Part shown: piece by piece, positions 1 to 64,000 of the stretch
Layout: every line of letters begins with the position of its first letter
Numbering within the stretch: the stretch's first letter is position 1
From: Cyanidiococcus yangmingshanensis
Taxonomy: Eukaryota > Rhodophyta > Bangiophyceae > Cyanidiales > Cyanidiaceae
Reading direction: 5' to 3'
Length of the DNA: 64,000 nt
NCBI GenBank assembly: GCA_013995675.1
Contig: VWRR01000014.1
Location: 1-64,000 of the forward strand
Made by a program: the position numbers and the translations under genes
The notes under the pieces: generated by a model
The model's input: the letters and a program-made list of their open reading frames with translations, nothing else
What the model was told of the DNA's origin: nothing
The model's database searches: none

Positions 1-84
1 CCCCATTCCCCCCATTCCCCCCATTCCCCCCATTCCCCCCATTCCCCCCATTCCCCCCATTCCCCCCATTCCCCCCATTTCTTC
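1..84. repeat. Telomeric repeat array (CCCCCCATT)n
   Basis: About eight near-perfect tandem copies of the 9-mer CCCCCCATT run from base 1 and then degrade around 79-95. The complement, AATGGGGGG, is the telomere repeat known from Cyanidioschyzon merolae. The C-rich strand reads inward from base 1, so base 1 is at or near the physical chromosome end. This is the strongest clue to the organism. Confidence 0.95.
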
Positions 85-97
85 CCATTCCCCCCAA

Positions 98-215
98 TTC
101 ACCACATTCACCACATTCACCACATTCACCTGCTTCATCACATTCCCCCTCATTCACCGCACTCACCACATTCACCACATTCACCACATTCACCACATTC
201 ACTACATCTCTCTTA
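98..215. repeat. Subtelomeric variant 9-mer array (CATTCACCA)n
   Basis: Directly inside the telomere lies a second tandem array of nine-base units of the form CATTCACCA, with a short interruption near 128-165 containing a CATTCCCCC-like unit. It keeps the telomere period and the ATTC core but replaces C-run bases with A, so it looks like degenerate telomere repeat or a diverged variant that expanded on its own. Confidence 0.85.
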
Positions 216-1073
216 TTTCTTTGATTCCACTTAATCTTGCCTTTCCACTGAGTCCTCACTTTTTTTTCCATTTTTTCTACACTCTCCATGCTTTTGCCCG
301 TCTACACACAGCTATTGCAACTTTTTTTCTTTATCTAAATGTTTGTTTCAATATTTTCGAGTCATGATTAGCACTCTGTACTAGGTCCTACGTGTAGGTA
401 TTTTCTCTTTATGATGCGTTATACGGAATTCTTTTTTTTGCTGGGTCGGTTACTGGTTGTTTTTTTATGGTGTTGTTTCTTGTAATTTCTCGTATCAACA
501 GGTTCTCTATCTCTTTCTATCTGAGTCTCGTTTTCTGAGACTCTGTTAATCTCGGCTCTTTATGCGTTTGCAATATCTTTGTTTCGCAGTTATATCTTGC
601 TTGCCTCTGTATGCTTCTGGTCGTAGGTCCACGCATTTTTTTAGTATCCGACATATCTTTTTTTAGGTTTTTGTTTTTTGAGTCTACTCTTCTTTTTAGT
701 TTTAATTTGTAGTTGCTATCTAACGGATGCGCTTTATGTGTTTTCTTTGCACTTTTGCTTCGCTAGGTCCTCACTTTATGTCCCGTTGCTAGTCCGTTTC
801 TTTGGCCTTCTAATTCTGTTGGCTCCCATGAATCCGACGCAATATCTATAGTTCCGCTTGCTCTTCGTAAATGAATCGATATTTTACATCTGTCCTATCG
901 CCTTCTTTTTTTGTCTGTTTCGCTTAATCTGCTAGTAGGCTGCCAACTATGGATGAGCCTCCTTGATTCTTCTGCTACAATGTATACGCTCCCACGACCA
1001 GCTCTTTTCTTCTTACTACAACTTGGGTAGCATAGAGCTTTCCTGGGCAAAATCTGGTCTGGACGATGCTCAC
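216..1073. other. T-rich subtelomeric spacer, no gene seen
   Basis: About 860 bases with strong strand asymmetry: the plus strand is rich in T and TC tracts, with many runs of six or more T. No open frame of useful length and no RNA gene was recognised. It separates the telomere from the first gene. Confidence 0.7.
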
Positions 1074-2126
1074 TTAACCTGGTTTCTTCACAACCTCTTC
1101 GAGCACCGCAATACTTTGGCGTAACTGCTGACGCTCGTCCTCGTCCATATACGGCAGGATCTGCAACGTTTCAAGTACACCGTTCCGGCCCAGCACGCAT
1201 GGGAGCGACAAAAACACATCACTGGATTCGAGACCCTTCAAGGCGCACGCAGCGGTCGAGATGGGCACCACCTTCCGCTGGTCCTGCAGAATCGCCGATA
1301 CAATACTCCCAACTGCACTTCCGATCGCCCAGTTCGTGTAGCCCTTCAGCTCAATGACCTCGTACGCGGCTTGAACAACCTGTTTGTGCACTCGGTCCAC
1401 CAATCCATCAAAGCCTCCATTTGACGAATCCGCTTGGGGAAGCATATCAAAACATTTCCGCAACGGGACGCCGCCAACAGTGATTCCACTCCGATACACA
1501 AACGAAGAGTCGCCATGCTCTCCAAGAACCATCGCCTGAACAGAAATCGGATCAATGCCCAGCGCCTGCGCAATCAGCGTCTGGAAGCGAGATGAATCCA
1601 GGTACGTGCCCGAGCCGATTACCCGATGCCGGGGCAAGCCGCTCATGCGCCAAGCCAGATTCGTCAACAGATCAACCGGATTGCTCACAACGAGAAGCAG
1701 TGTATCCGGCGAGTTCTCCACAAGCGGCGGAATAATATGCTTGAAGAGCTCCGCATTTCTGGCCATGAGCTCGAGACGGCTCTCACCGGGTCGCTGGCGC
1801 ACCCCAGCCGTGATGATGCATACCGTCGAGTGCGCCGTGTCCGCGTATGAGTCTGCAGCGGTTACGCGGGTGCTAGAGAAAGCTCCGCCGTGTTGCAGGT
1901 CCATCACATGTCCTTTGAGCTTGTCCTTCAGAACATCAACCAGCACAAGCTCGCTACAAACACTGCGCGTCAACAGGTTATACGCACAGGCTACCCCAAC
2001 ATCGCCCGCACCAACTATCGTGACCCGTACCGGATACGCGCGCTCGCTTCCTGCGCCAGACGTCTCACTCGTCGCTGTCGCGTCACCAAAAAGACGACCG
2101 CGCAAGTCCACTACTTCTTTCTCCAT
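1074..2126 (-). CDS. L-lactate dehydrogenase
   Basis: NAD-dependent interconversion of pyruvate and L-lactate (EC 1.1.1.27), cytosolic since no presequence is evident. The 350 residues match the usual length of about 320-335 plus a short N-terminal extension. Visible motifs: Rossmann GAGDVG (39-44), NAD-ribose Asp64, the substrate loop QRPGESR (111-117) with Gln111 at the position that selects pyruvate over oxaloacetate, substrate Arg180 in the TYLDSSRF segment, and catalytic His204 in GEHGDSS. The Gln argues against malate dehydrogenase. It starts at an ATG. This is the gene closest to the telomere, about 0.9 kb inside the repeats. Confidence 0.95.
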   Translation of the reverse strand: MEKEVVDLRGRLFGDATATSETSGAGSERAYPVRVTIVGAGDVGVACAYNLLTRSVCSELVLVDVLKDKLKGHVMDLQHGGAFSSTRVTAADSYADTAHSTVCIITAGVRQRPGESRLELMARNAELFKHIIPPLVENSPDTLLLVVSNPVDLLTNLAWRMSGLPRHRVIGSGTYLDSSRFQTLIAQALGIDPISVQAMVLGEHGDSSFVYRSGITVGGVPLRKCFDMLPQADSSNGGFDGLVDRVHKQVVQAAYEVIELKGYTNWAIGSAVGSIVSAILQDQRKVVPISTAACALKGLESSDVFLSLPCVLGRNGVLETLQILPYMDEDERQQLRQSIAVLEEVVKKPG

Positions 2127-2581
2127 TACAGTTTCTCAAGTTGGCGGAGAATCACACGAACAGTGGGACTCTACACAGGTAAGTGCACGTAAACGCAGGC
2201 GATCGGGTGGCAAACGACAACCGCTCTGGAGTACTTTACTGCAGTCTCTGCTCTACGGTCACCAGATCAGTTGCCAAAGTCACCAAGATAAAGAATAGCG
2301 GCCTTTGGCAGCGTGGTTACCAGGAACCAAACCACACTGTCGTTACCAGTAGACGAAGCTCCAGAAGGGCTACAACGGCCTCGATCCCGGCCGAGATGCC
2401 GTTTCGAGACGCCGGCAGCGTCCCCATCGCGGCGTCGCAATCGCGGCCGTACAGAAAGCCCTCGAGGTCGCGCGCATCGCCCGATCTCGATTTCGGCGAC
2501 CAGCGATGGTGGCGGATCCGTGCGTGCTCATAGGCGCGTACTCGTATGCGTGTGCGCGTGCGTGCGCGCACATCCGCCGCC
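2127..2581. other. Spacer upstream of LDH with Z-DNA-like tract
   Basis: GC-rich spacer of about 450 bases. The notable element is a perfect alternating pyrimidine-purine stretch at 2543-2573, made of CG, TG and CA steps. No gene is supported between the LDH start and the small reading frame at 2582. Confidence 0.5.
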
Positions 2582-2818
2582 ATGGCCGCTCGCTGGAATC
2601 AAGAGGCACGCATCGGGGCACTTTTCGACGCGGACGTGATGGGCACAATCGCTGCCCAGGATCCAATCATCCAATCCCTGCTGGACACGTGTCCCGAAGC
2701 GTTTCCAGAAGCCATGTACGACCCTATTCCATCGTCGACAGGTTTTCTTATATATGCGGGCGCTCAACGTTTTTCTAGAAACCATAGGTATCCGCTTTCT
2801 CAACAAAAAGAATCGTGA
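2582..2818 (+). CDS. Hypothetical short reading frame, possibly a first exon
   Basis: A 78-residue frame opens at an ATG in a strong initiation context (GCCGCCATGGCC). It contains acidic and hydrophobic segments such as ALFDADVMGTIAAQDPIIQS that look protein-like, and it stops at 2818. I recognise no family. It could be a small protein, the first exon of a spliced gene (ATAG followed by GTATCC near 2786 resembles a 5' splice site) or a decayed fragment. The following 1.5 kb has open stretches in several frames, none clearly continuing it. Confidence 0.3.
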   Translation: MAARWNQEARIGALFDADVMGTIAAQDPIIQSLLDTCPEAFPEAMYDPIPSSTGFLIYAGAQRFSRNHRYPLSQQKES

Positions 2819-4352
2819 CTAGCCGCAAAAAAAGATATTCCCCGTCGTATTGATCGCGGCCGCCTTGGACCGCTTGCGTCGAATGAGCAGGTTCGAGTCG
2901 GCCCTTGCAATGCTCGGTGTATCTCCTTCGAAATTGTTTGGAGATCCAACAGCCTCCAAGCTTTTTAGGAACGAGACGCGGTCTTCAAAAGACCGAAGAG
3001 GGATCCTTGTCGATGGCTCGCGGCGCTCTCGAAATTGCACAGCGTGTTGGCGCAACTCCGGAACGGCCGTGGAAGCACGCGCATACCGTCACGCTGGCAG
3101 CGACTCGCAGGTCTCGCTCCGTGTATGCAGACATTCGATCGTCATTCCGTTTTGAGGCTCGGCGCTGGGACATGGCCGGGACTCGACACGCCTGATTCGG
3201 GCACAGGATCCCCCTTGTGGGCTGGATGCCTCTCGGATTCGGGAACGGTCCATGCAGCCACCAGGCCCCAGCCTCTCCGATCAGCAGCAGCCTGGCTACC
3301 GGTATCCCGAAAGGCTGGTGCCATGGACTGGGTTGCTGCAGATACGCTTTGGCTCGATCTGCCCGGCATGCGCTGCTCTGGCCAGTCTGCTTGATAACGC
3401 GGCACGCCAGTGATGATGCCGTGCCGGAACGACATAGGGATTCTAGTGCTGACTCAAAACGCAATCTCCGGGTCTGGAATCAAAACAAACGCGCAACAGA
3501 CACAGTTTACTCTCAAAACGATGCGGATGCGTCCATTGGTTTCCGATACCCCTCGGAAGCGTCCATAAACCTTTCGACGCATTCCTGCGGTAAACGCATC
3601 ACGTCGTGGCCTCCGCCGAGAGCCGCGCGCGACGCGACGCCCACACCACCAGTGGCGCCGCATCGCACCGCCACGGTTCGAGACCCAGCCAAGCTGACCA
3701 TCGTTCCAGAAAATTTAGATTCTCCTATAGGCCCTCTTCGGTGCGTAGACATAGCTGACAAGTCAGCGCTGCTCGCCAGTATGCTGCGGAAACAGACACC
3801 ATCAATAAGAGCAGGAGTATTCGCGCCGCAGCCCATGTTCCTCACGAGACGAGTCGGAGCGCCCAGACGCTGCGGTTACGCCACCAGTTCTCGCTGACTA
3901 GGCGAGTCTGCTGGTTTCCGGGGTCCGTAGTCTTCGATCAACCTCGCTGCACTCTGGAAAAAGGTACGCACGAGCAACCAGGACACAACGATCCCTCGAC
4001 CACAACACTTGACTGAGACGGCTCCCAGCCGCGGACGCTGGACAGCCGGGGCCACCCGAGCATCGTTGCGTTCCAGCTTCAAACAGGTCTCGTTCGCTGT
4101 ACGACGCCTGCCGGTCTCACCCCAACGGCCCCTGAACTCGTGTGGCTGCGGAAACGCTACGCGCAAACGACCCAGCAAGCGACTTGGTAACGACTCGGTG
4201 GCGACAGCTGCGGGCTCCTCTGGCTCGGCCCAAGCGGTCTGCCGACACACGGCTGGCTCGCGTTCCAGTCCGCCTCGAACACGGGCGCTGGGGACGACCC
4301 CACCCGAACGTTGCTGCTCGAATGAACCGCTCAAAGTGGCTCCATCTCAGAG
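2819..4352. other. GC-rich region, no gene supported
   Basis: About 1.5 kb of GC-rich DNA with overlapping open frames of 100-225 codons on both strands. They have no recognisable motif, often no ATG, and arginine/serine/proline-rich composition typical of shadow frames in GC-rich DNA. A decayed gene is possible but I cannot support one. Confidence 0.4.
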
Positions 4353-5976
4353 ATGAATCGATCTCTGCTTGATCGTTTGTTTCCTTTTGTGCGAGCCGAG
4401 CTACCTGACCAGGTTGAGTTTTGGCTTGATGAGCACGGTCTCGGTCGGTGTTTTGCGTTCACGCCGCGTTACGGGAACGTGCTCGCAGTGGGTCTCCACG
4501 ACGGCACCATCGCCCTCTACGACCTGGTAACGCGGTCCCTAGCGACCAAACTTCAAGGTCATACAAGTGACGTTTTCTCACTGAATTTTATACCACGCTC
4601 GACCTGGCTGTTGAGCACGTCCCTGGACGGTTCGTTGCGCCTCTGGGATGTGCGGCGCGCCCGCTGCCTCCTATGTGTTCGGTTCGAGGCACAGCTGGCA
4701 CGAGCGGTGCCGCACCCGCGCTTCTATCAGACCCGACTCTGCTGTGTCTCGCAGACCGGCCAGCCAGCGCTGCTTGTGCGGTTGCCCTCCGCGCCTGGTG
4801 AGTACCACGTCACGGAATGTCCAGCTGCCTGGGTGCTCTCGGCTGCAGCCGATCGGACAGGGCTCGCTGGCGCTCAGCAAGACCCGGACCAGGCCGAGCG
4901 ATGTGCTGCTGCAGCTGCGCTTGTGAGCGCGTCGGCCCCAAGTGAACCCGATGCAGGCCAGTCGCTGACGACGCAGCATCGCGTGGGACGGAACGCTCGC
5001 CTGTTGAACGAGCAAAGTGAGCGCGGTGTTGTCGAGCTTCCAGCGACGCTCGCTGGTAGCCCGAATGTCCCTGTGGCCTATCTTGCGGCTGACTTTGACC
5101 GCAGTGGTAACTACGTCGTCGCGCACGCCCCAGAACAGGCCGGACGCATCCAGGTGTACTCCATCGAGCATGCGCTAGACTCGGCCACCGATCCGGTTGG
5201 ACAAGTTCAGCTGGCGGAATCATTCGCGCTCCCGTCTCGGGCTTTTGTGAAGCAAATCCTCTTTGCCGAACGAGGAGATCGGCTCCTTGTCGTTTGCCAT
5301 GACCGGGTCGTCCGCGTCTTTCAATGGGAACCGTCTCAGCCTAGCAAGCTCAGGCTCTGGCGCGAACTCAAAGACCGCGTTTCGTCGATTCAATGGCGCT
5401 GGGCAGTCTTTGCGAGCCAGGATGAGTTTCTGGTGGCTGGGACTGCTGCCAATGCGGATCCATCGCCTCTACGTCTGGGATCTGAACGCCAACCAGTTGG
5501 TGAAACAACTCGAGGGACATCCGAAGGAAGCGCTCAGCATGCTCGCGTATCACGCCAACCTCCATGCACTGCTTGTGCTGACCTACCAGAGTGGCTCCAT
5601 TCAAGTTTACCACAAGACTGTGGCCGAGAACTGGAGCGCCTACGCTCCATCGTTTCGAGAGGTCTCCGAAAATGTCGAGTACGTGGAGGCCGAGGATGAA
5701 TTCGACTTTGATCCCGACGGTAGCAGTGTTTACGATCGTCGCCGCCGAAAACTTTACGCGCCTGCCGATGAGGATGCCATCCTGGTGGACATCACCGGGA
5801 GCCTCGAAAAGGTCGATGCCGCGCACGACGTCCAAAGCCGAGCGCCCTCGTCCTCATCATCTCTGGAGGAGCTCTACTGTTTGCCGGTGGAGATTCCCCC
5901 GGACTTGCCACCCGTGGCGTCTGAAGCATCATGGCTGGCTGAATTTCGAGCCCTGCGAAGAGAGCGAAACACTTGA
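4353..5976 (+). CDS. COMPASS subunit SWD1 / RbBP5-like WD40 protein, frameshifted
   Basis: WD-repeat scaffold of the Set1/MLL (COMPASS) histone H3K4 methyltransferase complex, acting in the nucleus. From the ATG at 4353 the first frame carries WD-like repeats, including LWDVRRARC near residues 100-108. The homology continues in the +1 frame with LYVWDLNANQ, ENWSAYAP and the acidic VEYVEAEDEFDFDP segment that is a hallmark of RbBP5/Swd1. The switch lies at about 5450-5462; reading the GG at 5456-5457 as one G joins the two parts without loss. The first frame alone runs on to 5699 as nonsense. The true stop is at 5974-5976. Total about 540 residues, normal for the family. The shift is a sequence error or a real lesion. 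Confidence 0.85.
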
Positions 5977-6347
5977 ACTGAAGGTTACCCTGAATATCGT
6001 TTCGTAGCTGTTGAGAGCTGTCTGATGGAGAGATTGCGAGCTATACGGTTGAGCCAGCCTCGAGTGTTCCTGAACGAGGTACTCTAGGAGCACTGATTCT
6101 GAAGCAGCGCAGCCGCTTTCGATTTCTCGACCTGGACGAGTGTTTCCCAGAAATGCTTTCGAACGACTGGGCTTCGCTGAGCTGGAACTGTCCTCGGTTT
6201 ACACGGTGATCGTATCGAGATCAGACTTATCGCTGAGCGTCCAAAATCGGCTATGCATCATTCCAGCATGCCCTGCTGGGCTAAGTATCCGGCTTGTAAA
6301 CGAGCGTACATGCCCTTGCCAAGGCGTCAGCCAGATCTACGCCTGGA
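5977..6347. other. Convergent spacer
   Basis: 370 bases between the 3' ends of the SWD1-like gene and sufD. I see no gene, RNA or clear repeat in it. Confidence 0.5.
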
Positions 6348-8159
6348 TCAGTCCCTATTGTCGCCCCGCCAGAGTGCCGTAACACGCTGGGCAATCTCTC
6401 GGAGTAAGCGTTCGAATATCCAGCGTTCCAGGTCAGGGTATGGCACGACTTTCGAGACTTCGCCCACAAATCCATTCATCAAAATCGTTCGCGCCTCATC
6501 CATTGTCGCGCCTCTACTCTGGATGTAGAATAACTCGCTCTCATCCAAGTGAGCTGAGGCAGCACCATGGGTGCACGCCACATCATCGTTCAGGACCTCA
6601 AGGAATGGCATCACATGCACACGAGCCCGGTCACTCAGGACAAGGCTCCGAATCAGTTGATGAGCATCCGTGCCATCAGCCTCTCGTTCAACGTAGATGG
6701 TACCTTTGAAAATAGCTGTGCTTCGGTCGACCACAAGGTTTTTCTGCAATTGACGTGATGCACACTGCGGCACGTGATGACCGATACGCACTTGTACATC
6801 CCCGAGCGCACGATTCTGAAGTAGCGTTAGACCGCTCACATTGCAGGACGCCTCGCGTCCGCAGAGGTCTACGCCAAGGACAATCCGCCGCAAAGCAAGC
6901 GAGTCTACATTCAAGTTGACGACTGAAATTGAAGAACCCTTCTCGCACCGCACCGATAAACCAGTCATGTAATAGATCCGGAGTTGTTCTTGGCGAATGG
7001 CTTCCGAAACTCCCTGCGAGCCCAGCACGCTCAACTTCAATGACGCTTCTGGTTCAAGATGCACGTTCACGCATTCATTCATGAGAGTTGCTGACGTATC
7101 GCTCTTTTCATGGCCTAGTTCCGACTCCAGAGGCACGAAACGCAATGAGACGGAGGCCAACGCTCCGTGATCAAGATACAGAATTAGTCGGGGATGTGCT
7201 GCCACACCAGCGTCTGCCATCTGGACGATTTCAATCATCTTGTCGGTTACACTCCCAGGAGGCAGATAGAGCACAAACACTCCGTCTCCATTAGCAGACA
7301 TGCCCAGATATGCATTAAGCAAGGAGAAAAAATCATTCACTTTCCCAATACCACTTGCGTAGTCGAGCGTCTTTGGTTCCTCACGGAACGGAACCACTCC
7401 TAGTCCAGCCTCAGGAGGCGCATTTCTCACAACTGAGACCAGGCGCTCTTGCAGCACAGCGTCCTTGCATGCACTCAGGTTGTCGGCGAAGGAACCCGAG
7501 GGTAAACACGATCGCTGGGAGTCCACGGAAGAGCTCAGTTCCGGAACTAGCTGACCGTGCAAAAACACAAAGCGCAAGCGCTCTTTCGTTCCATTTCCAC
7601 TCGGCTGACCGCAGATCGAGTCCGCCTTTGCCAGCGTGGCGCGCGCCAACTCAAGTTGCTCTGCTGCCAGCGCCTCTCGAAGGGTTCCCAGCTTGAACCT
7701 AGTCGCCAAAAGCTCACCAATGTCCGTGAAGCGCCAAGTTTCCATTTTGCGGTGAGGAAGTCGTTTTTCGCGGGCAGCGTTTTCCAGTCGCACAAGCGCT
7801 GCGCCACGCAGAGCAGCACAGCAGCCTGTCAGGCTACTCGTCGTTGGGGCCTGGGCCAACAGCGACTCCAGAAATGCAGAGCTCTGCCAAGTGCCAGTAG
7901 CCTGTACTGTCATCGACTGTCCTCCCTCTGCCGCCCTCGAATCATCTGACCCAGCACTCTGGTCGTTCCTACGCATATCAAGTCGCAATAGTTCCGACAG
8001 TCTGGGCTGACCGCAATGCCTCGAGGATCGCCGCCCAAACGCTGAGCGAGTCCTTGCAAAGGGTCGCTCGCCGCACACAGAGAGCTTTTCACCGCTCAAG
8101 CTCAATACTGGTGCGGCGAAAGCCATTTTTTTATCGAAGTTTGATTTGGATGCACTCAT
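6348..8159 (-). CDS. sufD: Fe-S cluster assembly protein SufD, plastid-targeted
   Basis: Component of the SufBCD scaffold that builds iron-sulfur clusters in the plastid. The 603-residue product has a long basic, Ser/Arg-rich N-terminus consistent with a transit peptide. The conserved N-terminal motif LPHRKMETWRFTDIG (134-148) and the C-terminal LEVLNDDVACTHGA and LDESELFYIQSRG are typical of SufD. The ATG at 8159 opens the frame; Met82 is an alternative but would shorten the leader. In red algae SufB and SufC are known to be plastid-encoded, so a nuclear SufD fits. SufS lies 20 kb away in the same window. Confidence 0.93.
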   Translation of the reverse strand: MSASKSNFDKKMAFAAPVLSLSGEKLSVCGERPFARTRSAFGRRSSRHCGQPRLSELLRLDMRRNDQSAGSDDSRAAEGGQSMTVQATGTWQSSAFLESLLAQAPTTSSLTGCCAALRGAALVRLENAAREKRLPHRKMETWRFTDIGELLATRFKLGTLREALAAEQLELARATLAKADSICGQPSGNGTKERLRFVFLHGQLVPELSSSVDSQRSCLPSGSFADNLSACKDAVLQERLVSVVRNAPPEAGLGVVPFREEPKTLDYASGIGKVNDFFSLLNAYLGMSANGDGVFVLYLPPGSVTDKMIEIVQMADAGVAAHPRLILYLDHGALASVSLRFVPLESELGHEKSDTSATLMNECVNVHLEPEASLKLSVLGSQGVSEAIRQEQLRIYYMTGLSVRCEKGSSISVVNLNVDSLALRRIVLGVDLCGREASCNVSGLTLLQNRALGDVQVRIGHHVPQCASRQLQKNLVVDRSTAIFKGTIYVEREADGTDAHQLIRSLVLSDRARVHVMPFLEVLNDDVACTHGAASAHLDESELFYIQSRGATMDEARTILMNGFVGEVSKVVPYPDLERWIFERLLREIAQRVTALWRGDNRD

Positions 8160-9513
8160 CCCTGAAAACTAAAGAAAATCCAAGGGGGAAAGGATAAGTG
8201 CTAACCTGGAAGCGTTTCTTCTCCGGAGAAAAAAAAACAGCCACCGACGCCGAGAACACGTCGGTCAGAGGGCCGCTGCACGCGCCGGACTCGCTTGAGC
8301 GCGTGCCTAGGGCCTGGGAACTCGCGCGGTCGGCATGCTGTCGGAGCCGCCACGAGATCCCTTTAGATGGCCTGAAACGATATAGCACCAGCGACACAGA
8401 CGATAGTGTATTCAGGTGACCCGCCTCGATCCCATAGAGTTCTTCTGTGCCCACAGCTGACATATATCGCGAAAGAGCAGAAAACTGTATCGTGCCTAGC
8501 TCATCGACGTAGCCTCTGCTTCGCTATGGCCCCATACTCTTCGACTTGATGCAAATCGCTCGCGACTGTCTGGTGGGGATTTTAGGAGTATAACCCGAGC
8601 TGTGGCTTCATTCAGATAGAATCTTCTTAGTATTATTTTCAGAATTGGATTTGTCGAATTGCACATCATTTTAAAGCAGAGAAAAAAGAACCATAGAGCG
8701 CCTGCGCTTGCGCTCGGGGCGAATGCGATTGAGCGAGAGCCAGCTATCCCGGGGGTCTTCGCAATCGGGGCTCAAAAACACGGTCCGCCTGCGCGGGCAG
8801 GTCCGGTTTCCTACAAATCCATCCCAACGCGTCATCGCTGGGACAGATTCTCCCGTAGACGTTCCGCGCTAACTGGCGAAAGCCGGTTTTTTGCTGCTGG
8901 GCAGAGAAACAAGCATTCACTGTGAGGCGAATGTATGAATGCGCAACAAGCAGCCGCCGGTGGTCCCTGTCAAAAATCTCTACATATGTGGCGCAAAATG
9001 ACACGAAATCAAGTTATTTTTCTACTTGAGAAGGACGTGCTGAGAGCTTGGCTGCATAGCCCGTCTGATCTTTTCATTTTGGTCGCCTCCAGCACCCCGC
9101 TCGGTTGTATGCTTCTGCTAGCATTTTGAAGTATACCATTCTGGACTGAGCCGTGTCCCCTGCGTGATCCGGAGCATCGTTGGGAGCCTTCCCGACACTC
9201 ATTAAATGAACGCTGATTAAAGCCGAAAAAAAAACCGCGTCATGGTACCAATCGAATGCGAGAAAATCGTGCTGAGGCGCTTCGAGAGTACGATCCTCGG
9301 CTCGGGTCTGGCGAAAGCATTGAACTCGGTGCGCCGAGCGCGCAAGCCCCTAATTAGCGGGATCATCTACTTTGCGAGCAGTAATGACGCTGGGATAAAA
9401 CTTTTTCGGGACAGCTAAGAGCAGCGGTATTCGTGTTTGTGGACTCAGTAGTTATTCCATGTATATCTCTTGCTGAAAAAGCTCAAAACGCGAATTCTAG
9501 CTGGTTAAAACGA
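8160..9513. other. Divergent spacer between sufD and the TBCCD1-like gene
   Basis: About 1.35 kb that must contain two outward promoters. It has A-rich tracts near 8230 and 9225. A minus-strand frame from an ATG at 8463 runs into the start of sufD in a different frame; I cannot tell whether it belongs to the sufD leader. No other gene recognised. Confidence 0.4.
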
Positions 9514-11477
9514 ATGAACTCGTCGGAAAAGCAACCCGCACCCGCGGCACAAGGAGAAAGGAAGGCATTGCGGGTGCGCCCACTCTGTTTCGACTATGGA
9601 ACGATCAACGCTCTTCAGAAAGCTTCCGGCGCTCAAGAAACTTTTTGAGGGCACCAACATGCTGTCCTTCATTGCTTTTCTCCGGCTGGAAAACGATCGA
9701 AAGTGGCGGGAGACGAGCAAGAGTCAGTTGGCACGTGTGGCATAACGCGGCCGTCGATCTTGGACTTAGCACGGAGCGCGCTTCCATCATTTGGCGATGT
9801 GCGCGCATCGTGGAGGTCGACCGTCAGAGAACATTCGGGCTGACGTTGGACCTTTTTGCTGACGAAGACTCGGTTCCCTTGACACGACTAGGAGCGTTGC
9901 TGTTCTACTCGAGTGTGATTCCGCGACCAGTTTCACGTGAGGTAGATGCGGCATGGCTGGACCCTCCTACATCAACCACTATCGTTGATGATGTTTCTCA
10001 GTTTCTAAAATCGGCAACGTCACACAGTACGCAGACGACCGTGATCGATCTTCATGGTGGGGAAGTTGCAGAAAATGTTCCTATCGAGAAGGGGAGCATA
10101 AGCGACGTGGTCGCTTTGGCGACTAGGAATATGCAGAAGAATCTCGGGGCGCAAGGAGAGAGTAAGATTGGTACCGAAGGATCGTACATTGCGACGATGC
10201 GAAGAGTTCCGGCCTTCATCGAATATAACTCGACATTCGTAATCAAAATACTTGTGATATCGTTGGGTCTTTCTACGAGCCAGGGTGTTGTTTGCGCGGA
10301 CGCGCTGCCGTCTTGGCCGCCGCGATCTCGCCTCGACAGTGGCCCGCAGCAGAATGCAGCCGACGAGATCGACTGGAATGATGTTCTGATTCCTTTATCA
10401 TGTCTTGAACATCTTCGATTCATGTTCGAACTGCCGGATGTTCCATTAACGCTAGGGTGGCGCTCAATGGAGGCCGGAAACTCCTCCTCAGAGCCTTGTG
10501 TGAAATTTACCGATGCGGTTTCCTATCTCTGTGATCTCAAGGGTATCTCTATGGGCTCTTTCCCGATACAAAACGATAATCTCCCTTGGGGCCATATGAG
10601 ATCCATCGCTGGCATGAGAATCGCCGAATCTCTCTACCCGCGTCGCTGGGAAGTTTCGGCGCTGACTCGCTCGACCCTGATTAAACGTATCGAAGAAGAT
10701 GGTATTGCAGATTTGGATATCAGAGGATGCAAGGATTGTCGACTTGACTTTATCCCGCAGACTTCGACTCCTCTCCTCAACGTCATCATTGGTCAGTGTG
10801 CGGACTGCACTGTATTCATTGGTGCTTGCGAGTCTCTGACCTTGACCACGAGCGAGAGGATAATCGTAATGGCCGCAACGCGTGCAGATGTGCGAATCAT
10901 TAACTGTTTCGATTGCCAAGTTTATATCCTATGTAACGAGCGCCCGACAGTTTTTGGTGACAACAGACTTGTTTTCTTGGCACCAGCAGGGTACTATTTC
11001 GCTGATCTTGAGCAGGTTCTGAAAGCAAACTGTATCCAGCCGGATCGGAACCTGTGGAAGCTTCCGTTTGATGTCGAACGCGATGGACCGCCGCACCCTA
11101 GTGCCGTCGCGCTGCTCCCGCCGAGTGCTTACTGGCCCCCAGTACTCGCATGGAGAGGGGCGGATGATCTCCGCTCGACCCCTTGGCCAATTGAGAAAGA
11201 ATATACCGAAACGTATCAGCGAAGACTGGCGACCGTGGAGCGTCTCCGGCGCTCCGTGTGCGAAAAACTCGCTGACCGGAAAGAAGCGATGATTCGGCTG
11301 CAAGAGTTGGTGCACAGGCGATTCCGGGAATGGCTTGGCACGAACACTTGCATGCGACATGTTCATGACCTTCTTCGTATGGGGAACACTGATGTCAGCG
11401 TTCAGACCAGCTGTACAGCAAAGAATCAGATGCGCTCCCTGCGTCTGCAACAAAGCGAAGAAGAAACGGATTCATGA
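9514..11477 (+). CDS. TBCC domain-containing protein (TBCCD1-like)
   Basis: Related to tubulin-binding cofactor C and TBCCD1, which in other eukaryotes acts in centrosome, basal-body and Golgi positioning. The C-terminal half (about residues 340-470 of the long frame) has the beta-helix TBCC pattern: GCKDCRLDFI, GQCADCTVFIGACESL, INCFDCQVYI and LAPAGYYFADLE. An N-terminal SWHVWHNAAVDLGLS segment resembles the TBCCD1 N-domain. The long frame (9645-11477) begins at TTG with no early ATG. The likely start is the ATG at 9514 in another frame, whose LRVRPLCFDYG segment fits the TBCCD1 N-terminus; reaching the main frame needs two one-base shifts at about 9605-9645 and 9690-9715. Confidence 0.75.
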
Positions 11478-12318
11478 TGATCTGCTAGAAAGAGCCATCG
11501 GAGTCCAGTATTCTGGCGTTGAAAGATAAGCGAAGTGATTCACGTGCTTTTCTGAGCCCTGCTATCAAGTTGCTGGAATCGATGGATTTCCTTTTGCTTC
11601 ATATCACCCGTCGAGCGTGATCGGGACAAAAGATGCTTTAGCTGCGTTGTGTTCCCAGTGCGAGCAGCTCTTCTAAACGAGTCACTGAGACGCCTCGAAG
11701 ATGCAGCTTTGTAAACGCATGATAGCTCTTTAAGTGACACGCTTAGAAACACCTACAAAATTGATGAACATGAAATCGTCATCCTAGAGCCATCAACGTC
11801 GCCTGCAGCGCGGATGCCTCTACGTGAAATTCGGATGGCGTCGCGGTCATGGTCGCTTGAGAACATCAGCATCTCGGTCCTGCTACTGAAGACGGCTTTT
11901 GGCTTTAAACAAAGTGCCCCGTGGGACAGCTCCAATTCGATCCAGAAAAGAGTTCGATGTGAATGCAATCCAGACCAATAAGCTAAAAGGCACGATGCTT
12001 TTCTGAGGATATTATCGCCGGACCGCAAAAGAGCCTTAATGTGCATCTTTCGGAGCTTCTCCAGGTATCATTGAAAAACAACCTCAGTAAACTTTTAGAA
12101 CGAGCGGAAAAAGATCGCATCACTTTCAGCGGAGCGTCAATCCAGAAGCTGGAATGTTCTTGACTCGGATTTACGCAAAATCATCATATAGCTCGATGCG
12201 TTGGGCAGGCGCTACAAATCCCACAGTTTCTGTTTAGTGTGAAGGCCACTGGCCCCATTCGTGCGGCAGCATACACGAGTCCCAGCTGAGGCGATCTCCT
12301 CCGGGCGAATCCCTATGC
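11478..12318. other. Convergent spacer, no gene supported
   Basis: 840 bases between the stops of the TBCCD1-like gene and BCKDH E1-alpha. A plus-strand stretch at about 11740-11980 is open without an ATG and has no recognisable motif. I see nothing else. Confidence 0.4.
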
Positions 12319-13761
12319 TCAAGGATTAGGCCGGGATCTACCCACGACGTGATCTTTGTGGCGAGAAGACTGGCGTTCTAGATGCAGACGTAGACTCTCG
12401 CGCTGGCGAATCAGATGAGGAGGCATAGAACTGTATACATCACGAAACATATCAAGCGTTGGCTCTTTCTCTTCCTCTTCAGCTCGAGCGAGAGCATCAA
12501 GGACAAGACGCCTTTCGCGCTCCCGCATTGTTTGCTCCTCTGAAGATGACACATTCAAAAAACGTCCTAGGCGAGCGATGGGATCTGCATGGCGCATAAA
12601 GTAATCGATCTCCTCTGGAGACCGATATTGAGAAGAATCATCTGAGGTTGAGTGATGGCCGCCTCTGTAGGTCAAGAGCTCCATCAGCACTGGACGTTTT
12701 GTGCTTGCGATCCGCTGTCGAGACCGCTTGACCGCCACATAAACTGCCAGTGCGTCATTTCCGTCACAGCGAATAGCGTCCATTCCGTAGCCGCAGGCCC
12801 TTCTTGCAATGCCATCGCCACGGAACTGTTCGGCTGCAGGTGTGGAGATCGCATAACCGTTGTTTCGGCATATAAAAAGCACGGGGCAGTCCAGCGTGGA
12901 AGCGAAATTCATCGCTGCGTGAAAATCGCCTTCGCTTGCGGCACCTTCTCCAAAGTAACAGGCAGCAATGCGGTTGCCCTCCAGTTTGAGCGCATAGGCT
13001 GCGCCGACAGCGTGGGGAATTTGGGTCGCAAGAGTTGATGATATCGTGTGGAAATGCATATCTTTTCTTCCATAGTGTATAGGCATTTGATGGCCACGTG
13101 CAGGCTCTTTGTTGGTGCTGCAGCACTGTTGGCAAAAGTCATCGTACGAGTATCCGCGCCAGAGCAAAACTCCTTGTTCTCGATACTGGGCGAAAACTTC
13201 ATCATCGTTCTCTAAGGCCGCTGCTGACGCGACAACAGCAGCCTCCTCACAGAACGACGTCAGATAGAAAGAAATACGACCTTGTCGTTGAGCCGAGAAG
13301 AGTATCGAGTCCATCACATTCAGTGAAACCATGCAGTTGTAGATCCTCCGCAGAACCGACTCATCTACGGGCGGCTCCAGTTTCTTGAGATCTACCCCTC
13401 CAACCAGCCTTCCCTGCTCATTGATGAGACGAAAAGCTGCTACTGGTGGCATTTTAGCGGCCTCTTCGAACTGAATGCGACTTGTGTACGGCGCTGCCGA
13501 GGCCCCTGGAAAGTGGACTTCGCCGTCGGGGGAAAACCACCCCGCAGGCCCTTGTACGTCCTTTGGCGATAGAGTCTTGTTGGGTGAAACGCTCAATTTG
13601 TTCTTGGACGAAAACTTTCGCTCCATCGGGGCCTGCTGAACCGAGAAGACTCGTCCAAGACGAATAGTCGACCACCGTTCCGCAACGCGCTCTGGAAGCA
13701 ACGACAACGTCCTCTCCAGTGCCAAAACGCCTCCGAGCGCTGCAGTCCAGAAGCGCGACAT
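12319..13761 (-). CDS. BCKDHA: Branched-chain 2-oxoacid dehydrogenase E1 subunit alpha
   Basis: Thiamin-dependent E1 alpha chain of the mitochondrial complex that decarboxylates the keto acids of Leu, Ile and Val (EC 1.2.4.4). Motifs: IPHAVGAAYALKLEGN, the thiamin diphosphate fold GEGAASEGDFHAAMNF to CRNNGYAIS, and the loop RGGHHSTSDDSSQYRSPEE, which matches the phosphorylation loop of the animal enzyme and separates it from pyruvate dehydrogenase. The frame is open from an ATG at 14034, but the family is about 440-480 residues, so I prefer the ATG at 13761 (480 residues). That start gives MSRFWTAALGG and a basic mitochondrial presequence. Confidence 0.92.
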   Translation of the reverse strand: MSRFWTAALGGVLALERTLSLLPERVAERWSTIRLGRVFSVQQAPMERKFSSKNKLSVSPNKTLSPKDVQGPAGWFSPDGEVHFPGASAAPYTSRIQFEEAAKMPPVAAFRLINEQGRLVGGVDLKKLEPPVDESVLRRIYNCMVSLNVMDSILFSAQRQGRISFYLTSFCEEAAVVASAAALENDDEVFAQYREQGVLLWRGYSYDDFCQQCCSTNKEPARGHQMPIHYGRKDMHFHTISSTLATQIPHAVGAAYALKLEGNRIAACYFGEGAASEGDFHAAMNFASTLDCPVLFICRNNGYAISTPAAEQFRGDGIARRACGYGMDAIRCDGNDALAVYVAVKRSRQRIASTKRPVLMELLTYRGGHHSTSDDSSQYRSPEEIDYFMRHADPIARLGRFLNVSSSEEQTMRERERRLVLDALARAEEEEKEPTLDMFRDVYSSMPPHLIRQRESLRLHLERQSSRHKDHVVGRSRPNP

Positions 13762-14707
13762 CAGCGCACCCACCGTATGCAGCAAACACTCAGAGAGAGA
13801 TAGGGGTCTGAGGTTTTGCCTGCAAGGACAGAACACGGCAGCTACGGTGCCCAGTAGAAGCAAAAGATCTAACTGCGTTGAGATTGATGCCATGGCTGTT
13901 TGACGGCCGCGCGAGCCATCTTTCTGTTCGAACACGGTGAGCGGTCGCACTGAGACGTGTTCCCAGAACTTGTGGCGCCAAGCATCTAGTTTAAGGTCAG
14001 CGGGGAAAAGGCTCCAAAATCCTAGCGATGCCATCGAATCGGATGGTCGGCACTGCTGGGACTAGGGTGGCAGAGCCGACCACGGAACTCGCTATGTCGA
14101 CAATACGCGATCCGAGATGTGTCTCCGAAACCCAAATTTGCATAAACCTCGACCTGTCTTGATTTCGCGGATCACAGGAGAAGTACGGTCCCCTCCAGTG
14201 GCGAATGCGTTTCAGAGTAGAGCCACTCCATGAAAAATCAACGAAGTTGCCAACCCATGCGCGAGAGCGCTGCGGGGTGCATTATCCACATGTTTCTCGG
14301 GGCAGTGACCTCGAGGCAGCAGCGCCCAGCATCCCGTGACATAGCTCTGTAGAGAGTCCAGGCCCTGATTGCGAAAAAAAACTTACCGGCAGACCATAAT
14401 TCATGGAGAAGATGCGATGAATAAGCCTCGTCAAGCCCAATGGATGGTGGCTTCCGGCATGCTGTCGTTGAAGCGGCGTCTGCGCCGACGCAGTGATGTT
14501 TGGGTCAATAAAACGCACGGGTCTGAAAACCAGTGCGCGGTATCTGCTTACGCGGCTTTCCGCCCCTTGTCCGCTTTTGCAGAGATCTCAGGACAAAGTT
14601 TCCCGTTTGAGCTTGCCAAAGACGACGATTGAGCTATCGCAGAGCGGTACACCAGACCTCTCACGCGTAGCTTCCCCCAAGGCGGCTTCGAATCTTGGCC
14701 ACGCTCG
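13762..14707. other. Divergent spacer between BCKDHA and adenine deaminase
   Basis: About 950 bases. The BCKDHA frame stays open upstream to 14034, so a longer presequence is possible. A 72-codon plus-strand frame from an ATG at 14417 to 14632 lies just upstream of the deaminase; its basic, motif-free product is not convincing. Confidence 0.4.
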
Positions 14708-15847
14708 ATGAACCATCTGACGAAACCATCGGTTGTGCAACTTGTCCCCGAAGCGCTGCACGCTGACGAACAGTTTCTCGGCTTTCTCGCGACGAGAGTA
14801 CCGAAAACAGAGCTGCACCTGCATATTGAAGGAACTCTGGAGCCTGAGCTCGCTTTTCAGCTGGCCAAAAAGCACGATCTGCATGGGCTCCTCTCCAAGT
14901 ACCAGTACTCCGTAGAACGGATACAGGAGTCGTATCAGTTCGAGGACTTGCAATCGTTTCTCGACCTCTACTATGATTTTATGCAAGTCCTCCAGGATTC
15001 AGAAGATTTTTTTCGACTGACTTTGACATATTTAGAGAGAGCTCGGTCGCAAAACATATGTCATGTCGAGATTTTTTTCGATGGTCCTTTTCATGTGAAG
15101 CGCGGAATAGCGTTGTCCACTGTCATCGACGGTATTCGAGCTGCGCTCGAGTACGGCGAAACGCACTGGAGGTTTACTTGGCGCCTAATTATGTGCCTCC
15201 AACGAGAACTGTCTCCGACCGATGCCTTGCAATGTGTTCGCGAGCTCGCTCCTTTCCGCCCGTGGCTACACGGCATTGGCCTCGATGGGGCCGAGTTTCC
15301 AAACCCTCCAGATCGTTTCTCAGCGGCTTTTGAGCTTGCGCGCTCTATGGGTCTGCGCTGTGTAGCTCATGCGGGTGAGGAGGGGCCACCAGAGTACATC
15401 AGAATGGCGCTCGATTCGCTGCAAGTGGAACGAATCGACCATGGGGTTCAAGTAACGAAAGACCCAACGCTGCTTGAGCTGCTGCGGGCGACGCAAATTC
15501 CGCTAACTGTCTGTCCATTATCTAATCTGCGTCTCCATGTAGTAGATAGTCTGTCCGAGCATCCCTTGAGGCAGCTTCTTGACGATGGTCTCTGCGTGAC
15601 GCTGAACTCGGATGACCCAGCCTATTTTGGCGGCTACCTCAACGAGAATTTTACGGTCATGATCCGCGAGAACGGTCTTCGATGCGCGCATGTGGCGGCA
15701 CTGCTGCAAAACTCGTTCGTCGCGTCTTTTCTGGACACGGATGAGTGTCAGCGCTATCTCCATGAACAGTCATCTGCTATCGCCAAGAGCGTACAAGACT
15801 GGCAGAACGGCAGTGACCGTCATGTTGAGCTCTCCTCAACGCGATGA
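14708..15847 (+). CDS. Adenine deaminase (adenine aminohydrolase, AAH1 type)
   Basis: Metal-dependent hydrolase of the adenosine deaminase superfamily that converts adenine to hypoxanthine in purine salvage (EC 3.5.4.2). The 379 residues from the ATG cover the full TIM barrel: HLHIEG with metal ligands His37 and His39, HAGEEGPPEYI with His221 and Glu224, RIDHGV with His245, and LNSDDPAYFGG with Asp302. The HAGEEGPP and CPLSNLRLHVV motifs are characteristic of the fungal AAH1 adenine deaminases rather than of adenosine deaminase. A related N6-modified-AMP deaminase cannot be fully excluded. No presequence, so probably cytosolic. Confidence 0.88.
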   Translation: MNHLTKPSVVQLVPEALHADEQFLGFLATRVPKTELHLHIEGTLEPELAFQLAKKHDLHGLLSKYQYSVERIQESYQFEDLQSFLDLYYDFMQVLQDSEDFFRLTLTYLERARSQNICHVEIFFDGPFHVKRGIALSTVIDGIRAALEYGETHWRFTWRLIMCLQRELSPTDALQCVRELAPFRPWLHGIGLDGAEFPNPPDRFSAAFELARSMGLRCVAHAGEEGPPEYIRMALDSLQVERIDHGVQVTKDPTLLELLRATQIPLTVCPLSNLRLHVVDSLSEHPLRQLLDDGLCVTLNSDDPAYFGGYLNENFTVMIRENGLRCAHVAALLQNSFVASFLDTDECQRYLHEQSSAIAKSVQDWQNGSDRHVELSSTR

Positions 15848-16093
15848 GGCTCTCGATCTGTTCAAAGCATTCATTTCCGCAACTCTGAGGAGTGCGTCTG
15901 GATCAATCCAAGCCAGCGCAGCAGCAGAAGAGACTGTGTCCCTGCACCACGGCGGGTTTCAGTGTGTTCAGGAGCACCCGCGCGCGGCTTTTTCGTGCTA
16001 GGTGCTGAGTTCGTGCTCTTAGCGGTCACTGCCGACTGGATTCAACCAAAAAGGCATCTAATAAAGGCTAATACACAGAGAAGCTCCATTTGA

Positions 16094-17048
16094 CTAAACC
16101 CATTTCATGACAAGTATGAGAAACAGGACGACACAGCCCAGAGCGAGTACGAGCGTGCAGTAGTGGATCCATCCCCTTTTCTGCGTCCGCCGAGCTTGCT
16201 GTAGCTGTCGTAGCGCTCGCTCAGCCTGGATATCAGATTGCTCTATATTGTAATCGATTCGGTCAATAACAGTTCCTTGTTCGATCACCAGAGTGGCGAG
16301 GTCTCGCATGATGCCAGAGAGCTCCTCGATGGACCGAGCGATTCGGCGGGCCTCTTCATATCGCGCGCCTGCATGCGTCTCTGCGTGTCGCCAAAGCGCC
16401 AATTGTTTCGCATTAAATCCGGGGTCGAAAGCGTTCTCCTGCTCGAGCTGGTGGTCTCTAGAGTCGTTTGCGGAACCAACGGCCCATGACCTCCCTGCAT
16501 CATCCATATCCAGTGCAGATGCATTTTCCGCCTCCACTTTTCGCAGTCGCTCCAAATACCGCCGCTGCTCTCGTCGAAAACGCACGCTAAGCTCTTGGAC
16601 TTCCATCGCATGCTTTCGCTGTATGTTCTCCCGAATCCGTCGTTCTGGTCTTGAAAGACTCACCTCGTGGACATGCTCGCTGAGCTGACGCACTTTGGCT
16701 TCGACGCTCTGGAACAATCTTGCAATTTCTGCTGTCTTCTGATCAACAGCATGTTCTTCCTCGCTTTTATCAGCAAACTCTGGTAGCAGAAGCCTCTTTC
16801 GCAAACTTTCCAGCTCTTCCGAGACCCAGCCGTATGGTGGTGATATCGTCTGCGATGGCCTCGTGGAGATCGACCCACTGTGGAGGCAACTCAGCCGCCT
16901 CTCGGAAATTTTTGAGGCCGTCGGTTGTGAGAACGGCGTTTTGATTCCCAGCTGAGCCAAAAACTCCGTGAGCGTTTGGTTCACCGAGAGCGAGTCGAGC
17001 TTCTGCTCGGTACCGCTTAAAGACAGTGGTACGGTCGCGACTTGTCAT
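16094..17048 (-). CDS. Syntaxin-16 / Tlg2-type Qa-SNARE, frameshifted
   Basis: Membrane-anchored Qa-SNARE of the trans-Golgi/endosome. The C-terminal part has the SNARE motif with the family signature VIEQGTVIDRIDYNIEQ and a tail anchor YCTLVLALGCVVLFLILVMKWV at the very end. The N-terminus lies in another frame from the ATG at 17048 and includes LPPQWVDLHEAIADDITTIR, which matches the Tlg2 N-peptide region. Homology switches frame near 16825: dropping one G from the run there yields DITTIRLVSEELESL in register with syntaxin 16. The downstream frame has only a GTG at 16984, so the 17048 start is preferred. About 317 residues in total. The DENR gene starts 282 bases away on the other strand. 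Confidence 0.85.
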
Positions 17049-17329
17049 CCAGTGAAGGAGTGCCGTGAGAGACTCTCCTCTCTGTTGTGCAAGCAGAAGC
17101 AGCCGCCACGGCTTGTTCAGAAAAGTAGCGTAGTTCCTCTGGGCTGACAGAGAGCTACGTGATGCGACAGCTCGGAAACCTCCGACGGCAACAAAAAACG
17201 AAAACCGTCATACAAAACGCGAATTTCGCTGCCGGCCCAAAAAAATGCGGAAACGACGCGGAACGATCATGTCGCTGAGCAAAACGCAAGCAGCAAACGC
17301 TTTGCCGTTCCAACGTTTCAACGGGACTC

Positions 17330-18178
17330 ATGGAGGACTCGACATCAGACGGAGAGAAACGCGGTGAAGTAGAGCGATCTGAAGGGCTCGTAGCGACAGA
17401 ATTAGACGACGCTACGGAGAGTCCTGCAAGGAACACGCGGGATCCGCGATATCCTTTGCAGACTGAATATGCACCGTGTGGTTGGCCCCCAGAATACTGT
17501 GAGTTTCACACAAAAGAGGAACTGCAATCTTGTCTGCCGTGGTTATTGGATCACTATCCAGAATGGTTTGAACCAATTCACCCCGGGAGAGGCACCGAAG
17601 CAGCGCTTGCTGAGACAAAAACCTATCCAGAAACCCTTCGAAACGGCTTGGGGGACGCATCTATTGACTATAGTGCGTTTGCGAACTATTTTGCCGAGCT
17701 GAAAGTGACTGCACAAGAACGCGCTGTTGAGCCACCGTCAGTGAAGGCTCCAGCGAAATCCTCAGGCGGGAAACAGAAAACGGGTAGAACCCCAGAGATC
17801 GTTATTCAAGTTAGTAAAGTCAAAGGCAACAAACAGATGACGGCAGTGTACGGTCTTGGGGCCTTCATTGACAAGGCATGCATGAAGGACTTGGCCAAGG
17901 CCTGCAAGAAGCGCTTCAGCTGTGGGGCCACTGTGACACGAACGGAGGCGCATGGAGAGACGCTGGAAATCCAAGGAGATCGAGCAAGCGAGATAGCTGA
18001 ATGGATTCGGGACGACTTCTCTTTACCGCCTGATCGAATATTTTTTTGCGTTAAGCGGAGACTTGAAGAACAAACAGGCAGCCTTTTAATGAGTGGCACG
18101 CCCGAATTTTCGGAATATGCAGCAAAGATTGTGAACACTACAGCAATTTTCACTGGATTGCTTTGCTCAGCGGTATGA
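17330..18178 (+). CDS. DENR: Density-regulated protein DENR (Tma22) with SUI1 domain
   Basis: Partner of MCTS1 in ribosome recycling and translation re-initiation. The 282-residue product has the N-terminal Cys-containing region YAPCGWPPEYCEFH to CLPWLLDHYPEWF (47-80), which is the DENR zinc-binding region. It is followed by an SUI1/eIF1-like domain from about residue 155 (IVIQVSKVKGNKQMTAVYGL, KKRFSCGATV, LEIQGDRASEIAEWI). About 40 residues after the SUI1 fold are not typical of the family. The ATG at 17330 fits, and the gene is divergent from syntaxin-16. No MCTS1 gene is visible in this window. Confidence 0.9.
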   Translation: MEDSTSDGEKRGEVERSEGLVATELDDATESPARNTRDPRYPLQTEYAPCGWPPEYCEFHTKEELQSCLPWLLDHYPEWFEPIHPGRGTEAALAETKTYPETLRNGLGDASIDYSAFANYFAELKVTAQERAVEPPSVKAPAKSSGGKQKTGRTPEIVIQVSKVKGNKQMTAVYGLGAFIDKACMKDLAKACKKRFSCGATVTRTEAHGETLEIQGDRASEIAEWIRDDFSLPPDRIFFCVKRRLEEQTGSLLMSGTPEFSEYAAKIVNTTAIFTGLLCSAV

Positions 18179-18589
18179 GGTGCCGCTGTACTCTTGGTAT
18201 GGGTCAAAAGAAGCCGAATGCACTGCTGGATATATGCTCTGGCGAATGCGCTGCTGGAGCATCGAGTCGCACGAAAGCAGCTAGACATAGCCGCGGCCCC
18301 GGGGACCCGGAGCGCGTTCCCATGAACAGTGGGCAGGACACGTGTTTCGACACAGCACTCGTGGAAAGATGGGTGGCCCATGGACATCATAATGCATAGT
18401 GCTGCGCAGCGACTCCAGGGGCAGTTGGGAAGCGATGCAGTCTCGCGGAGGCAATTTGCTTCAGAAGCAGATGCTTGTTAAAACCCTTCCTCAACTGGAT
18501 CTAACCGTCAACTGAGTTTGCACTTTAGATACGGACCAGTCGTTTCCGGTCATGCGCTCTGAGCGGAAACGAGTTTTATAATCTGAAGT

Positions 18590-18808
18590 ATGCTTGTCAA
18601 GCTTTTGTTTGGAGATTGGAATTCAGAGCGGCGGGTTCTCATCAGTACTGACGCCTGGGATCTGCAGAAAAAAACAGGCGAAATGGAGTTAATGGGGGAA
18701 CATCGACATGTTTGCTTCCATTCTGACCCGTCGACTGGAGTGCACGCTTTCAGATCCGCGTCGAAAATGAAGGATGCTCTACAATTTGTATTAGGCGATT
18801 CTTTCTGA
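18590..18808 (+). CDS. Hypothetical small protein
   Basis: ATG-started frame of 72 residues with balanced, protein-like composition, for example WDLQKKTGEMELMGEHRHVC. No recognised motif, membrane segment or signal peptide. It stands alone between DENR and the next plus-strand gene; it could equally be chance. Confidence 0.25.
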   Translation: MLVKLLFGDWNSERRVLISTDAWDLQKKTGEMELMGEHRHVCFHSDPSTGVHAFRSASKMKDALQFVLGDSF

Positions 18809-19283
18809 ATTTCCTTGAAGCGACTACTTGGCGTGAACTCTGGTTTTGGGGCCCCAGCATACAATCAGACAGCGGGAACGAATTGTTTCTAACGATGAAC
18901 GGATCTAGCGTGGGTACGAGTATCCATGACTCCTGCGAAGGCTCCAGCGCCCTCGAACCAACGTCTTCCTGGATTTATGTTCGCGATCAAGCGGAGCATA
19001 TGGGCTTGACGCTAGCGGCATTCCGCAGGGGCATCACAGCACTTGCACTGTATACCTCTGCGCGAGGAATGTTCTGTGATAAAATGCATGCTCTTGTCTA
19101 GTGATAAATTTGCGGCTAAATTGCCTTGCAAATATCGCGAATGAATAACTTTTACATGACAAGCAAAGTAAGAGACGCGCAGGCCTCAATTCGAATAGGC
19201 ACTGCCATCGAAACGTGTCCTCGGGATCACTTTGAGTGATCTCGCCCGCTCGCAATTGGCGAGATAGAGATAGCTGTTTGAGA

Positions 19284-19987
19284 CTATGCAGGTGCTTTTT
19301 CCTCGACTTTTATCGTTGAGCTCCTCTTGGGCGGTCTACCACGTCTGCTACGTGTTGCTGAAGCTCGAGGCTGCTCTGAGACGTGACTTGATTGTGCTTG
19401 TTCGGCATCCCGTTTTTCCACTGAAGAGGAAAACATATCTAGACCAGAGGTCCTCGAGCTCGATCTGTTTGCAACGCGCTCCATGTGCTCACCTGTATGT
19501 TCCGCGCTATGAAGGCCTTCGGGTTGCTTGGTATGCAAAAGTCTTTCTGCTGCGCTCAGACGTCGGCGCAGATATAGCACCGTGACTGCAAGTAGCGCTG
19601 CCTGTGACGCCGTAGGAAATCCATACCTCAGGATATGCCCTAGCGATTTCAAGAGTCCCTAGCTCCTGTTTCTGTGCCAGATCCTTGACGAGGCTTTCAG
19701 TCTTCGAACCCTTCTGTCCGAAGGGTGGGTGCCGCTCCTCATAGTCCCTGGCGTTGGTTTCCAGCGGACTACAGAGCACCACCCTCAAACCGCAGCAAAA
19801 GCTTCTCAGGTGGCCGCTTGTTCCCCCTGAGAGCGACCAGGACCACATAATACGGACACTGATTTGTGAGGAGAAACTAACTGAGTTTCGCACGCCCCGT
19901 TACATATGTTGTATCGCTGACCGCTAAGCTCCAAGTCCAAATTGCGGCTCGGTAAAATGTTCTGTGCCGCGAGAGTTTCGTAACCAT
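19284..19987 (-). CDS. Possible small membrane/AT-hook protein spread over three frames
   Basis: Coding-like segments follow each other on the minus strand in successive frames. A basic leader starts from the ATG at 19987. A middle part includes SLVKDLAQKQELGTLEIARAY. The C-terminal part has one hydrophobic segment (ASQAALLAVTVLYLRRRL) and ends in RRGRPPKRS, an AT-hook-like motif. The C-terminal frame has no ATG of its own. Joining them needs one-base shifts of the kind seen in known genes nearby, so this may be a genuine but frameshifted gene. No family recognised. Confidence 0.3.
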
Positions 19988-20469
19988 TTCGGTTCAAGGG
20001 CGCTTAGTGAGCGCGCCTGACATGTATGTGGACTTGGGCGAAATTTCAAAAGTTCCTTGAGGATGGAGCTTTTTTTAATCAAGACGGCTTCAAGCCGCCC
20101 TGGTTTGTCAACATAGTCGAACTCTGGGGCAGTAACTCAGGCGTTCTTGATCCCTCTGGGACAGACTGTTTTGTGGCTTTTCGTGCTCCGTGTAGTGGCT
20201 CTGTTCTTAAACTGCTTCTGGAAATGTCGCGACGTTTCCACTCGAAGCGTCGTGCTTGCAGATGGCCACTCGGAAGACAGGATTGCGGACTCAGCCTGGG
20301 GCGCGGACTCCCACTCCGTTCGACTGCGCCTGGGAAGCGCCGACCGGGATGCCCTTCCCGTCACAACTGATGCTCCACGCAGCAGCGAAGCTCGAAAAGA
20401 GCTCCCCAAGTAGGGCCACTACCTAGAGATATCAATCGGTCACCTGGAAGGAGCAGCATCAAAGCGCGT

Positions 20470-21964
20470 TTGAGAATACTGGTATCGGATCTGTGGAAGC
20501 GATATCTGCAGCGCAAACTCAGCATACTTTACAGGTTTCTGCAGGTTTGCGTTGTTCTGCACGGACTCGTTATTTTTAGGCGTCTCGCGCTTCTGAATGA
20601 GCCCCGCATCTTTTTTCGCTCGAAGAATCTCATTGCACCCCCTTTGTGCGCCTTGTCAGAGCTGGAGGATCTATCCCAGAAAGAGTCTGATTTTCTTGAA
20701 CGCGACCTGCGTCGCTACGTATCGGATATTCAAGCACCGCTTTGGGAAGATGTCCAGCGCAACGGAGAACACGGTCTTCGTGGCCATCGCCTTGTTTTGT
20801 ATCGAGCTAGCTGTGACGGACTTGGAAATCGTCTATTGGGCCTAGTTTCGGCATTTTATTATGCATATATGAGTGGTCGTGCCTTTCTTGTCGACTGGGA
20901 GGGGTGTGCCACCGTTGTAAGCGGAACGCTGGAGGATCTTGTGGATCCACCGTTTCCGTGGAACGTACGAGTACTCCTTGATCGACTAGGTGTACATGAA
21001 CGATATCGATCCAATCCAGCAAGCGACTCTGATAGAGGGCCCATTCTTGACGAGTTTCAGCGAATCTTTGGTGCATCAAGCATCCGGCGCTTATCTACGG
21101 CGTACTGTAGGCCGTGTCCAGAGCGGCATCCAGTCGTTGACCTAGAGCACCTGCTCTGTGAGGATTTTAGGAGTGACCCCACCCCTGTTATAGATTTTTA
21201 CGGGACTCACTGGACTGGCGCAACGATTCAACACAATCCGCATCTTCGAAACTTTTCCTGCCAACGCTTTGGCAACGATGTTTTTGGAATGTTGGCGCGA
21301 GCATTGCTGAAACCGAACGCCGCAGTGCAAAGAATTGTTACCCCTATCACGGAAAAGATGACTGAATCAGATCTGGTTATAGCACTCCAGCTTCGAAGGC
21401 GTGACAGCTATGGCATCTCTGCTCTCATGGAGGAGGTCATGTGGCGTTGCGCTCAGCAGATTACGGTACTGCACTGGCAAGACCGGAGGACGGGTTCTGG
21501 CCGTGACCCTTTCCATGTCCTCGAATAAATCCTCAGAAAGAAGTCCTGCAGGACCGAGAAGAAAGAACTCACAGAATGTGCTTTTATTTGTTGCTGCTGA
21601 TAATGAACAGTCCCGGAAAAGAATTGTGGACGCTAACGATAGCAAGCGTTCGGGGATGCGCGTTGTTTATCTGCCGAGCCCGCTCACCAAGACAGAGGTT
21701 ATCGGTATGCAGTATGCATTTGCTGAAATTTACTTGTTGAGCAAAGCGGATGAAATTATCATCAGCCCGTATTCAAGTTTTGGTAGCTTGGCTCATGGTT
21801 GGTCTAGTAAGGTGCCGTGGATCTCGCTCCGGAATGGAAAATGCATGAGAACCCTTTCCTCCATGCCCTGTGATGTTTACTGGTTCGGTGTACAGCGCCT
21901 CCCGTGCTTCCAGAACTGGATGCTAAGCAGTGAAATGGTCAATATGGAGTCATGCTATGGATGA
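20470..21964 (+). CDS. Fucosyltransferase-like (GT37/XG-FTase type) glycosyltransferase, frameshifted
   Basis: Probable Golgi type II glycosyltransferase. A hydrophobic signal-anchor segment (ILYRFLQVCVVLHGLVIF) lies near the N-terminus. It is followed by SCDGLGNRLLGLVSAFYYAY and FLVDW, the donor-binding motif of the xyloglucan/alpha-1,2-fucosyltransferase family, then LVIALQLRRRDSYG. The C-terminal part lies in the +1 frame with NVLLFVAADNEQS and LLSKADEIIISPYSSFGSLAHGW, the family's C-terminal motif. The switch lies between about 21430 and 21525. The first frame has no ATG before residue 134, so the true start is unresolved, perhaps upstream in another frame. Acceptor specificity cannot be told. 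Confidence 0.7.
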
Positions 21965-22576
21965 AGCTACCGGAGATGCATGGAGTCTCCCTGGCCAATT
22001 GAGGTATCCTTACGTATGGATTTGCGTCGCAGGATACCAGCAGAGCAATAACGTCGACAACTTGGCTCGGGGCTCGTCCTCTCAGACAGGAAGCAGTCTG
22101 GAGTGGCGGGAGCGCTAGTGTCGCAGCGCCTCTCACGGAACGTTCGATAGAACTGGCAAAGAACTGAATTCGATATCCGGTAAAGATTGCTGTTTCAGTT
22201 GCCTGCACGGTTTCGTCATTCATCGGGCCATCAGTTTCGACCCTGCAGGCATTCGCATCGATCTAGCTGCGTCGATTCTTACCTCGGGACGTCCGGAACG
22301 TATGCAAGCGAAGAAGGCACGAAGATCACTCTAGGAATCGTCGTGGTTGCAAAGTTAGGTTCGAATCCAGCTTTCGACGAGGCTGCCTCGAGATCGTCGA
22401 GGCACTCGCAGGGAATGGGGGCCAAGCTCCAGAGATTGCGCGTCGTAGCCTGGTGGGTCTCAAAGGTCAACCCCCAAACCAAGTTATTGACGTTCTGCGC
22501 TAGGTAGCGCGGACAATAGCAATCGCTACCGGGACCTAGTGCTGGCTTCCTTTCGCAGTTTCGTCGGAGACTGCTC
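21965..22576. other. Spacer upstream of RPB6
   Basis: About 610 bases between the fucosyltransferase-like gene and RPB6. A GGTTCGAATCC-like B-box sequence occurs near 22360, but the flanks do not pair as a tRNA T-arm. No gene seen. Confidence 0.4.
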
Positions 22577-23078
22577 ATGTCCGGAGAAAACGAAGATTAC
22601 GACGACTTTGTGGAAGAAGACGCGGAGCCGGAACTTCCATACGACTACGGCGACGAACTTGAAGAGGAAGAACCGGGTCATGCATCCGAGGACGGAGATG
22701 AATCCAATGATGAATTCGCGGTAGAAGCCGAAGTGCTCGAGGACACTGAACGAGGTCAGAAACCAAATAGTGCTATCGGGACAGGCACTCGTAGTGGGGT
22801 CTCACCTGCTTAACGAAGCGGCTCCAGAAGTGGATAAATCCATGCGAATCACAACGCCGTTTCTCACCAAGTACGAACGTGCTAGAGTTCTAGGCGCTCG
22901 GGCTTTGCAGATCAGCCTCGGGGCGCCGGTTCTCGTTGATGTTGAGGGTGAAAGCGATCCCCTGATCATAGCGGCCAAAGAGCTTCGAGCCAAGAAAATA
23001 CCATTGAAAATCCGAAGACATTTACCCAATGGAGCTTATGAAGACTGGAGCGTCAATGAATTAATAAGCGATTGGTGA
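22577..23078 (+). CDS. RNA polymerase I/II/III common subunit RPB6
   Basis: Small shared subunit of the three nuclear RNA polymerases. The first frame starts at ATG 22577 with the typical acidic N-terminus ([20 protein letters not shown]). The second, in the next frame, carries the entire conserved core: [40 protein letters not shown] and [12 protein letters not shown]. The two join in the poorly conserved linker around 22755-22800. Either one extra base in a G run (22778-22780 or 22796-22799) or a very short intron would explain this; a GT...AG pair about 40 bases apart exists there, but its ends do not look like strong splice sites. About 166 residues, somewhat longer than the human protein (127). 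Confidence 0.9.
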
Positions 23079-24098
23079 TCCTACGAACATCGTTGAACAC
23101 GGTTATGTCAAGTCTGTTTGATGAGCGATACCAGGCAACGGACACGATCCATTGGACTCATGCGAGACGCCGAACGTTGTTTCGTTTTGATCTTGTCGTC
23201 ACTCTCAAATGGAAAAAGCGTCTCATCGCGTTCCGCGGTCGAGCATAAGACTCTGCAGGGAAGACAGAATTAGCTTAAATACTTAGGCTAAAAACTTTGT
23301 GCACCAGGCTGCTCTACATGCCTCTGAAGGAGAGTGACTATTGCCCATCTTGAGCGCATTAGAGGAAGCTGCGGATAGGCAGTTGGAACTGCACGCTGCA
23401 CAAACTGTCCTGTCGCTGAATACATGAATCGATAGCCACGTGGAGAGATCTTTTCATTGAGCACTCGTGGAAAAAGATCTGTCGTGCTTTCAGTCTGTGT
23501 CACGGGGCCACTCTCTGCGCAACGAGAAAACCAAGGCTCGGATACGTGTTTACAACACGGCTTTCTAGCTCAAGCCGGTTGTATGCACTCACGGAGGAAT
23601 CAGTAGACATCCGCTGGGGACCGCCACGCGTCTTGAATGGAAGTAATGTGCCGACGCGAATGGTTCACTCATCGTCACAGGAAATCATAGAAACCGGGCT
23701 TGTTGCTTCCTCGTTTGAGAGTCACTCTAATGAGTTACTGGAATACAGATACCATGAAATATGAGCCCTTCGGGCGCATCCGCTGGATCTATTGAAGACG
23801 CTTAATCAAACCGTGATTGGAAGCGGATTGGAACATATGCTTTGATGTGTGAGCAATAAGGAACTCTGGGAATTCGTTGCAAGCGTTGCCAGGATATTGC
23901 TTATGTGAAAAACCGGGTCGAGATCCGTTTTAAGATAAAGCATTTCTGTTAAATGTTCGTCTATGTCATCCGCATGCAAAGCAGCCATTCCAATCTCTTC
24001 AAATTCCGAAAAGCTGCAACCATGAGAAGCGTCTCAAACGAGGAGACCTGATACCTCCATCATAGTAATGTCACTTGCGCGGGACATTGCGCGAGGAA
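23079..24098. other. Convergent spacer, no gene supported
   Basis: About 1 kb between RPB6 and thiamin pyrophosphokinase. It contains a 47-codon frame starting at 23105 and a 72-codon frame ending at 23764, both motif-free. Nothing else recognised. Confidence 0.4.
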
Positions 24099-24884
24099 TC
24101 AGGGCACCTCCATCTTGCGGTGCTCGATTTCTGCAGACTCTGGCCACCGCAATTCGTGAGTCCAAAGCAAAAAGGAATCGGTCCATATGAGAACAGAATC
24201 ACCGGCAAACTGGTTGGAGGAACTCACATACGTTCCGAATTGCAGAGGACGACCATCCAGTCCTTCGCTATTGACTTCCCAGCGCAAATTATGCGTACGC
24301 ACATTGCAAGGGCCTCCAAGCGGGAACATTCCACATGTGGGGCCCTCGACATTCTTGTCAATCTTAATGGTGTGGCCACCAGGGCGCAGAATAAACGCTA
24401 TGCTATTTCGCGAGAGGAGCAAGATGTCTCGTTGAGAACAGCGCATTGCGTCAAAGTACATAGCATGAAAATTTGCAAGCAAATGATCTAGGCGGCCACC
24501 GTCGCCGCCGACCACGATAGCCCGTGTACAGTCGTCCGGTAGCCGACCCAGAGCTTTTTGAAAGTCTGTTCGGCTGTCGTCATGCTCATGCTGGCAAACA
24601 ACACGTGCGGCTGTATATGCCTCTATTGTCTTGGTCGCCACTGAGTCCATATCTCCAACGACGCAAGTGGGCTTTATATCGGCCTGCTGAAGCCAGTTTG
24701 CGCCTCCGTCAGCGGCAACCACGACGCCGCAAATCGTTGCGAGGACTCGCAGCTGTCCACATGAGAGCGAGCGTTCCGGTGAGTTGAGTACCACCAAAGC
24801 AGTTGAACAGCGTAGTTCTTGACAACGCAAACTCGAAAGCCGATCCGCGCAGAGCAAATCACCATAAACGTGCGTGTACGGCAT
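24099..24884 (-). CDS. TPK1: Thiamin pyrophosphokinase
   Basis: Transfers pyrophosphate from ATP to thiamin to make thiamin diphosphate (EC 2.7.6.2), the cofactor of the BCKDH E1 encoded elsewhere in this window. The 261-residue product from the ATG at 24884 contains the family motifs in order: VVAADGGANWL, VVGDMDSV, HDDSRTDFQKAL (metal/ATP site) and VGGDGGRLDHLLANFHAM. The C-terminal thiamin-binding beta-barrel region is also present (GLDGRPLQFGTYVSSSN). Length is normal for eukaryotic TPK. No clear targeting signal, so cytosolic is likely. Confidence 0.94.
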   Translation of the reverse strand: MPYTHVYGDLLCADRLSSLRCQELRCSTALVVLNSPERSLSCGQLRVLATICGVVVAADGGANWLQQADIKPTCVVGDMDSVATKTIEAYTAARVVCQHEHDDSRTDFQKALGRLPDDCTRAIVVGGDGGRLDHLLANFHAMYFDAMRCSQRDILLLSRNSIAFILRPGGHTIKIDKNVEGPTCGMFPLGGPCNVRTHNLRWEVNSEGLDGRPLQFGTYVSSSNQFAGDSVLIWTDSFLLWTHELRWPESAEIEHRKMEVP

Positions 24885-25771
24885 TGTTCACCACAGATTA
24901 ACTCATCTTGACGTTACAACAACACTGCTTCTCCGTTAGGACCCGTGGGCAGCGGTCAAAACTGCGATCTCGCTCCGAGCAGAACAGCAGGGCGCAACAA
25001 CAAGGCGTCAAGTCGCTGAAGCAAGCCTCAAAATCAGAGCAGCCCTGGTTCAGATCCTCCTAATTAGAGCTCTTCGTGCCGATAATTGCCAGAGAGAAGG
25101 CGAAAAGCGACCGCCGCGCGGGTGACCCGTTGTCCGAGCCTCTGTACCGACCGTGGATCAATACTTCAAAAAATATGCGTCTCGGCGATTCAATCATTGT
25201 CGAACGAGATGCACCGCGGCGCTTTGCTGAGCTGCATTTCAGATTGCAACGATGGGCACCAAGAACAAAAGACTTTCAGGCTTACACGTCTTTTGGCCTC
25301 AGACTTAACCCGTCGCCCTTGTTATTGAGTCCTCTCAGTCTTATCTGGAGCGTGGCTGTCGGCCTCTCAGAAGCGATGTTCGAGGAAATCAGCAAAGTGC
25401 CACAGGGACCGCCCACAGAAACTCGGAAGGTATGAGAGCGACAGGTTGATTCCTTGCACTTTGGCAACAGATCGAGGGGATCCGCCGTTCAAATAATCAT
25501 GTCCTCATAAGCCCTAATAACTTCTATGATGGCTGCTCAAGCTTGCAGAGGGCCTCGAGCTCGAGTCTATATCAAAGAAAGGGTTTAGGTAACTTGTTCA
25601 ACCACGAAAAGGACAGCTCTGTCTTGGCTTGTATCTTGGGCGTCGCCCGTGACCTACGAGGGGAAACTCTGCGCTCATCCAGAACTACTATGTCTCTGCT
25701 GCATCACGAAGTTGTGTTCAAGCTTCGCTGTGGAGAATAATCGAGATGTGCACACCGAGAAAGCGTGTGCG
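24885..25771. other. Spacer, no gene supported
   Basis: About 890 bases. A 119-codon plus-strand frame at 25076-25435 lacks an early ATG and any motif. Nothing else seen. Confidence 0.4.
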
Positions 25772-26780
25772 TCAAGATATGTCCACGACTTTTGAAGAGG
25801 GCTCGTCCATCGGATTCATACATGGAATTCCGACTCTAGGCGTGATGGCGCCCTGAATTTGCTGTATTCTCTTTCCGATACTGAAGGCACAAACCGCGGC
25901 CTCGCTTGGTTCCAAGGCTGGGCGCGTGAATACGAAAACTTCGCTGTTCTGGTGTTCACGTTTTGTGACTTTGGGGCTCATCTCTTGCACAGCATTGAGT
26001 TGCTCTGGTGTCTCAAGTACCGATAGAGCGGGAAACAGTACTGATCCATGAAAAACATCCTGTTGAGCCGTTGGGGGTCTGACAGTGCAGCGTTCACCAC
26101 AGCATAAAATTCCGCCTTTCGCCGAGAGTCCCAATCATGGACCACCAGGGCGAGAAAGCTCTGATTCCGTCCGGGGGCATTATCCTCAAGAGCAGCGAGC
26201 ACGTTTGCAGCTGCTGACCGAGGTCCCGATGCGATACCGAGCAACCAGCCGACGATACGTTTGGGCGCGCACATCAACATCGAGAATCTTGGATGCCATA
26301 CGCCCAAACTGTACAAAGTTCAGCTCCCAGGCGATTTCCGCGAGAGCGTGTTCGATGAGAAAGTTCGGAACACCGAGGCGCTGAGCGCTTACCACCGCGA
26401 GATCCATTGCAATTGTACCGTAATGGTTTCTGAGAGAAGACCAGAAGCTGCCGGGATCCGTATATGCTAGTTTCCCGAGATCCGCTGCTCGGCTCGCGCA
26501 GAGCGAAGGAACGCACTAATTGGATCGTGGGAAAAGCCCATGCAACCAGAGCGAACACGAAGCGTTCAGTGGCGTCGAGCTCTAAGAGTTTCCAAGCCTT
26601 GCTGATCCACTGAAGGTGAGAGACGCAAGCCTCACACGGATCGCAACATATAGCAACAACCAAGCTGAGGAAATCAACAAAGTCGATTCTACGAAAAATC
26701 ACCTGCCAGAGTTCGGGGGGCAAAATTCGGATGAGACACGGACTGCTCTCTGGGCGCCTCTCAGGCAATCCCGGTTGCAT
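25772..26780 (-). CDS. F-box-like protein of unknown function, several frame changes
   Basis: From the ATG at 26780 the first frame gives IRILPPELWQVIFRRIDFVDFLSL, which resembles the start of an F-box (SCF ubiquitin ligase adaptor). Coding-like sequence then continues in a second frame (HYGTIAMDLAVVSAQRLGVP), a third (NQSFLALVVHDWDSRRKAEF) and a fourth (TPEQLNAVQEMSPKVTKREH), ending at 25772. The switches lie near 26445-26468, 26250-26310 and 26015. About 335 residues in total. I do not recognise the C-terminal region. Sequence error, short introns or decay are all possible, and the F-box call is tentative. Confidence 0.45.
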
Positions 26781-28118
26781 TGCCAACGGTGCCAGGCACT
26801 TTGCAGAGTGTTCTTCAAGCACAGAGATGCGCTCAAAATGATGCACGCCGGTTTTCTTACCTTGCGTCCAAACTTGATCATGGTAGCCGGTACACCGAGA
26901 GCACAGACTAGAACCCGAGATAGAGAAAACTTCAACCTTGCAAACGTCGTGATGTTTTGATAGCATGATCCGAAACGCGAGAAATACCGACACTTCCGTT
27001 AATTCCCGTAAAAAGTTGAAAGAATACCAAGAGTGAGAGACTGCAAGCGAGCTGATCGCACGCATCGCCTTTACACACGCATGAGTCGAACAGAACGAGG
27101 CCTGCAGCACTGGTGGCGGGCACGTTGCAACGGCATGCGAAAGCAAATCAACGCATCCGTGACCAGAGCGCTTCCTCGTGATGCCAGAGCCAAGATATAG
27201 GTTTTCAGAAAGGCCACCAGAATATGCAAACTCCTCTAACAAATCAAACGACTGAGACAAACCAATTTCGTAAGTAGCCTAGCGAATATTAGACCACAAC
27301 TGTGCAATTAGGTTCGTAAAATTCACGCGTTACAAGGCTCGGTGCTGAAATGCAGAGCCAACGAGCAGGCCTCTTCGGCAGGGCCTAGCGTGGGAGACAA
27401 ATTAGCGCCAAGGGTTCGGCTGCCGTGCACGACGCGCGACGAAGCGCTCTCCGACGCTCACATGATGCATGTGCAATTTGGTATGAACGATCGCGAATCC
27501 GGAGCCATCATGGAACGGACACTTTCAGACGGTTATTGTCTGTTGCGCAAAAGTGGAGTTCAATACTCGAGCAGGGTCGGTCGACCAAAAACATGCTGGC
27601 GACTCGGAACTCGAAAAGAAAGGCCGTTAATACATGCCAGGTTGCCACTCGAGCCCTCAAGCCTTCTAATTATCCTGAAGATATAAATATCTGAGTGTTA
27701 TGTGTGACAAATGCAACTGAACGAGACAGCCAAAATGAGCGATCAAACATAATTAGAATCTCAAAGGATCGGAAAACTCTACGGAGACACTCTACCGAAC
27801 CTCGGTTACCGGATTTCTCCAAACACGATTCCTCCAAACGTTCAAGATCTGTCCGACTCGAGACACTCCAAAAGAAGCCACTTCCTCTCAAATTCGAGGC
27901 GTATCCTGGTATATACCATGTATGTAGCTCGATTTGAACCCAGCGTTGTGTAGAATAACAGACTCGCCGCCTGTCACCGAGTGTTGCGTTAACGCCCGTC
28001 GGTTGCGCCATCAGATTGCACCAGCATCTCTACACGTCTCCGAGTTTAGCTTGCCACGTTGTGCTTGCAGCGGCACTCTAGCCTGGTGTGCCAGTTTTGA
28101 TGGATTGTAGCTATCACG
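26781..28118. other. Divergent spacer upstream of SufS
   Basis: About 1.3 kb. The frame of the F-box-like gene stays open upstream to 27260 without convincing homology. A plus-strand frame at 27342-27686 has no early ATG. A tRNA-like GGTTCAAAT motif on the minus strand near 27930 does not fold. No gene supported. Confidence 0.4.
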
Positions 28119-29636
28119 ATGTTCACTTTTAATTTTGTAAAAGGCGGGCTCGATCCTCGAGTCAGGAAACCAGATAGAAGGTCCGAAAATCTGGCGCCAA
28201 ACGGCATCCCAAGGGGCTCCTGGGTGAGTTGCTCGTACTGGGACACACGGATTCGGAGGCCTCGCAACGCGGTCTCACGACAGCACTGGTTTGTTGCCAG
28301 CCTACGCTCTACCGACGACCAGACTGACCTCACGAGAAAACATCGAAAGGGCGGAGAAATCTCTGCTCTGGACTTTGGATCTTTCCCCATTTTGGAGGAG
28401 AAGGATCACGAGGGAAAACGGATCGTCTACCTAGACTCTGCCGCTACGTCGCAGAAACCTATGCAAGTTATAGAGGCACTATCCGGATTCTATAAACACG
28501 ACAACGCGAATGTGCACCGTGGAGCGCATTTGCTATCACAACGAGCCACAGAGGCTTTCGAAAACGCTCGAGTGAAAGTTGCTCGATTCCTCAACGCAGA
28601 AAAAGAGACGGAGATCGTATTCACGCGCAATGCCACTGAAGCTATTAATACAGTTGCTTACGCCTGGGGGCTCATGGCCGGGAATCTCAAAACCGGGGAC
28701 GAAATAATCGTGTCCGTAGCGGAGCATCATGCCAACCTGGTCCCGTGGCAGCTCATTGCGAAGAGAACCGGCGCCGTGCTCCGCCATATCCCGCTGGATT
28801 CTGTGTCACAGACGCTTGATATAGAAGCGTTCAGGAAGATGCTTTCAGGAAAAACTAAGCTAGTAGCTGTGGCTTATGTTGGAAACGTTCTCGGCTACGT
28901 TCAAGACGTCAAACGGATAACAGAAATAGCGCATGAGGTAGGCGCATACGTTCTGATTGATGCCTGCCAAGCTGTGCCGCATATGCCAGTAGACGTGCAG
29001 GACATAGGGTGTGAATGGCTTGTTGCTAGCGGCCACAAAATGTGCGGCCCCACAGGGATTGGTGTTCTTTTCGGGAAGGAGCGTGTTCTGAAGAAAGAAA
29101 TGGCACCTTTCTTGGGCGGTGGAGAGATGATTGCGGAAGTCTTCCTGGATCATAGCACTTTTGCGGATTTGCCACACAAGTTCGAGGCCGGAACTCCCTC
29201 TATCGGCGACGCGGTAGCGTTTGGGGCCGCCATCGACTATTTGAACGAGAATCTTGGTGGCATGAAACATATTCATACTTTTGAGCATCAGCTTGGACTC
29301 TACTTGTATGAATCCCTAAGTCAGTTTCGGGAAGTAACCATCTACGGACCCCCCTGGCATAACGACTTGGGGCTTGAACGAGTAGGTTTGTGTGCCTTTA
29401 ATGTGCGGGGGATTCATCCGAGTGATCTGGCCACGATGCTGGACTTGGACGGTATCGCGATCCGTTCTGGTCATCATTGCGCACAACCGCTACATCGCGA
29501 CATCTTGAAAGTGAACGGTAGTGCCCGAGCCTCGCTCTATGTGTATAATTCCTCAGCAGACATCGATGCATTCACTGGCGCACTGGTTGAAGCAGTGGCT
29601 GCTCTTGGCGGGGAGCTGACGATCCGTCCTGCGTAA
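28119..29636 (+). CDS. sufS: Cysteine desulfurase SufS, plastid-targeted
   Basis: Group II PLP-dependent desulfurase that releases sulfur from cysteine for the plastid SUF machinery (EC 2.8.1.7). Conserved sequence starts near residue 95 ([20 protein letters not shown]), leaving about 90 residues of basic, Ser/Arg-rich leader consistent with a transit peptide. Motifs: [35 protein letters not shown] Lys307 in [12 protein letters not shown], and catalytic Cys454 in [11 protein letters not shown], the group II signature. The ATG at 28119 opens the frame. It pairs functionally with SufD at 6.3-8.2 kb. The closely related enzyme of the mitochondrial ISC system (NFS1) is group I and would look different. 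Confidence 0.95.
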
Positions 29637-30687
29637 ATAAGACTAGCTCAAAATGCGTTGGAGGGCATCCCTTGTGGAAAGGTGAACCGCTGCAGGTCAT
29701 GGCGCATGCTGGTCCAGTTCCGAGCGTCACAGCGCGTGCAGCGATTCTCGAGCGGAATTGTTTCGATAGAATTATCGCAGCTGCCTCGTGAGCATCGGGA
29801 TGCTTCTCATATTGTGAGGAAACGCTGAGTAACTGGAAATCGACTACCTGATCGTTTAAAGACCCCTTTTCAGAGCAAAAAGACACATTTGAGGAGGTAT
29901 CATACCCGATTCCTCTTCCGAATGAGCCATCCAGCTCCATGCGACGTTCGCGAGTACTCCGCTGACGCAGGTGGCTTAGTTCCAGACCGAAAAGGAGATT
30001 TCTGTTCAATTGAAGCTACTTATTCAGAATTACGAACCTTCATGGCTTAATATCCAGAGAGATGCCTCTATGTAGCGCCGCAAGGCAGCGACGGGTCCGG
30101 GTTGATGTTATCCGCCGTCTGACAGAGAAAACCCCTGACCTTTTCAGGCAATCGGCAAGCGGATCATCTCCGCGAAATTGTTCGCCTCGGGCCAGAAGCG
30201 GGCCCAGTTAGTGAAAAGCGCTCAGTCGATGTACTATTCATCACCAAGTTCTCAAAAGGAAGCTTCTGCAACCCCAGGGGGAAAGTTTGCTCTGGTCACC
30301 ACTCAGAGCAAACCATAGAAGAAAAACTCAAAAAATGGCGAGCGGTAGACTAGCCGGACGTCCTCGCAATGAAGCTGAACGCCAAGTCGGGAGAACCCGT
30401 GTACTGGACGAGCGCGGCGCTGCACAAACCGCCCACCCAGGTCCAACGAAACCAAAGGATGTTGCAAAGACTGCGTTACTCATGAGATGGGACCGCACGG
30501 CAAAGGATTCATTGGCGAATGATCGCGCGAGAAATTTGCCAGCCAAGCCTCGTCTGCTGACTTGTATGTTGCAGCGCTGTTAGATGCACTCTGCGTGTGT
30601 TTTGCTGAAACTATGATTCTTTTTTGAACGATACAGTTGAAATCTTCATCTTTTGATCGGTTTTCGGATTGCGATTGTCGGGGACCC
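29637..30687. other. Spacer between sufS and APC5
   Basis: About 1 kb. It includes an 83-codon basic frame from an ATG at 30334, listed separately. A minus-strand frame at 29572-30009 overlapping the sufS end lacks a convincing start. No RNA gene recognised. Confidence 0.4.
30334..30583 (+). CDS. Hypothetical small basic protein
   Basis: An 82-residue ATG frame, Arg/Lys-rich (GRLAGRPRNEAERQVGRTR), ending 105 bases before the APC5 start codon. The ATG is preceded by an A run. No motif recognised. It could be a small basic protein, an upstream reading frame of the APC5 message or chance. Confidence 0.25.
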
Positions 30688-33447
30688 ATGAACTCGCGTG
30701 AGGCAACCGCCCTCCTCTCACCTTGGCGGACTTTGCACCTCGTCGCTGCGGCTCTTTGCGCACGCGTGCCGCGTAACTCCCAAATTGATGGAAATCCAGG
30801 AGACACGATTGTTTTACAAGAGCGACGTGCTCTGGCCTGTCTCCACTTGCTCCACCTAGCACGAACTGGAGCGGAAGAAGTCGCTGACTGGCAGTTATGC
30901 ACCGGTGAAGCGTACACTCCAGAGTCGTCCATTCTGAGTCGACTTCCGCGAAGCGAAAGCAGAGAACTAGCTGCTTTTGCGCATCGCTGGCTTGATCTAG
31001 CCAGACATATTTTGAAAGAGTCTGTTGACGCACTATACGATGCTTTCGAAGAGCTTATTGGTGATCTGTTTAACAGTCGCGCCTTTCTAATCGGCGATAT
31101 CGTGCTTTGCTCGCTTCAAGTAGATGAGAGCTTCCGAACAGATCTGCACACCAATGAGGTTGAACAAGGCATAGGCAGTGATCGAATGCTCCAGAGAAGA
31201 GCGCAATCTGGCGGTAGTGTTCTGGGCGCTTTTGTTCGTCGCTGTCTCGTCGCTTTTGAGTCGCTTCCCTTTGAGGCAGTGGTCCAGTTGCATGAAAGAA
31301 TCGCTCAACAACAGACAATACATTTGAGCGTCCGAGACGCGAGCTTAAGGATATCATGCGACGACGTGATAGCTATGCGGCGCGCAGCACATCGTGCAGT
31401 GCGAGCGATCGTTGTTAGAGGTGGACCGCCGCATCCGCGAGATATTCATCTTTTGGAAGCATCCAAGGACCCTGCAGCTGAGCTGTTTCGCTGGGTAGAT
31501 GCTGTGCACCGAAACAATATTAACAAAGCTTCTTTCGCTCTCCGCCGGTACTACGATCTAGCGGTTGCCCGATGCAGTAGTGGTATGCATGACAGTGGTC
31601 CGCAAGAAGCGGCGATAGCGATGGCTTCCATGTTCGCTCTCATGGGACAGCCGCTGCCCGCGATGACGGCGCTGGAAGAGAGCATTCGCGTTGCCCAACA
31701 GACTGGAGATTACGTATCGCTAACGAAAGCGCTGGCGTGGATGAGCCGGCTTGCAACAGACGAAAACCAACGCCTTCAACTGCTTCAGGGAAGTCGCGAT
31801 CGAGCTCCGAGATTAAGCCAAGAGAGAATGCTCTCGCACCTGCTGTTGGCGCAAACACTCATGAATTTGAATTTCCCTGTGACGATTGGTCATGCAGTGA
31901 AACAACAGAAGTGGCGGCGCGTTCTGGAGCACATTAACGGGGCGACCAAAGCCATGGTGAATCCCGCAATCGACATGCATCTCGTATTCGCATCAATGTA
32001 TTCATTAGCAGTTCTGTCGGGCCAGCCCACGGCAGTTCGCGAATCATTGACTGAAATGCGCCTTGAATCGCTTACCGGCAAACGAGGAGAGCGAATCCGT
32101 TGGACTGAATGTGAAAACGAGGGCATCACTGGATCAAGCCTGTCTGACACTGATCTGAGTGCATTGACACAAAACCAAGATGCCCTCGGCCTTGAGAATC
32201 TTTCGGAAAGGCAAGATCACTGGCATTCGGAACTCGAACTCCATCCGTATGGTATAGAACCGGAATCAGGAATAAGCTTCAGAGCTTCATGCTCGGACTC
32301 TCTGAATTCCGCTTTAGGTAACCTAGCGACGGCTCCGCTCACGGTCCCAACAGAGCACCTGGCGAGAGCACTTTGCGCCCTCAGCGCCGACACTCTGATG
32401 CGCCGTGGTGTTCTTCGTGGCATGCAGGCCGCAGCGCTACCCCTTCTGGATGCCTGCGATCTCGTAAGAAAGTCCGACGAAACGCCCGAGTCATCGCCAG
32501 TATTGCGCATCCTGCATTGTCGACTGGCCCGACTGGTTTTCGAGTTCGCCTTGGCCCGGCATGAACTAAGAGTGGCCACGGTAGCGCTTGAACGTTTGTT
32601 AGCATATGCCCCGCCACTGTTTCGGAGCAGCACGCACAAGGTCGGCGCGAATTCTTCATCCCTAGATGCGTTGAACGCGAAGCTAGACGCTCTTGAAAGC
32701 CAATCGCGCCTTTGGCTCGCTCGCGAACAGGCTGCGCATGCGTTAGGCTTTGCGGAAGAGTACGCGACGATAGCGAGTCGATACGCTACCGCTGGCTGTC
32801 GCTCGCGTCAAATTGATGCATTACTTCTTCAAGCAGAGTGCTACTTATACACTGAGATGAATGCGCGAGCACTTACAGCTGCACTGGCGAGTATATCGCT
32901 GGCAGAGTCTCTTGGAGATGAACCGCGGCGCCATCGGGCAATACTAGCCCTCGCGGAAGTTCGCCTGGCCATGATGGCAGCAGAGCACGTCGCATGGCTT
33001 CTCGAATCTGCTGATCCTGGAGCTCAAACTGAAAATATGATCATGAATACTAATAAGACTCCTTTATGGAGACGTCTGGTCCACGAGGAAAGCCCATTGA
33101 CCCACTCTGAGCGATCACGGGTCTGGATGCTGCTGGGTGCTTTGGAACTTGCCAGAGCCCAGCGCAACCTGAAAAACGTTCTAGGAGGCTCGCTCACGTA
33201 CTTTGAGAAGGCCTTTGCGGTCGCAGATGTGCGCTCTATGCAATTCGAAGCTCTTCACGCATTGATACGCGTGCGAAATTCACCCCATGACCGAGAAACT
33301 TTTTCGAGATTTAAGCAACTCGTCACTGATACGGTGAGAAGGGAATCTCGATGGATCTCTGCCTTTCTAGTCACATCCCCCTTAGAGTGGGAGCGTAATC
33401 TTCGATGCTACTTTCAGCAAGGAGACCTGGAGCTGCAAGATACTTAA
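30688..33447 (+). CDS. APC5: Anaphase-promoting complex subunit 5 (APC5)
   Basis: TPR scaffold subunit of the APC/C ubiquitin ligase that drives mitotic exit; nuclear. 919 residues from the ATG at 30688 (the frame is open back to a TTG at 30637). The diagnostic APC5 segment runs from ASFALRRYYDLAVARC through AIAMASMFALMGQPLPAMTA to LEESIRVAQQTGDYVSLTKALAWM, equivalent to the conserved TPR stretch of human APC5. The rest is alpha-helical and repeat-like, with AEEYATIASRYATAGCRSRQ and a superhelical C-terminal half. Overall length is slightly above the animal protein (about 755), with Ser/Glu-rich insertions. No frame breaks. Confidence 0.85.
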   Translation: MNSREATALLSPWRTLHLVAAALCARVPRNSQIDGNPGDTIVLQERRALACLHLLHLARTGAEEVADWQLCTGEAYTPESSILSRLPRSESRELAAFAHRWLDLARHILKESVDALYDAFEELIGDLFNSRAFLIGDIVLCSLQVDESFRTDLHTNEVEQGIGSDRMLQRRAQSGGSVLGAFVRRCLVAFESLPFEAVVQLHERIAQQQTIHLSVRDASLRISCDDVIAMRRAAHRAVRAIVVRGGPPHPRDIHLLEASKDPAAELFRWVDAVHRNNINKASFALRRYYDLAVARCSSGMHDSGPQEAAIAMASMFALMGQPLPAMTALEESIRVAQQTGDYVSLTKALAWMSRLATDENQRLQLLQGSRDRAPRLSQERMLSHLLLAQTLMNLNFPVTIGHAVKQQKWRRVLEHINGATKAMVNPAIDMHLVFASMYSLAVLSGQPTAVRESLTEMRLESLTGKRGERIRWTECENEGITGSSLSDTDLSALTQNQDALGLENLSERQDHWHSELELHPYGIEPESGISFRASCSDSLNSALGNLATAPLTVPTEHLARALCALSADTLMRRGVLRGMQAAALPLLDACDLVRKSDETPESSPVLRILHCRLARLVFEFALARHELRVATVALERLLAYAPPLFRSSTHKVGANSSSLDALNAKLDALESQSRLWLAREQAAHALGFAEEYATIASRYATAGCRSRQIDALLLQAECYLYTEMNARALTAALASISLAESLGDEPRRHRAILALAEVRLAMMAAEHVAWLLESADPGAQTENMIMNTNKTPLWRRLVHEESPLTHSERSRVWMLLGALELARAQRNLKNVLGGSLTYFEKAFAVADVRSMQFEALHALIRVRNSPHDRETFSRFKQLVTDTVRRESRWISAFLVTSPLEWERNLRCYFQQGDLELQDT

Positions 33448-34542
33448 GATCTCCAAATTGAGATTTACCTGGAAGTAATGGCGGCAAACCGGAAAAGCGA
33501 ATGTGAAATGCACGGAGCGTTCCTAACGATCCTGCCTAAGCCAGCTTGCACGGACCACGAGTGAAGCATATGACGCGTAGATTTCCGCGTGGGCTCCGCC
33601 AAGGGCTCTGCATCTTTCGCCTTCTATTTCTTTGTGCTTCCATGGGGCTTTGGCCGGAATTGGTACCCAGATAGGTACGAAACACCCGGAAAAAGCACGC
33701 TATGGTGAAGAGTCCGGTGCATGAAATGTCCATGAATCGACGCGGAAATGAAATTGTTTTGTTCTTCGGCGCAGTTTTGTCGCTGAAACGAGAGATATTT
33801 GTGTCTCAACACGGAGCTCGGGTAAACGAAAACTAGTGAACGGAAAGTATACTCGCCCTCAACGACATGACCTAGAGTATGTCGAGAAGAGCTCAAGTCA
33901 TTGAAGTTGAAATACTGCATCAGAAAATGATCTAGCGCTGGCGTGGTCATCAAGCACTGCTATGCTCACACAACCGTCCCACTTATGTTGAGCCAAGGGT
34001 GCGCCATTCTGATGCACTCACAAGATACGGCTGCATGGTGGCACGTACGGATTTGAGCGAAAACCTCACGCCCTAGAATAGTGCACTGGTCTTCACATTC
34101 GGAAATTCGCTCCTAGCGACGTTGGCAGCGACGGAAACAAACCCAGCACAAAGGTTCCGAGCACCGCAACTTGTTCGAAACTCTTATGGTTTCAAGCGAA
34201 CAGTATCCAAAGGCATCCCTGTATGATCATGAGCCCAGGCACCTCTAACTTTTCCTGTCTTGACGTAGTGTAAAAAGCGCTCAGATGCACGCGCTGGAGC
34301 GGGACTTGCTGCCTGCCAAAAGTCCGGGCACAAAACGCTTCAGTGGGCGGTAATAAGGCCTTGCCCTAAAAGCGTATAAAACTCCAAGCCAGAGACTTCA
34401 CTTCAGTGAGTTCGGAAACTCCCGGGGAGAACGTGAAGAAAGGTTTTTGTCTCTTGAAATCAAGGCACTCCTATGCAAAAGCGTCAACAAATGCGTTTTT
34501 TGCATCATAGCGTCACGAGTTGAACCTGTGATTCCTATCTTT
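33448..34542. other. Convergent spacer, one weak frame
   Basis: About 1.1 kb between APC5 and the RCC1-like gene. A 108-codon minus-strand ATG frame lies at 33624-33950 (MTTPALDHFLMQYFNFNDLS...), protein-like but without a family. The rest shows no gene. Confidence 0.35.
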
Positions 34543-35923
34543 TCAAGATAACGAGCGCGATCCCCAGGCCGCGGCGTGAAAGTGACCCATCGTTGCGCGT
34601 TGAGTCTGAAAGCCAGGTGGTACACTCACTTTGACGGGTTGAAACACCGTCCGAGGCGCTTCCGCTCCGACTCCTAACAGGCCGTACTCACCACTACCAG
34701 TGACGTAGATCTCGTTCTCGCAGGTGAGAAATAGAGTATTCTCGTGACCACATGCCACGTCAATCACTCTTCGCGACCCAAAAGGAGAGGACGCGTCATT
34801 CAGAACCTGCGGAACGGGCGCTATCGTTGTTTTCTCACCTAAACCAAGCTGTCCGTTTTTCCCGTAACCCCAACAGATGACTTCACCGGCATCGCTCAAA
34901 GCGACTGAGTGGCGTTCCCCACAAGCTACAAGGACGATACGACGACCTGCCAGAGCGCCATGATGGAGGAAGTCTTGGTTCAGGGAATATGGACTCACGA
35001 TTCGCCGCTAATTTTTTCTCTTCCACTTCCTCAACTTCCGAGCTGAGGCCGAGTTGACCATATTCGTTGCTCCCAAATCCATAGACTCTCCCATCATCGG
35101 TTAGCGCCAAGGAGTGTCTGTCTCCGCTGGCAACTTTGACAATTTTCAGATTCTGGATTGGATTCCCGTGCTCATCTCGAAAAGCGACGGCGAGCAGCGA
35201 CAGTTCGTCTGCGCGACTTCCATGCCCAAGCTGGCCGTAGGCACCCCACCCGCAAGTGTATAGTGTGCCAGAGGCACTCACAACCATAGAGTGATGGTAA
35301 CCACATTCTATGGTCACGATGCGACACTCACTTGGTATCGCGAGAGATCGGCGAACATTCTCTGGCTGGCCGGGCACTTTTTCATGCACATGACTTACCG
35401 GCCAAGGAAGAAAAGATCGCAGCTCAGTGCCAGTTCCAAGTCGCCCGTTCTTGCCACCGCCCCAAGAGAACAGACGTCCATCGGATGTAACGGCCAGGCT
35501 GTGGTACCGCCCGCAACCGATAGCGGTCATGGGTGGTAGACTAACAGAGGGTCTCCGGGACAGGCCTGCAGATGTCTCCGGACCGAGGACTCCTCGAACT
35601 CGGGTTGGCACTGAAACCCTACGAATTCTTTGGCCCAGGCCAAGTTGGCCGTAGAGACCGTGACCTACAGTGTACAGAGCGCCTCCTTCGAGGAGAATCG
35701 CGGTGTGACTTCCTCCGCAGGAGACCTGGACAACCTGCTCGCGACGTCCCTGATCTCCAACTAAACGATCAAGCACGATTTTTGGAAGCTCGCATGGCTG
35801 AAAAAGGTCCCCTTCTGCATACGGTATCCCCAATCGGTGGTTCTTCGCTCGCCCCCACACCACAAGGGAGGGTTGAGGACCCGCACCCTCCTCAGTGCCT
35901 TTCTCCAAACCTTCTCTCCGCAT
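34543..35923 (-). CDS. RCC1-repeat (beta-propeller) protein, frameshifted
   Basis: A seven-bladed RCC1-type propeller. Repeats are seen as VQVSCGGSHTAILLEGGALYTVG, IGCGRYHSLAVTSDGRLFSWG, IECGYHHSMVVSASGTLYTCG, VASGDRHSLALTDDGRVYGFG, and in the next frame VACGERHSVALSDAGEVICWG and VACGHENTLFLTCENEIYVTG. The frame is open to 36013 but begins with GTG; the ATG at 35923 is the best start. The switch lies near 34985-35015. Whether it is the Ran exchange factor or another member, such as a UVR8- or HERC-like protein, cannot be decided, because repeat number and sequence alone are not diagnostic. Confidence 0.8.
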
Positions 35924-38185
35924 CCTACACAGGTCCTCGTTGCCACCAAAATCCTCGTCCCAACTTACCAATCCGAGCACTCCCACCAGGTTCCAGACAC
36001 CGGAGTTTGACACCTAACAGTACACGAGCCCTCCAGAAACTCTACCTTTCAAACTCGGCATCTGATTGGCGCCGAGCAAATGAGTTCGCGTCGCCGGCGT
36101 TGCCGCGGCGGGCGGACACGCAACCAAGGCGCCTCGAACGGATTTCGCGGGGCCTCGCAGGCCACGATCCCGTCGAATGCGGTTTCAAACAATGCACGCC
36201 GAAGCCTCTCGGCCGCGACTCGTTACGCAACCTGACAGTGGTACCATTCCATTTCCTGAGCCAAATAAAGAGACGAGGGTTTTCTGCCTCCCAAAAATAG
36301 CTTGCTTTGACCTAAATATATTATCAATGAATTTTCGTGTTCTTTCATGGCACTCAATCAAGTGCAGAGGAGTTCGCTGCCACCTGTGACGCCTCCCTCG
36401 GGTGATTTGCCAAGGCGCAGCTCGCTGTGCGCCGTTGAGGTTTCTGCAACTGGTCGAGGAACGCTTCCTGGAAACATTAGCAAAAAAGTCTCTCTTTCTT
36501 CGCTGAGAACAGAACCTACTCGCCTGGGTTTCGGAGCGCAACGCCGCGCACCAGCCCTTGGCCTATCGGCAGGCAAAGCATGAAGGCTCAAAGGTACTCC
36601 TCCGGAATAAGATGCGAAATGAACAAGTTTCTTCAAGTCTGTCTTCAGCCGCGACTAGGACGCTAATTATTGTAAAAAGTCGGATTTTAGAACTTGAAAG
36701 CCCGAGGATATTCTCGATGAAACAAAAGCTCTCAGCTTGCTTTTTTCCTAGGATATCTGGGCGCCGATCGATTACTGACAAGCTCTGATATTTTGTTGTT
36801 GACGGGGTCGAATACGGGCTGGCCGCCTGACTCGAAGCAAAGCTAGACTTCATACGGGGGAATAGTGTAAGCGTCCAGTTGGGCTTTCAGACACAACACA
36901 TCTTGATGAGCCGTTTGGTATCGAGAACTAATTCAGAAGCATTCGAAACAAAATCTAAAACAAAACTGACGCTCCCGGAAGAACCATCTAATTCACGTTT
37001 ATATACCGCTCACTCGATGTTGCGTCACCGCGGAATTCGCACCTCCTCACAACCGGTCCAAAAGTATACATCACGAATGCTTTGTGCAGAAGGAGACGCG
37101 CTATCCAACAGCATACAATAGGAGACTGAAACAAGAAAGTCGGTCCTTGGTCAGATAAACGTCTGTAGTTAGTGTGATGATTAACCCCTACGCGCATGCC
37201 TAACTTGTGCCAACTCAGCGTAACTTAACATCGTTCAGAAGTATTGTACGAAATAAAACAACAGAGCTCCGACGAAGATCTGCAACGCAACAGGATCTCG
37301 AGTCTATCCGTTCGCTTCATGAAAATGAACCTGCTATTGGTGCTAGAAACAGAGCAATATGCTCGACAGGAAAGGTCCAGCACGCTCAGTGCGGCACATA
37401 GCTGCTTTATAGTAGCGCTGAATACGCCCCGGCCACTTCAGTTGTGCGGATCTATTCTACGACAAGACCAAGGCGGTTGTCGACGGGCGTGCTGCTCCAA
37501 AACACATACCGACGAAATTCCCGAGTTTATGACCAGGCTGCAATCTTTCGCGAAAAGCTTGGCTCTGCACTTCCGCCATCCCTAATTTCCGTTTTTACGT
37601 AGTTGTAAATTCGAAAACCCCGCAAATGAGTCGCTTGTATCGCTGAGGCGGTCCACAAACATTTTTTGGGATTCATAGCAATTGTATGCGGAACATTCAC
37701 GATAATGTATTCCCCGGTGGGACTTGTAGATCAGTATGGTGTTGTAAAGAAACTTTAAACATTCAGAAGGGTCGCGTTACTGCTCTTCAACCGTTTTCTG
37801 CAAGGTACTCTACGGAACATTGAACAATGCTCACTGCCCAGCAGGATTCGTATACTATGTCTGCACTCAATATTGTAGAGAGCACAGAGTTGCGCTGGCT
37901 TGGAATATGCCAGATTGAGGTTTTGAGGAAATTCCACCGCGTGATTGGGATGAATGTATGGGCGTACGAAAAGGGACATTATGTCAATATAGGCTCTCAG
38001 AGCCCGGAGCAGACGTTCAGAACGTCTCAGTAAAGATCGAGATGACGGCCAAACATCAGTAGATGCGCTGAAGCTCACAAGGCCAAACATTCTCCGGAAC
38101 GAGCACGTGACAGCGACTCGAACAGTGTTCCTGGTCGCAGCCCCTGTTCCTTAAAAAGCTTATGCTTGACATACCTCAAGAACAC
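35924..38185. other. Long spacer without a supported gene
   Basis: About 2.3 kb between the RCC1-like gene and GPDH. It holds a Ser/Pro-rich 78-codon ATG frame at 36347-36583 (+), a 68-codon frame at 37827-38033 (+) and an overlapping 111-codon minus frame at 37755-38090. None has a motif. No RNA gene recognised. Confidence 0.35.
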
Positions 38186-39457
38186 CTAGTCTTCAATACG
38201 TGGACGTCTGTCCATCCATTCCTCCAGCTTCTCCCTAGGGCTTACTTTGTTCTCCAAGACATCAGTAACGCCCAACAAAATGGGAAATTTCAGTGCGAGT
38301 CGCACGCGGCCCAAATGCGGGAACTGCTTGGCTATCAGTTCTGCAACAGCTTTCGCTGTAGGGACTCCCTCTGCGACCTGCGTGGAAGTGCTCAGGATAT
38401 GGTCAAGTGTTTCCCCTTGACCCAAACGAAAGCCTACAGTTCTGTTCCGACTCTGTGCACCGAAACAAGTCATGAATGTGTCACCTACACCGCTCAAGCC
38501 CGCGATTGTCACGGAACGTGCCCCCAAGCTCATTGCGAGGCGACGCATCTCTGAGCAACCTCGCGTCACTAGCGCGGCTGTGGCGTTCATGCCGAGACCT
38601 AGTCCCTCACAAACACCAGCCGCGAGAGCAATGACATTCTTGACTGCGCCGCTCACCTCGACACCGACGACATCACTTGAGCGGAAAATTTTGAGAGCTG
38701 GCGAAGATATTTCTGAAGCAATCTCAGCACAGATGACACCGTCAGCTGAAGCGAGAACGACCGCAGCAGGAAGACTTGCGAGAATTTCGTGGGCAAATGA
38801 TGGTCCCGACAGAAACAACAGAGGGGAAGAATTGCTATCGCTTTTTCCGAGAACACTTTCAAGAATCTCATACATAAATTGGCCAGTATTGAGCTCGATG
38901 CCTTTGCTCGTGGAAAGAATCGGGGTTCCAGGAGCTAGGTGGGGTCGAACCTTCTCTTCGATAAAGGCTCTACTCGATTGCACGGGAATAGCATGCACGC
39001 ACAACCAACAGTGACGAAGGGCTTCTCGCGAGCACGTGGTGGCACGTACATTAGCTGGAAAGCGAAAGTTCGGAGCATGAGCGGTATATCTAGGATTTGT
39101 GCGCTCTAGATTTATCGTCTCCGCAACCTCTGGTCTGCGGACCAGCACTACCACTTGGTGTCCTGCGTTTGCGAGAGCAAACGCTAGGGCACTGCCGAAC
39201 GAGCCACCGCCGCAGACTGCAATGTGTTTCGATTCTTCTCGAAGAAGAGTTAGCGCCCGTGGCCAGTTAGATGCCTGCTTTCTGTGACGAGTTCTCTTTT
39301 GTATGCAAGCATTAGTGTGCCTGCTATAAGGTGCGAAAACGTCACAGAGAGCGCCTCGATTGTTTCCCAGGCTACTTCCCACGGCCTTCGAAGAGAAAGC
39401 ACCACCTGGAAAAGCTCTGACGGTTGATCGCAGCAAACACTCAGCATTTGCAAACAT
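38186..39457 (-). CDS. gpsA: Glycerol-3-phosphate dehydrogenase [NAD(P)+], GpsA type, organelle-targeted
   Basis: Reduces dihydroxyacetone phosphate to sn-glycerol 3-phosphate for glycerolipid synthesis (EC 1.1.1.94), probably in the plastid. 423 residues from the ATG: about 75 residues of leader, the Rossmann motif HIAVCGGGSFGSALAFALAN (78-97), STSKGIE, FLSGPSFAHEI, and the catalytic/substrate helix VSGAVKNVIALAAGVCEGLG followed by NATAALVTRG. The C-terminal GVTDVLENKVSPREKLEEWM is the expected end. The core matches the bacterial/plastid GpsA lineage rather than the animal cytosolic enzyme, although the two share the fold. Confidence 0.93.
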   Translation of the reverse strand: MFANAECLLRSTVRAFPGGAFSSKAVGSSLGNNRGALCDVFAPYSRHTNACIQKRTRHRKQASNWPRALTLLREESKHIAVCGGGSFGSALAFALANAGHQVVVLVRRPEVAETINLERTNPRYTAHAPNFRFPANVRATTCSREALRHCWLCVHAIPVQSSRAFIEEKVRPHLAPGTPILSTSKGIELNTGQFMYEILESVLGKSDSNSSPLLFLSGPSFAHEILASLPAAVVLASADGVICAEIASEISSPALKIFRSSDVVGVEVSGAVKNVIALAAGVCEGLGLGMNATAALVTRGCSEMRRLAMSLGARSVTIAGLSGVGDTFMTCFGAQSRNRTVGFRLGQGETLDHILSTSTQVAEGVPTAKAVAELIAKQFPHLGRVRLALKFPILLGVTDVLENKVSPREKLEEWMDRRPRIED

Positions 39458-39834
39458 TTGATACTCTGATGGTCGAGATCAGAGTCCAGAGTGCAAACGC
39501 AAGACGAGCCTACAGGTTATTCTTATCGTAAACGCAGCGCTCGCGAGTAGGGAGGAGTTTGGCACTCGAATTCAATTACCGCTGCGCCCCCATGGGATGG
39601 TATCCTACCGTTTCTCGTGGCCACCGGAAAGTCTGCCGAGTTCGGCTGTTTTTCACTAATATCGAGTTATTCCTCCGCAACGAACCGAAAAACTTATAAC
39701 GCTGCACGCCGGGAAGACGTTACCGGTGAAGTACGGGACACGAGCCCGCTCGACGGTCCATAAGAAAGGCCTCCCCTCTTTAGCTCTTTTCCCAAACCTG
39801 TCTAGTTTGCCTCAGCTCGCCGTGCTCCAGCAGG
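39458..39834. other. Divergent spacer between GPDH and PRP18
   Basis: About 375 bases. A plus-strand frame from a GTG at 39726 overlaps the PRP18 frame and might contain part of its missing N-terminus. Nothing else seen. Confidence 0.35.
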
Positions 39835-40562
39835 GTGCAGGTTCTGAGTTTGGGGAACCAACTGCTGCGATTCGTGGACAATCCAGGAAGGGGCGAAGAT
39901 TTCGGAGAGGAGAATTCTCGGGGAGCGGCGATAGCAGGCGTTGCAGGGCGGCATGGCTACAAAGCGCTTGAGACCCGCATTGAGGTCGAGTTCACACCAA
40001 CTCTGAGGGCTGATGGAACCGAAGTTTGGGAACGGAATGCTCATGGACGACGTAACTTGAAGGCAAGAACAAGCACTGTCATCTCGAACGAGACGGTGGA
40101 GTCGCCGAATGAAGCTCGAGACGCTGCAGCGTGTAGACGAGAACTGCATGAGCTTCTTGGAACGGTCTCTAAACAGCGCTCGCATAATATCTGCATGGAT
40201 CTGAATGTTGCAATCGACCGAATGCTCGAAGAAGTCGAGGGATTTGCGTCTAGAAAATGCGATTTACAAGGTTACGCTTTCGGTGAACATTCTCCAGAGC
40301 GTTTTCTGAAACAAGTTCAACGGCTCGTGCATGCCCTGAAGCGACAGGATTTTATTGAGGCCGAAAACATCTACATGCAAGTAGCGATGGGATCCGAAAA
40401 TTGGAGCATGGGTCTTCCGGAGACTGGAATACACAAGCGACGAGCTAGAAAGCGACTACGTGCTGAGACGCGTCACCATCCAATGGAAAATAGAGCTATG
40501 AAGAGGGTGTACATGCACTAAAACGCCTCGTAACTGCGATCAAGCTAAACACGAGAAACTGA
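39835..40562 (+). CDS. PRP18: Pre-mRNA splicing factor PRP18-like, frameshifted at the C-terminus
   Basis: Second-step spliceosome factor associated with U5. The Prp18 domain is seen as IYMQVAMGSENWSMGLPETGIHKRRARKRL, matching the family pattern of a conserved GNAPWPIG-like turn and a GIHERSARE helix. The frame stops at 40521 just before the last helix, but another frame supplies ALKRLVTAIK (stop 40560-40562), which matches the family's C-terminal AFKRLMTF helix. A base is probably missing near 40512-40520. The 5' end is unresolved: the frame begins at GTG 39835 with no early ATG and I do not see the short N-terminal Prp4/18 motif. The gene matters because cyanidiophyte spliceosomes are strongly reduced. 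Confidence 0.72.
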
Positions 40563-41225
40563 CCGCAGCAGATGTTGCTGCAAAGAGTATTAGCCTAAGT
40601 TAGATCTCGCTCACAGATGCAACTCCAATATAGCCTCGATACAATTGTATGAGCAAAACGCTTGATTAAGTAGCCGAGCGTCTCAGAACACTTCAGTGTA
40701 CTCACAAGCCTGCCATTGATGTGAAACTGACGAAAGAACGCCCGGAACTGTTCCATTCGTGAGTCAAGCAGCAGCGAGCCAACGAGTTTCCGACTGGTAC
40801 CTCAGAAGCGTTCGCACGTTGTCACGACAAGCTAGTCTTTCGATCCCACCGCGCCATCACCGTATCCACATGGAAAGCGAACATCTCTTGTGATCCTGGA
40901 AGTCGCGATCACTGAAATCGAGCGTATCAGAAAATTCAAACAAATCAGGACGCATCTAGTGCCTGATCACTACGATCTCCTAGCTATAGGTAACCGAGAG
41001 GAGAATCATAGACCAGAACACAACTTACGCAAGTCGATACCAGTGGTTCTCAGCATTGTCAAGCGACATATATCCGTGAGGCTCAAATCGCAGAATACCG
41101 CTCTTCCAAGACGACATGAACGCAGCACCCATGCACGACCAGCAAAATTGGAGCTCTTGATCTCCCGTTAGGAGCATTTTCTCGCGCTAAACGTCTCGGC
41201 CCTAAACAACCGCTAGCATAAGAGT
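40563..41225. other. Convergent spacer
   Basis: About 660 bases between PRP18 and CPSF73. A 93-codon frame at 40890-41171 starts at GTG and has no motif. No gene supported. Confidence 0.4.
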
Positions 41226-43475
41226 TCACGAGCATTCACAGAAAAAGTCCGGGATTGGGAATATGGAGGCGTAGATGCGACGAAGAACAATATAGACGTG
41301 ATCGCGCAGCTTCTGGTTATCACAGGAAACTTCCCCACGCTTATGATCAATCAGTACAAGGGTATCATCAATTCGAATTCGGGATTCATCTGCTCCTGTG
41401 ATTTCAAGACATCCGAAGCGTTCGGCAAGCAATCTGCGCACTACACAAAGCTCACGCCCAAAGTCGAGACTGTCAGCGACTTCTCCGGGTGACTGATTCG
41501 ATCGGTCTGCAATCAGCGCTATTAGCGCATCGACAATTCCGTCTGCCTGGTACGAGGCATCCCACTCAAAAATGATGGAGCTCTCCTCAGAATGGGGCTC
41601 CACGCCAACGATACGTGCCTTCACAAGTCCCTGAATCGTGAGGGCTCGCTCATTTGGGAGGTTCTCCGTGTGATCTGCATGGACATGTTCGAATACGCAC
41701 CGGAGCTCAGCCTCAAACGCAGAGCATCCACCAACGTAGTGGAATGGTGCGACCAGCTTCTGGTGGATCTTAGCCGTTTTCACCGTCGTGTATTGCTCTA
41801 AATCCGACGGCTCAAGCAATGAATATTTGTAATCCCGTTTGAGCACCACGCCGGATACGCGTTGACCCATCTCTGGCCGAGTTTTTGCAAATGTGCCGAT
41901 GGCTTTTCCAACGACCTCGCCATGAAAACGCAGAAGGACCGACTTTGTGTTCTTCGGTGTGAAAATTCGCAACCGCTTTGTTTCATCACGACTGACGTCT
42001 TTCGCACGCATCGAATCGCGGACAGCACCCGATACAACGCCAGAAAGAGATACTAGATCGTCTTTGAGCGAATCGGGACTGGATTCCACTGCTTCTTTCT
42101 TCCTCAGCTCCAGCATGAAGAGCGGATGCTTCTGCTAACGCAACCTCTACGGTCGATTTCCGGTTGAATCTACTATCGAGTGCTTGAGCGAGGCGTTGCA
42201 TTTCAGTTTTTTCGCCATGCACAAGAATAACGTTCGAAGGCCGGCTCTGCTCGATGAAATCGCTGGTCTGCATGAAATCCGAATGTGCAGAAAAAGTTAT
42301 GTAGTCAATCGAACACCTAAGGGGAACCTGTTGTCCATCTAATCGCGGAATCGTCGCAGGATCCGTTAGAATGTATTTTGCCAAAGTCCCTTGAACCGAA
42401 TACCCAGGCAGAATAACTCCGTTGCGTCGATCGCTGCACCACTTCTCAAACAAACGACGGCTGGTGCCGGACTGCAACATGCCTGGAGACGCCATGAAAA
42501 CGCAAGGGCCCGCATCTTCAAATGTATCGAGCGAGCGAATATTCGTCACATATTTGAACGCGAAGGGATTTCCGAAGCGTCTATATCGCTGTTGAATATT
42601 CTGGTTCATTTGATGAATGTACGTGGAGTATATTGCCATGCACCGCTTCGCGATCGATGAAGAGTAGTAAATCGGGATTTCCTGAAGCTCCGGATGAGAA
42701 TCCCAAAACTCTTCAAGGATGAGGAGCAGTTCCTGTGCACGCCCGAGAGCAAACACCGGGAGTAAACAGCGACCCCCCCGCTTCACAACTTCAGCGACAC
42801 GTTGCGTGAAACGTCCCTCTCGGACTCGCCTCGGCTCGTGCACCTGCACCCCATAAGTAGACTCACAAATAAGCACATCGAGCTGAATGCCTCGAGGTAT
42901 TTCCGCTTCCATCAGATGCCTATCTTCTTGACGCGAAAAGTCGCCAGTGTAAAGGACATTCACTCCAGCAATTTCGACGAGAAACATGGCCGCTCCGAGC
43001 ACGTGTCCGGCATTGTATGCGCTGATACGCACTCCAGATATATCAATCTGCTGATGGTAATCAATACACTCAATCCGGGAAATAGTTTGATTCAGATCCG
43101 ACTCAGTGTAAAGTATGCCGGCATAGTCGGAGGAGCCAACTCGCACAAAGTCCCCTATTAAAGTTCGGTAGACCGCCTTCGTAGGATGTGTCATCAATAT
43201 TCTTGCTCTCGGATTCAAACTTGTCTGGGTGACCAGGTACGGCAAACCTGCACAGTGGTCGAGATGAAAATGGGTGATCAGAATCACGTCTATCTCGCTC
43301 GGATCGATCTCATCAAAAAAGGCAAGGCTGCTAGGCCCGAATAGGCAGGATGCACACCACAGTCAAAGAGAATGGTCTTCTTCTTGAACTTGAGCACTAC
43401 ACACGAGCGCCCTACTTCGGAGCCAGCACCCAGAGGTATCACAGAAAGCGTGTCATCGTCCAGGCTTCCAGGCAT
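41226..43475 (-). CDS. CPSF3: Pre-mRNA 3'-end endonuclease CPSF73 (Ysh1), two frame shifts
   Basis: Zinc-dependent endonuclease that cuts pre-mRNA before polyadenylation. The start is the ATG at 43475 (MPGSLDDDTLSVIPLGAGSE), followed by GRSCVVLKFKKKTILFDCG. Then comes the metallo-beta-lactamase HFHLDHCAGLPYL, VLYTGDFSRQEDRHLMEAEI, ICESTYG, the beta-CASP region and ILVHGEKTEMQRL. A third frame carries the C-terminal domain (VLLRFHGEVVGKAIGTFAKT, GQRVSGVVLKRDYKYSLLEP) to the stop at 41226. The first switch is in an A6 run at 43315-43320 (T6 on the coding strand): seven T would give ALPFFDEIDPSEID, exactly the family sequence. The second is near 42100-42120 (one extra base). About 750 residues. 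For an essential gene, sequence error is likely. Confidence 0.92.
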
Positions 43476-44913
43476 TGTTTGCTCTACGAAAACGGCACGA
43501 CAGTTGAAAACGGGGTATGAGACGCTGCCCGACCGACACGACTCTCGCGACACACTGTAGAGCGGCAGGGGCACGAAAAGTTACGCTAATCCGCCAATCT
43601 CCAGAACGCGCTCGGACACGGGAGTCCGTGCAGGAATCCCGCCGACATCGCAGCGGATGAAGCAAAGCGTGATCTTTTGTTTCTGCAAATCAGACCCAAT
43701 TTACGCCGATATTTTTCGTAGTCTCCAACCGAAATGAAACTGTTCAGCAATCGATGCTTCATGTCACTTGTCAGGCTTCCGTGCCTATCGTTAGAAGTCC
43801 ACAGTAAGGTTCTGGGTACCTTACTATGGATTGTCCGATGTACCTACCAAAGATGCTTGTATACTATAAAGCTCGACCGCAGGTATCATAAAATGCTCCA
43901 CGGCTTGAAACTTCGGATTTGCTGATGAGAACTGGAAAGCAGCATGACAATCAAGTGCTCGGCTGAGCCTCTGAATGTCCGTCGTAGCCTCTTCAACATT
44001 TCCTGGGCATGTTGAGTCTAAGCGCTCTATATATAACTCTAACAAAGTGAACTGGAGCTAGACAGGGACACCACTACGTAATCCATGCAATAAAAAATGC
44101 AGCACGCGGGCTTGGTCAGTTCGCGGTTTTGCAACACTGCAGAGTGGCATCCAAACAGTTCATTCGCTAACATCGAAAACGGTTGAGGTTCCTTTCCTCA
44201 GGCCAAACTCTGTCAAGCGAACTGGTTCAACTGACATTCATGGACTTTCCTTTATTCAAAAGAGAAAAATTAGAACTCCGCTTTGAAATTTGGTTGGTCC
44301 TTTCACAGAAAAATCGAAAATTCCACAGTTCGCGAAAATTACAGGCTTGACGAAGAGAGCGAGCATCGCGAAACAAATTCACATCAACTGCCGTAAGGAA
44401 CAACTTTTTGATTCAGCTGAGAAGCTTCCTTGGACCTCAAAACCGCCCCAAATTTGGTGCAACAGCACTGCAATACCCTGCTCGTCTGACAGTCCCGCAT
44501 TGCGCGCGTACTCGCTCCAAAATGTTGCACAAAAAGGAAAAACAGTGACAAAGAGGTAAATAGTGCAAAAGTCCCTCCAGCTGAGGTAGATACTGGGAAC
44601 TGAATTCAGCTGGAAAAGTGCCATTCCAAGCACTCGCTCGTCTTATGTGCGACTCGATAAGCAGATTCAACGCGATGAAAATTAACCTGAAGAGAACGGA
44701 GTTTCAGCGCATGTGCGGGCGCCAGGGTGGCGACGAATTTGGAGGATTTTTCTCTAAGCTGAAAAGGATATCTGCACAAACCAGCTGATTCAAGCTTTTC
44801 GCAAGATAATGCCAAGACTTGCAATATCAGATCGGCGTGTTGAATCAACAAGCGATCGAGAACGTTTTTTCGCAAAATCTCGGTCATGATCCCCTACCCA
44901 TGATGCCGATCCA
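43476..44913. other. Spacer, no gene supported
   Basis: About 1.4 kb. The CPSF73 frame stays open upstream to 43574 without an ATG. Frames of 60-90 codons occur on both strands without motifs. No RNA gene recognised. Confidence 0.4.
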
Positions 44914-45786
44914 TCATGGAGACCTCAGTTTATATCCATCAACAGAAGCGCTGTACACCTCAAAGTCGATCTCAAGCTCCGGGGAATCGTGCTCAACGGC
45001 CCGTGGGGCACCCCGTCGGAGCACTATCGGGCCCCTCCGATCGAGGGCATCCACGAATGTTTCTGCCCGCTCAGCTAGAGTGCGCTCTGATGGAAACTCC
45101 GCAGCCCGTCCCCTGTCGTGGTGATGAACGAATACACCCTCCCACAGCGCGCGTCGGAGACTCTCCTTGAAGAGGTAGAGACCTAAGTATAGAGGTGACC
45201 CTGGCTCGCTAGATGCCAGGAGATCCCCTGCTATGAAAGCAATATCAATGGCTGCATGTAATGTCCAGTTCCCGAGCAGTCGTGGCAAGCCATCACATGA
45301 AGCGCCCTCAAACGATCGCCATGAACGCGAGTAATACCTCATTAAGAGATGCCACATGACCAGAAGGCTGCTTGCGTTAATGACATGCTCATGTACGAGC
45401 ATTCCCAGAAGAATGACTTCTGAATACAGAAGAGGCACCCGCACATGTGAGACCACAGAACAAGCGCTGAGCGTTCCGAAAACGTCATCCCACAGATTTC
45501 CGACCAGAAAACTGCTCAAACTTGTAGAGCAACGATGGATTTCGGAAAAAACAGCAGCCGTACCAACCAAGTTCCGGTATAGGTGCTCTCCCAAGTGACG
45601 GCCCTGCTCTCTCAATGACTCACGAAGCAAACGTATCAGCTCCGTGTCACCTACCGCTGCGAGTGACACCAGAAGCTTCACACGTCCGCGCAAGCGTCGT
45701 TTGCAGGCGTTAGAGATTGGTGGCATGAACTGCTCAGTTCTCGAGAGCAGCTCCGAAAAAACGGAGAGACTCTGTTGTTGCCGCAT
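44914..45786 (-). CDS. Orphan helical protein of unknown function
   Basis: 290 residues from the ATG at 45786; the frame is open to 45900 without another ATG, so the N-terminus may be longer or lie in another frame. The product is Leu-rich and predicted to be mostly alpha-helical, with hydrophobic stretches (VPLLYSEVILLGMLVHEHVI, SPLYLGLYLFKESLRRALWEG). This suggests an armadillo/HEAT-like or membrane-associated fold, but I recognise no family. It lies between CPSF73 and release factor 1, all on the minus strand. Confidence 0.6.
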   Translation of the reverse strand: MRQQQSLSVFSELLSRTEQFMPPISNACKRRLRGRVKLLVSLAAVGDTELIRLLRESLREQGRHLGEHLYRNLVGTAAVFSEIHRCSTSLSSFLVGNLWDDVFGTLSACSVVSHVRVPLLYSEVILLGMLVHEHVINASSLLVMWHLLMRYYSRSWRSFEGASCDGLPRLLGNWTLHAAIDIAFIAGDLLASSEPGSPLYLGLYLFKESLRRALWEGVFVHHHDRGRAAEFPSERTLAERAETFVDALDRRGPIVLRRGAPRAVEHDSPELEIDFEVYSASVDGYKLRSP

Positions 45787-46252
45787 ACTACGAGCTCCGA
45801 GCAAGCGCAGCCCATGCTGTCTCACAACCTGCTGGAGCGCTCTCTCAGCGGTTTCAAGCACACTCCGCCGGTGCGTAGAGATATAAAAGAGCTGAGCTGT
45901 TTATGACTTTAGCGCGCAATACTTTCACGGACTGGAGTGCACCCTCGCTGCGAAAACACTGGGACTATTCCAATCCATGTAACTTTTTTCCAGCTCAAAT
46001 TTCTGCTGTGTAGGCTTTGCGGAAAGCTCACCGATTCACGGGAAATCGGTGCCGTTATAGTCGAAATAGGAACAATCTGCACAGTGTCACTATCCCTTGT
46101 TAGGTGGAAACAGTAGCGTCCTCGAAAACTCTGAATGACGAGGCCTTTGCAATTCGGGAGCAAACCCATTTCCCCTAAAAAACGAATAGTAGCGCCTATG
46201 GATCCAACTAGTATTCAAGGATAGTGCATGCTCAGCTAACACGAACCATCGT
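45787..46252. other. Spacer with weak minus-strand frame
   Basis: About 465 bases. An 86-codon ATG frame at 45909-46169 on the minus strand has no motif and is not clearly joined to the orphan downstream. A TATA-like TTTTATAT (coding sense) sits near 45885. Confidence 0.35.
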
Positions 46253-47536
46253 TTAGCGATGTGCAGCTTTGCTGTTTCGGGTTGATGAAGCCTCACCAGC
46301 AATTTCGCTCTGCTCATTCATCATGCTCTCCATACGACGACGCTGATCTTCGAAAGCGCATGCGTCGATTATTTCGTCAAGTTTTCCCTCCAAGAAATTC
46401 CCAAGAGGAAAGTTCTGAGACAGGCGATGATCCGTAACGCGTGCGTCTTTGTAATTGTAAGTACGAACTTTCTCGCTGCGGGAACCAGTCCCAACCTGCG
46501 ACCGTCGAAGTCCCTCAATCTTTTCCCTCTGCTCGTTGAGTTGGATCTCGTACAGCTTCGCTCGCAAAATTTGCATGGCTCGTTCACGATTCTTCTGTTG
46601 GCTCCGCTCCTCCGTGCAGAAAACGCGTATCCCAGTGGGTTTGTGGTAGAGATCGACTGCGGTTTCGACTTTGTTCACATTTTGACCACCAGCCCCACCA
46701 GAGCGCGCGGTCTGAATTTCGACATCCTTCGGGTCGATCTTCACTTCAATTTCATTGACCTCTGGCATGATCGCCACGGTGGCTGTCGAAGTGTGCACGC
46801 GACCCATCGTCTCCGTCGCAGGCACACGTTGCACACGATGTACACCGGCCTCGAACTTGAGACGCGAGTACACGCGATCACCAGAAATCTCTAGGATGCA
46901 CTCCTTGAAACCACCCATATCCGCATCACTTGCGGAAAGAACTTTCACATTCCAGTTTCTGGACTGAGCGTATCGGGTATACACGTTCACGAGGTCACCG
47001 CACCAAATGGAAGCCTCATCGCCGCCTGTTCCGGCTCGTACCTCAAGCATAATGTTCTTGTCGTCGTTAGGATCCTGAGGCAACAGCAAAACTTTAATCC
47101 TTTCCTCAGTTTCCTGCATTTTCGCCGTCGCCTCTTGGATTTCGGCACGCGCAAGCTCGCGCAGTTCTTCGTCTTCCTCAAGCAACTCAGTGGTCGAGGC
47201 AATGGTGTTCTGTAACCCCTTCCACTCGTTGTACGCTTCATAAATTGGCTCCAGTTTCGCACGGGCTTTCGTTATTCGAGCAAGCTCAGCTGAGTCAGTA
47301 CAAATCTCTGGGTTAGACAGACTTTTGGTGAGCGCTTCGAAGGCTTCAGAGGTCGATTGTAGCTTGTGGACGAGGCCAGGGTCTAGCGACATGCGCGTTG
47401 CGACCTGTGCTGCAAACCTAGAAGAACCTGGGCGCCTATCGTCTGCACTCTTCGAAACTCCCCTTCTAATGAAAAATCCAGGGCAAACTCGAGTCCCAAC
47501 AGAGAACGAGCAGCTTCGTTCTTTAAACCCGCCCAT
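46253..47536 (-). CDS. prfA: Organellar peptide chain release factor 1
   Basis: Recognises UAA/UAG stops and hydrolyses peptidyl-tRNA in an organelle. 427 residues from the ATG with about 50 residues of basic presequence. Motifs: the stop-codon tripeptide Pro-Ala-Thr at 239-241 in [18 protein letters not shown], which marks RF1 rather than RF2; the catalytic GGQ at 283-285 in [14 protein letters not shown]; and the C-terminal [19 protein letters not shown]. Length beyond the presequence equals bacterial RF1. Plastid is the more likely destination given the close match to bacterial RF1, but mitochondrial targeting cannot be excluded from the leader alone. Confidence 0.94.
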
Positions 47537-47870
47537 TAGAGCAAAGAAACCTCAAACGAAACTACAAGTCGCAAGGAAAGCGATAAATTAAACGATATTT
47601 CTCCGCGGCGTAGATAACCAATTCTGCCCTCCATCGGGAAACGCGAAGTTTGAAAGTCCCCGCACAAGGAAAAGGTAGTTGTAAGTTTAAGTTGGTGTTC
47701 TGTCGAGTGTTTCTTCCCCATCGAAGGAAGCAGGTGACTGCGCCGCGTCGCTTTTCGAACGGTTTGGAGCGTCAGTGGATGAAGCCAGGGAACTAGGCAC
47801 GCACATTCGGAGGGTGCCAACTTCGATAGTTCTGCGACAGACTTGAGCTCGGTTCTGAGCGCAGAAAGTT
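47537..47870. promoter_or_regulatory. Divergent promoter region between RF1 and the 619-residue orphan
   Basis: 334 bases separate the two start codons, so both promoters must lie here. No clear TATA box or repeat is seen. Confidence 0.4.
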
Positions 47871-49730
47871 ATGTTGTTCCTAATTCCCACCGCTTTCGAT
47901 CTGAAAGTGCTGCATTGCGGGACGAGAACAGAAAAGCGCTCGCCCAGGAGGTTTAAAGTCGTGAGGGTTCGGAGTTTCTCGCGTTGCCTGCGAGCAGCCC
48001 AGGAAACGCGTCATCAGGCCGCAGATCGGGGGAAAGGCTCCGGGAAGTATCAAGACCCTGGTGGAGCAAGCTCACGGGGTATCGGAAAACAACAGCAACT
48101 TGGTCGTAGTGCAACTTTCCGCGCGTTCCAAACCGCATATGAACAGGCAAGGTTCCGAGCAGTCAACGATAGCGCGCGAGTTGTTAGGTGGCTTCGAATA
48201 TCTTTGAATAACGGATCATTTATTTCCGAAAGTGTTCTGCGCCTCTATCAGCGTGCCGTGCACGACTTTGGAAGTTTCCTTCTTGGCCAGCGCATAGGAA
48301 GGAACATTCTCAATGATGCGACTTTGAGAGCGCATACTTCTATGGCACGAGTGACCGAAGCTGACAAGCTGCCTCTCTCTCCACATCGAATGTCCCAGTT
48401 ATTTGCACATCTTTACAAACCTGTGAATCGATCTCTTTCGTTGCTTTTTAGAAAGCCATCCTTTCTTACTTCGAGAGGGTCCAAGGCAAGGGAAATCGCC
48501 TCCTTCCCACATATGCGACGCCAGTTACTGGGCGCCCTAAGTCATCGCCACGATATCCGACCGGGTTCAGCATATCGTTCAACGCCCACTGCAGAGTCCG
48601 TCGTTCAGTGCAACACTGCTTCAGAGGTTGGCCCTGTCTGGGCGTCTCAGCTGAATGCAGCATTCGGAAACCGGGTTCTCATGGCTGGTGGAAAAAGACT
48701 TTTAACATATTTCTCGAAATCTCTGCTCGTGGAGCCGCGCGCGATGAAACGACCCGACGAAAACCAATTCAAGCGTCCTTCACTGGGGCCCGCCCTGGGG
48801 ATACTGCCAGTAGCCTTTGCCCTAACAACCGCATCACAATTTGCTTTAGGAGTGAGCGCCGTTGGTGCTGGCGTAGCCGGGCTGAGCTTTGCAATCCTGG
48901 GATTCACCATTAACAAAAATTTGGATGCCGTTAGGTTGCTACCGCCAAGAGGGAAGCTGTCAAGGATAACTCCGCAATCTGATCTGCGTAGTTCTGAAGC
49001 CCCCGCTCCGGTCGACGTGGGTTACCAGTCCTGGACTCTACGTCGGCTGCAGGATGCGAATCCGTGGATAGTATCGAAGGGCACAGTTTCTGATTCGCTG
49101 GAGAGCTCGCCTTCAAAAACCAGCTTATTGTCTTCAGCATCTTTTGAAAATTCTCAGAAAAACAATCAAGTTCAGAGAGGGCTAACCCTTTCTGTGGGCG
49201 TCTGTCTGCCAGAGGAAGCAACTACACGAACAGCAGACTGGCACAGGCAAGGTACTCAAGCCACTCGTATACGAGCTAATTGGTCAGGCATCGACACGTC
49301 AAGTTTTTATCAGCGCTGGCTTTCGCCAAATCGAAATAAGCCCCTTCGCGAAAGTTTCCTTCCCTGTAGAAGATCTCGTAGTTTGTCGACGCACGATTCA
49401 GTCCATCATGAGTTTGCGATGATGGATAGGTTGTCGAATACCGAAACTGGCTGCAATCAAAAATTGAGAGCTGAAACAACGACTGCGAGTTCTTTTGTTG
49501 TTGACACAATAGGGCGGGATTTGCCGCAGGAGCGAACACTTCTGGAGAATATCCTTCAGTGCGTTGATCGTCTTTTGTTAATCCTCGAAACCTATGCCCA
49601 AAGGATAATTCGTCGGACTCATGATCTAGGCATGACAGATCATGCATTCCTGTCTCGAATCACGCCATCCAGCGCATCAAGCAAACGGGAAATCCTTCAC
49701 TCATTCAAGAACTTAGATGTAAGTCAATGA
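47871..49730 (+). CDS. Orphan 619-residue protein with a central hydrophobic segment
   Basis: Uninterrupted ATG frame with no recognisable family. The N-terminal 80 residues are Arg/Ser/Gly-rich and could be an organelle-targeting leader. A central hydrophobic, Gly/Ala-rich region at about 304-346 (ALGILPVAFALTTASQFALG, VSAVGAGVAGLSFAILGFTI) looks like one or two membrane helices. The remainder is Ser/Thr-rich and polar, with a C-terminal helix (LQCVDRLLLILETYAQRIIR). The length makes chance unlikely. Its stop codon lies three bases from the stop of the convergent RVB1 gene. Confidence 0.7.
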   Translation: MLFLIPTAFDLKVLHCGTRTEKRSPRRFKVVRVRSFSRCLRAAQETRHQAADRGKGSGKYQDPGGASSRGIGKQQQLGRSATFRAFQTAYEQARFRAVNDSARVVRWLRISLNNGSFISESVLRLYQRAVHDFGSFLLGQRIGRNILNDATLRAHTSMARVTEADKLPLSPHRMSQLFAHLYKPVNRSLSLLFRKPSFLTSRGSKAREIASFPHMRRQLLGALSHRHDIRPGSAYRSTPTAESVVQCNTASEVGPVWASQLNAAFGNRVLMAGGKRLLTYFSKSLLVEPRAMKRPDENQFKRPSLGPALGILPVAFALTTASQFALGVSAVGAGVAGLSFAILGFTINKNLDAVRLLPPRGKLSRITPQSDLRSSEAPAPVDVGYQSWTLRRLQDANPWIVSKGTVSDSLESSPSKTSLLSSASFENSQKNNQVQRGLTLSVGVCLPEEATTRTADWHRQGTQATRIRANWSGIDTSSFYQRWLSPNRNKPLRESFLPCRRSRSLSTHDSVHHEFAMMDRLSNTETGCNQKLRAETTTASSFVVDTIGRDLPQERTLLENILQCVDRLLLILETYAQRIIRRTHDLGMTDHAFLSRITPSSASSKREILHSFKNLDVSQ

Positions 49731-49733
49731 CAC

Positions 49734-52639
<2,906 letters not shown>

Positions 52640-54520
52640 ATGAGCAAAGAAAGGGTCGCTTCGTCGAGGCGGAGAGTAGATCCCGACAAAGAACTGGCTT
52701 TACGCTTGTACAACGAGGAAAAAAGGAAACTTCGTCTTCTTCGCAAGCCGACCCAAAGTTTCGTTGAAATAAACAGAAATAAAAGTATCGAAGATGGAGA
52801 CTGCTCGAGCGAGCAAGTCACGGCGCTCGAGTCTTTTCTCGCAACTTGTTTGGGGAACCAACCAACCTCAAAAGGCTCGCGAAAAACAAAGCGGCGTTGC
52901 GTTGATAACGCATACGAACTTTTTGCTTCAAAACATCTAACTCAAATGAAGTGCAGATCCGAAGACTTTGGGCACTCTGGACGCGAACACTGTGACAGAG
53001 AGGAAATCTCGCTCTATATCAAAGATCTTTCTGAGCTTTCCACCTCTGTCGGTACGGCGGGGAGCACACGAAATCGCAGAAGTTTTCGCAAGGAGCTGCG
53101 TGAGCAAGTTAAGCGCCTGAACGAGGGCTTCTATATCAACTGCGATATCCGCTATTTCAATCTTTTTTACCTTCGTGAGTGCGTTGGGAACTTTGATGTC
53201 GTTCTTATTGATCCGCCCTGGCGTATCGCGGGGGGCCAGAGAACCAGCACCCCCAATGGGCCAATGTTCACCAATAATCAATGGGCTGTCAATTACCAGA
53301 CCCTTTCAAATGAGGAAATTTTAGACCTTGATGTGGGCTGCCTCTCAAACAGCGGTTTGTGCTTCATCTGGGTGGTATCATCCCAGTTACCAACTGGGAT
53401 GGAATGTCTCCACCGCTGGGGCTACGAATATATAGACAAAATCACCTGGGTCAAGAAACGACGAGGCAAGCTGCACGTGAGCCACGGCTACCACTTTATG
53501 CATTCATCTGAGATTTGTCTTATCGGGATCAAGAGGCCCTGCGAATTCATTGGGAAGGTCTCGAACGACGTGATATTCGCTGAAGTGCGAGAGAAGAGCC
53601 GAAAACCAGATGAATTGTACCACATCATCGAGGCTATGCTGCCGGGTACAACGAAGATCGAGCTGTTCGCCAGAAACCACAATCTTCGCAAGGGCTGGTT
53701 AAGCCTGGGGAATGAACTTGGTGAACAATTTCGCGACTGGTTTAACGAGTTCGAGTGTGACATGTGTGGAGCAGCCATACTCATCGGCGAAAAACGTTAC
53801 AAATCGAGATGCCAATCGAATTCAGACTTTTGTAGCAACTGCTACAGACAAGCTATAGATGCTGGTGTGACTGAAGCCGCCGAGTGGTTCGAGCTTGCCA
53901 ACGACTCTACCGAACCCATCTATCATGAATACTATGAGTGCAACCAATGTCGCGCTTATCCGTTATGGGGGGTCCGGTTCCATAAGGAATCAGACACGGA
54001 CTTGTGCGAGCAATGCTATGACGAGCTGTTAACATCTTTTGAAGGGACAAAGGCTCCCTCCAAACGCTCACCGAGCGAGTCAATGTCCGAATGGACTGCC
54101 ATAGAATCTCCAGTCTGTGGAGGGTCTTTGCCAGTTCACCGGAACATACGTTGCCAATCCTGCCTCCAGTGTCCAATTATTGGTTATCGCTTTGCATGCA
54201 CCCAATGCGAAAACGTAAGTTTTTGTCAAAAATGCTTTTTCGGTGAGAAGTGTCCCCGAGGGCACGGAGCAGACCATGATCTTGTGATCATCGTTGATTC
54301 TGAGGCGACTTTGAACGGATTGATTCGATGCGATGGCTGTGGCACCCGCCCCATTTTGGGCAAGAGATACAAGTGTAACACTTGCTACGCCTTCGACCTT
54401 TGCGAGTCCTGCCACGAACGCATGCGCCGTGATGAGTTTGAGCCAGTGAAGGGCTCCCAAAGGAAGTTCGTTGAGCATAATCGCTCTCATACCTTTTCTG
54501 TGATTCATATTTCAAATTAA
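52640..54520 (+). CDS. MT-A70 (METTL3-like) N6-adenine methyltransferase fused to ZZ zinc fingers
   Basis: 626 residues from the ATG, one uninterrupted frame. Residues 165-362 form an MT-A70 domain: INCDIRYFNL, FDVVLIDPPW (catalytic DPPW at 191-194), LCFIWVVSSQ, GYEYIDKITWVKK, HSSEICLIGIKR, FAEVREKSRKPDELYHIIEA and KIELFARNHNLRKGWLSLGN. This follows METTL3 closely, and a catalytic DPPW argues against the inactive METTL14 type. The C-terminal part has four cysteine-rich modules: ZZ-like fingers at about 373-405 and 434-459, and two good ZZ domains at 505-546 (CQSCLQCPIIGYRFACTQC) and 564-617 (CDGCGTRPILGKRYKCNTCY, ending in HNRSHTF). The METTL3 N-terminal CCCH fingers are not seen. Substrate, RNA (m6A) or DNA (6mA), cannot be told. 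ZZ domains in other proteins bind histone tails, so chromatin targeting is a reasonable inference. Confidence 0.93.
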   Translation: MSKERVASSRRRVDPDKELALRLYNEEKRKLRLLRKPTQSFVEINRNKSIEDGDCSSEQVTALESFLATCLGNQPTSKGSRKTKRRCVDNAYELFASKHLTQMKCRSEDFGHSGREHCDREEISLYIKDLSELSTSVGTAGSTRNRRSFRKELREQVKRLNEGFYINCDIRYFNLFYLRECVGNFDVVLIDPPWRIAGGQRTSTPNGPMFTNNQWAVNYQTLSNEEILDLDVGCLSNSGLCFIWVVSSQLPTGMECLHRWGYEYIDKITWVKKRRGKLHVSHGYHFMHSSEICLIGIKRPCEFIGKVSNDVIFAEVREKSRKPDELYHIIEAMLPGTTKIELFARNHNLRKGWLSLGNELGEQFRDWFNEFECDMCGAAILIGEKRYKSRCQSNSDFCSNCYRQAIDAGVTEAAEWFELANDSTEPIYHEYYECNQCRAYPLWGVRFHKESDTDLCEQCYDELLTSFEGTKAPSKRSPSESMSEWTAIESPVCGGSLPVHRNIRCQSCLQCPIIGYRFACTQCENVSFCQKCFFGEKCPRGHGADHDLVIIVDSEATLNGLIRCDGCGTRPILGKRYKCNTCYAFDLCESCHERMRRDEFEPVKGSQRKFVEHNRSHTFSVIHISN

Positions 54521-55120
54521 AGGAGCGGCTCGGAGCGAATGCGATATATGAATCATTCTGTATTGGTGGGCAAACTTTCGGAAAGTATTTCGGGGCCAGA
54601 GCTCGACTTGTGCGTCACTTCGAGCCTAATCAAAAATGCTGACTAAAGGGACTCATAGTTACCAGAGGAAGTTGTTCGATCTGCTCACTCCAGTTTTTAC
54701 GGGCTGGAGGAATAAGTCCCAGTTGAAGATGAGAACAGCATATTGGATCCCCTTCGATGATCATGTTTTTGGTGTGCGTACGCAATTATTCGTTGTGTAT
54801 TTGCAAAACTGAAGTGAAGGAGTATATTTGCTCGCAAAGAGAAATCATCTAAATGTGCGTAATAAGTAACGAATTGCTAAAATCGTTAGCTTGAAATGTG
54901 CAGAGATTGCTCCAGCAGGGCTTGATTTTTCTGTTGGTTTGGAATTCGCCATTTGCGCGCACTTAGCCGACCCATTGAGGCGGTCCAATCTTATCTGAGA
55001 TTACTGGTTGTTGACCGAAGGTTTTCCCGGTTATCGTGCATTCTGTTGGTTCGCAACTACCCAAACATTCACTCAGATACTTCTTGTTTGACTCGAATGA
55101 TTCTTTCGGGTCCGAGGCTT
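54521..55120. other. Convergent spacer
   Basis: 600 bases between the MT-A70 gene and the FHA gene. I see no gene, RNA or repeat. Confidence 0.5.
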
Positions 55121-55942
55121 TTATGAGATTTCCGAGCCCTCGTTCGTTACTCTTTTTTCGATGGGTTCGTGTGGTGATCCTCGTTTGATGGCGTCCACGT
55201 TACTGGCACGAAGAAATCGAGGCAGATGCTGGCGTTTCAGGGTCCACGTCGCCACCTCACCATCTCTGACTGTTTCGAAAAAATCGTTGAGCGAAAGTAC
55301 GTGCCGAACTGCGCTTTTGATCCACATATGATCATTGACGTTCGGGTGCATTTCGAATACTCGATCCAGAATAGTTTCATACGGCATCCGATGTTTCTCG
55401 GCCGATGCCAGCAGCTCTCCAAGGAAGACAGGGAGGTCAGTCATGAGCCGCTGAGAGACCTTGCTTTCTGCCAAACGGCCGCGATGCTCCGTTAATTCTC
55501 CTTGTTGAGTACCTAGTAGAGTCCTCTGTTGCAGGTCTGGACCATAGAGCCGCTTTTTCTTCCGGGGGCCGTCTCCTTTCGAACACGGTAACAAGAACCA
55601 AAGTGTGCACGAACCCGCCTGAAGTATATCCTGGCTTCGAAGCTGGACTGGAACACCGTTCGGGCGAACCACAGTCCCGTTTACTTCCATGCCATTTTTA
55701 CCGTGGACGAAGAGTTCAAACCCTTGTAGATCCACGTTTAAAGCTATCGTAGCGTGAGCACGTGAAACCGAACGGTCTCGGGCAGGTAACCACACCGAAG
55801 ACTCGGAGGAAATCTCAGAAGATTTGTTACTGCTCCGGCCTATCGTCAATACAGGTTTCGTCATGTAATGCCACTGGGTTTCAGATATGATTTTTGCATA
55901 GAGAATTGAGGGCCTCACTGGGAATTCTGGATACTGCGACAT
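55121..55942 (-). CDS. FHA domain protein with C-terminal forkhead-like winged helix
   Basis: 273 residues from the ATG at 55942. The N-terminal FHA domain (about 12-115) reads LYAKIISETQWHYMTKPVLT, IGRSSNKS, DRSVSRAHATI and ELFVHGKNGMEVNG, matching the phosphothreonine-binding FHA of the Fkh/FHL1/plant FHA2 group. The C-terminal part (about 165-240) includes WIKSAVRHVLSLNDFFETV and ATWTLKR, reminiscent of the WxNSIRHNLSLNxxF...W core of forkhead DNA-binding domains. A nuclear transcription regulator is likely, possibly in the role of yeast Fhl1. The winged-helix call is by eye and weaker than the FHA call. It is divergent from ALG6 with only 32 bases between start codons. Confidence 0.8.
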   Translation of the reverse strand: MSQYPEFPVRPSILYAKIISETQWHYMTKPVLTIGRSSNKSSEISSESSVWLPARDRSVSRAHATIALNVDLQGFELFVHGKNGMEVNGTVVRPNGVPVQLRSQDILQAGSCTLWFLLPCSKGDGPRKKKRLYGPDLQQRTLLGTQQGELTEHRGRLAESKVSQRLMTDLPVFLGELLASAEKHRMPYETILDRVFEMHPNVNDHMWIKSAVRHVLSLNDFFETVRDGEVATWTLKRQHLPRFLRASNVDAIKRGSPHEPIEKRVTNEGSEIS

Positions 55943-55974
55943 TACTCGACCAGCTCGCGAGTAAAGACGCAATC
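55943..55974. promoter_or_regulatory. Ultra-short divergent intergenic region
   Basis: 32 bases separate the ATG of the FHA gene (55942, minus) from the first in-frame ATG of ALG6 (55975, plus). If ALG6 uses its next Met (56011) the gap is 68 bases. In either case at least one leader must be very short or begin inside the other gene. Confidence 0.55.
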
Positions 55975-57495
55975 ATGTGTCGCGCGGTACGATTAAGTGT
56001 GTACGAGTTCATGCCTTTCAACGCTTGTCATCGCTTTAGCAGAGCTCGAAGCCTTTGTCTGTGTGTAATTCTAGCGATATATTTGCGGGCAACAGTGAAT
56101 CTCTTTCCGTACTCTGGGGAGAACACTCCACCAAGATTTGGTGACTACGAGGCGCACCGGTACTGGAGCTCTGTAACACTTCACGTGCGTCCCGTTTCAG
56201 CGTGGTATGAAGCTTCGAAAGATCACTGGGTGATCGACTATCCACCGCTTTCCGCATACCTTGCTTTCCTCGTTGGCACTGCTGCAAAACATTTGGGCTT
56301 AGGAGAAGCAGTCAGTTGGCCTTCGTATGGCTATGAGTCTGAGGCAAGTCGGGCTTTCTTCCGAGCAACAGTTCTCTTTATTGAATCGCTCGTTTTTTTT
56401 CCTGCGGCATATGTTGCATCTGAGGGCGATCTATTTCGCTTTAGCTTTTTGACGCTGCTGCAGCCTTGCTGGGTCTTGATAGACCATGGCCACTTTCACT
56501 ATACATGCATACAGTTGGGCCTGCTGCTGTGGATGATCGCTTTTTACCGAACACACAAGGCTCGTGCGCTAACCTTTGCGGCACTTTACAAACAAACATC
56601 CCTGTATTTGATGCCTGTACCTGCTGCAGATGTTTTTTGGCAGCTAATGCATGGCGAGAGGCCTCTGGCCGACATTCTATGGGCGATGCTGTTGGGAGTG
56701 TTTGTCGTATATCCTTTTAATATCAGAACTCTACTCAAGCGAATATTCCCATTCGAACGTGGCGTCTTTGAGGATAAAGTGGCCACATTCTGGTGTACAA
56801 TCTCTCCGGCATTGCGACGCCTTGGTCTCTTGAAAAGCAGGTTATTGCCAGTCGCCTGCGGCGTTTTGACTGCTACCGCGATTTTCCCGTTTTTAGTTTC
56901 TGGATTTCCTGCCAACGCCAATCATTACGATCGTCAGCATTTATGTATCCGACTCACTGGTTGCGCTCTTTCGTTCTTTCTCTTTTCATATCATGTGCAT
57001 GAGAAGCATATTCTGCTGCCACTTTTACCTCTTTCAATGTGCGTTCGCGAGGAACCAACTGTTGTTCTCTGGACAAGTGCCACTGCCGCGCTTTCCATCT
57101 TTCCGCTCTTATTGAGAGAGGGCTCAGGGCTCGCCTGTGCAATACTAGTACTGTGGATGTGTTTGGCAATGAGTCAGAGACCAGCTCTAGTGTGGATGAT
57201 TTTCGCGCTCCCTCTAGTCACACTGCTTGCCTTTAACATGAACCCCCTCCAGGGGCGGTACCCTGACTTGCTCCCGTACTTGACCGCTGTGTTCTGTTTT
57301 CTTAATTTTCTTGCCCTGCTTGTCTGGTGTTACATCAAAAACGCTGAAATGGCCAGAGCGCCAAACAGCCTCGACCCGTTATTCAAGTTTTTTCAATTTC
57401 CTCCGCGCCTTGGGAGACGTTCAGGACGTAAACCCGCCGGACGCTCCTCGCTGGCACAACGACGAGCGAAAAACGCCGCTCTTGCCAGCAACTAG
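55975..57495 (+). CDS. ALG6: Dolichyl-P-Glc:Man9GlcNAc2-PP-dolichol alpha-1,3-glucosyltransferase ALG6
   Basis: ER multi-pass enzyme that adds the first glucose to the lipid-linked N-glycan precursor (EC 2.4.1.267). 506 residues from the ATG at 55975. Conserved luminal motif FGDYEAHRYWSSVTLHVRPV, then VIDYPPLSAYLAFLVG, GYESEASRAFFRATVL, VLIDHGHFHYTCIQLGLLLW, KQTSLYLMPV and RIFPFERGVFEDKVATFWC. These fit ALG6 better than the related ALG8. Many hydrophobic segments are consistent with about 11-12 membrane helices. The C-terminus is a basic tail (RLGRRSGRKPAGRSSLAQRR) encoded antisense to the end of the LSm gene. Confidence 0.88.
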   Translation: MCRAVRLSVYEFMPFNACHRFSRARSLCLCVILAIYLRATVNLFPYSGENTPPRFGDYEAHRYWSSVTLHVRPVSAWYEASKDHWVIDYPPLSAYLAFLVGTAAKHLGLGEAVSWPSYGYESEASRAFFRATVLFIESLVFFPAAYVASEGDLFRFSFLTLLQPCWVLIDHGHFHYTCIQLGLLLWMIAFYRTHKARALTFAALYKQTSLYLMPVPAADVFWQLMHGERPLADILWAMLLGVFVVYPFNIRTLLKRIFPFERGVFEDKVATFWCTISPALRRLGLLKSRLLPVACGVLTATAIFPFLVSGFPANANHYDRQHLCIRLTGCALSFFLFSYHVHEKHILLPLLPLSMCVREEPTVVLWTSATAALSIFPLLLREGSGLACAILVLWMCLAMSQRPALVWMIFALPLVTLLAFNMNPLQGRYPDLLPYLTAVFCFLNFLALLVWCYIKNAEMARAPNSLDPLFKFFQFPPRLGRRSGRKPAGRSSLAQRRAKNAALASN

Positions 57496-57673
57496 TTGAA
57501 GCGCACCAAACTTCCTCTAACGCATCACATAGAACGAGGTTCCAGAGTCCGTCAACGCAGTAAAGTCTACCTTTAACGCGCTGGCGGCTATCCTCCAGAC
57601 AAACTAGAATCTCGCGTTGCAGTAGAGATGCTAGATAGGTTCTGCCATCTCCAACGGCAATTTCAGGCGCCAT
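57383..57673 (-). CDS. LSm-domain protein, most like NAA38 (LSMD1)
   Basis: 96 residues from the ATG at 57673 forming a complete Sm fold: Sm1 with YLASLLQREILVCLEDSRQR, VKGRLYCVDGLWNLVLCDAL, and Sm2 with RFSLVVVPARSVRRVYV. The longer loop before Sm2 and the VPARSV form resemble NAA38, the auxiliary subunit of the NatC N-acetyltransferase. A canonical LSm subunit of the U6/decay rings cannot be excluded, although the usual Sm2 Arg-Gly is replaced. Its last 113 bases, including Sm2, overlap the 3' end of ALG6 on the opposite strand. Confidence 0.78.
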   Translation of the reverse strand: MAPEIAVGDGRTYLASLLQREILVCLEDSRQRVKGRLYCVDGLWNLVLCDALEEVWCASTSCWQERRFSLVVVPARSVRRVYVLNVSQGAEEIEKT

Positions 57674-58719
57674 TGCCCCTCAGATGTCTAGGTTTTCCGG
57701 CAACAATCGTGCCTCTACAGGCCCGTCTGGGCTGATCTGCGCAAGCTCAAACTAAATTGAAAACTCGACGATTCAGTCTGGTGGTGACTTCAGTGCCATG
57801 ATTTGCAGGGAAGCTTTGATCAGAGACCTACAGGCAGAACGGGTTTGCACACTCCGCTCTTTGGAGTTTCGACGAAAATACGGCTGCCGTTCGCCAAGCC
57901 ACCCGCGCCGGAGGCGACCAGCACAGAGATTCAATTACGCAGCTCGCAAAGTTGCGTTGACAACGGTAGCTCTCTGCGGAGGCTTCGAAGGTCCTGCGAT
58001 GTTTACAAACACCATTCAAACATCCAACCTTGAGATTTTGTGATGGAATGGATTTTGTACTCGATCTCAAACATGAAGTGTAATCCAGAGAGCAACGTTT
58101 CATGGTAAAAACCATAGGTCACTCAGAGGGTGAAGCCGATTTCAAGAGGTTCTATGACCCCAGCAAGCTTCGTTAGAGTCCGCAGCTGGATATCTATTCT
58201 ACGAAGGCAACAGAAATAGATTGACGCTGATGCGTGCCGGTATATCACTCAACCAGTAGGCAAATTGCATCATGCCATCATCATGCAGTCATGAAACCGC
58301 CATGAAACGATTACCCAAAAGACAAGCGAGGAGAATCAAGTTTTCTTCCCGGTGGAGAATAATGTCCGAGGGGAGCCATCGCTTTTTTGATGTCAAAAAA
58401 TGTAGTACTCTGATACACATAACAAGTCGAGTGTCGTATAACTGGATCATACAGCTGATGAGCAATACTAGTGGAAGCGGCCGCATAAAACCCCGGGAAG
58501 TATGCTGAAATCATGCCAGCATCGATCAAGCTGGGCTTTGCTCACCTTTGGGAACACCATAGAGATGTTCCTTCGTGACATGCAGAATCCAGGAGCAAAA
58601 GTTTGGGTAGTCTCGGTGGATACTTCGGCAGCATACTCAGATATCCGAGGAAAGGAAACTTTTGGATTCATCACGATGCGTGTAAAGCACATGAATTGAA
58701 TAAATATCATTGGGATCCA
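57674..58719. other. Spacer, no gene supported
   Basis: About 1 kb with short motif-free frames on both strands. No gene or RNA recognised. Confidence 0.4.
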
Positions 58720-59481
58720 CTAGAGAGAGCATGTCGAAACATTGGCATTGATTGCCTCGACAATGTTGCTCAAGTGCGATCGCATAACTCGTCTTCTGCG
58801 AAGCCAATCTTCAGCCAGCGTCTTCGGTGCAGAGTTGCGCTCAGTTACGAGGACACAATGATCCGGTGCCCCTCCGAGATGATACACAGTAAGCTGGAAG
58901 CCACGAGCACCAGTTATACTCCAGATTTGATGGCCGAAATCATTGTTGCTCAGACTATTCTCGTGGTGAGGGAGCGCACGTGAAAGCTCACGTCGAGGTA
59001 CAAACAATACCCCAAGAATAGCATTCGCGGCGTAAGCTGTAGATGCGATATAGACAGCGCCTATTGGTTCATTCAGTACGACGTCATCCCCTTCAGAATC
59101 TGAATAAAATGCGGCCAGTACTTTCGAGTCCTTCTTCCTAAGCAAGAACGCCCGTCTCAAGCTCCTGCGGCGAAAAGCCAGTTTCACCCAGTGCGTAAAC
59201 GTTGCAGGAAGATCTGAGACTGGCACTGTAGTCCAGTCCGCTTCATTCATAGCGTCCGCGGAAACTGTTCCTTGCTCAATAGATCGCGCATCAGAAACAA
59301 CGGTATATGTAACAAGTCCGTCTCCTGTTACTACCGCCGCTGGATCTTGAACGTGTTCAACGCCGAACAACTGAGGCGATGCCTCCGTCTCACTTCCCTC
59401 AGGCACGACGCGGCTCTCTTGCACTGGAATTTGTTCTACTCCAAAACAGGAAAGACAGCGCTTGAAGAAAATGGCGGCCAT
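58720..59481 (-). CDS. Orphan 253-residue protein of unknown function
   Basis: From the ATG at 59481 (MAAIFFKRCLSCFGVEQIPV) to 58720; the frame is open to 59556 without an earlier ATG. A Cys-rich hydrophobic N-terminus is followed by an acidic, Ser/Thr-rich stretch and then a globular-looking basic region (FTHWVKLAFRRRSLRRAFLL, GAVYIASTAYAANAILGVLF). The C-terminus is basic and helical (WLRRRRVMRSHLSNIVEAIN). No recognised domain. The AYAANAILGVLF segment is too short and interrupted to call a transmembrane helix. Confidence 0.6.
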   Translation of the reverse strand: MAAIFFKRCLSCFGVEQIPVQESRVVPEGSETEASPQLFGVEHVQDPAAVVTGDGLVTYTVVSDARSIEQGTVSADAMNEADWTTVPVSDLPATFTHWVKLAFRRRSLRRAFLLRKKDSKVLAAFYSDSEGDDVVLNEPIGAVYIASTAYAANAILGVLFVPRRELSRALPHHENSLSNNDFGHQIWSITGARGFQLTVYHLGGAPDHCVLVTERNSAPKTLAEDWLRRRRVMRSHLSNIVEAINANVSTCSL

Positions 59482-61127
59482 GTGCGTGACTTCGAAGGCG
59501 CTTTGTTTAACAGCAGCTGACCTGGAAGCCTCCACAGGAAGCAGAGGATGTAGCAAGAAATTGGCGCGGCTGGAATTTGGTATCCCAAGCCAACTGTGGC
59601 CACTGGGGGAGTTCTGTATTCGCGTGTCGAAGCATTACCGCAGAAACTTCTTCTCAGCCACTGAAGAGAAAAATATACATCTGTTTGCCGTTGGAAGGGA
59701 GCGGAAAGAAGGAATGTTAGTGTATTGTCGTACTCGATCACAATGAAGCTTGAGCGATTTTCTGCCGCTCCGTACGTTTAGGTTTGACATAGTACGCTAC
59801 GTATGCGAGAGCAGACCTTTAAGAGTATCCCTGGTACTTGTGCTTACCGATGTGCGGGGTCCATTTTGTGAGCACATCACCAGAAAAGTATAGAGATTCG
59901 AATCAAAAGATTGCTGAATTTCATCAAAACATAACTATCTCATTTTTCGTTGCTAGAGGACCCTCATGAAAGCAAGATGTCAGATGAGAGCTACAGATTT
60001 GAGACTGACGAAGGGCCGAAGGCGCTAAAATTCTCGGCTGAATCAGCTGGAGCATGCGGATACAAGATACGCATGGACTATGAAGCGTTGTGCTTTTCGA
60101 GACTGCTTCCAGCTGAAGGAGCACCGCATTTCAACGGGATGAATCGCCAACAGACTTGAACCGTATTCCCATCGTCTCTGGTTGATATAAACTCAGAACT
60201 GAGCTTGCGATAAAAAAGACAATCTGCATTCGCGGAAATGATATTGTCCTCTTGTCTCGGGTAAGCCCAGAATGAAGGCACACTCGAGCTGACAGTGACG
60301 AGAGCAAGAACATCTCCAGCCTCACCTTGCCGCCGATCATTTTGCATGGCTTGCCACGCCTGAAGGCATCCTTTCGCATTCTGATAGTGATGACCCAGGA
60401 CCGTCTTTCATCTTATTCCAACTGTTACATAAAGTTTGTTCACTGATCTTTCCGGTGCGTAAAGAATATTCTGCCCACCAGAGTCCGGCTCTGCATGCGG
60501 TCTCCATTTAGGGTTACGATCAGTTTCAAAAATACGTACGCTGATGGAATGCCCGTGTCGAGATCTGAATGTCACAAGTGCCCCTCTGAAACGCTGATTG
60601 TCCTGGCTTTTCCCAAGGCTCGCTCAATGTTTTGGCGGTGCAGTTCCCGAACGCCGCTTGCATTGTCGGGGATGCATAGACGCATCATAAACGCATTCGC
60701 ACAAAAAGTACAGCCAGTTCGGGGCAAGCAACTCATGGCGTTGATTGCTATCGTCTGCGAACGCTCAACCGAATCCTCTCATTTTTGATCCGTAAGCTTC
60801 CTCAAGATGATCGCTCATATGTCATTGAAGTCTTACAAAAGAATCTTCCAATGACGATTGAACCGACAGCTTACTAGTCAGAAATCTTCATCGAAAGTAA
60901 TATCTCGCTTGATGAGAGTCTTGTTACGGGAGGGTTTTGGTCTATGATGTCAGAGATTGTTTCTGAGCCCCTGCTCATTCTTTGTCATGTGAAAGAGCAG
61001 ATACTCCTCTGGAAACTGAATTGCTCGCTTTCGATGCATCTATGTACACAATTGAAGAGACTGCTCTCCCCACCGGAAGGAAAGCGTGACATTTAGGCTT
61101 TACTCGTTTTGCAAGTTTACCGAAACA
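59482..61127. other. Long spacer without a supported gene
   Basis: About 1.65 kb. It includes a 60-codon ATG frame at 59977-60159 and a roughly 97-codon frame ending at 60788, both on the plus strand and motif-free. Nothing else recognised. Confidence 0.35.
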
Positions 61128-63383
61128 CTATTCTGGAGCGTTCAACCAGGCAGAAATCATGTCTCGGAAAACTCGCGCTCGATCTGCTGAAGCGTCGCCG
61201 AACCTCTCACAAAGGTTCTCGTGATCCAGCGAGGTAGTGTATGACAGGGCAGCGTTCCTGTCGGCAATCCTAGCAGGGCGGAGGAAAAGCACAAAAACAG
61301 TTGTGTCATCGCGCAACGCACCCATTCGCTCTCTTGAACTCACTCCACTTGGACTATCATAACCTAGATCAGCGGCAGAACCAGGTTCGGAGGACTTACT
61401 GCTGTGAGTTCGCAGCCATAGATACTGCATAAGGAATTCGCTGGCTCGTCGTGGATCAACGGCAGGTGACGTACCTCTTCTGCCACTCTGATTCGAACCG
61501 GGAGCAAAAAAGTGTCCGAGAAGAGCAACGGCTGTCTGCGGCTCGACATGTTCCCAGAAACCATCCGTGCCCAGAATTAGGAACTCGTCCCGTTCTGTCA
61601 GGGACATGTGTCGCACTTGTGGTCTCGAAGAAACGTATTTTCCACAGAACGGCGGCTTGGCGCGGAAAATAGGGTAGAGCTTCTCGTTAAATCTCTCGTC
61701 TTTCAGATAACCGTTTCCAAACGCATGCGAGACTTGCAGTTTGCCTTTGACAAAAAAGTTGCTGCCAATTTTCTGTACAACTGACGGGTCGCACGGAAAT
61801 TTCTCGCATAACTGCCTCATATTGGCTTCGAGTCTAAGATTATGCGAATGACACGTCCGAACCGCTTCAAAGCATTCCCGAGAAGCACATAAGGCTGCGT
61901 TTTCTGTATCCAGAGATGGATCATCGGTCATAGTCGATCGCCGACCCAAGTACGCCTCGCAGTCCCCCAGTGACGCGATAAAAAGATCTTTGCCTCCATT
62001 GGTGAGAGTGGCTGTAATGCAGCATGCGCCAGTTATCGCAAAATGGCCATCTCCGGATTCCTCTAATTTATCCCAGAGGAGGCCGAGCAACTGCCGGTCA
62101 ACGTACTCAAAAGTCTCTGATAAGCGTTCGCAAAATCCGCTTGGTCCGATTTCCCCGAATAGGTCGCTGTGATGACCATTTGAGGAGCAGCGCTGACGTA
62201 TAGACCTGAGCAGTATACTTTGAAGCAGCTCGCAGCAGGTCGAACCCTCATGACCATCCAAAAGGCAAACAGTGAATGAGTCCTCGGAGTCTGAATCGCA
62301 GCAAGCATCATCTCGTTCTTGTTCTTGCTCTGTTTGGCCTGATTGGGTCTCAGCAAATGCAATCGAGCCCGAGCCCGCACTCAGGGATTTCGAAGTGGCA
62401 GGATTGCTCTCGAAACATCTTCGGGACTCAGAACAGGCTTCTCTAGTTGGTTGCAGGTGTGTATCTTTGCAGTAAAAGTCATGAAACAGTCTCTCGCGCT
62501 CCACCTGCCAGAAATCCTCATTAGGCTCATTCACCCCTAATGATGCAACTGACCATATTCTCCCAAAGAAAACTGCGTTGTGCTGGGAATGTTCAATTGA
62601 TGGCGCCTGCGAGGACTCGGACATACACATGCTATATGAAAAATCTTGCGAGAACGGATGAGTTCGAGAAGCAACCACCGCTTCAATCTCGGCCCTTTCG
62701 GAAAAGTCGGAGCTGGCTGTTCTCGTGTGTCCTGATGATGCATTCAGGCTTGCAGCATAAGCGGTATTCCACCTGGAAACCAATTGTTCTTCAGTTCTTC
62801 CGGCTTGCGAAGTGGCTTGTGCGGCGAGAGCTTCCGTAGTTGCCGACGGCGCAGCATCAGATGCGTCGCTACCATACAACAGTATTCGATGGCTCCGAAA
62901 AAAATGACGAAAATTGTCTTGATTATGCTCAGAAGATTGTGGATTTGGATCGCAGAGGAGAGCCGTGCGGTACATGCTCCGGTTACATCGGAAAACCCCG
63001 TATCCAAACTCAGAACGGTCGTCACCGTGCTCTCGCGACTGATGCGTCGCTCGCGCAATAGTCCTGGCCGACGTTTCCTCCTCGAGACGCTCGTTTTCTT
63101 CAAAAAACAAGCTGCTAGAGCTGGAGCAACCGCTTCGAGCTTCTGCGCCTTCTGCGACACTGCAAGAGCTACCCAGTTTGCTCAAGGTGCTCATTTGCGG
63201 TCCTTCACAGGCTTCACACGAGCAAGCAGATCGCCCGTCCGTAGCTTCAATGTCCGCGCCAAAATGCTTGGCCTGATTCCCATGAGAGCGCAAGCGAGGC
63301 TCCAAAAGTTTCTGAGAAACCGTGGATCCCGTTGAACCCCGCTTGGATCTATTGTCAGCAGCTGGTGGTCTCCAGGTCGGCAT
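61128..63383 (-). CDS. PP2C-family protein phosphatase with long N-terminal extension
   Basis: Metal-dependent Ser/Thr phosphatase, 751 residues from the ATG. The first 270 residues are Ser-rich and low-complexity (SSSSLFFEE, repeated Glu/Ser). The phosphatase domain follows: LGVNEPNEDFWQV, FTVCLLDGHEG (metal Asp; Glu in place of the usual second Gly), ITGACCITATLTNGGKDLFI, ASLGDCEAYLG, SHNLRLEANMRQLCEKFPCD, KLQVSHAFGNGYLKDERFNE, EFLILGTDGFWEHVEP and LRDDTTVFVLFL. The arrangement with HN...E...L and the SHAFGNGYLK step resembles pyruvate dehydrogenase phosphatase and plant clade-D PP2Cs. Insertions are Ser/Glu-rich. Substrate unknown. Confidence 0.87.
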   Translation of the reverse strand: MPTWRPPAADNRSKRGSTGSTVSQKLLEPRLRSHGNQAKHFGADIEATDGRSACSCEACEGPQMSTLSKLGSSCSVAEGAEARSGCSSSSSLFFEENERLEEETSARTIARATHQSREHGDDRSEFGYGVFRCNRSMYRTALLCDPNPQSSEHNQDNFRHFFRSHRILLYGSDASDAAPSATTEALAAQATSQAGRTEEQLVSRWNTAYAASLNASSGHTRTASSDFSERAEIEAVVASRTHPFSQDFSYSMCMSESSQAPSIEHSQHNAVFFGRIWSVASLGVNEPNEDFWQVERERLFHDFYCKDTHLQPTREACSESRRCFESNPATSKSLSAGSGSIAFAETQSGQTEQEQERDDACCDSDSEDSFTVCLLDGHEGSTCCELLQSILLRSIRQRCSSNGHHSDLFGEIGPSGFCERLSETFEYVDRQLLGLLWDKLEESGDGHFAITGACCITATLTNGGKDLFIASLGDCEAYLGRRSTMTDDPSLDTENAALCASRECFEAVRTCHSHNLRLEANMRQLCEKFPCDPSVVQKIGSNFFVKGKLQVSHAFGNGYLKDERFNEKLYPIFRAKPPFCGKYVSSRPQVRHMSLTERDEFLILGTDGFWEHVEPQTAVALLGHFFAPGSNQSGRRGTSPAVDPRRASEFLMQYLWLRTHSSKSSEPGSAADLGYDSPSGVSSRERMGALRDDTTVFVLFLRPARIADRNAALSYTTSLDHENLCERFGDASADRARVFRDMISAWLNAPE

Positions 63384-64000
63384 ACACAGCCACTGCTTCG
63401 CTGTGGCTTGTGCCTCCGTGCAGCTTGTCAGCCTAAAGATCCAGAAACAAGTCTTCTAGCTTTAGTCGTTAACGAAACAGAACTAAATGTCGCAGCAATG
63501 TATTAGCTGAGCTTTCCGTTGGATCGATGATCCGCGCCATTGCCAGCTTTCATGGTTTATGGTTTCCCTAAAAGCGATGAGGAATTCTGTGAACCCTGTC
63601 CCCGTGGTGGCTATTTGCGCAGTTCATGAATTCACTTGAAGCTCTACCAAAGAGTTGCGTTAGGAACTTTGGTCCTCCTCTGGAGACTCTCAGAAACCTT
63701 CAGAAACAAAGCTAAAGTTCACCTTGTACGCTCTCTACGAGTGTGTTTGCAGAAGGGGCACACTGATAGAAAGCGACTCTAAAAGTCTTGCTCTCGCTTC
63801 ATGCATTCGTCTTCCGATCACTTTTTTCTCCAGCACACTATTTGGGAGACAGATGAGTTTGTCTCAGCAAGATGAGAACGCAATCTTTGGCCGCCACCAA
63901 GAGACATTGTAATAAAATAACCAAAGCGCTCTCTTGATCCCTTGCAGCGTTTGCTTTTCTCAAACAAATGTCCCGTTTCGAGTGACCGCAGTTTATAGAA
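63384..64000. other. Terminal spacer of the window
   Basis: About 600 bases upstream of the PP2C gene. It contains a direct imperfect repetition of CTCAGAAACCTTCAGAAACAA-like sequence near 63689-63710 and a 62-codon motif-free frame at 63724-63912. No gene supported. Confidence 0.4.

Follow-up and report, generated by a model that had tools for sequence, protein, structure and literature searches.

Introduction

AMT2/5 is one of six ancient families of eukaryotic MT-A70 proteins, and its published hallmark is the combination of an MT-A70 domain with ZZ fingers at the C-terminus (PMC12695648, excerpt; PMC8265677). These fingers have been described as the exception of AMT2/5 among the MT-A70 families, and their function is stated to be unknown (PMC12695648, excerpt). 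A fungal tree, too, contains AMT2/5 as one of its subclasses (PMC8298701, excerpt).

TAMT-1 of Tetrahymena (TTHERM_00388490) is listed as AMT2 (PMC8265677). In vitro, a TAMT-1 fragment comprising the MT-A70 domain and the ZZ fingers is active as a methyltransferase on a GATC DNA probe and inactive on CATG and random-AT probes, single-stranded DNA being preferred about tenfold over duplex DNA; its activity is cut by mutation of the DPPW motif in combination with two other residues (PMC6245762, excerpt). Upon knockout of TAMT-1 37.8% of the 6mA was lost, and knockout of TTHERM_00136470 (AMT5), the second ZZ-bearing gene of Tetrahymena, left 6mA unchanged (PMC6245762, excerpt). According to a review, de novo 6mA requires both AMT2 and AMT5. 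It has been suggested that methyltransferases other than AMT1 make the first hemimethylated sites; AMT2 and AMT5 are not named there (PMC11760949, excerpt). Robust 6mA has been found only together with AMT1 (PMC12695648, excerpt).

Here we analyse a gene for an MT-A70 protein with ZZ fingers in a stretch of DNA of 64,000 nucleotides, which is referred to as the window. A preliminary description, made from the sequence alone, had presented its product as a METTL3-like methyltransferase of a layout that had not been described. This latter view does not stand, since the same fusion is already widespread and described, namely as the architecture of AMT2/5 (PMC12695648, excerpt; PMC8265677). The gene looks like an added member of a described, old layout, and the layout itself is not news.

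Results

A single open reading frame joins an MT-A70 domain to four ZZ fingers

The open reading frame begins with an ATG and contains 626 codons without any internal stop (Table 1), which bears out the earlier observation that one unbroken frame joins the METTL3-like domain and the ZZ array. The closest upstream in-frame stop is located 16 codons from the ATG. When the window was subjected to 60 single-base shuffles, the longest stop-free run obtained was 252 codons. Between the MT-A70 match and C373, which is the first cysteine of the ZZ array, there are 13 residues (360-372). As far as the window shows, the gene is real and complete; an extra exon may be located further upstream of the ATG. 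An NCBIfam search of the protein gave no match. The N-terminal region, which contains 34 Lys and Arg residues and 24 Asp and Glu residues, matched none of the Pfam families when residues 1-158 were scanned alone, and therefore contains no CCCH finger. Its one predicted helix was modelled with a mean pLDDT of 90 over residues 21-30.

Table 1. Position of the methyltransferase gene and of the features of its product in the window. Residue numbers (aa) refer to the encoded protein.
Feature	Coordinates	Strand	Evidence
Entire gene with its stop codon (626 aa in one open frame)	52640..54520	+	ORF list/translation
N-terminal region (aa 1-158), one confident helix at aa 15-34	52640..53113	+	No Pfam family; AlphaFold2
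MT-A70 catalytic domain (aa 185-359)	53192..53716	+	Pfam 1.6e-36; MTA1/METTL3 matches; predicted METTL3 fold
DPPW catalytic motif (aa 191-194)	53210..53221	+	Motif position; invariant in the alignments
ZZ1 (aa 373-401), only the first set of zinc ligands; pocket residues D374 and D396 kept	53756..53842	+	28.0 bits
ZZ2 (aa 434-459), only the first set of zinc ligands; N435, D452, D454	53939..54016	+	31.8 bits
ZZ3 (aa 505-546), full ligand set; acidic pocket absent (Q506, N525, S527)	54152..54277	+	31.4 bits
ZZ4 (aa 564-617), zinc ligands complete; D565 and D586 present, A584 at the third pocket position	54329..54490	+	37.6 bits

The catalytic domain resembles AMT1 and METTL3 to the same extent

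The Pfam MT-A70 match covers the whole profile (1-172 of 172), and the DPPW motif is found exactly where the preliminary description had placed it. In a sequence search of the PDB, the top match was Tetrahymena MTA1/AMT1 (1.7e-37), with human METTL3 at about 3e-37 and weaker matches to METTL14 (about 1e-16) and MTA9 (4e-6). In BLAST comparisons, the domain scored 141 bits with both AMT1 (36% identity over 180 aa) and METTL3 (40% over 206 aa), the best score among 161 prokaryotic and viral relatives (see below) being 109 bits. The likeness to METTL3 that had been noted for the catalytic domain is matched by an equal likeness to AMT1. The earlier comparison with animal and plant METTL3 probably concerned the wrong paralogue.

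MTA1 contacts SAM through D182, D209, S332, R357, N360, N370 and E371 (PMC9852454, excerpt). The window protein has identical letters at these positions, namely D169, D191, S320, R345, N348, N358 and E359, six of which were matched by alignment and one, D169 with D182, was paired by eye. With the same letters at the MTA1 SAM contacts, the enzyme should be catalytically competent, and methyl transfer from SAM should proceed via the DPPW motif.

A structure was predicted with AlphaFold2 from 63 rows, comprising the window protein and 62 of the 161 relatives. The 10-residue means of the confidence score were 80-98 across residues 171-360, with the exception of residues 201-220 and 281-290 (55-65). 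Over the ZZ array the prediction was poor, with means of 27-60 across residues 371-626. A Foldseek search with this model ranked METTL3 first and MTA1 18th, and all of the 50 matches listed were METTL3 or MTA1.

The protein groups with eukaryotic MT-A70 proteins

A search with an MT-A70 alignment gave matches in viral contigs and in bacterial and archaeal genomes, of which the best 80 of 577 and the best 80 of 549 were considered. An ORF with both motifs was present at 161 of the 164 loci, and the other 3 were dropped. Among these best-ranked matches, none of the 161 prokaryotic and viral relatives contained more than one CxxC (maximum 1) and, therefore, none of them looks ZZ-bearing, as is expected for a eukaryotic fusion. 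A search of viral and genome contigs with the whole protein confirmed no close relative. A tblastn search against phages returned 119 records, all with less than 60% identity, and among the 20 listed the query cover was at most 38%.

A maximum likelihood tree was built from 60 rows, comprising three eukaryotic ones (the window protein, AMT1 and METTL3) and 57 that were drawn randomly from the 161 prokaryotic and viral relatives. The three eukaryotic proteins were grouped apart from the 57 other rows with support values of 100/99, and a recent transfer of the gene from bacteria was therefore rejected. AMT1 and METTL3 were grouped together at 97/87 with the window protein outside, in a part of the tree where long branches meet, as the program warns, and where only two eukaryotic references are present. 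The tree contains no AMT2/5, AMT6/7, METTL14 or METTL4 row. Because of the long branches and the two references, the tree indicates a eukaryotic MT-A70 protein that appears to be plainly neither AMT1 nor METTL3, and no more than that. Its position outside the pair is one that a third eukaryotic family could occupy.

The array contains two complete and two reduced ZZ fingers

A ZZ domain holds two zinc ions in a crossed arrangement, in which cysteines 1, 2, 5 and 6 bind one ion, and cysteines 3 and 4 together with two histidines bind the other. Searches with the Pfam MT-A70 and ZZ profiles, which the preliminary description had proposed, found both domain types. The ZZ profile matched four stretches C-terminal to MT-A70 (E=1.6e-24), and each of these, when scanned singly, scored above the curated Pfam cut-off of 21.4 bits (Table 1). 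Six cysteines and a closing pair of histidines are present in ZZ3 (C505, 508, 520, 523, 529 and 532; H542 and H546) and in ZZ4 (C564, 567, 579, 582, 588 and 591; H613 and H617). ZZ1 and ZZ2 have cysteines 1, 2, 5 and 6 (C373, 376, 398 and 401 in ZZ1; C434, 437, 456 and 459 in ZZ2) and lack the histidine pair; of cysteines 3 and 4, ZZ1 has one, C391, and ZZ2 has none. This is in agreement with the earlier count of two good and two degenerate fingers. Judged by their ligands, ZZ1 and ZZ2 look like single-zinc versions of the domain, and the fold of such half-zinc fingers may differ from that of a full ZZ domain.

The nearest solved structures were BIG and HERC2, and also PRT1 and p62, for ZZ4, and dystrophin followed by HERC2 for ZZ3. 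ZZ2 was weakly RSC8-like, with a value of 0.00062 for the whole chain and no single significant stretch.

Residues used in histone H3 binding are kept in three of the four fingers

In the HERC2 ZZ domain, the N-terminus of H3 sits in a pocket formed by D2709, D2728 and D2730, and binding is abolished by either D2709A or D2730A (PMC9001736, excerpt). In ZZZ3, the pair D824/D848 is needed for H3 binding; in H3-binding ZZ domains the second Asp is present and the first place is taken by Asp or Asn, the combination of Asn and Asp being the form found in p300/CBP (PMC6138639, excerpt). Of the human ZZ domains that were tested, 9 out of 16 bound H3, and the introduction of acidic residues into non-binding ZZ domains conferred no H3 binding (PMC6138639, excerpt). 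The pocket residues are therefore not sufficient. The p62 ZZ domain binds N-terminal arginine (Nt-Arg), and a D147K mutation showed that D147 is needed there (PMC6197226, excerpt).

We took the residue after the first cysteine and the residues four and two before the fifth cysteine as the pocket positions, following the letters of HERC2. These are D374, N394 and D396 in ZZ1, N435, D452 and D454 in ZZ2, Q506, N525 and S527 in ZZ3, and D565, A584 and D586 in ZZ4. Hence, the minimal H3-reading pair of Asp or Asn with Asp is kept in three of the four fingers (D374/D396, N435/D454 and D565/D586), that of ZZ2 having the p300/CBP form, and it is absent from ZZ3 (Q506/S527). D565 and D586 of ZZ4 match D2709 and D2730, each of which is essential in HERC2, and A584 corresponds by spacing to D147 of p62. 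Judging from these residues, it is possible that the ZZ domains are chromatin readers.

The window contains further genes of eukaryotic type

There are 26 unbroken frames of at least 250 aa in the window, and scans of the window for tRNAs and with Rfam (gathering thresholds) gave no match. A tblastn search with 164 MT-A70 domain sequences detected no second MT-A70 domain in these 64 kb (best match outside the gene, E=0.024), and so the earlier remark that no separate METTL14-like partner is visible holds for the window.

An ORF adjoining the methyltransferase gene (55121-55972, minus strand) encodes an FHA domain and also matches forkhead weakly, at a score under the Pfam cut-off. The ORF at 55894-57495 (plus strand) encodes a glucosyltransferase of the ALG6/ALG8 type, which serves in the assembly of N-glycans (Pfam 3e-70; PDB 6snh, 5.3e-46). 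A TIP49/RuvB-like gene is located at 49734-51327 on the minus strand. The letters at the end of its 461-aa frame (49942-51327) look unrelated, and a stretch in another frame (49734-49982) resembles, by eye, the C-terminal part that is missing; the break may be due to an intron, a frameshift or an assembly indel. A CPSF73-like cleavage nuclease on the minus strand (41226-43287) is divided between two frames that overlap, the nuclease domains being encoded in 41986-43287 and the C-terminal domain in 41226-42116. ORFs for a SufB/D core protein (6348-8159, minus strand) and for a class-V aminotransferase that is SufS-like by eye (28119-29636, plus strand) both have N-terminal extensions. These extended SUF-type ORFs suggest a plastid-bearing host and, together with the TIP49, CPSF73-like and ALG6/ALG8 genes, they fit a photosynthetic eukaryote.

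Discussion

The protein combines an MT-A70 domain with an intact DPPW motif and four C-terminal ZZ fingers, each above the Pfam cut-off. We therefore regard it, with a probability of roughly 75%, as a catalytically competent AMT2/5 enzyme that is most likely a de novo writer of 6mA on nuclear DNA, and of which the ZZ array is a protein-binding module with the H3 tail as the best candidate ligand. The assignment to this family is made by layout and exclusion; counting against it are the equal nearness of the catalytic domain to METTL3 and AMT1 and the best fold match of the model, which is METTL3. Further points against our explanation are the inactivity of the TAMT-1 fragment on two of the DNA probes and the unchanged 6mA upon AMT5 knockout (PMC6245762, excerpt), as well as the finding of robust 6mA only where AMT1 is present (PMC12695648, excerpt).

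In the proposed mechanism, the MT-A70 domain would bind SAM and pass the methyl group to adenine through DPPW, with N6-methyladenine being placed on nuclear DNA as is done by the ZZ-bearing AMT2 of Tetrahymena. The enzyme would initiate methylation (de novo) and would not be the one that maintains it. By analogy with the described relatives, DNA is the most likely substrate and the de novo role the most likely one. The earlier suggestion that 6mA is a plausible product gains from the fact that an AMT2 of the same layout methylates DNA and that its knockout lowers 6mA (PMC6245762, excerpt). The free N-terminus of a protein, with the H3 tail as the best candidate, would be captured by ZZ4 and perhaps also by the half-fingers, ZZ1 and ZZ2, and the enzyme would thereby be brought to chromatin. 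A more specific proposal, which we consider rather unlikely, is that the array couples de novo 6mA to the H3 N-terminus, with ZZ4 and the half-fingers gripping unmodified or K4-modified H3 so that the first marks are placed beside promoter nucleosomes. If true, this coupling would provide a mechanism by which 6mA and H3K4me3 occur together across eukaryotes; it could be tested in a simple setting in an alga whose genome is compact.

A serious competitor, even if we give it less than an even chance, is that the ZZ fingers of this AMT2/5 enzyme are not chromatin readers, and that their ligands are N-degrons or other proteins, or that they serve only to hold a partner subunit. This is compatible with the first half of our explanation, the AMT2/5 enzyme itself. 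The solved structures nearest to ZZ4 belong to proteins of ubiquitin or autophagy pathways; one and the same pocket of the HERC2 ZZ domain serves both Nt-Arg and H3 (PMC9001736, excerpt), and 7 of the 16 tested human ZZ domains did not bind H3 (PMC6138639, excerpt). ZZ3 lacks the acidic residues, and the third pocket position of ZZ4 is an Ala where its p62 counterpart, D147, is needed (PMC6197226, excerpt). Against this stands the argument that a histone reader would be the more obvious gain for a DNA methyltransferase.

It is unlikely that the protein is a METTL3-type writer of m6A on RNA to which ZZ fingers were added independently. Its catalytic domain is as near to METTL3 as to AMT1, the model is closest to METTL3 in fold, and in a survey two MT-A70 proteins are given for Cyanidioschyzon, under the names MTA and MTB (PMC6576107, excerpt). 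However, C-terminal ZZ fingers are the mark of AMT2/5 (PMC12695648, excerpt), the absence of any Pfam family from the N-terminal region speaks against the CCCH fingers of METTL3 (MTA), and the tree, with its long branches, sets the protein outside AMT1 and METTL3. On these grounds METTL3 orthology was rejected as the first choice. Moreover, the Cyanidioschyzon row of the survey has dashes for FIP37, VIRILIZER and HAKAI, if the column heads are as can be told from the other rows (PMC6576107, excerpt), and the presence of a machinery for mRNA m6A becomes less likely if the window derives from an alga of this kind. In the same source the YTHDC reader was not found in Cyanidioschyzon, and all species are said to have a YTHDF member, with which the dashes in this row seem to be in contradiction (PMC6576107, excerpt). 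The excerpts of the red-algal papers PMC6576107, PMC12633428 and PMC8566409, a scope outside which most subscription papers fall, contain no mention of the window protein.

We consider it very unlikely that the gene encodes an AMT1-type (MTA1-type) maintenance enzyme to which ZZ fingers have been added, since the top PDB match to Tetrahymena MTA1 (1.7e-37) is offset by the equal BLAST score of METTL3 (141 bits) and the four ZZ fingers are at odds with an AMT1 type that has no ZZ array. Finally, that two genes were misread as one through an assembly error or a missed intron is hardly credible and was rejected, even though the frames of two further genes of the window seem to be broken, given the length of the open frame against the shuffle maximum, the short distance of 13 residues from the MT-A70 match to the first ZZ cysteine and the description of AMT2/5 proteins with the same layout (PMC12695648, excerpt).

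Eukaryotic 6mA is disputed, and with a ZZ-bearing algal enzyme it can be tested concretely whether histone tails are read by the enzyme that initiates methylation. The value of the present gene for such a test lies in its being a copy in an apparently compact algal genome with the pocket residues kept in three of the four ZZ fingers.

When compared with known systems, the protein resembles AMT1/MTA1 (PDB 7f4r, 7yi8) in its catalytic domain, which is 36% identical over 180 aa, and in the letters at the SAM contacts; it differs in that no ZZ array has been described for AMT1/MTA1, which works together with MTA9, p1 and p2 (PMC9852454, excerpt). With human METTL3 it shares 40% identity over 206 aa of the catalytic domain and, as judged from the model, the same fold. 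METTL3 has N-terminal CCCH zinc fingers and, to our knowledge, no ZZ domain, whereas the N-terminal 158 residues of the window protein contain no CCCH finger according to Pfam. The ZZ domains of HERC2, BIG, PRT1 and p62 have the cysteine pattern of ZZ4, in which two of the three acidic residues that form the HERC2 pocket are kept. These four are ubiquitin or autophagy pathway proteins, and we know of no MT-A70 domain in any of them. The closest likeness in overall layout is to AMT2/5, represented by AMT2 and AMT5 of Tetrahymena, which by their published descriptions also combine an MT-A70 domain bearing DPPW with several C-terminal ZZ fingers.
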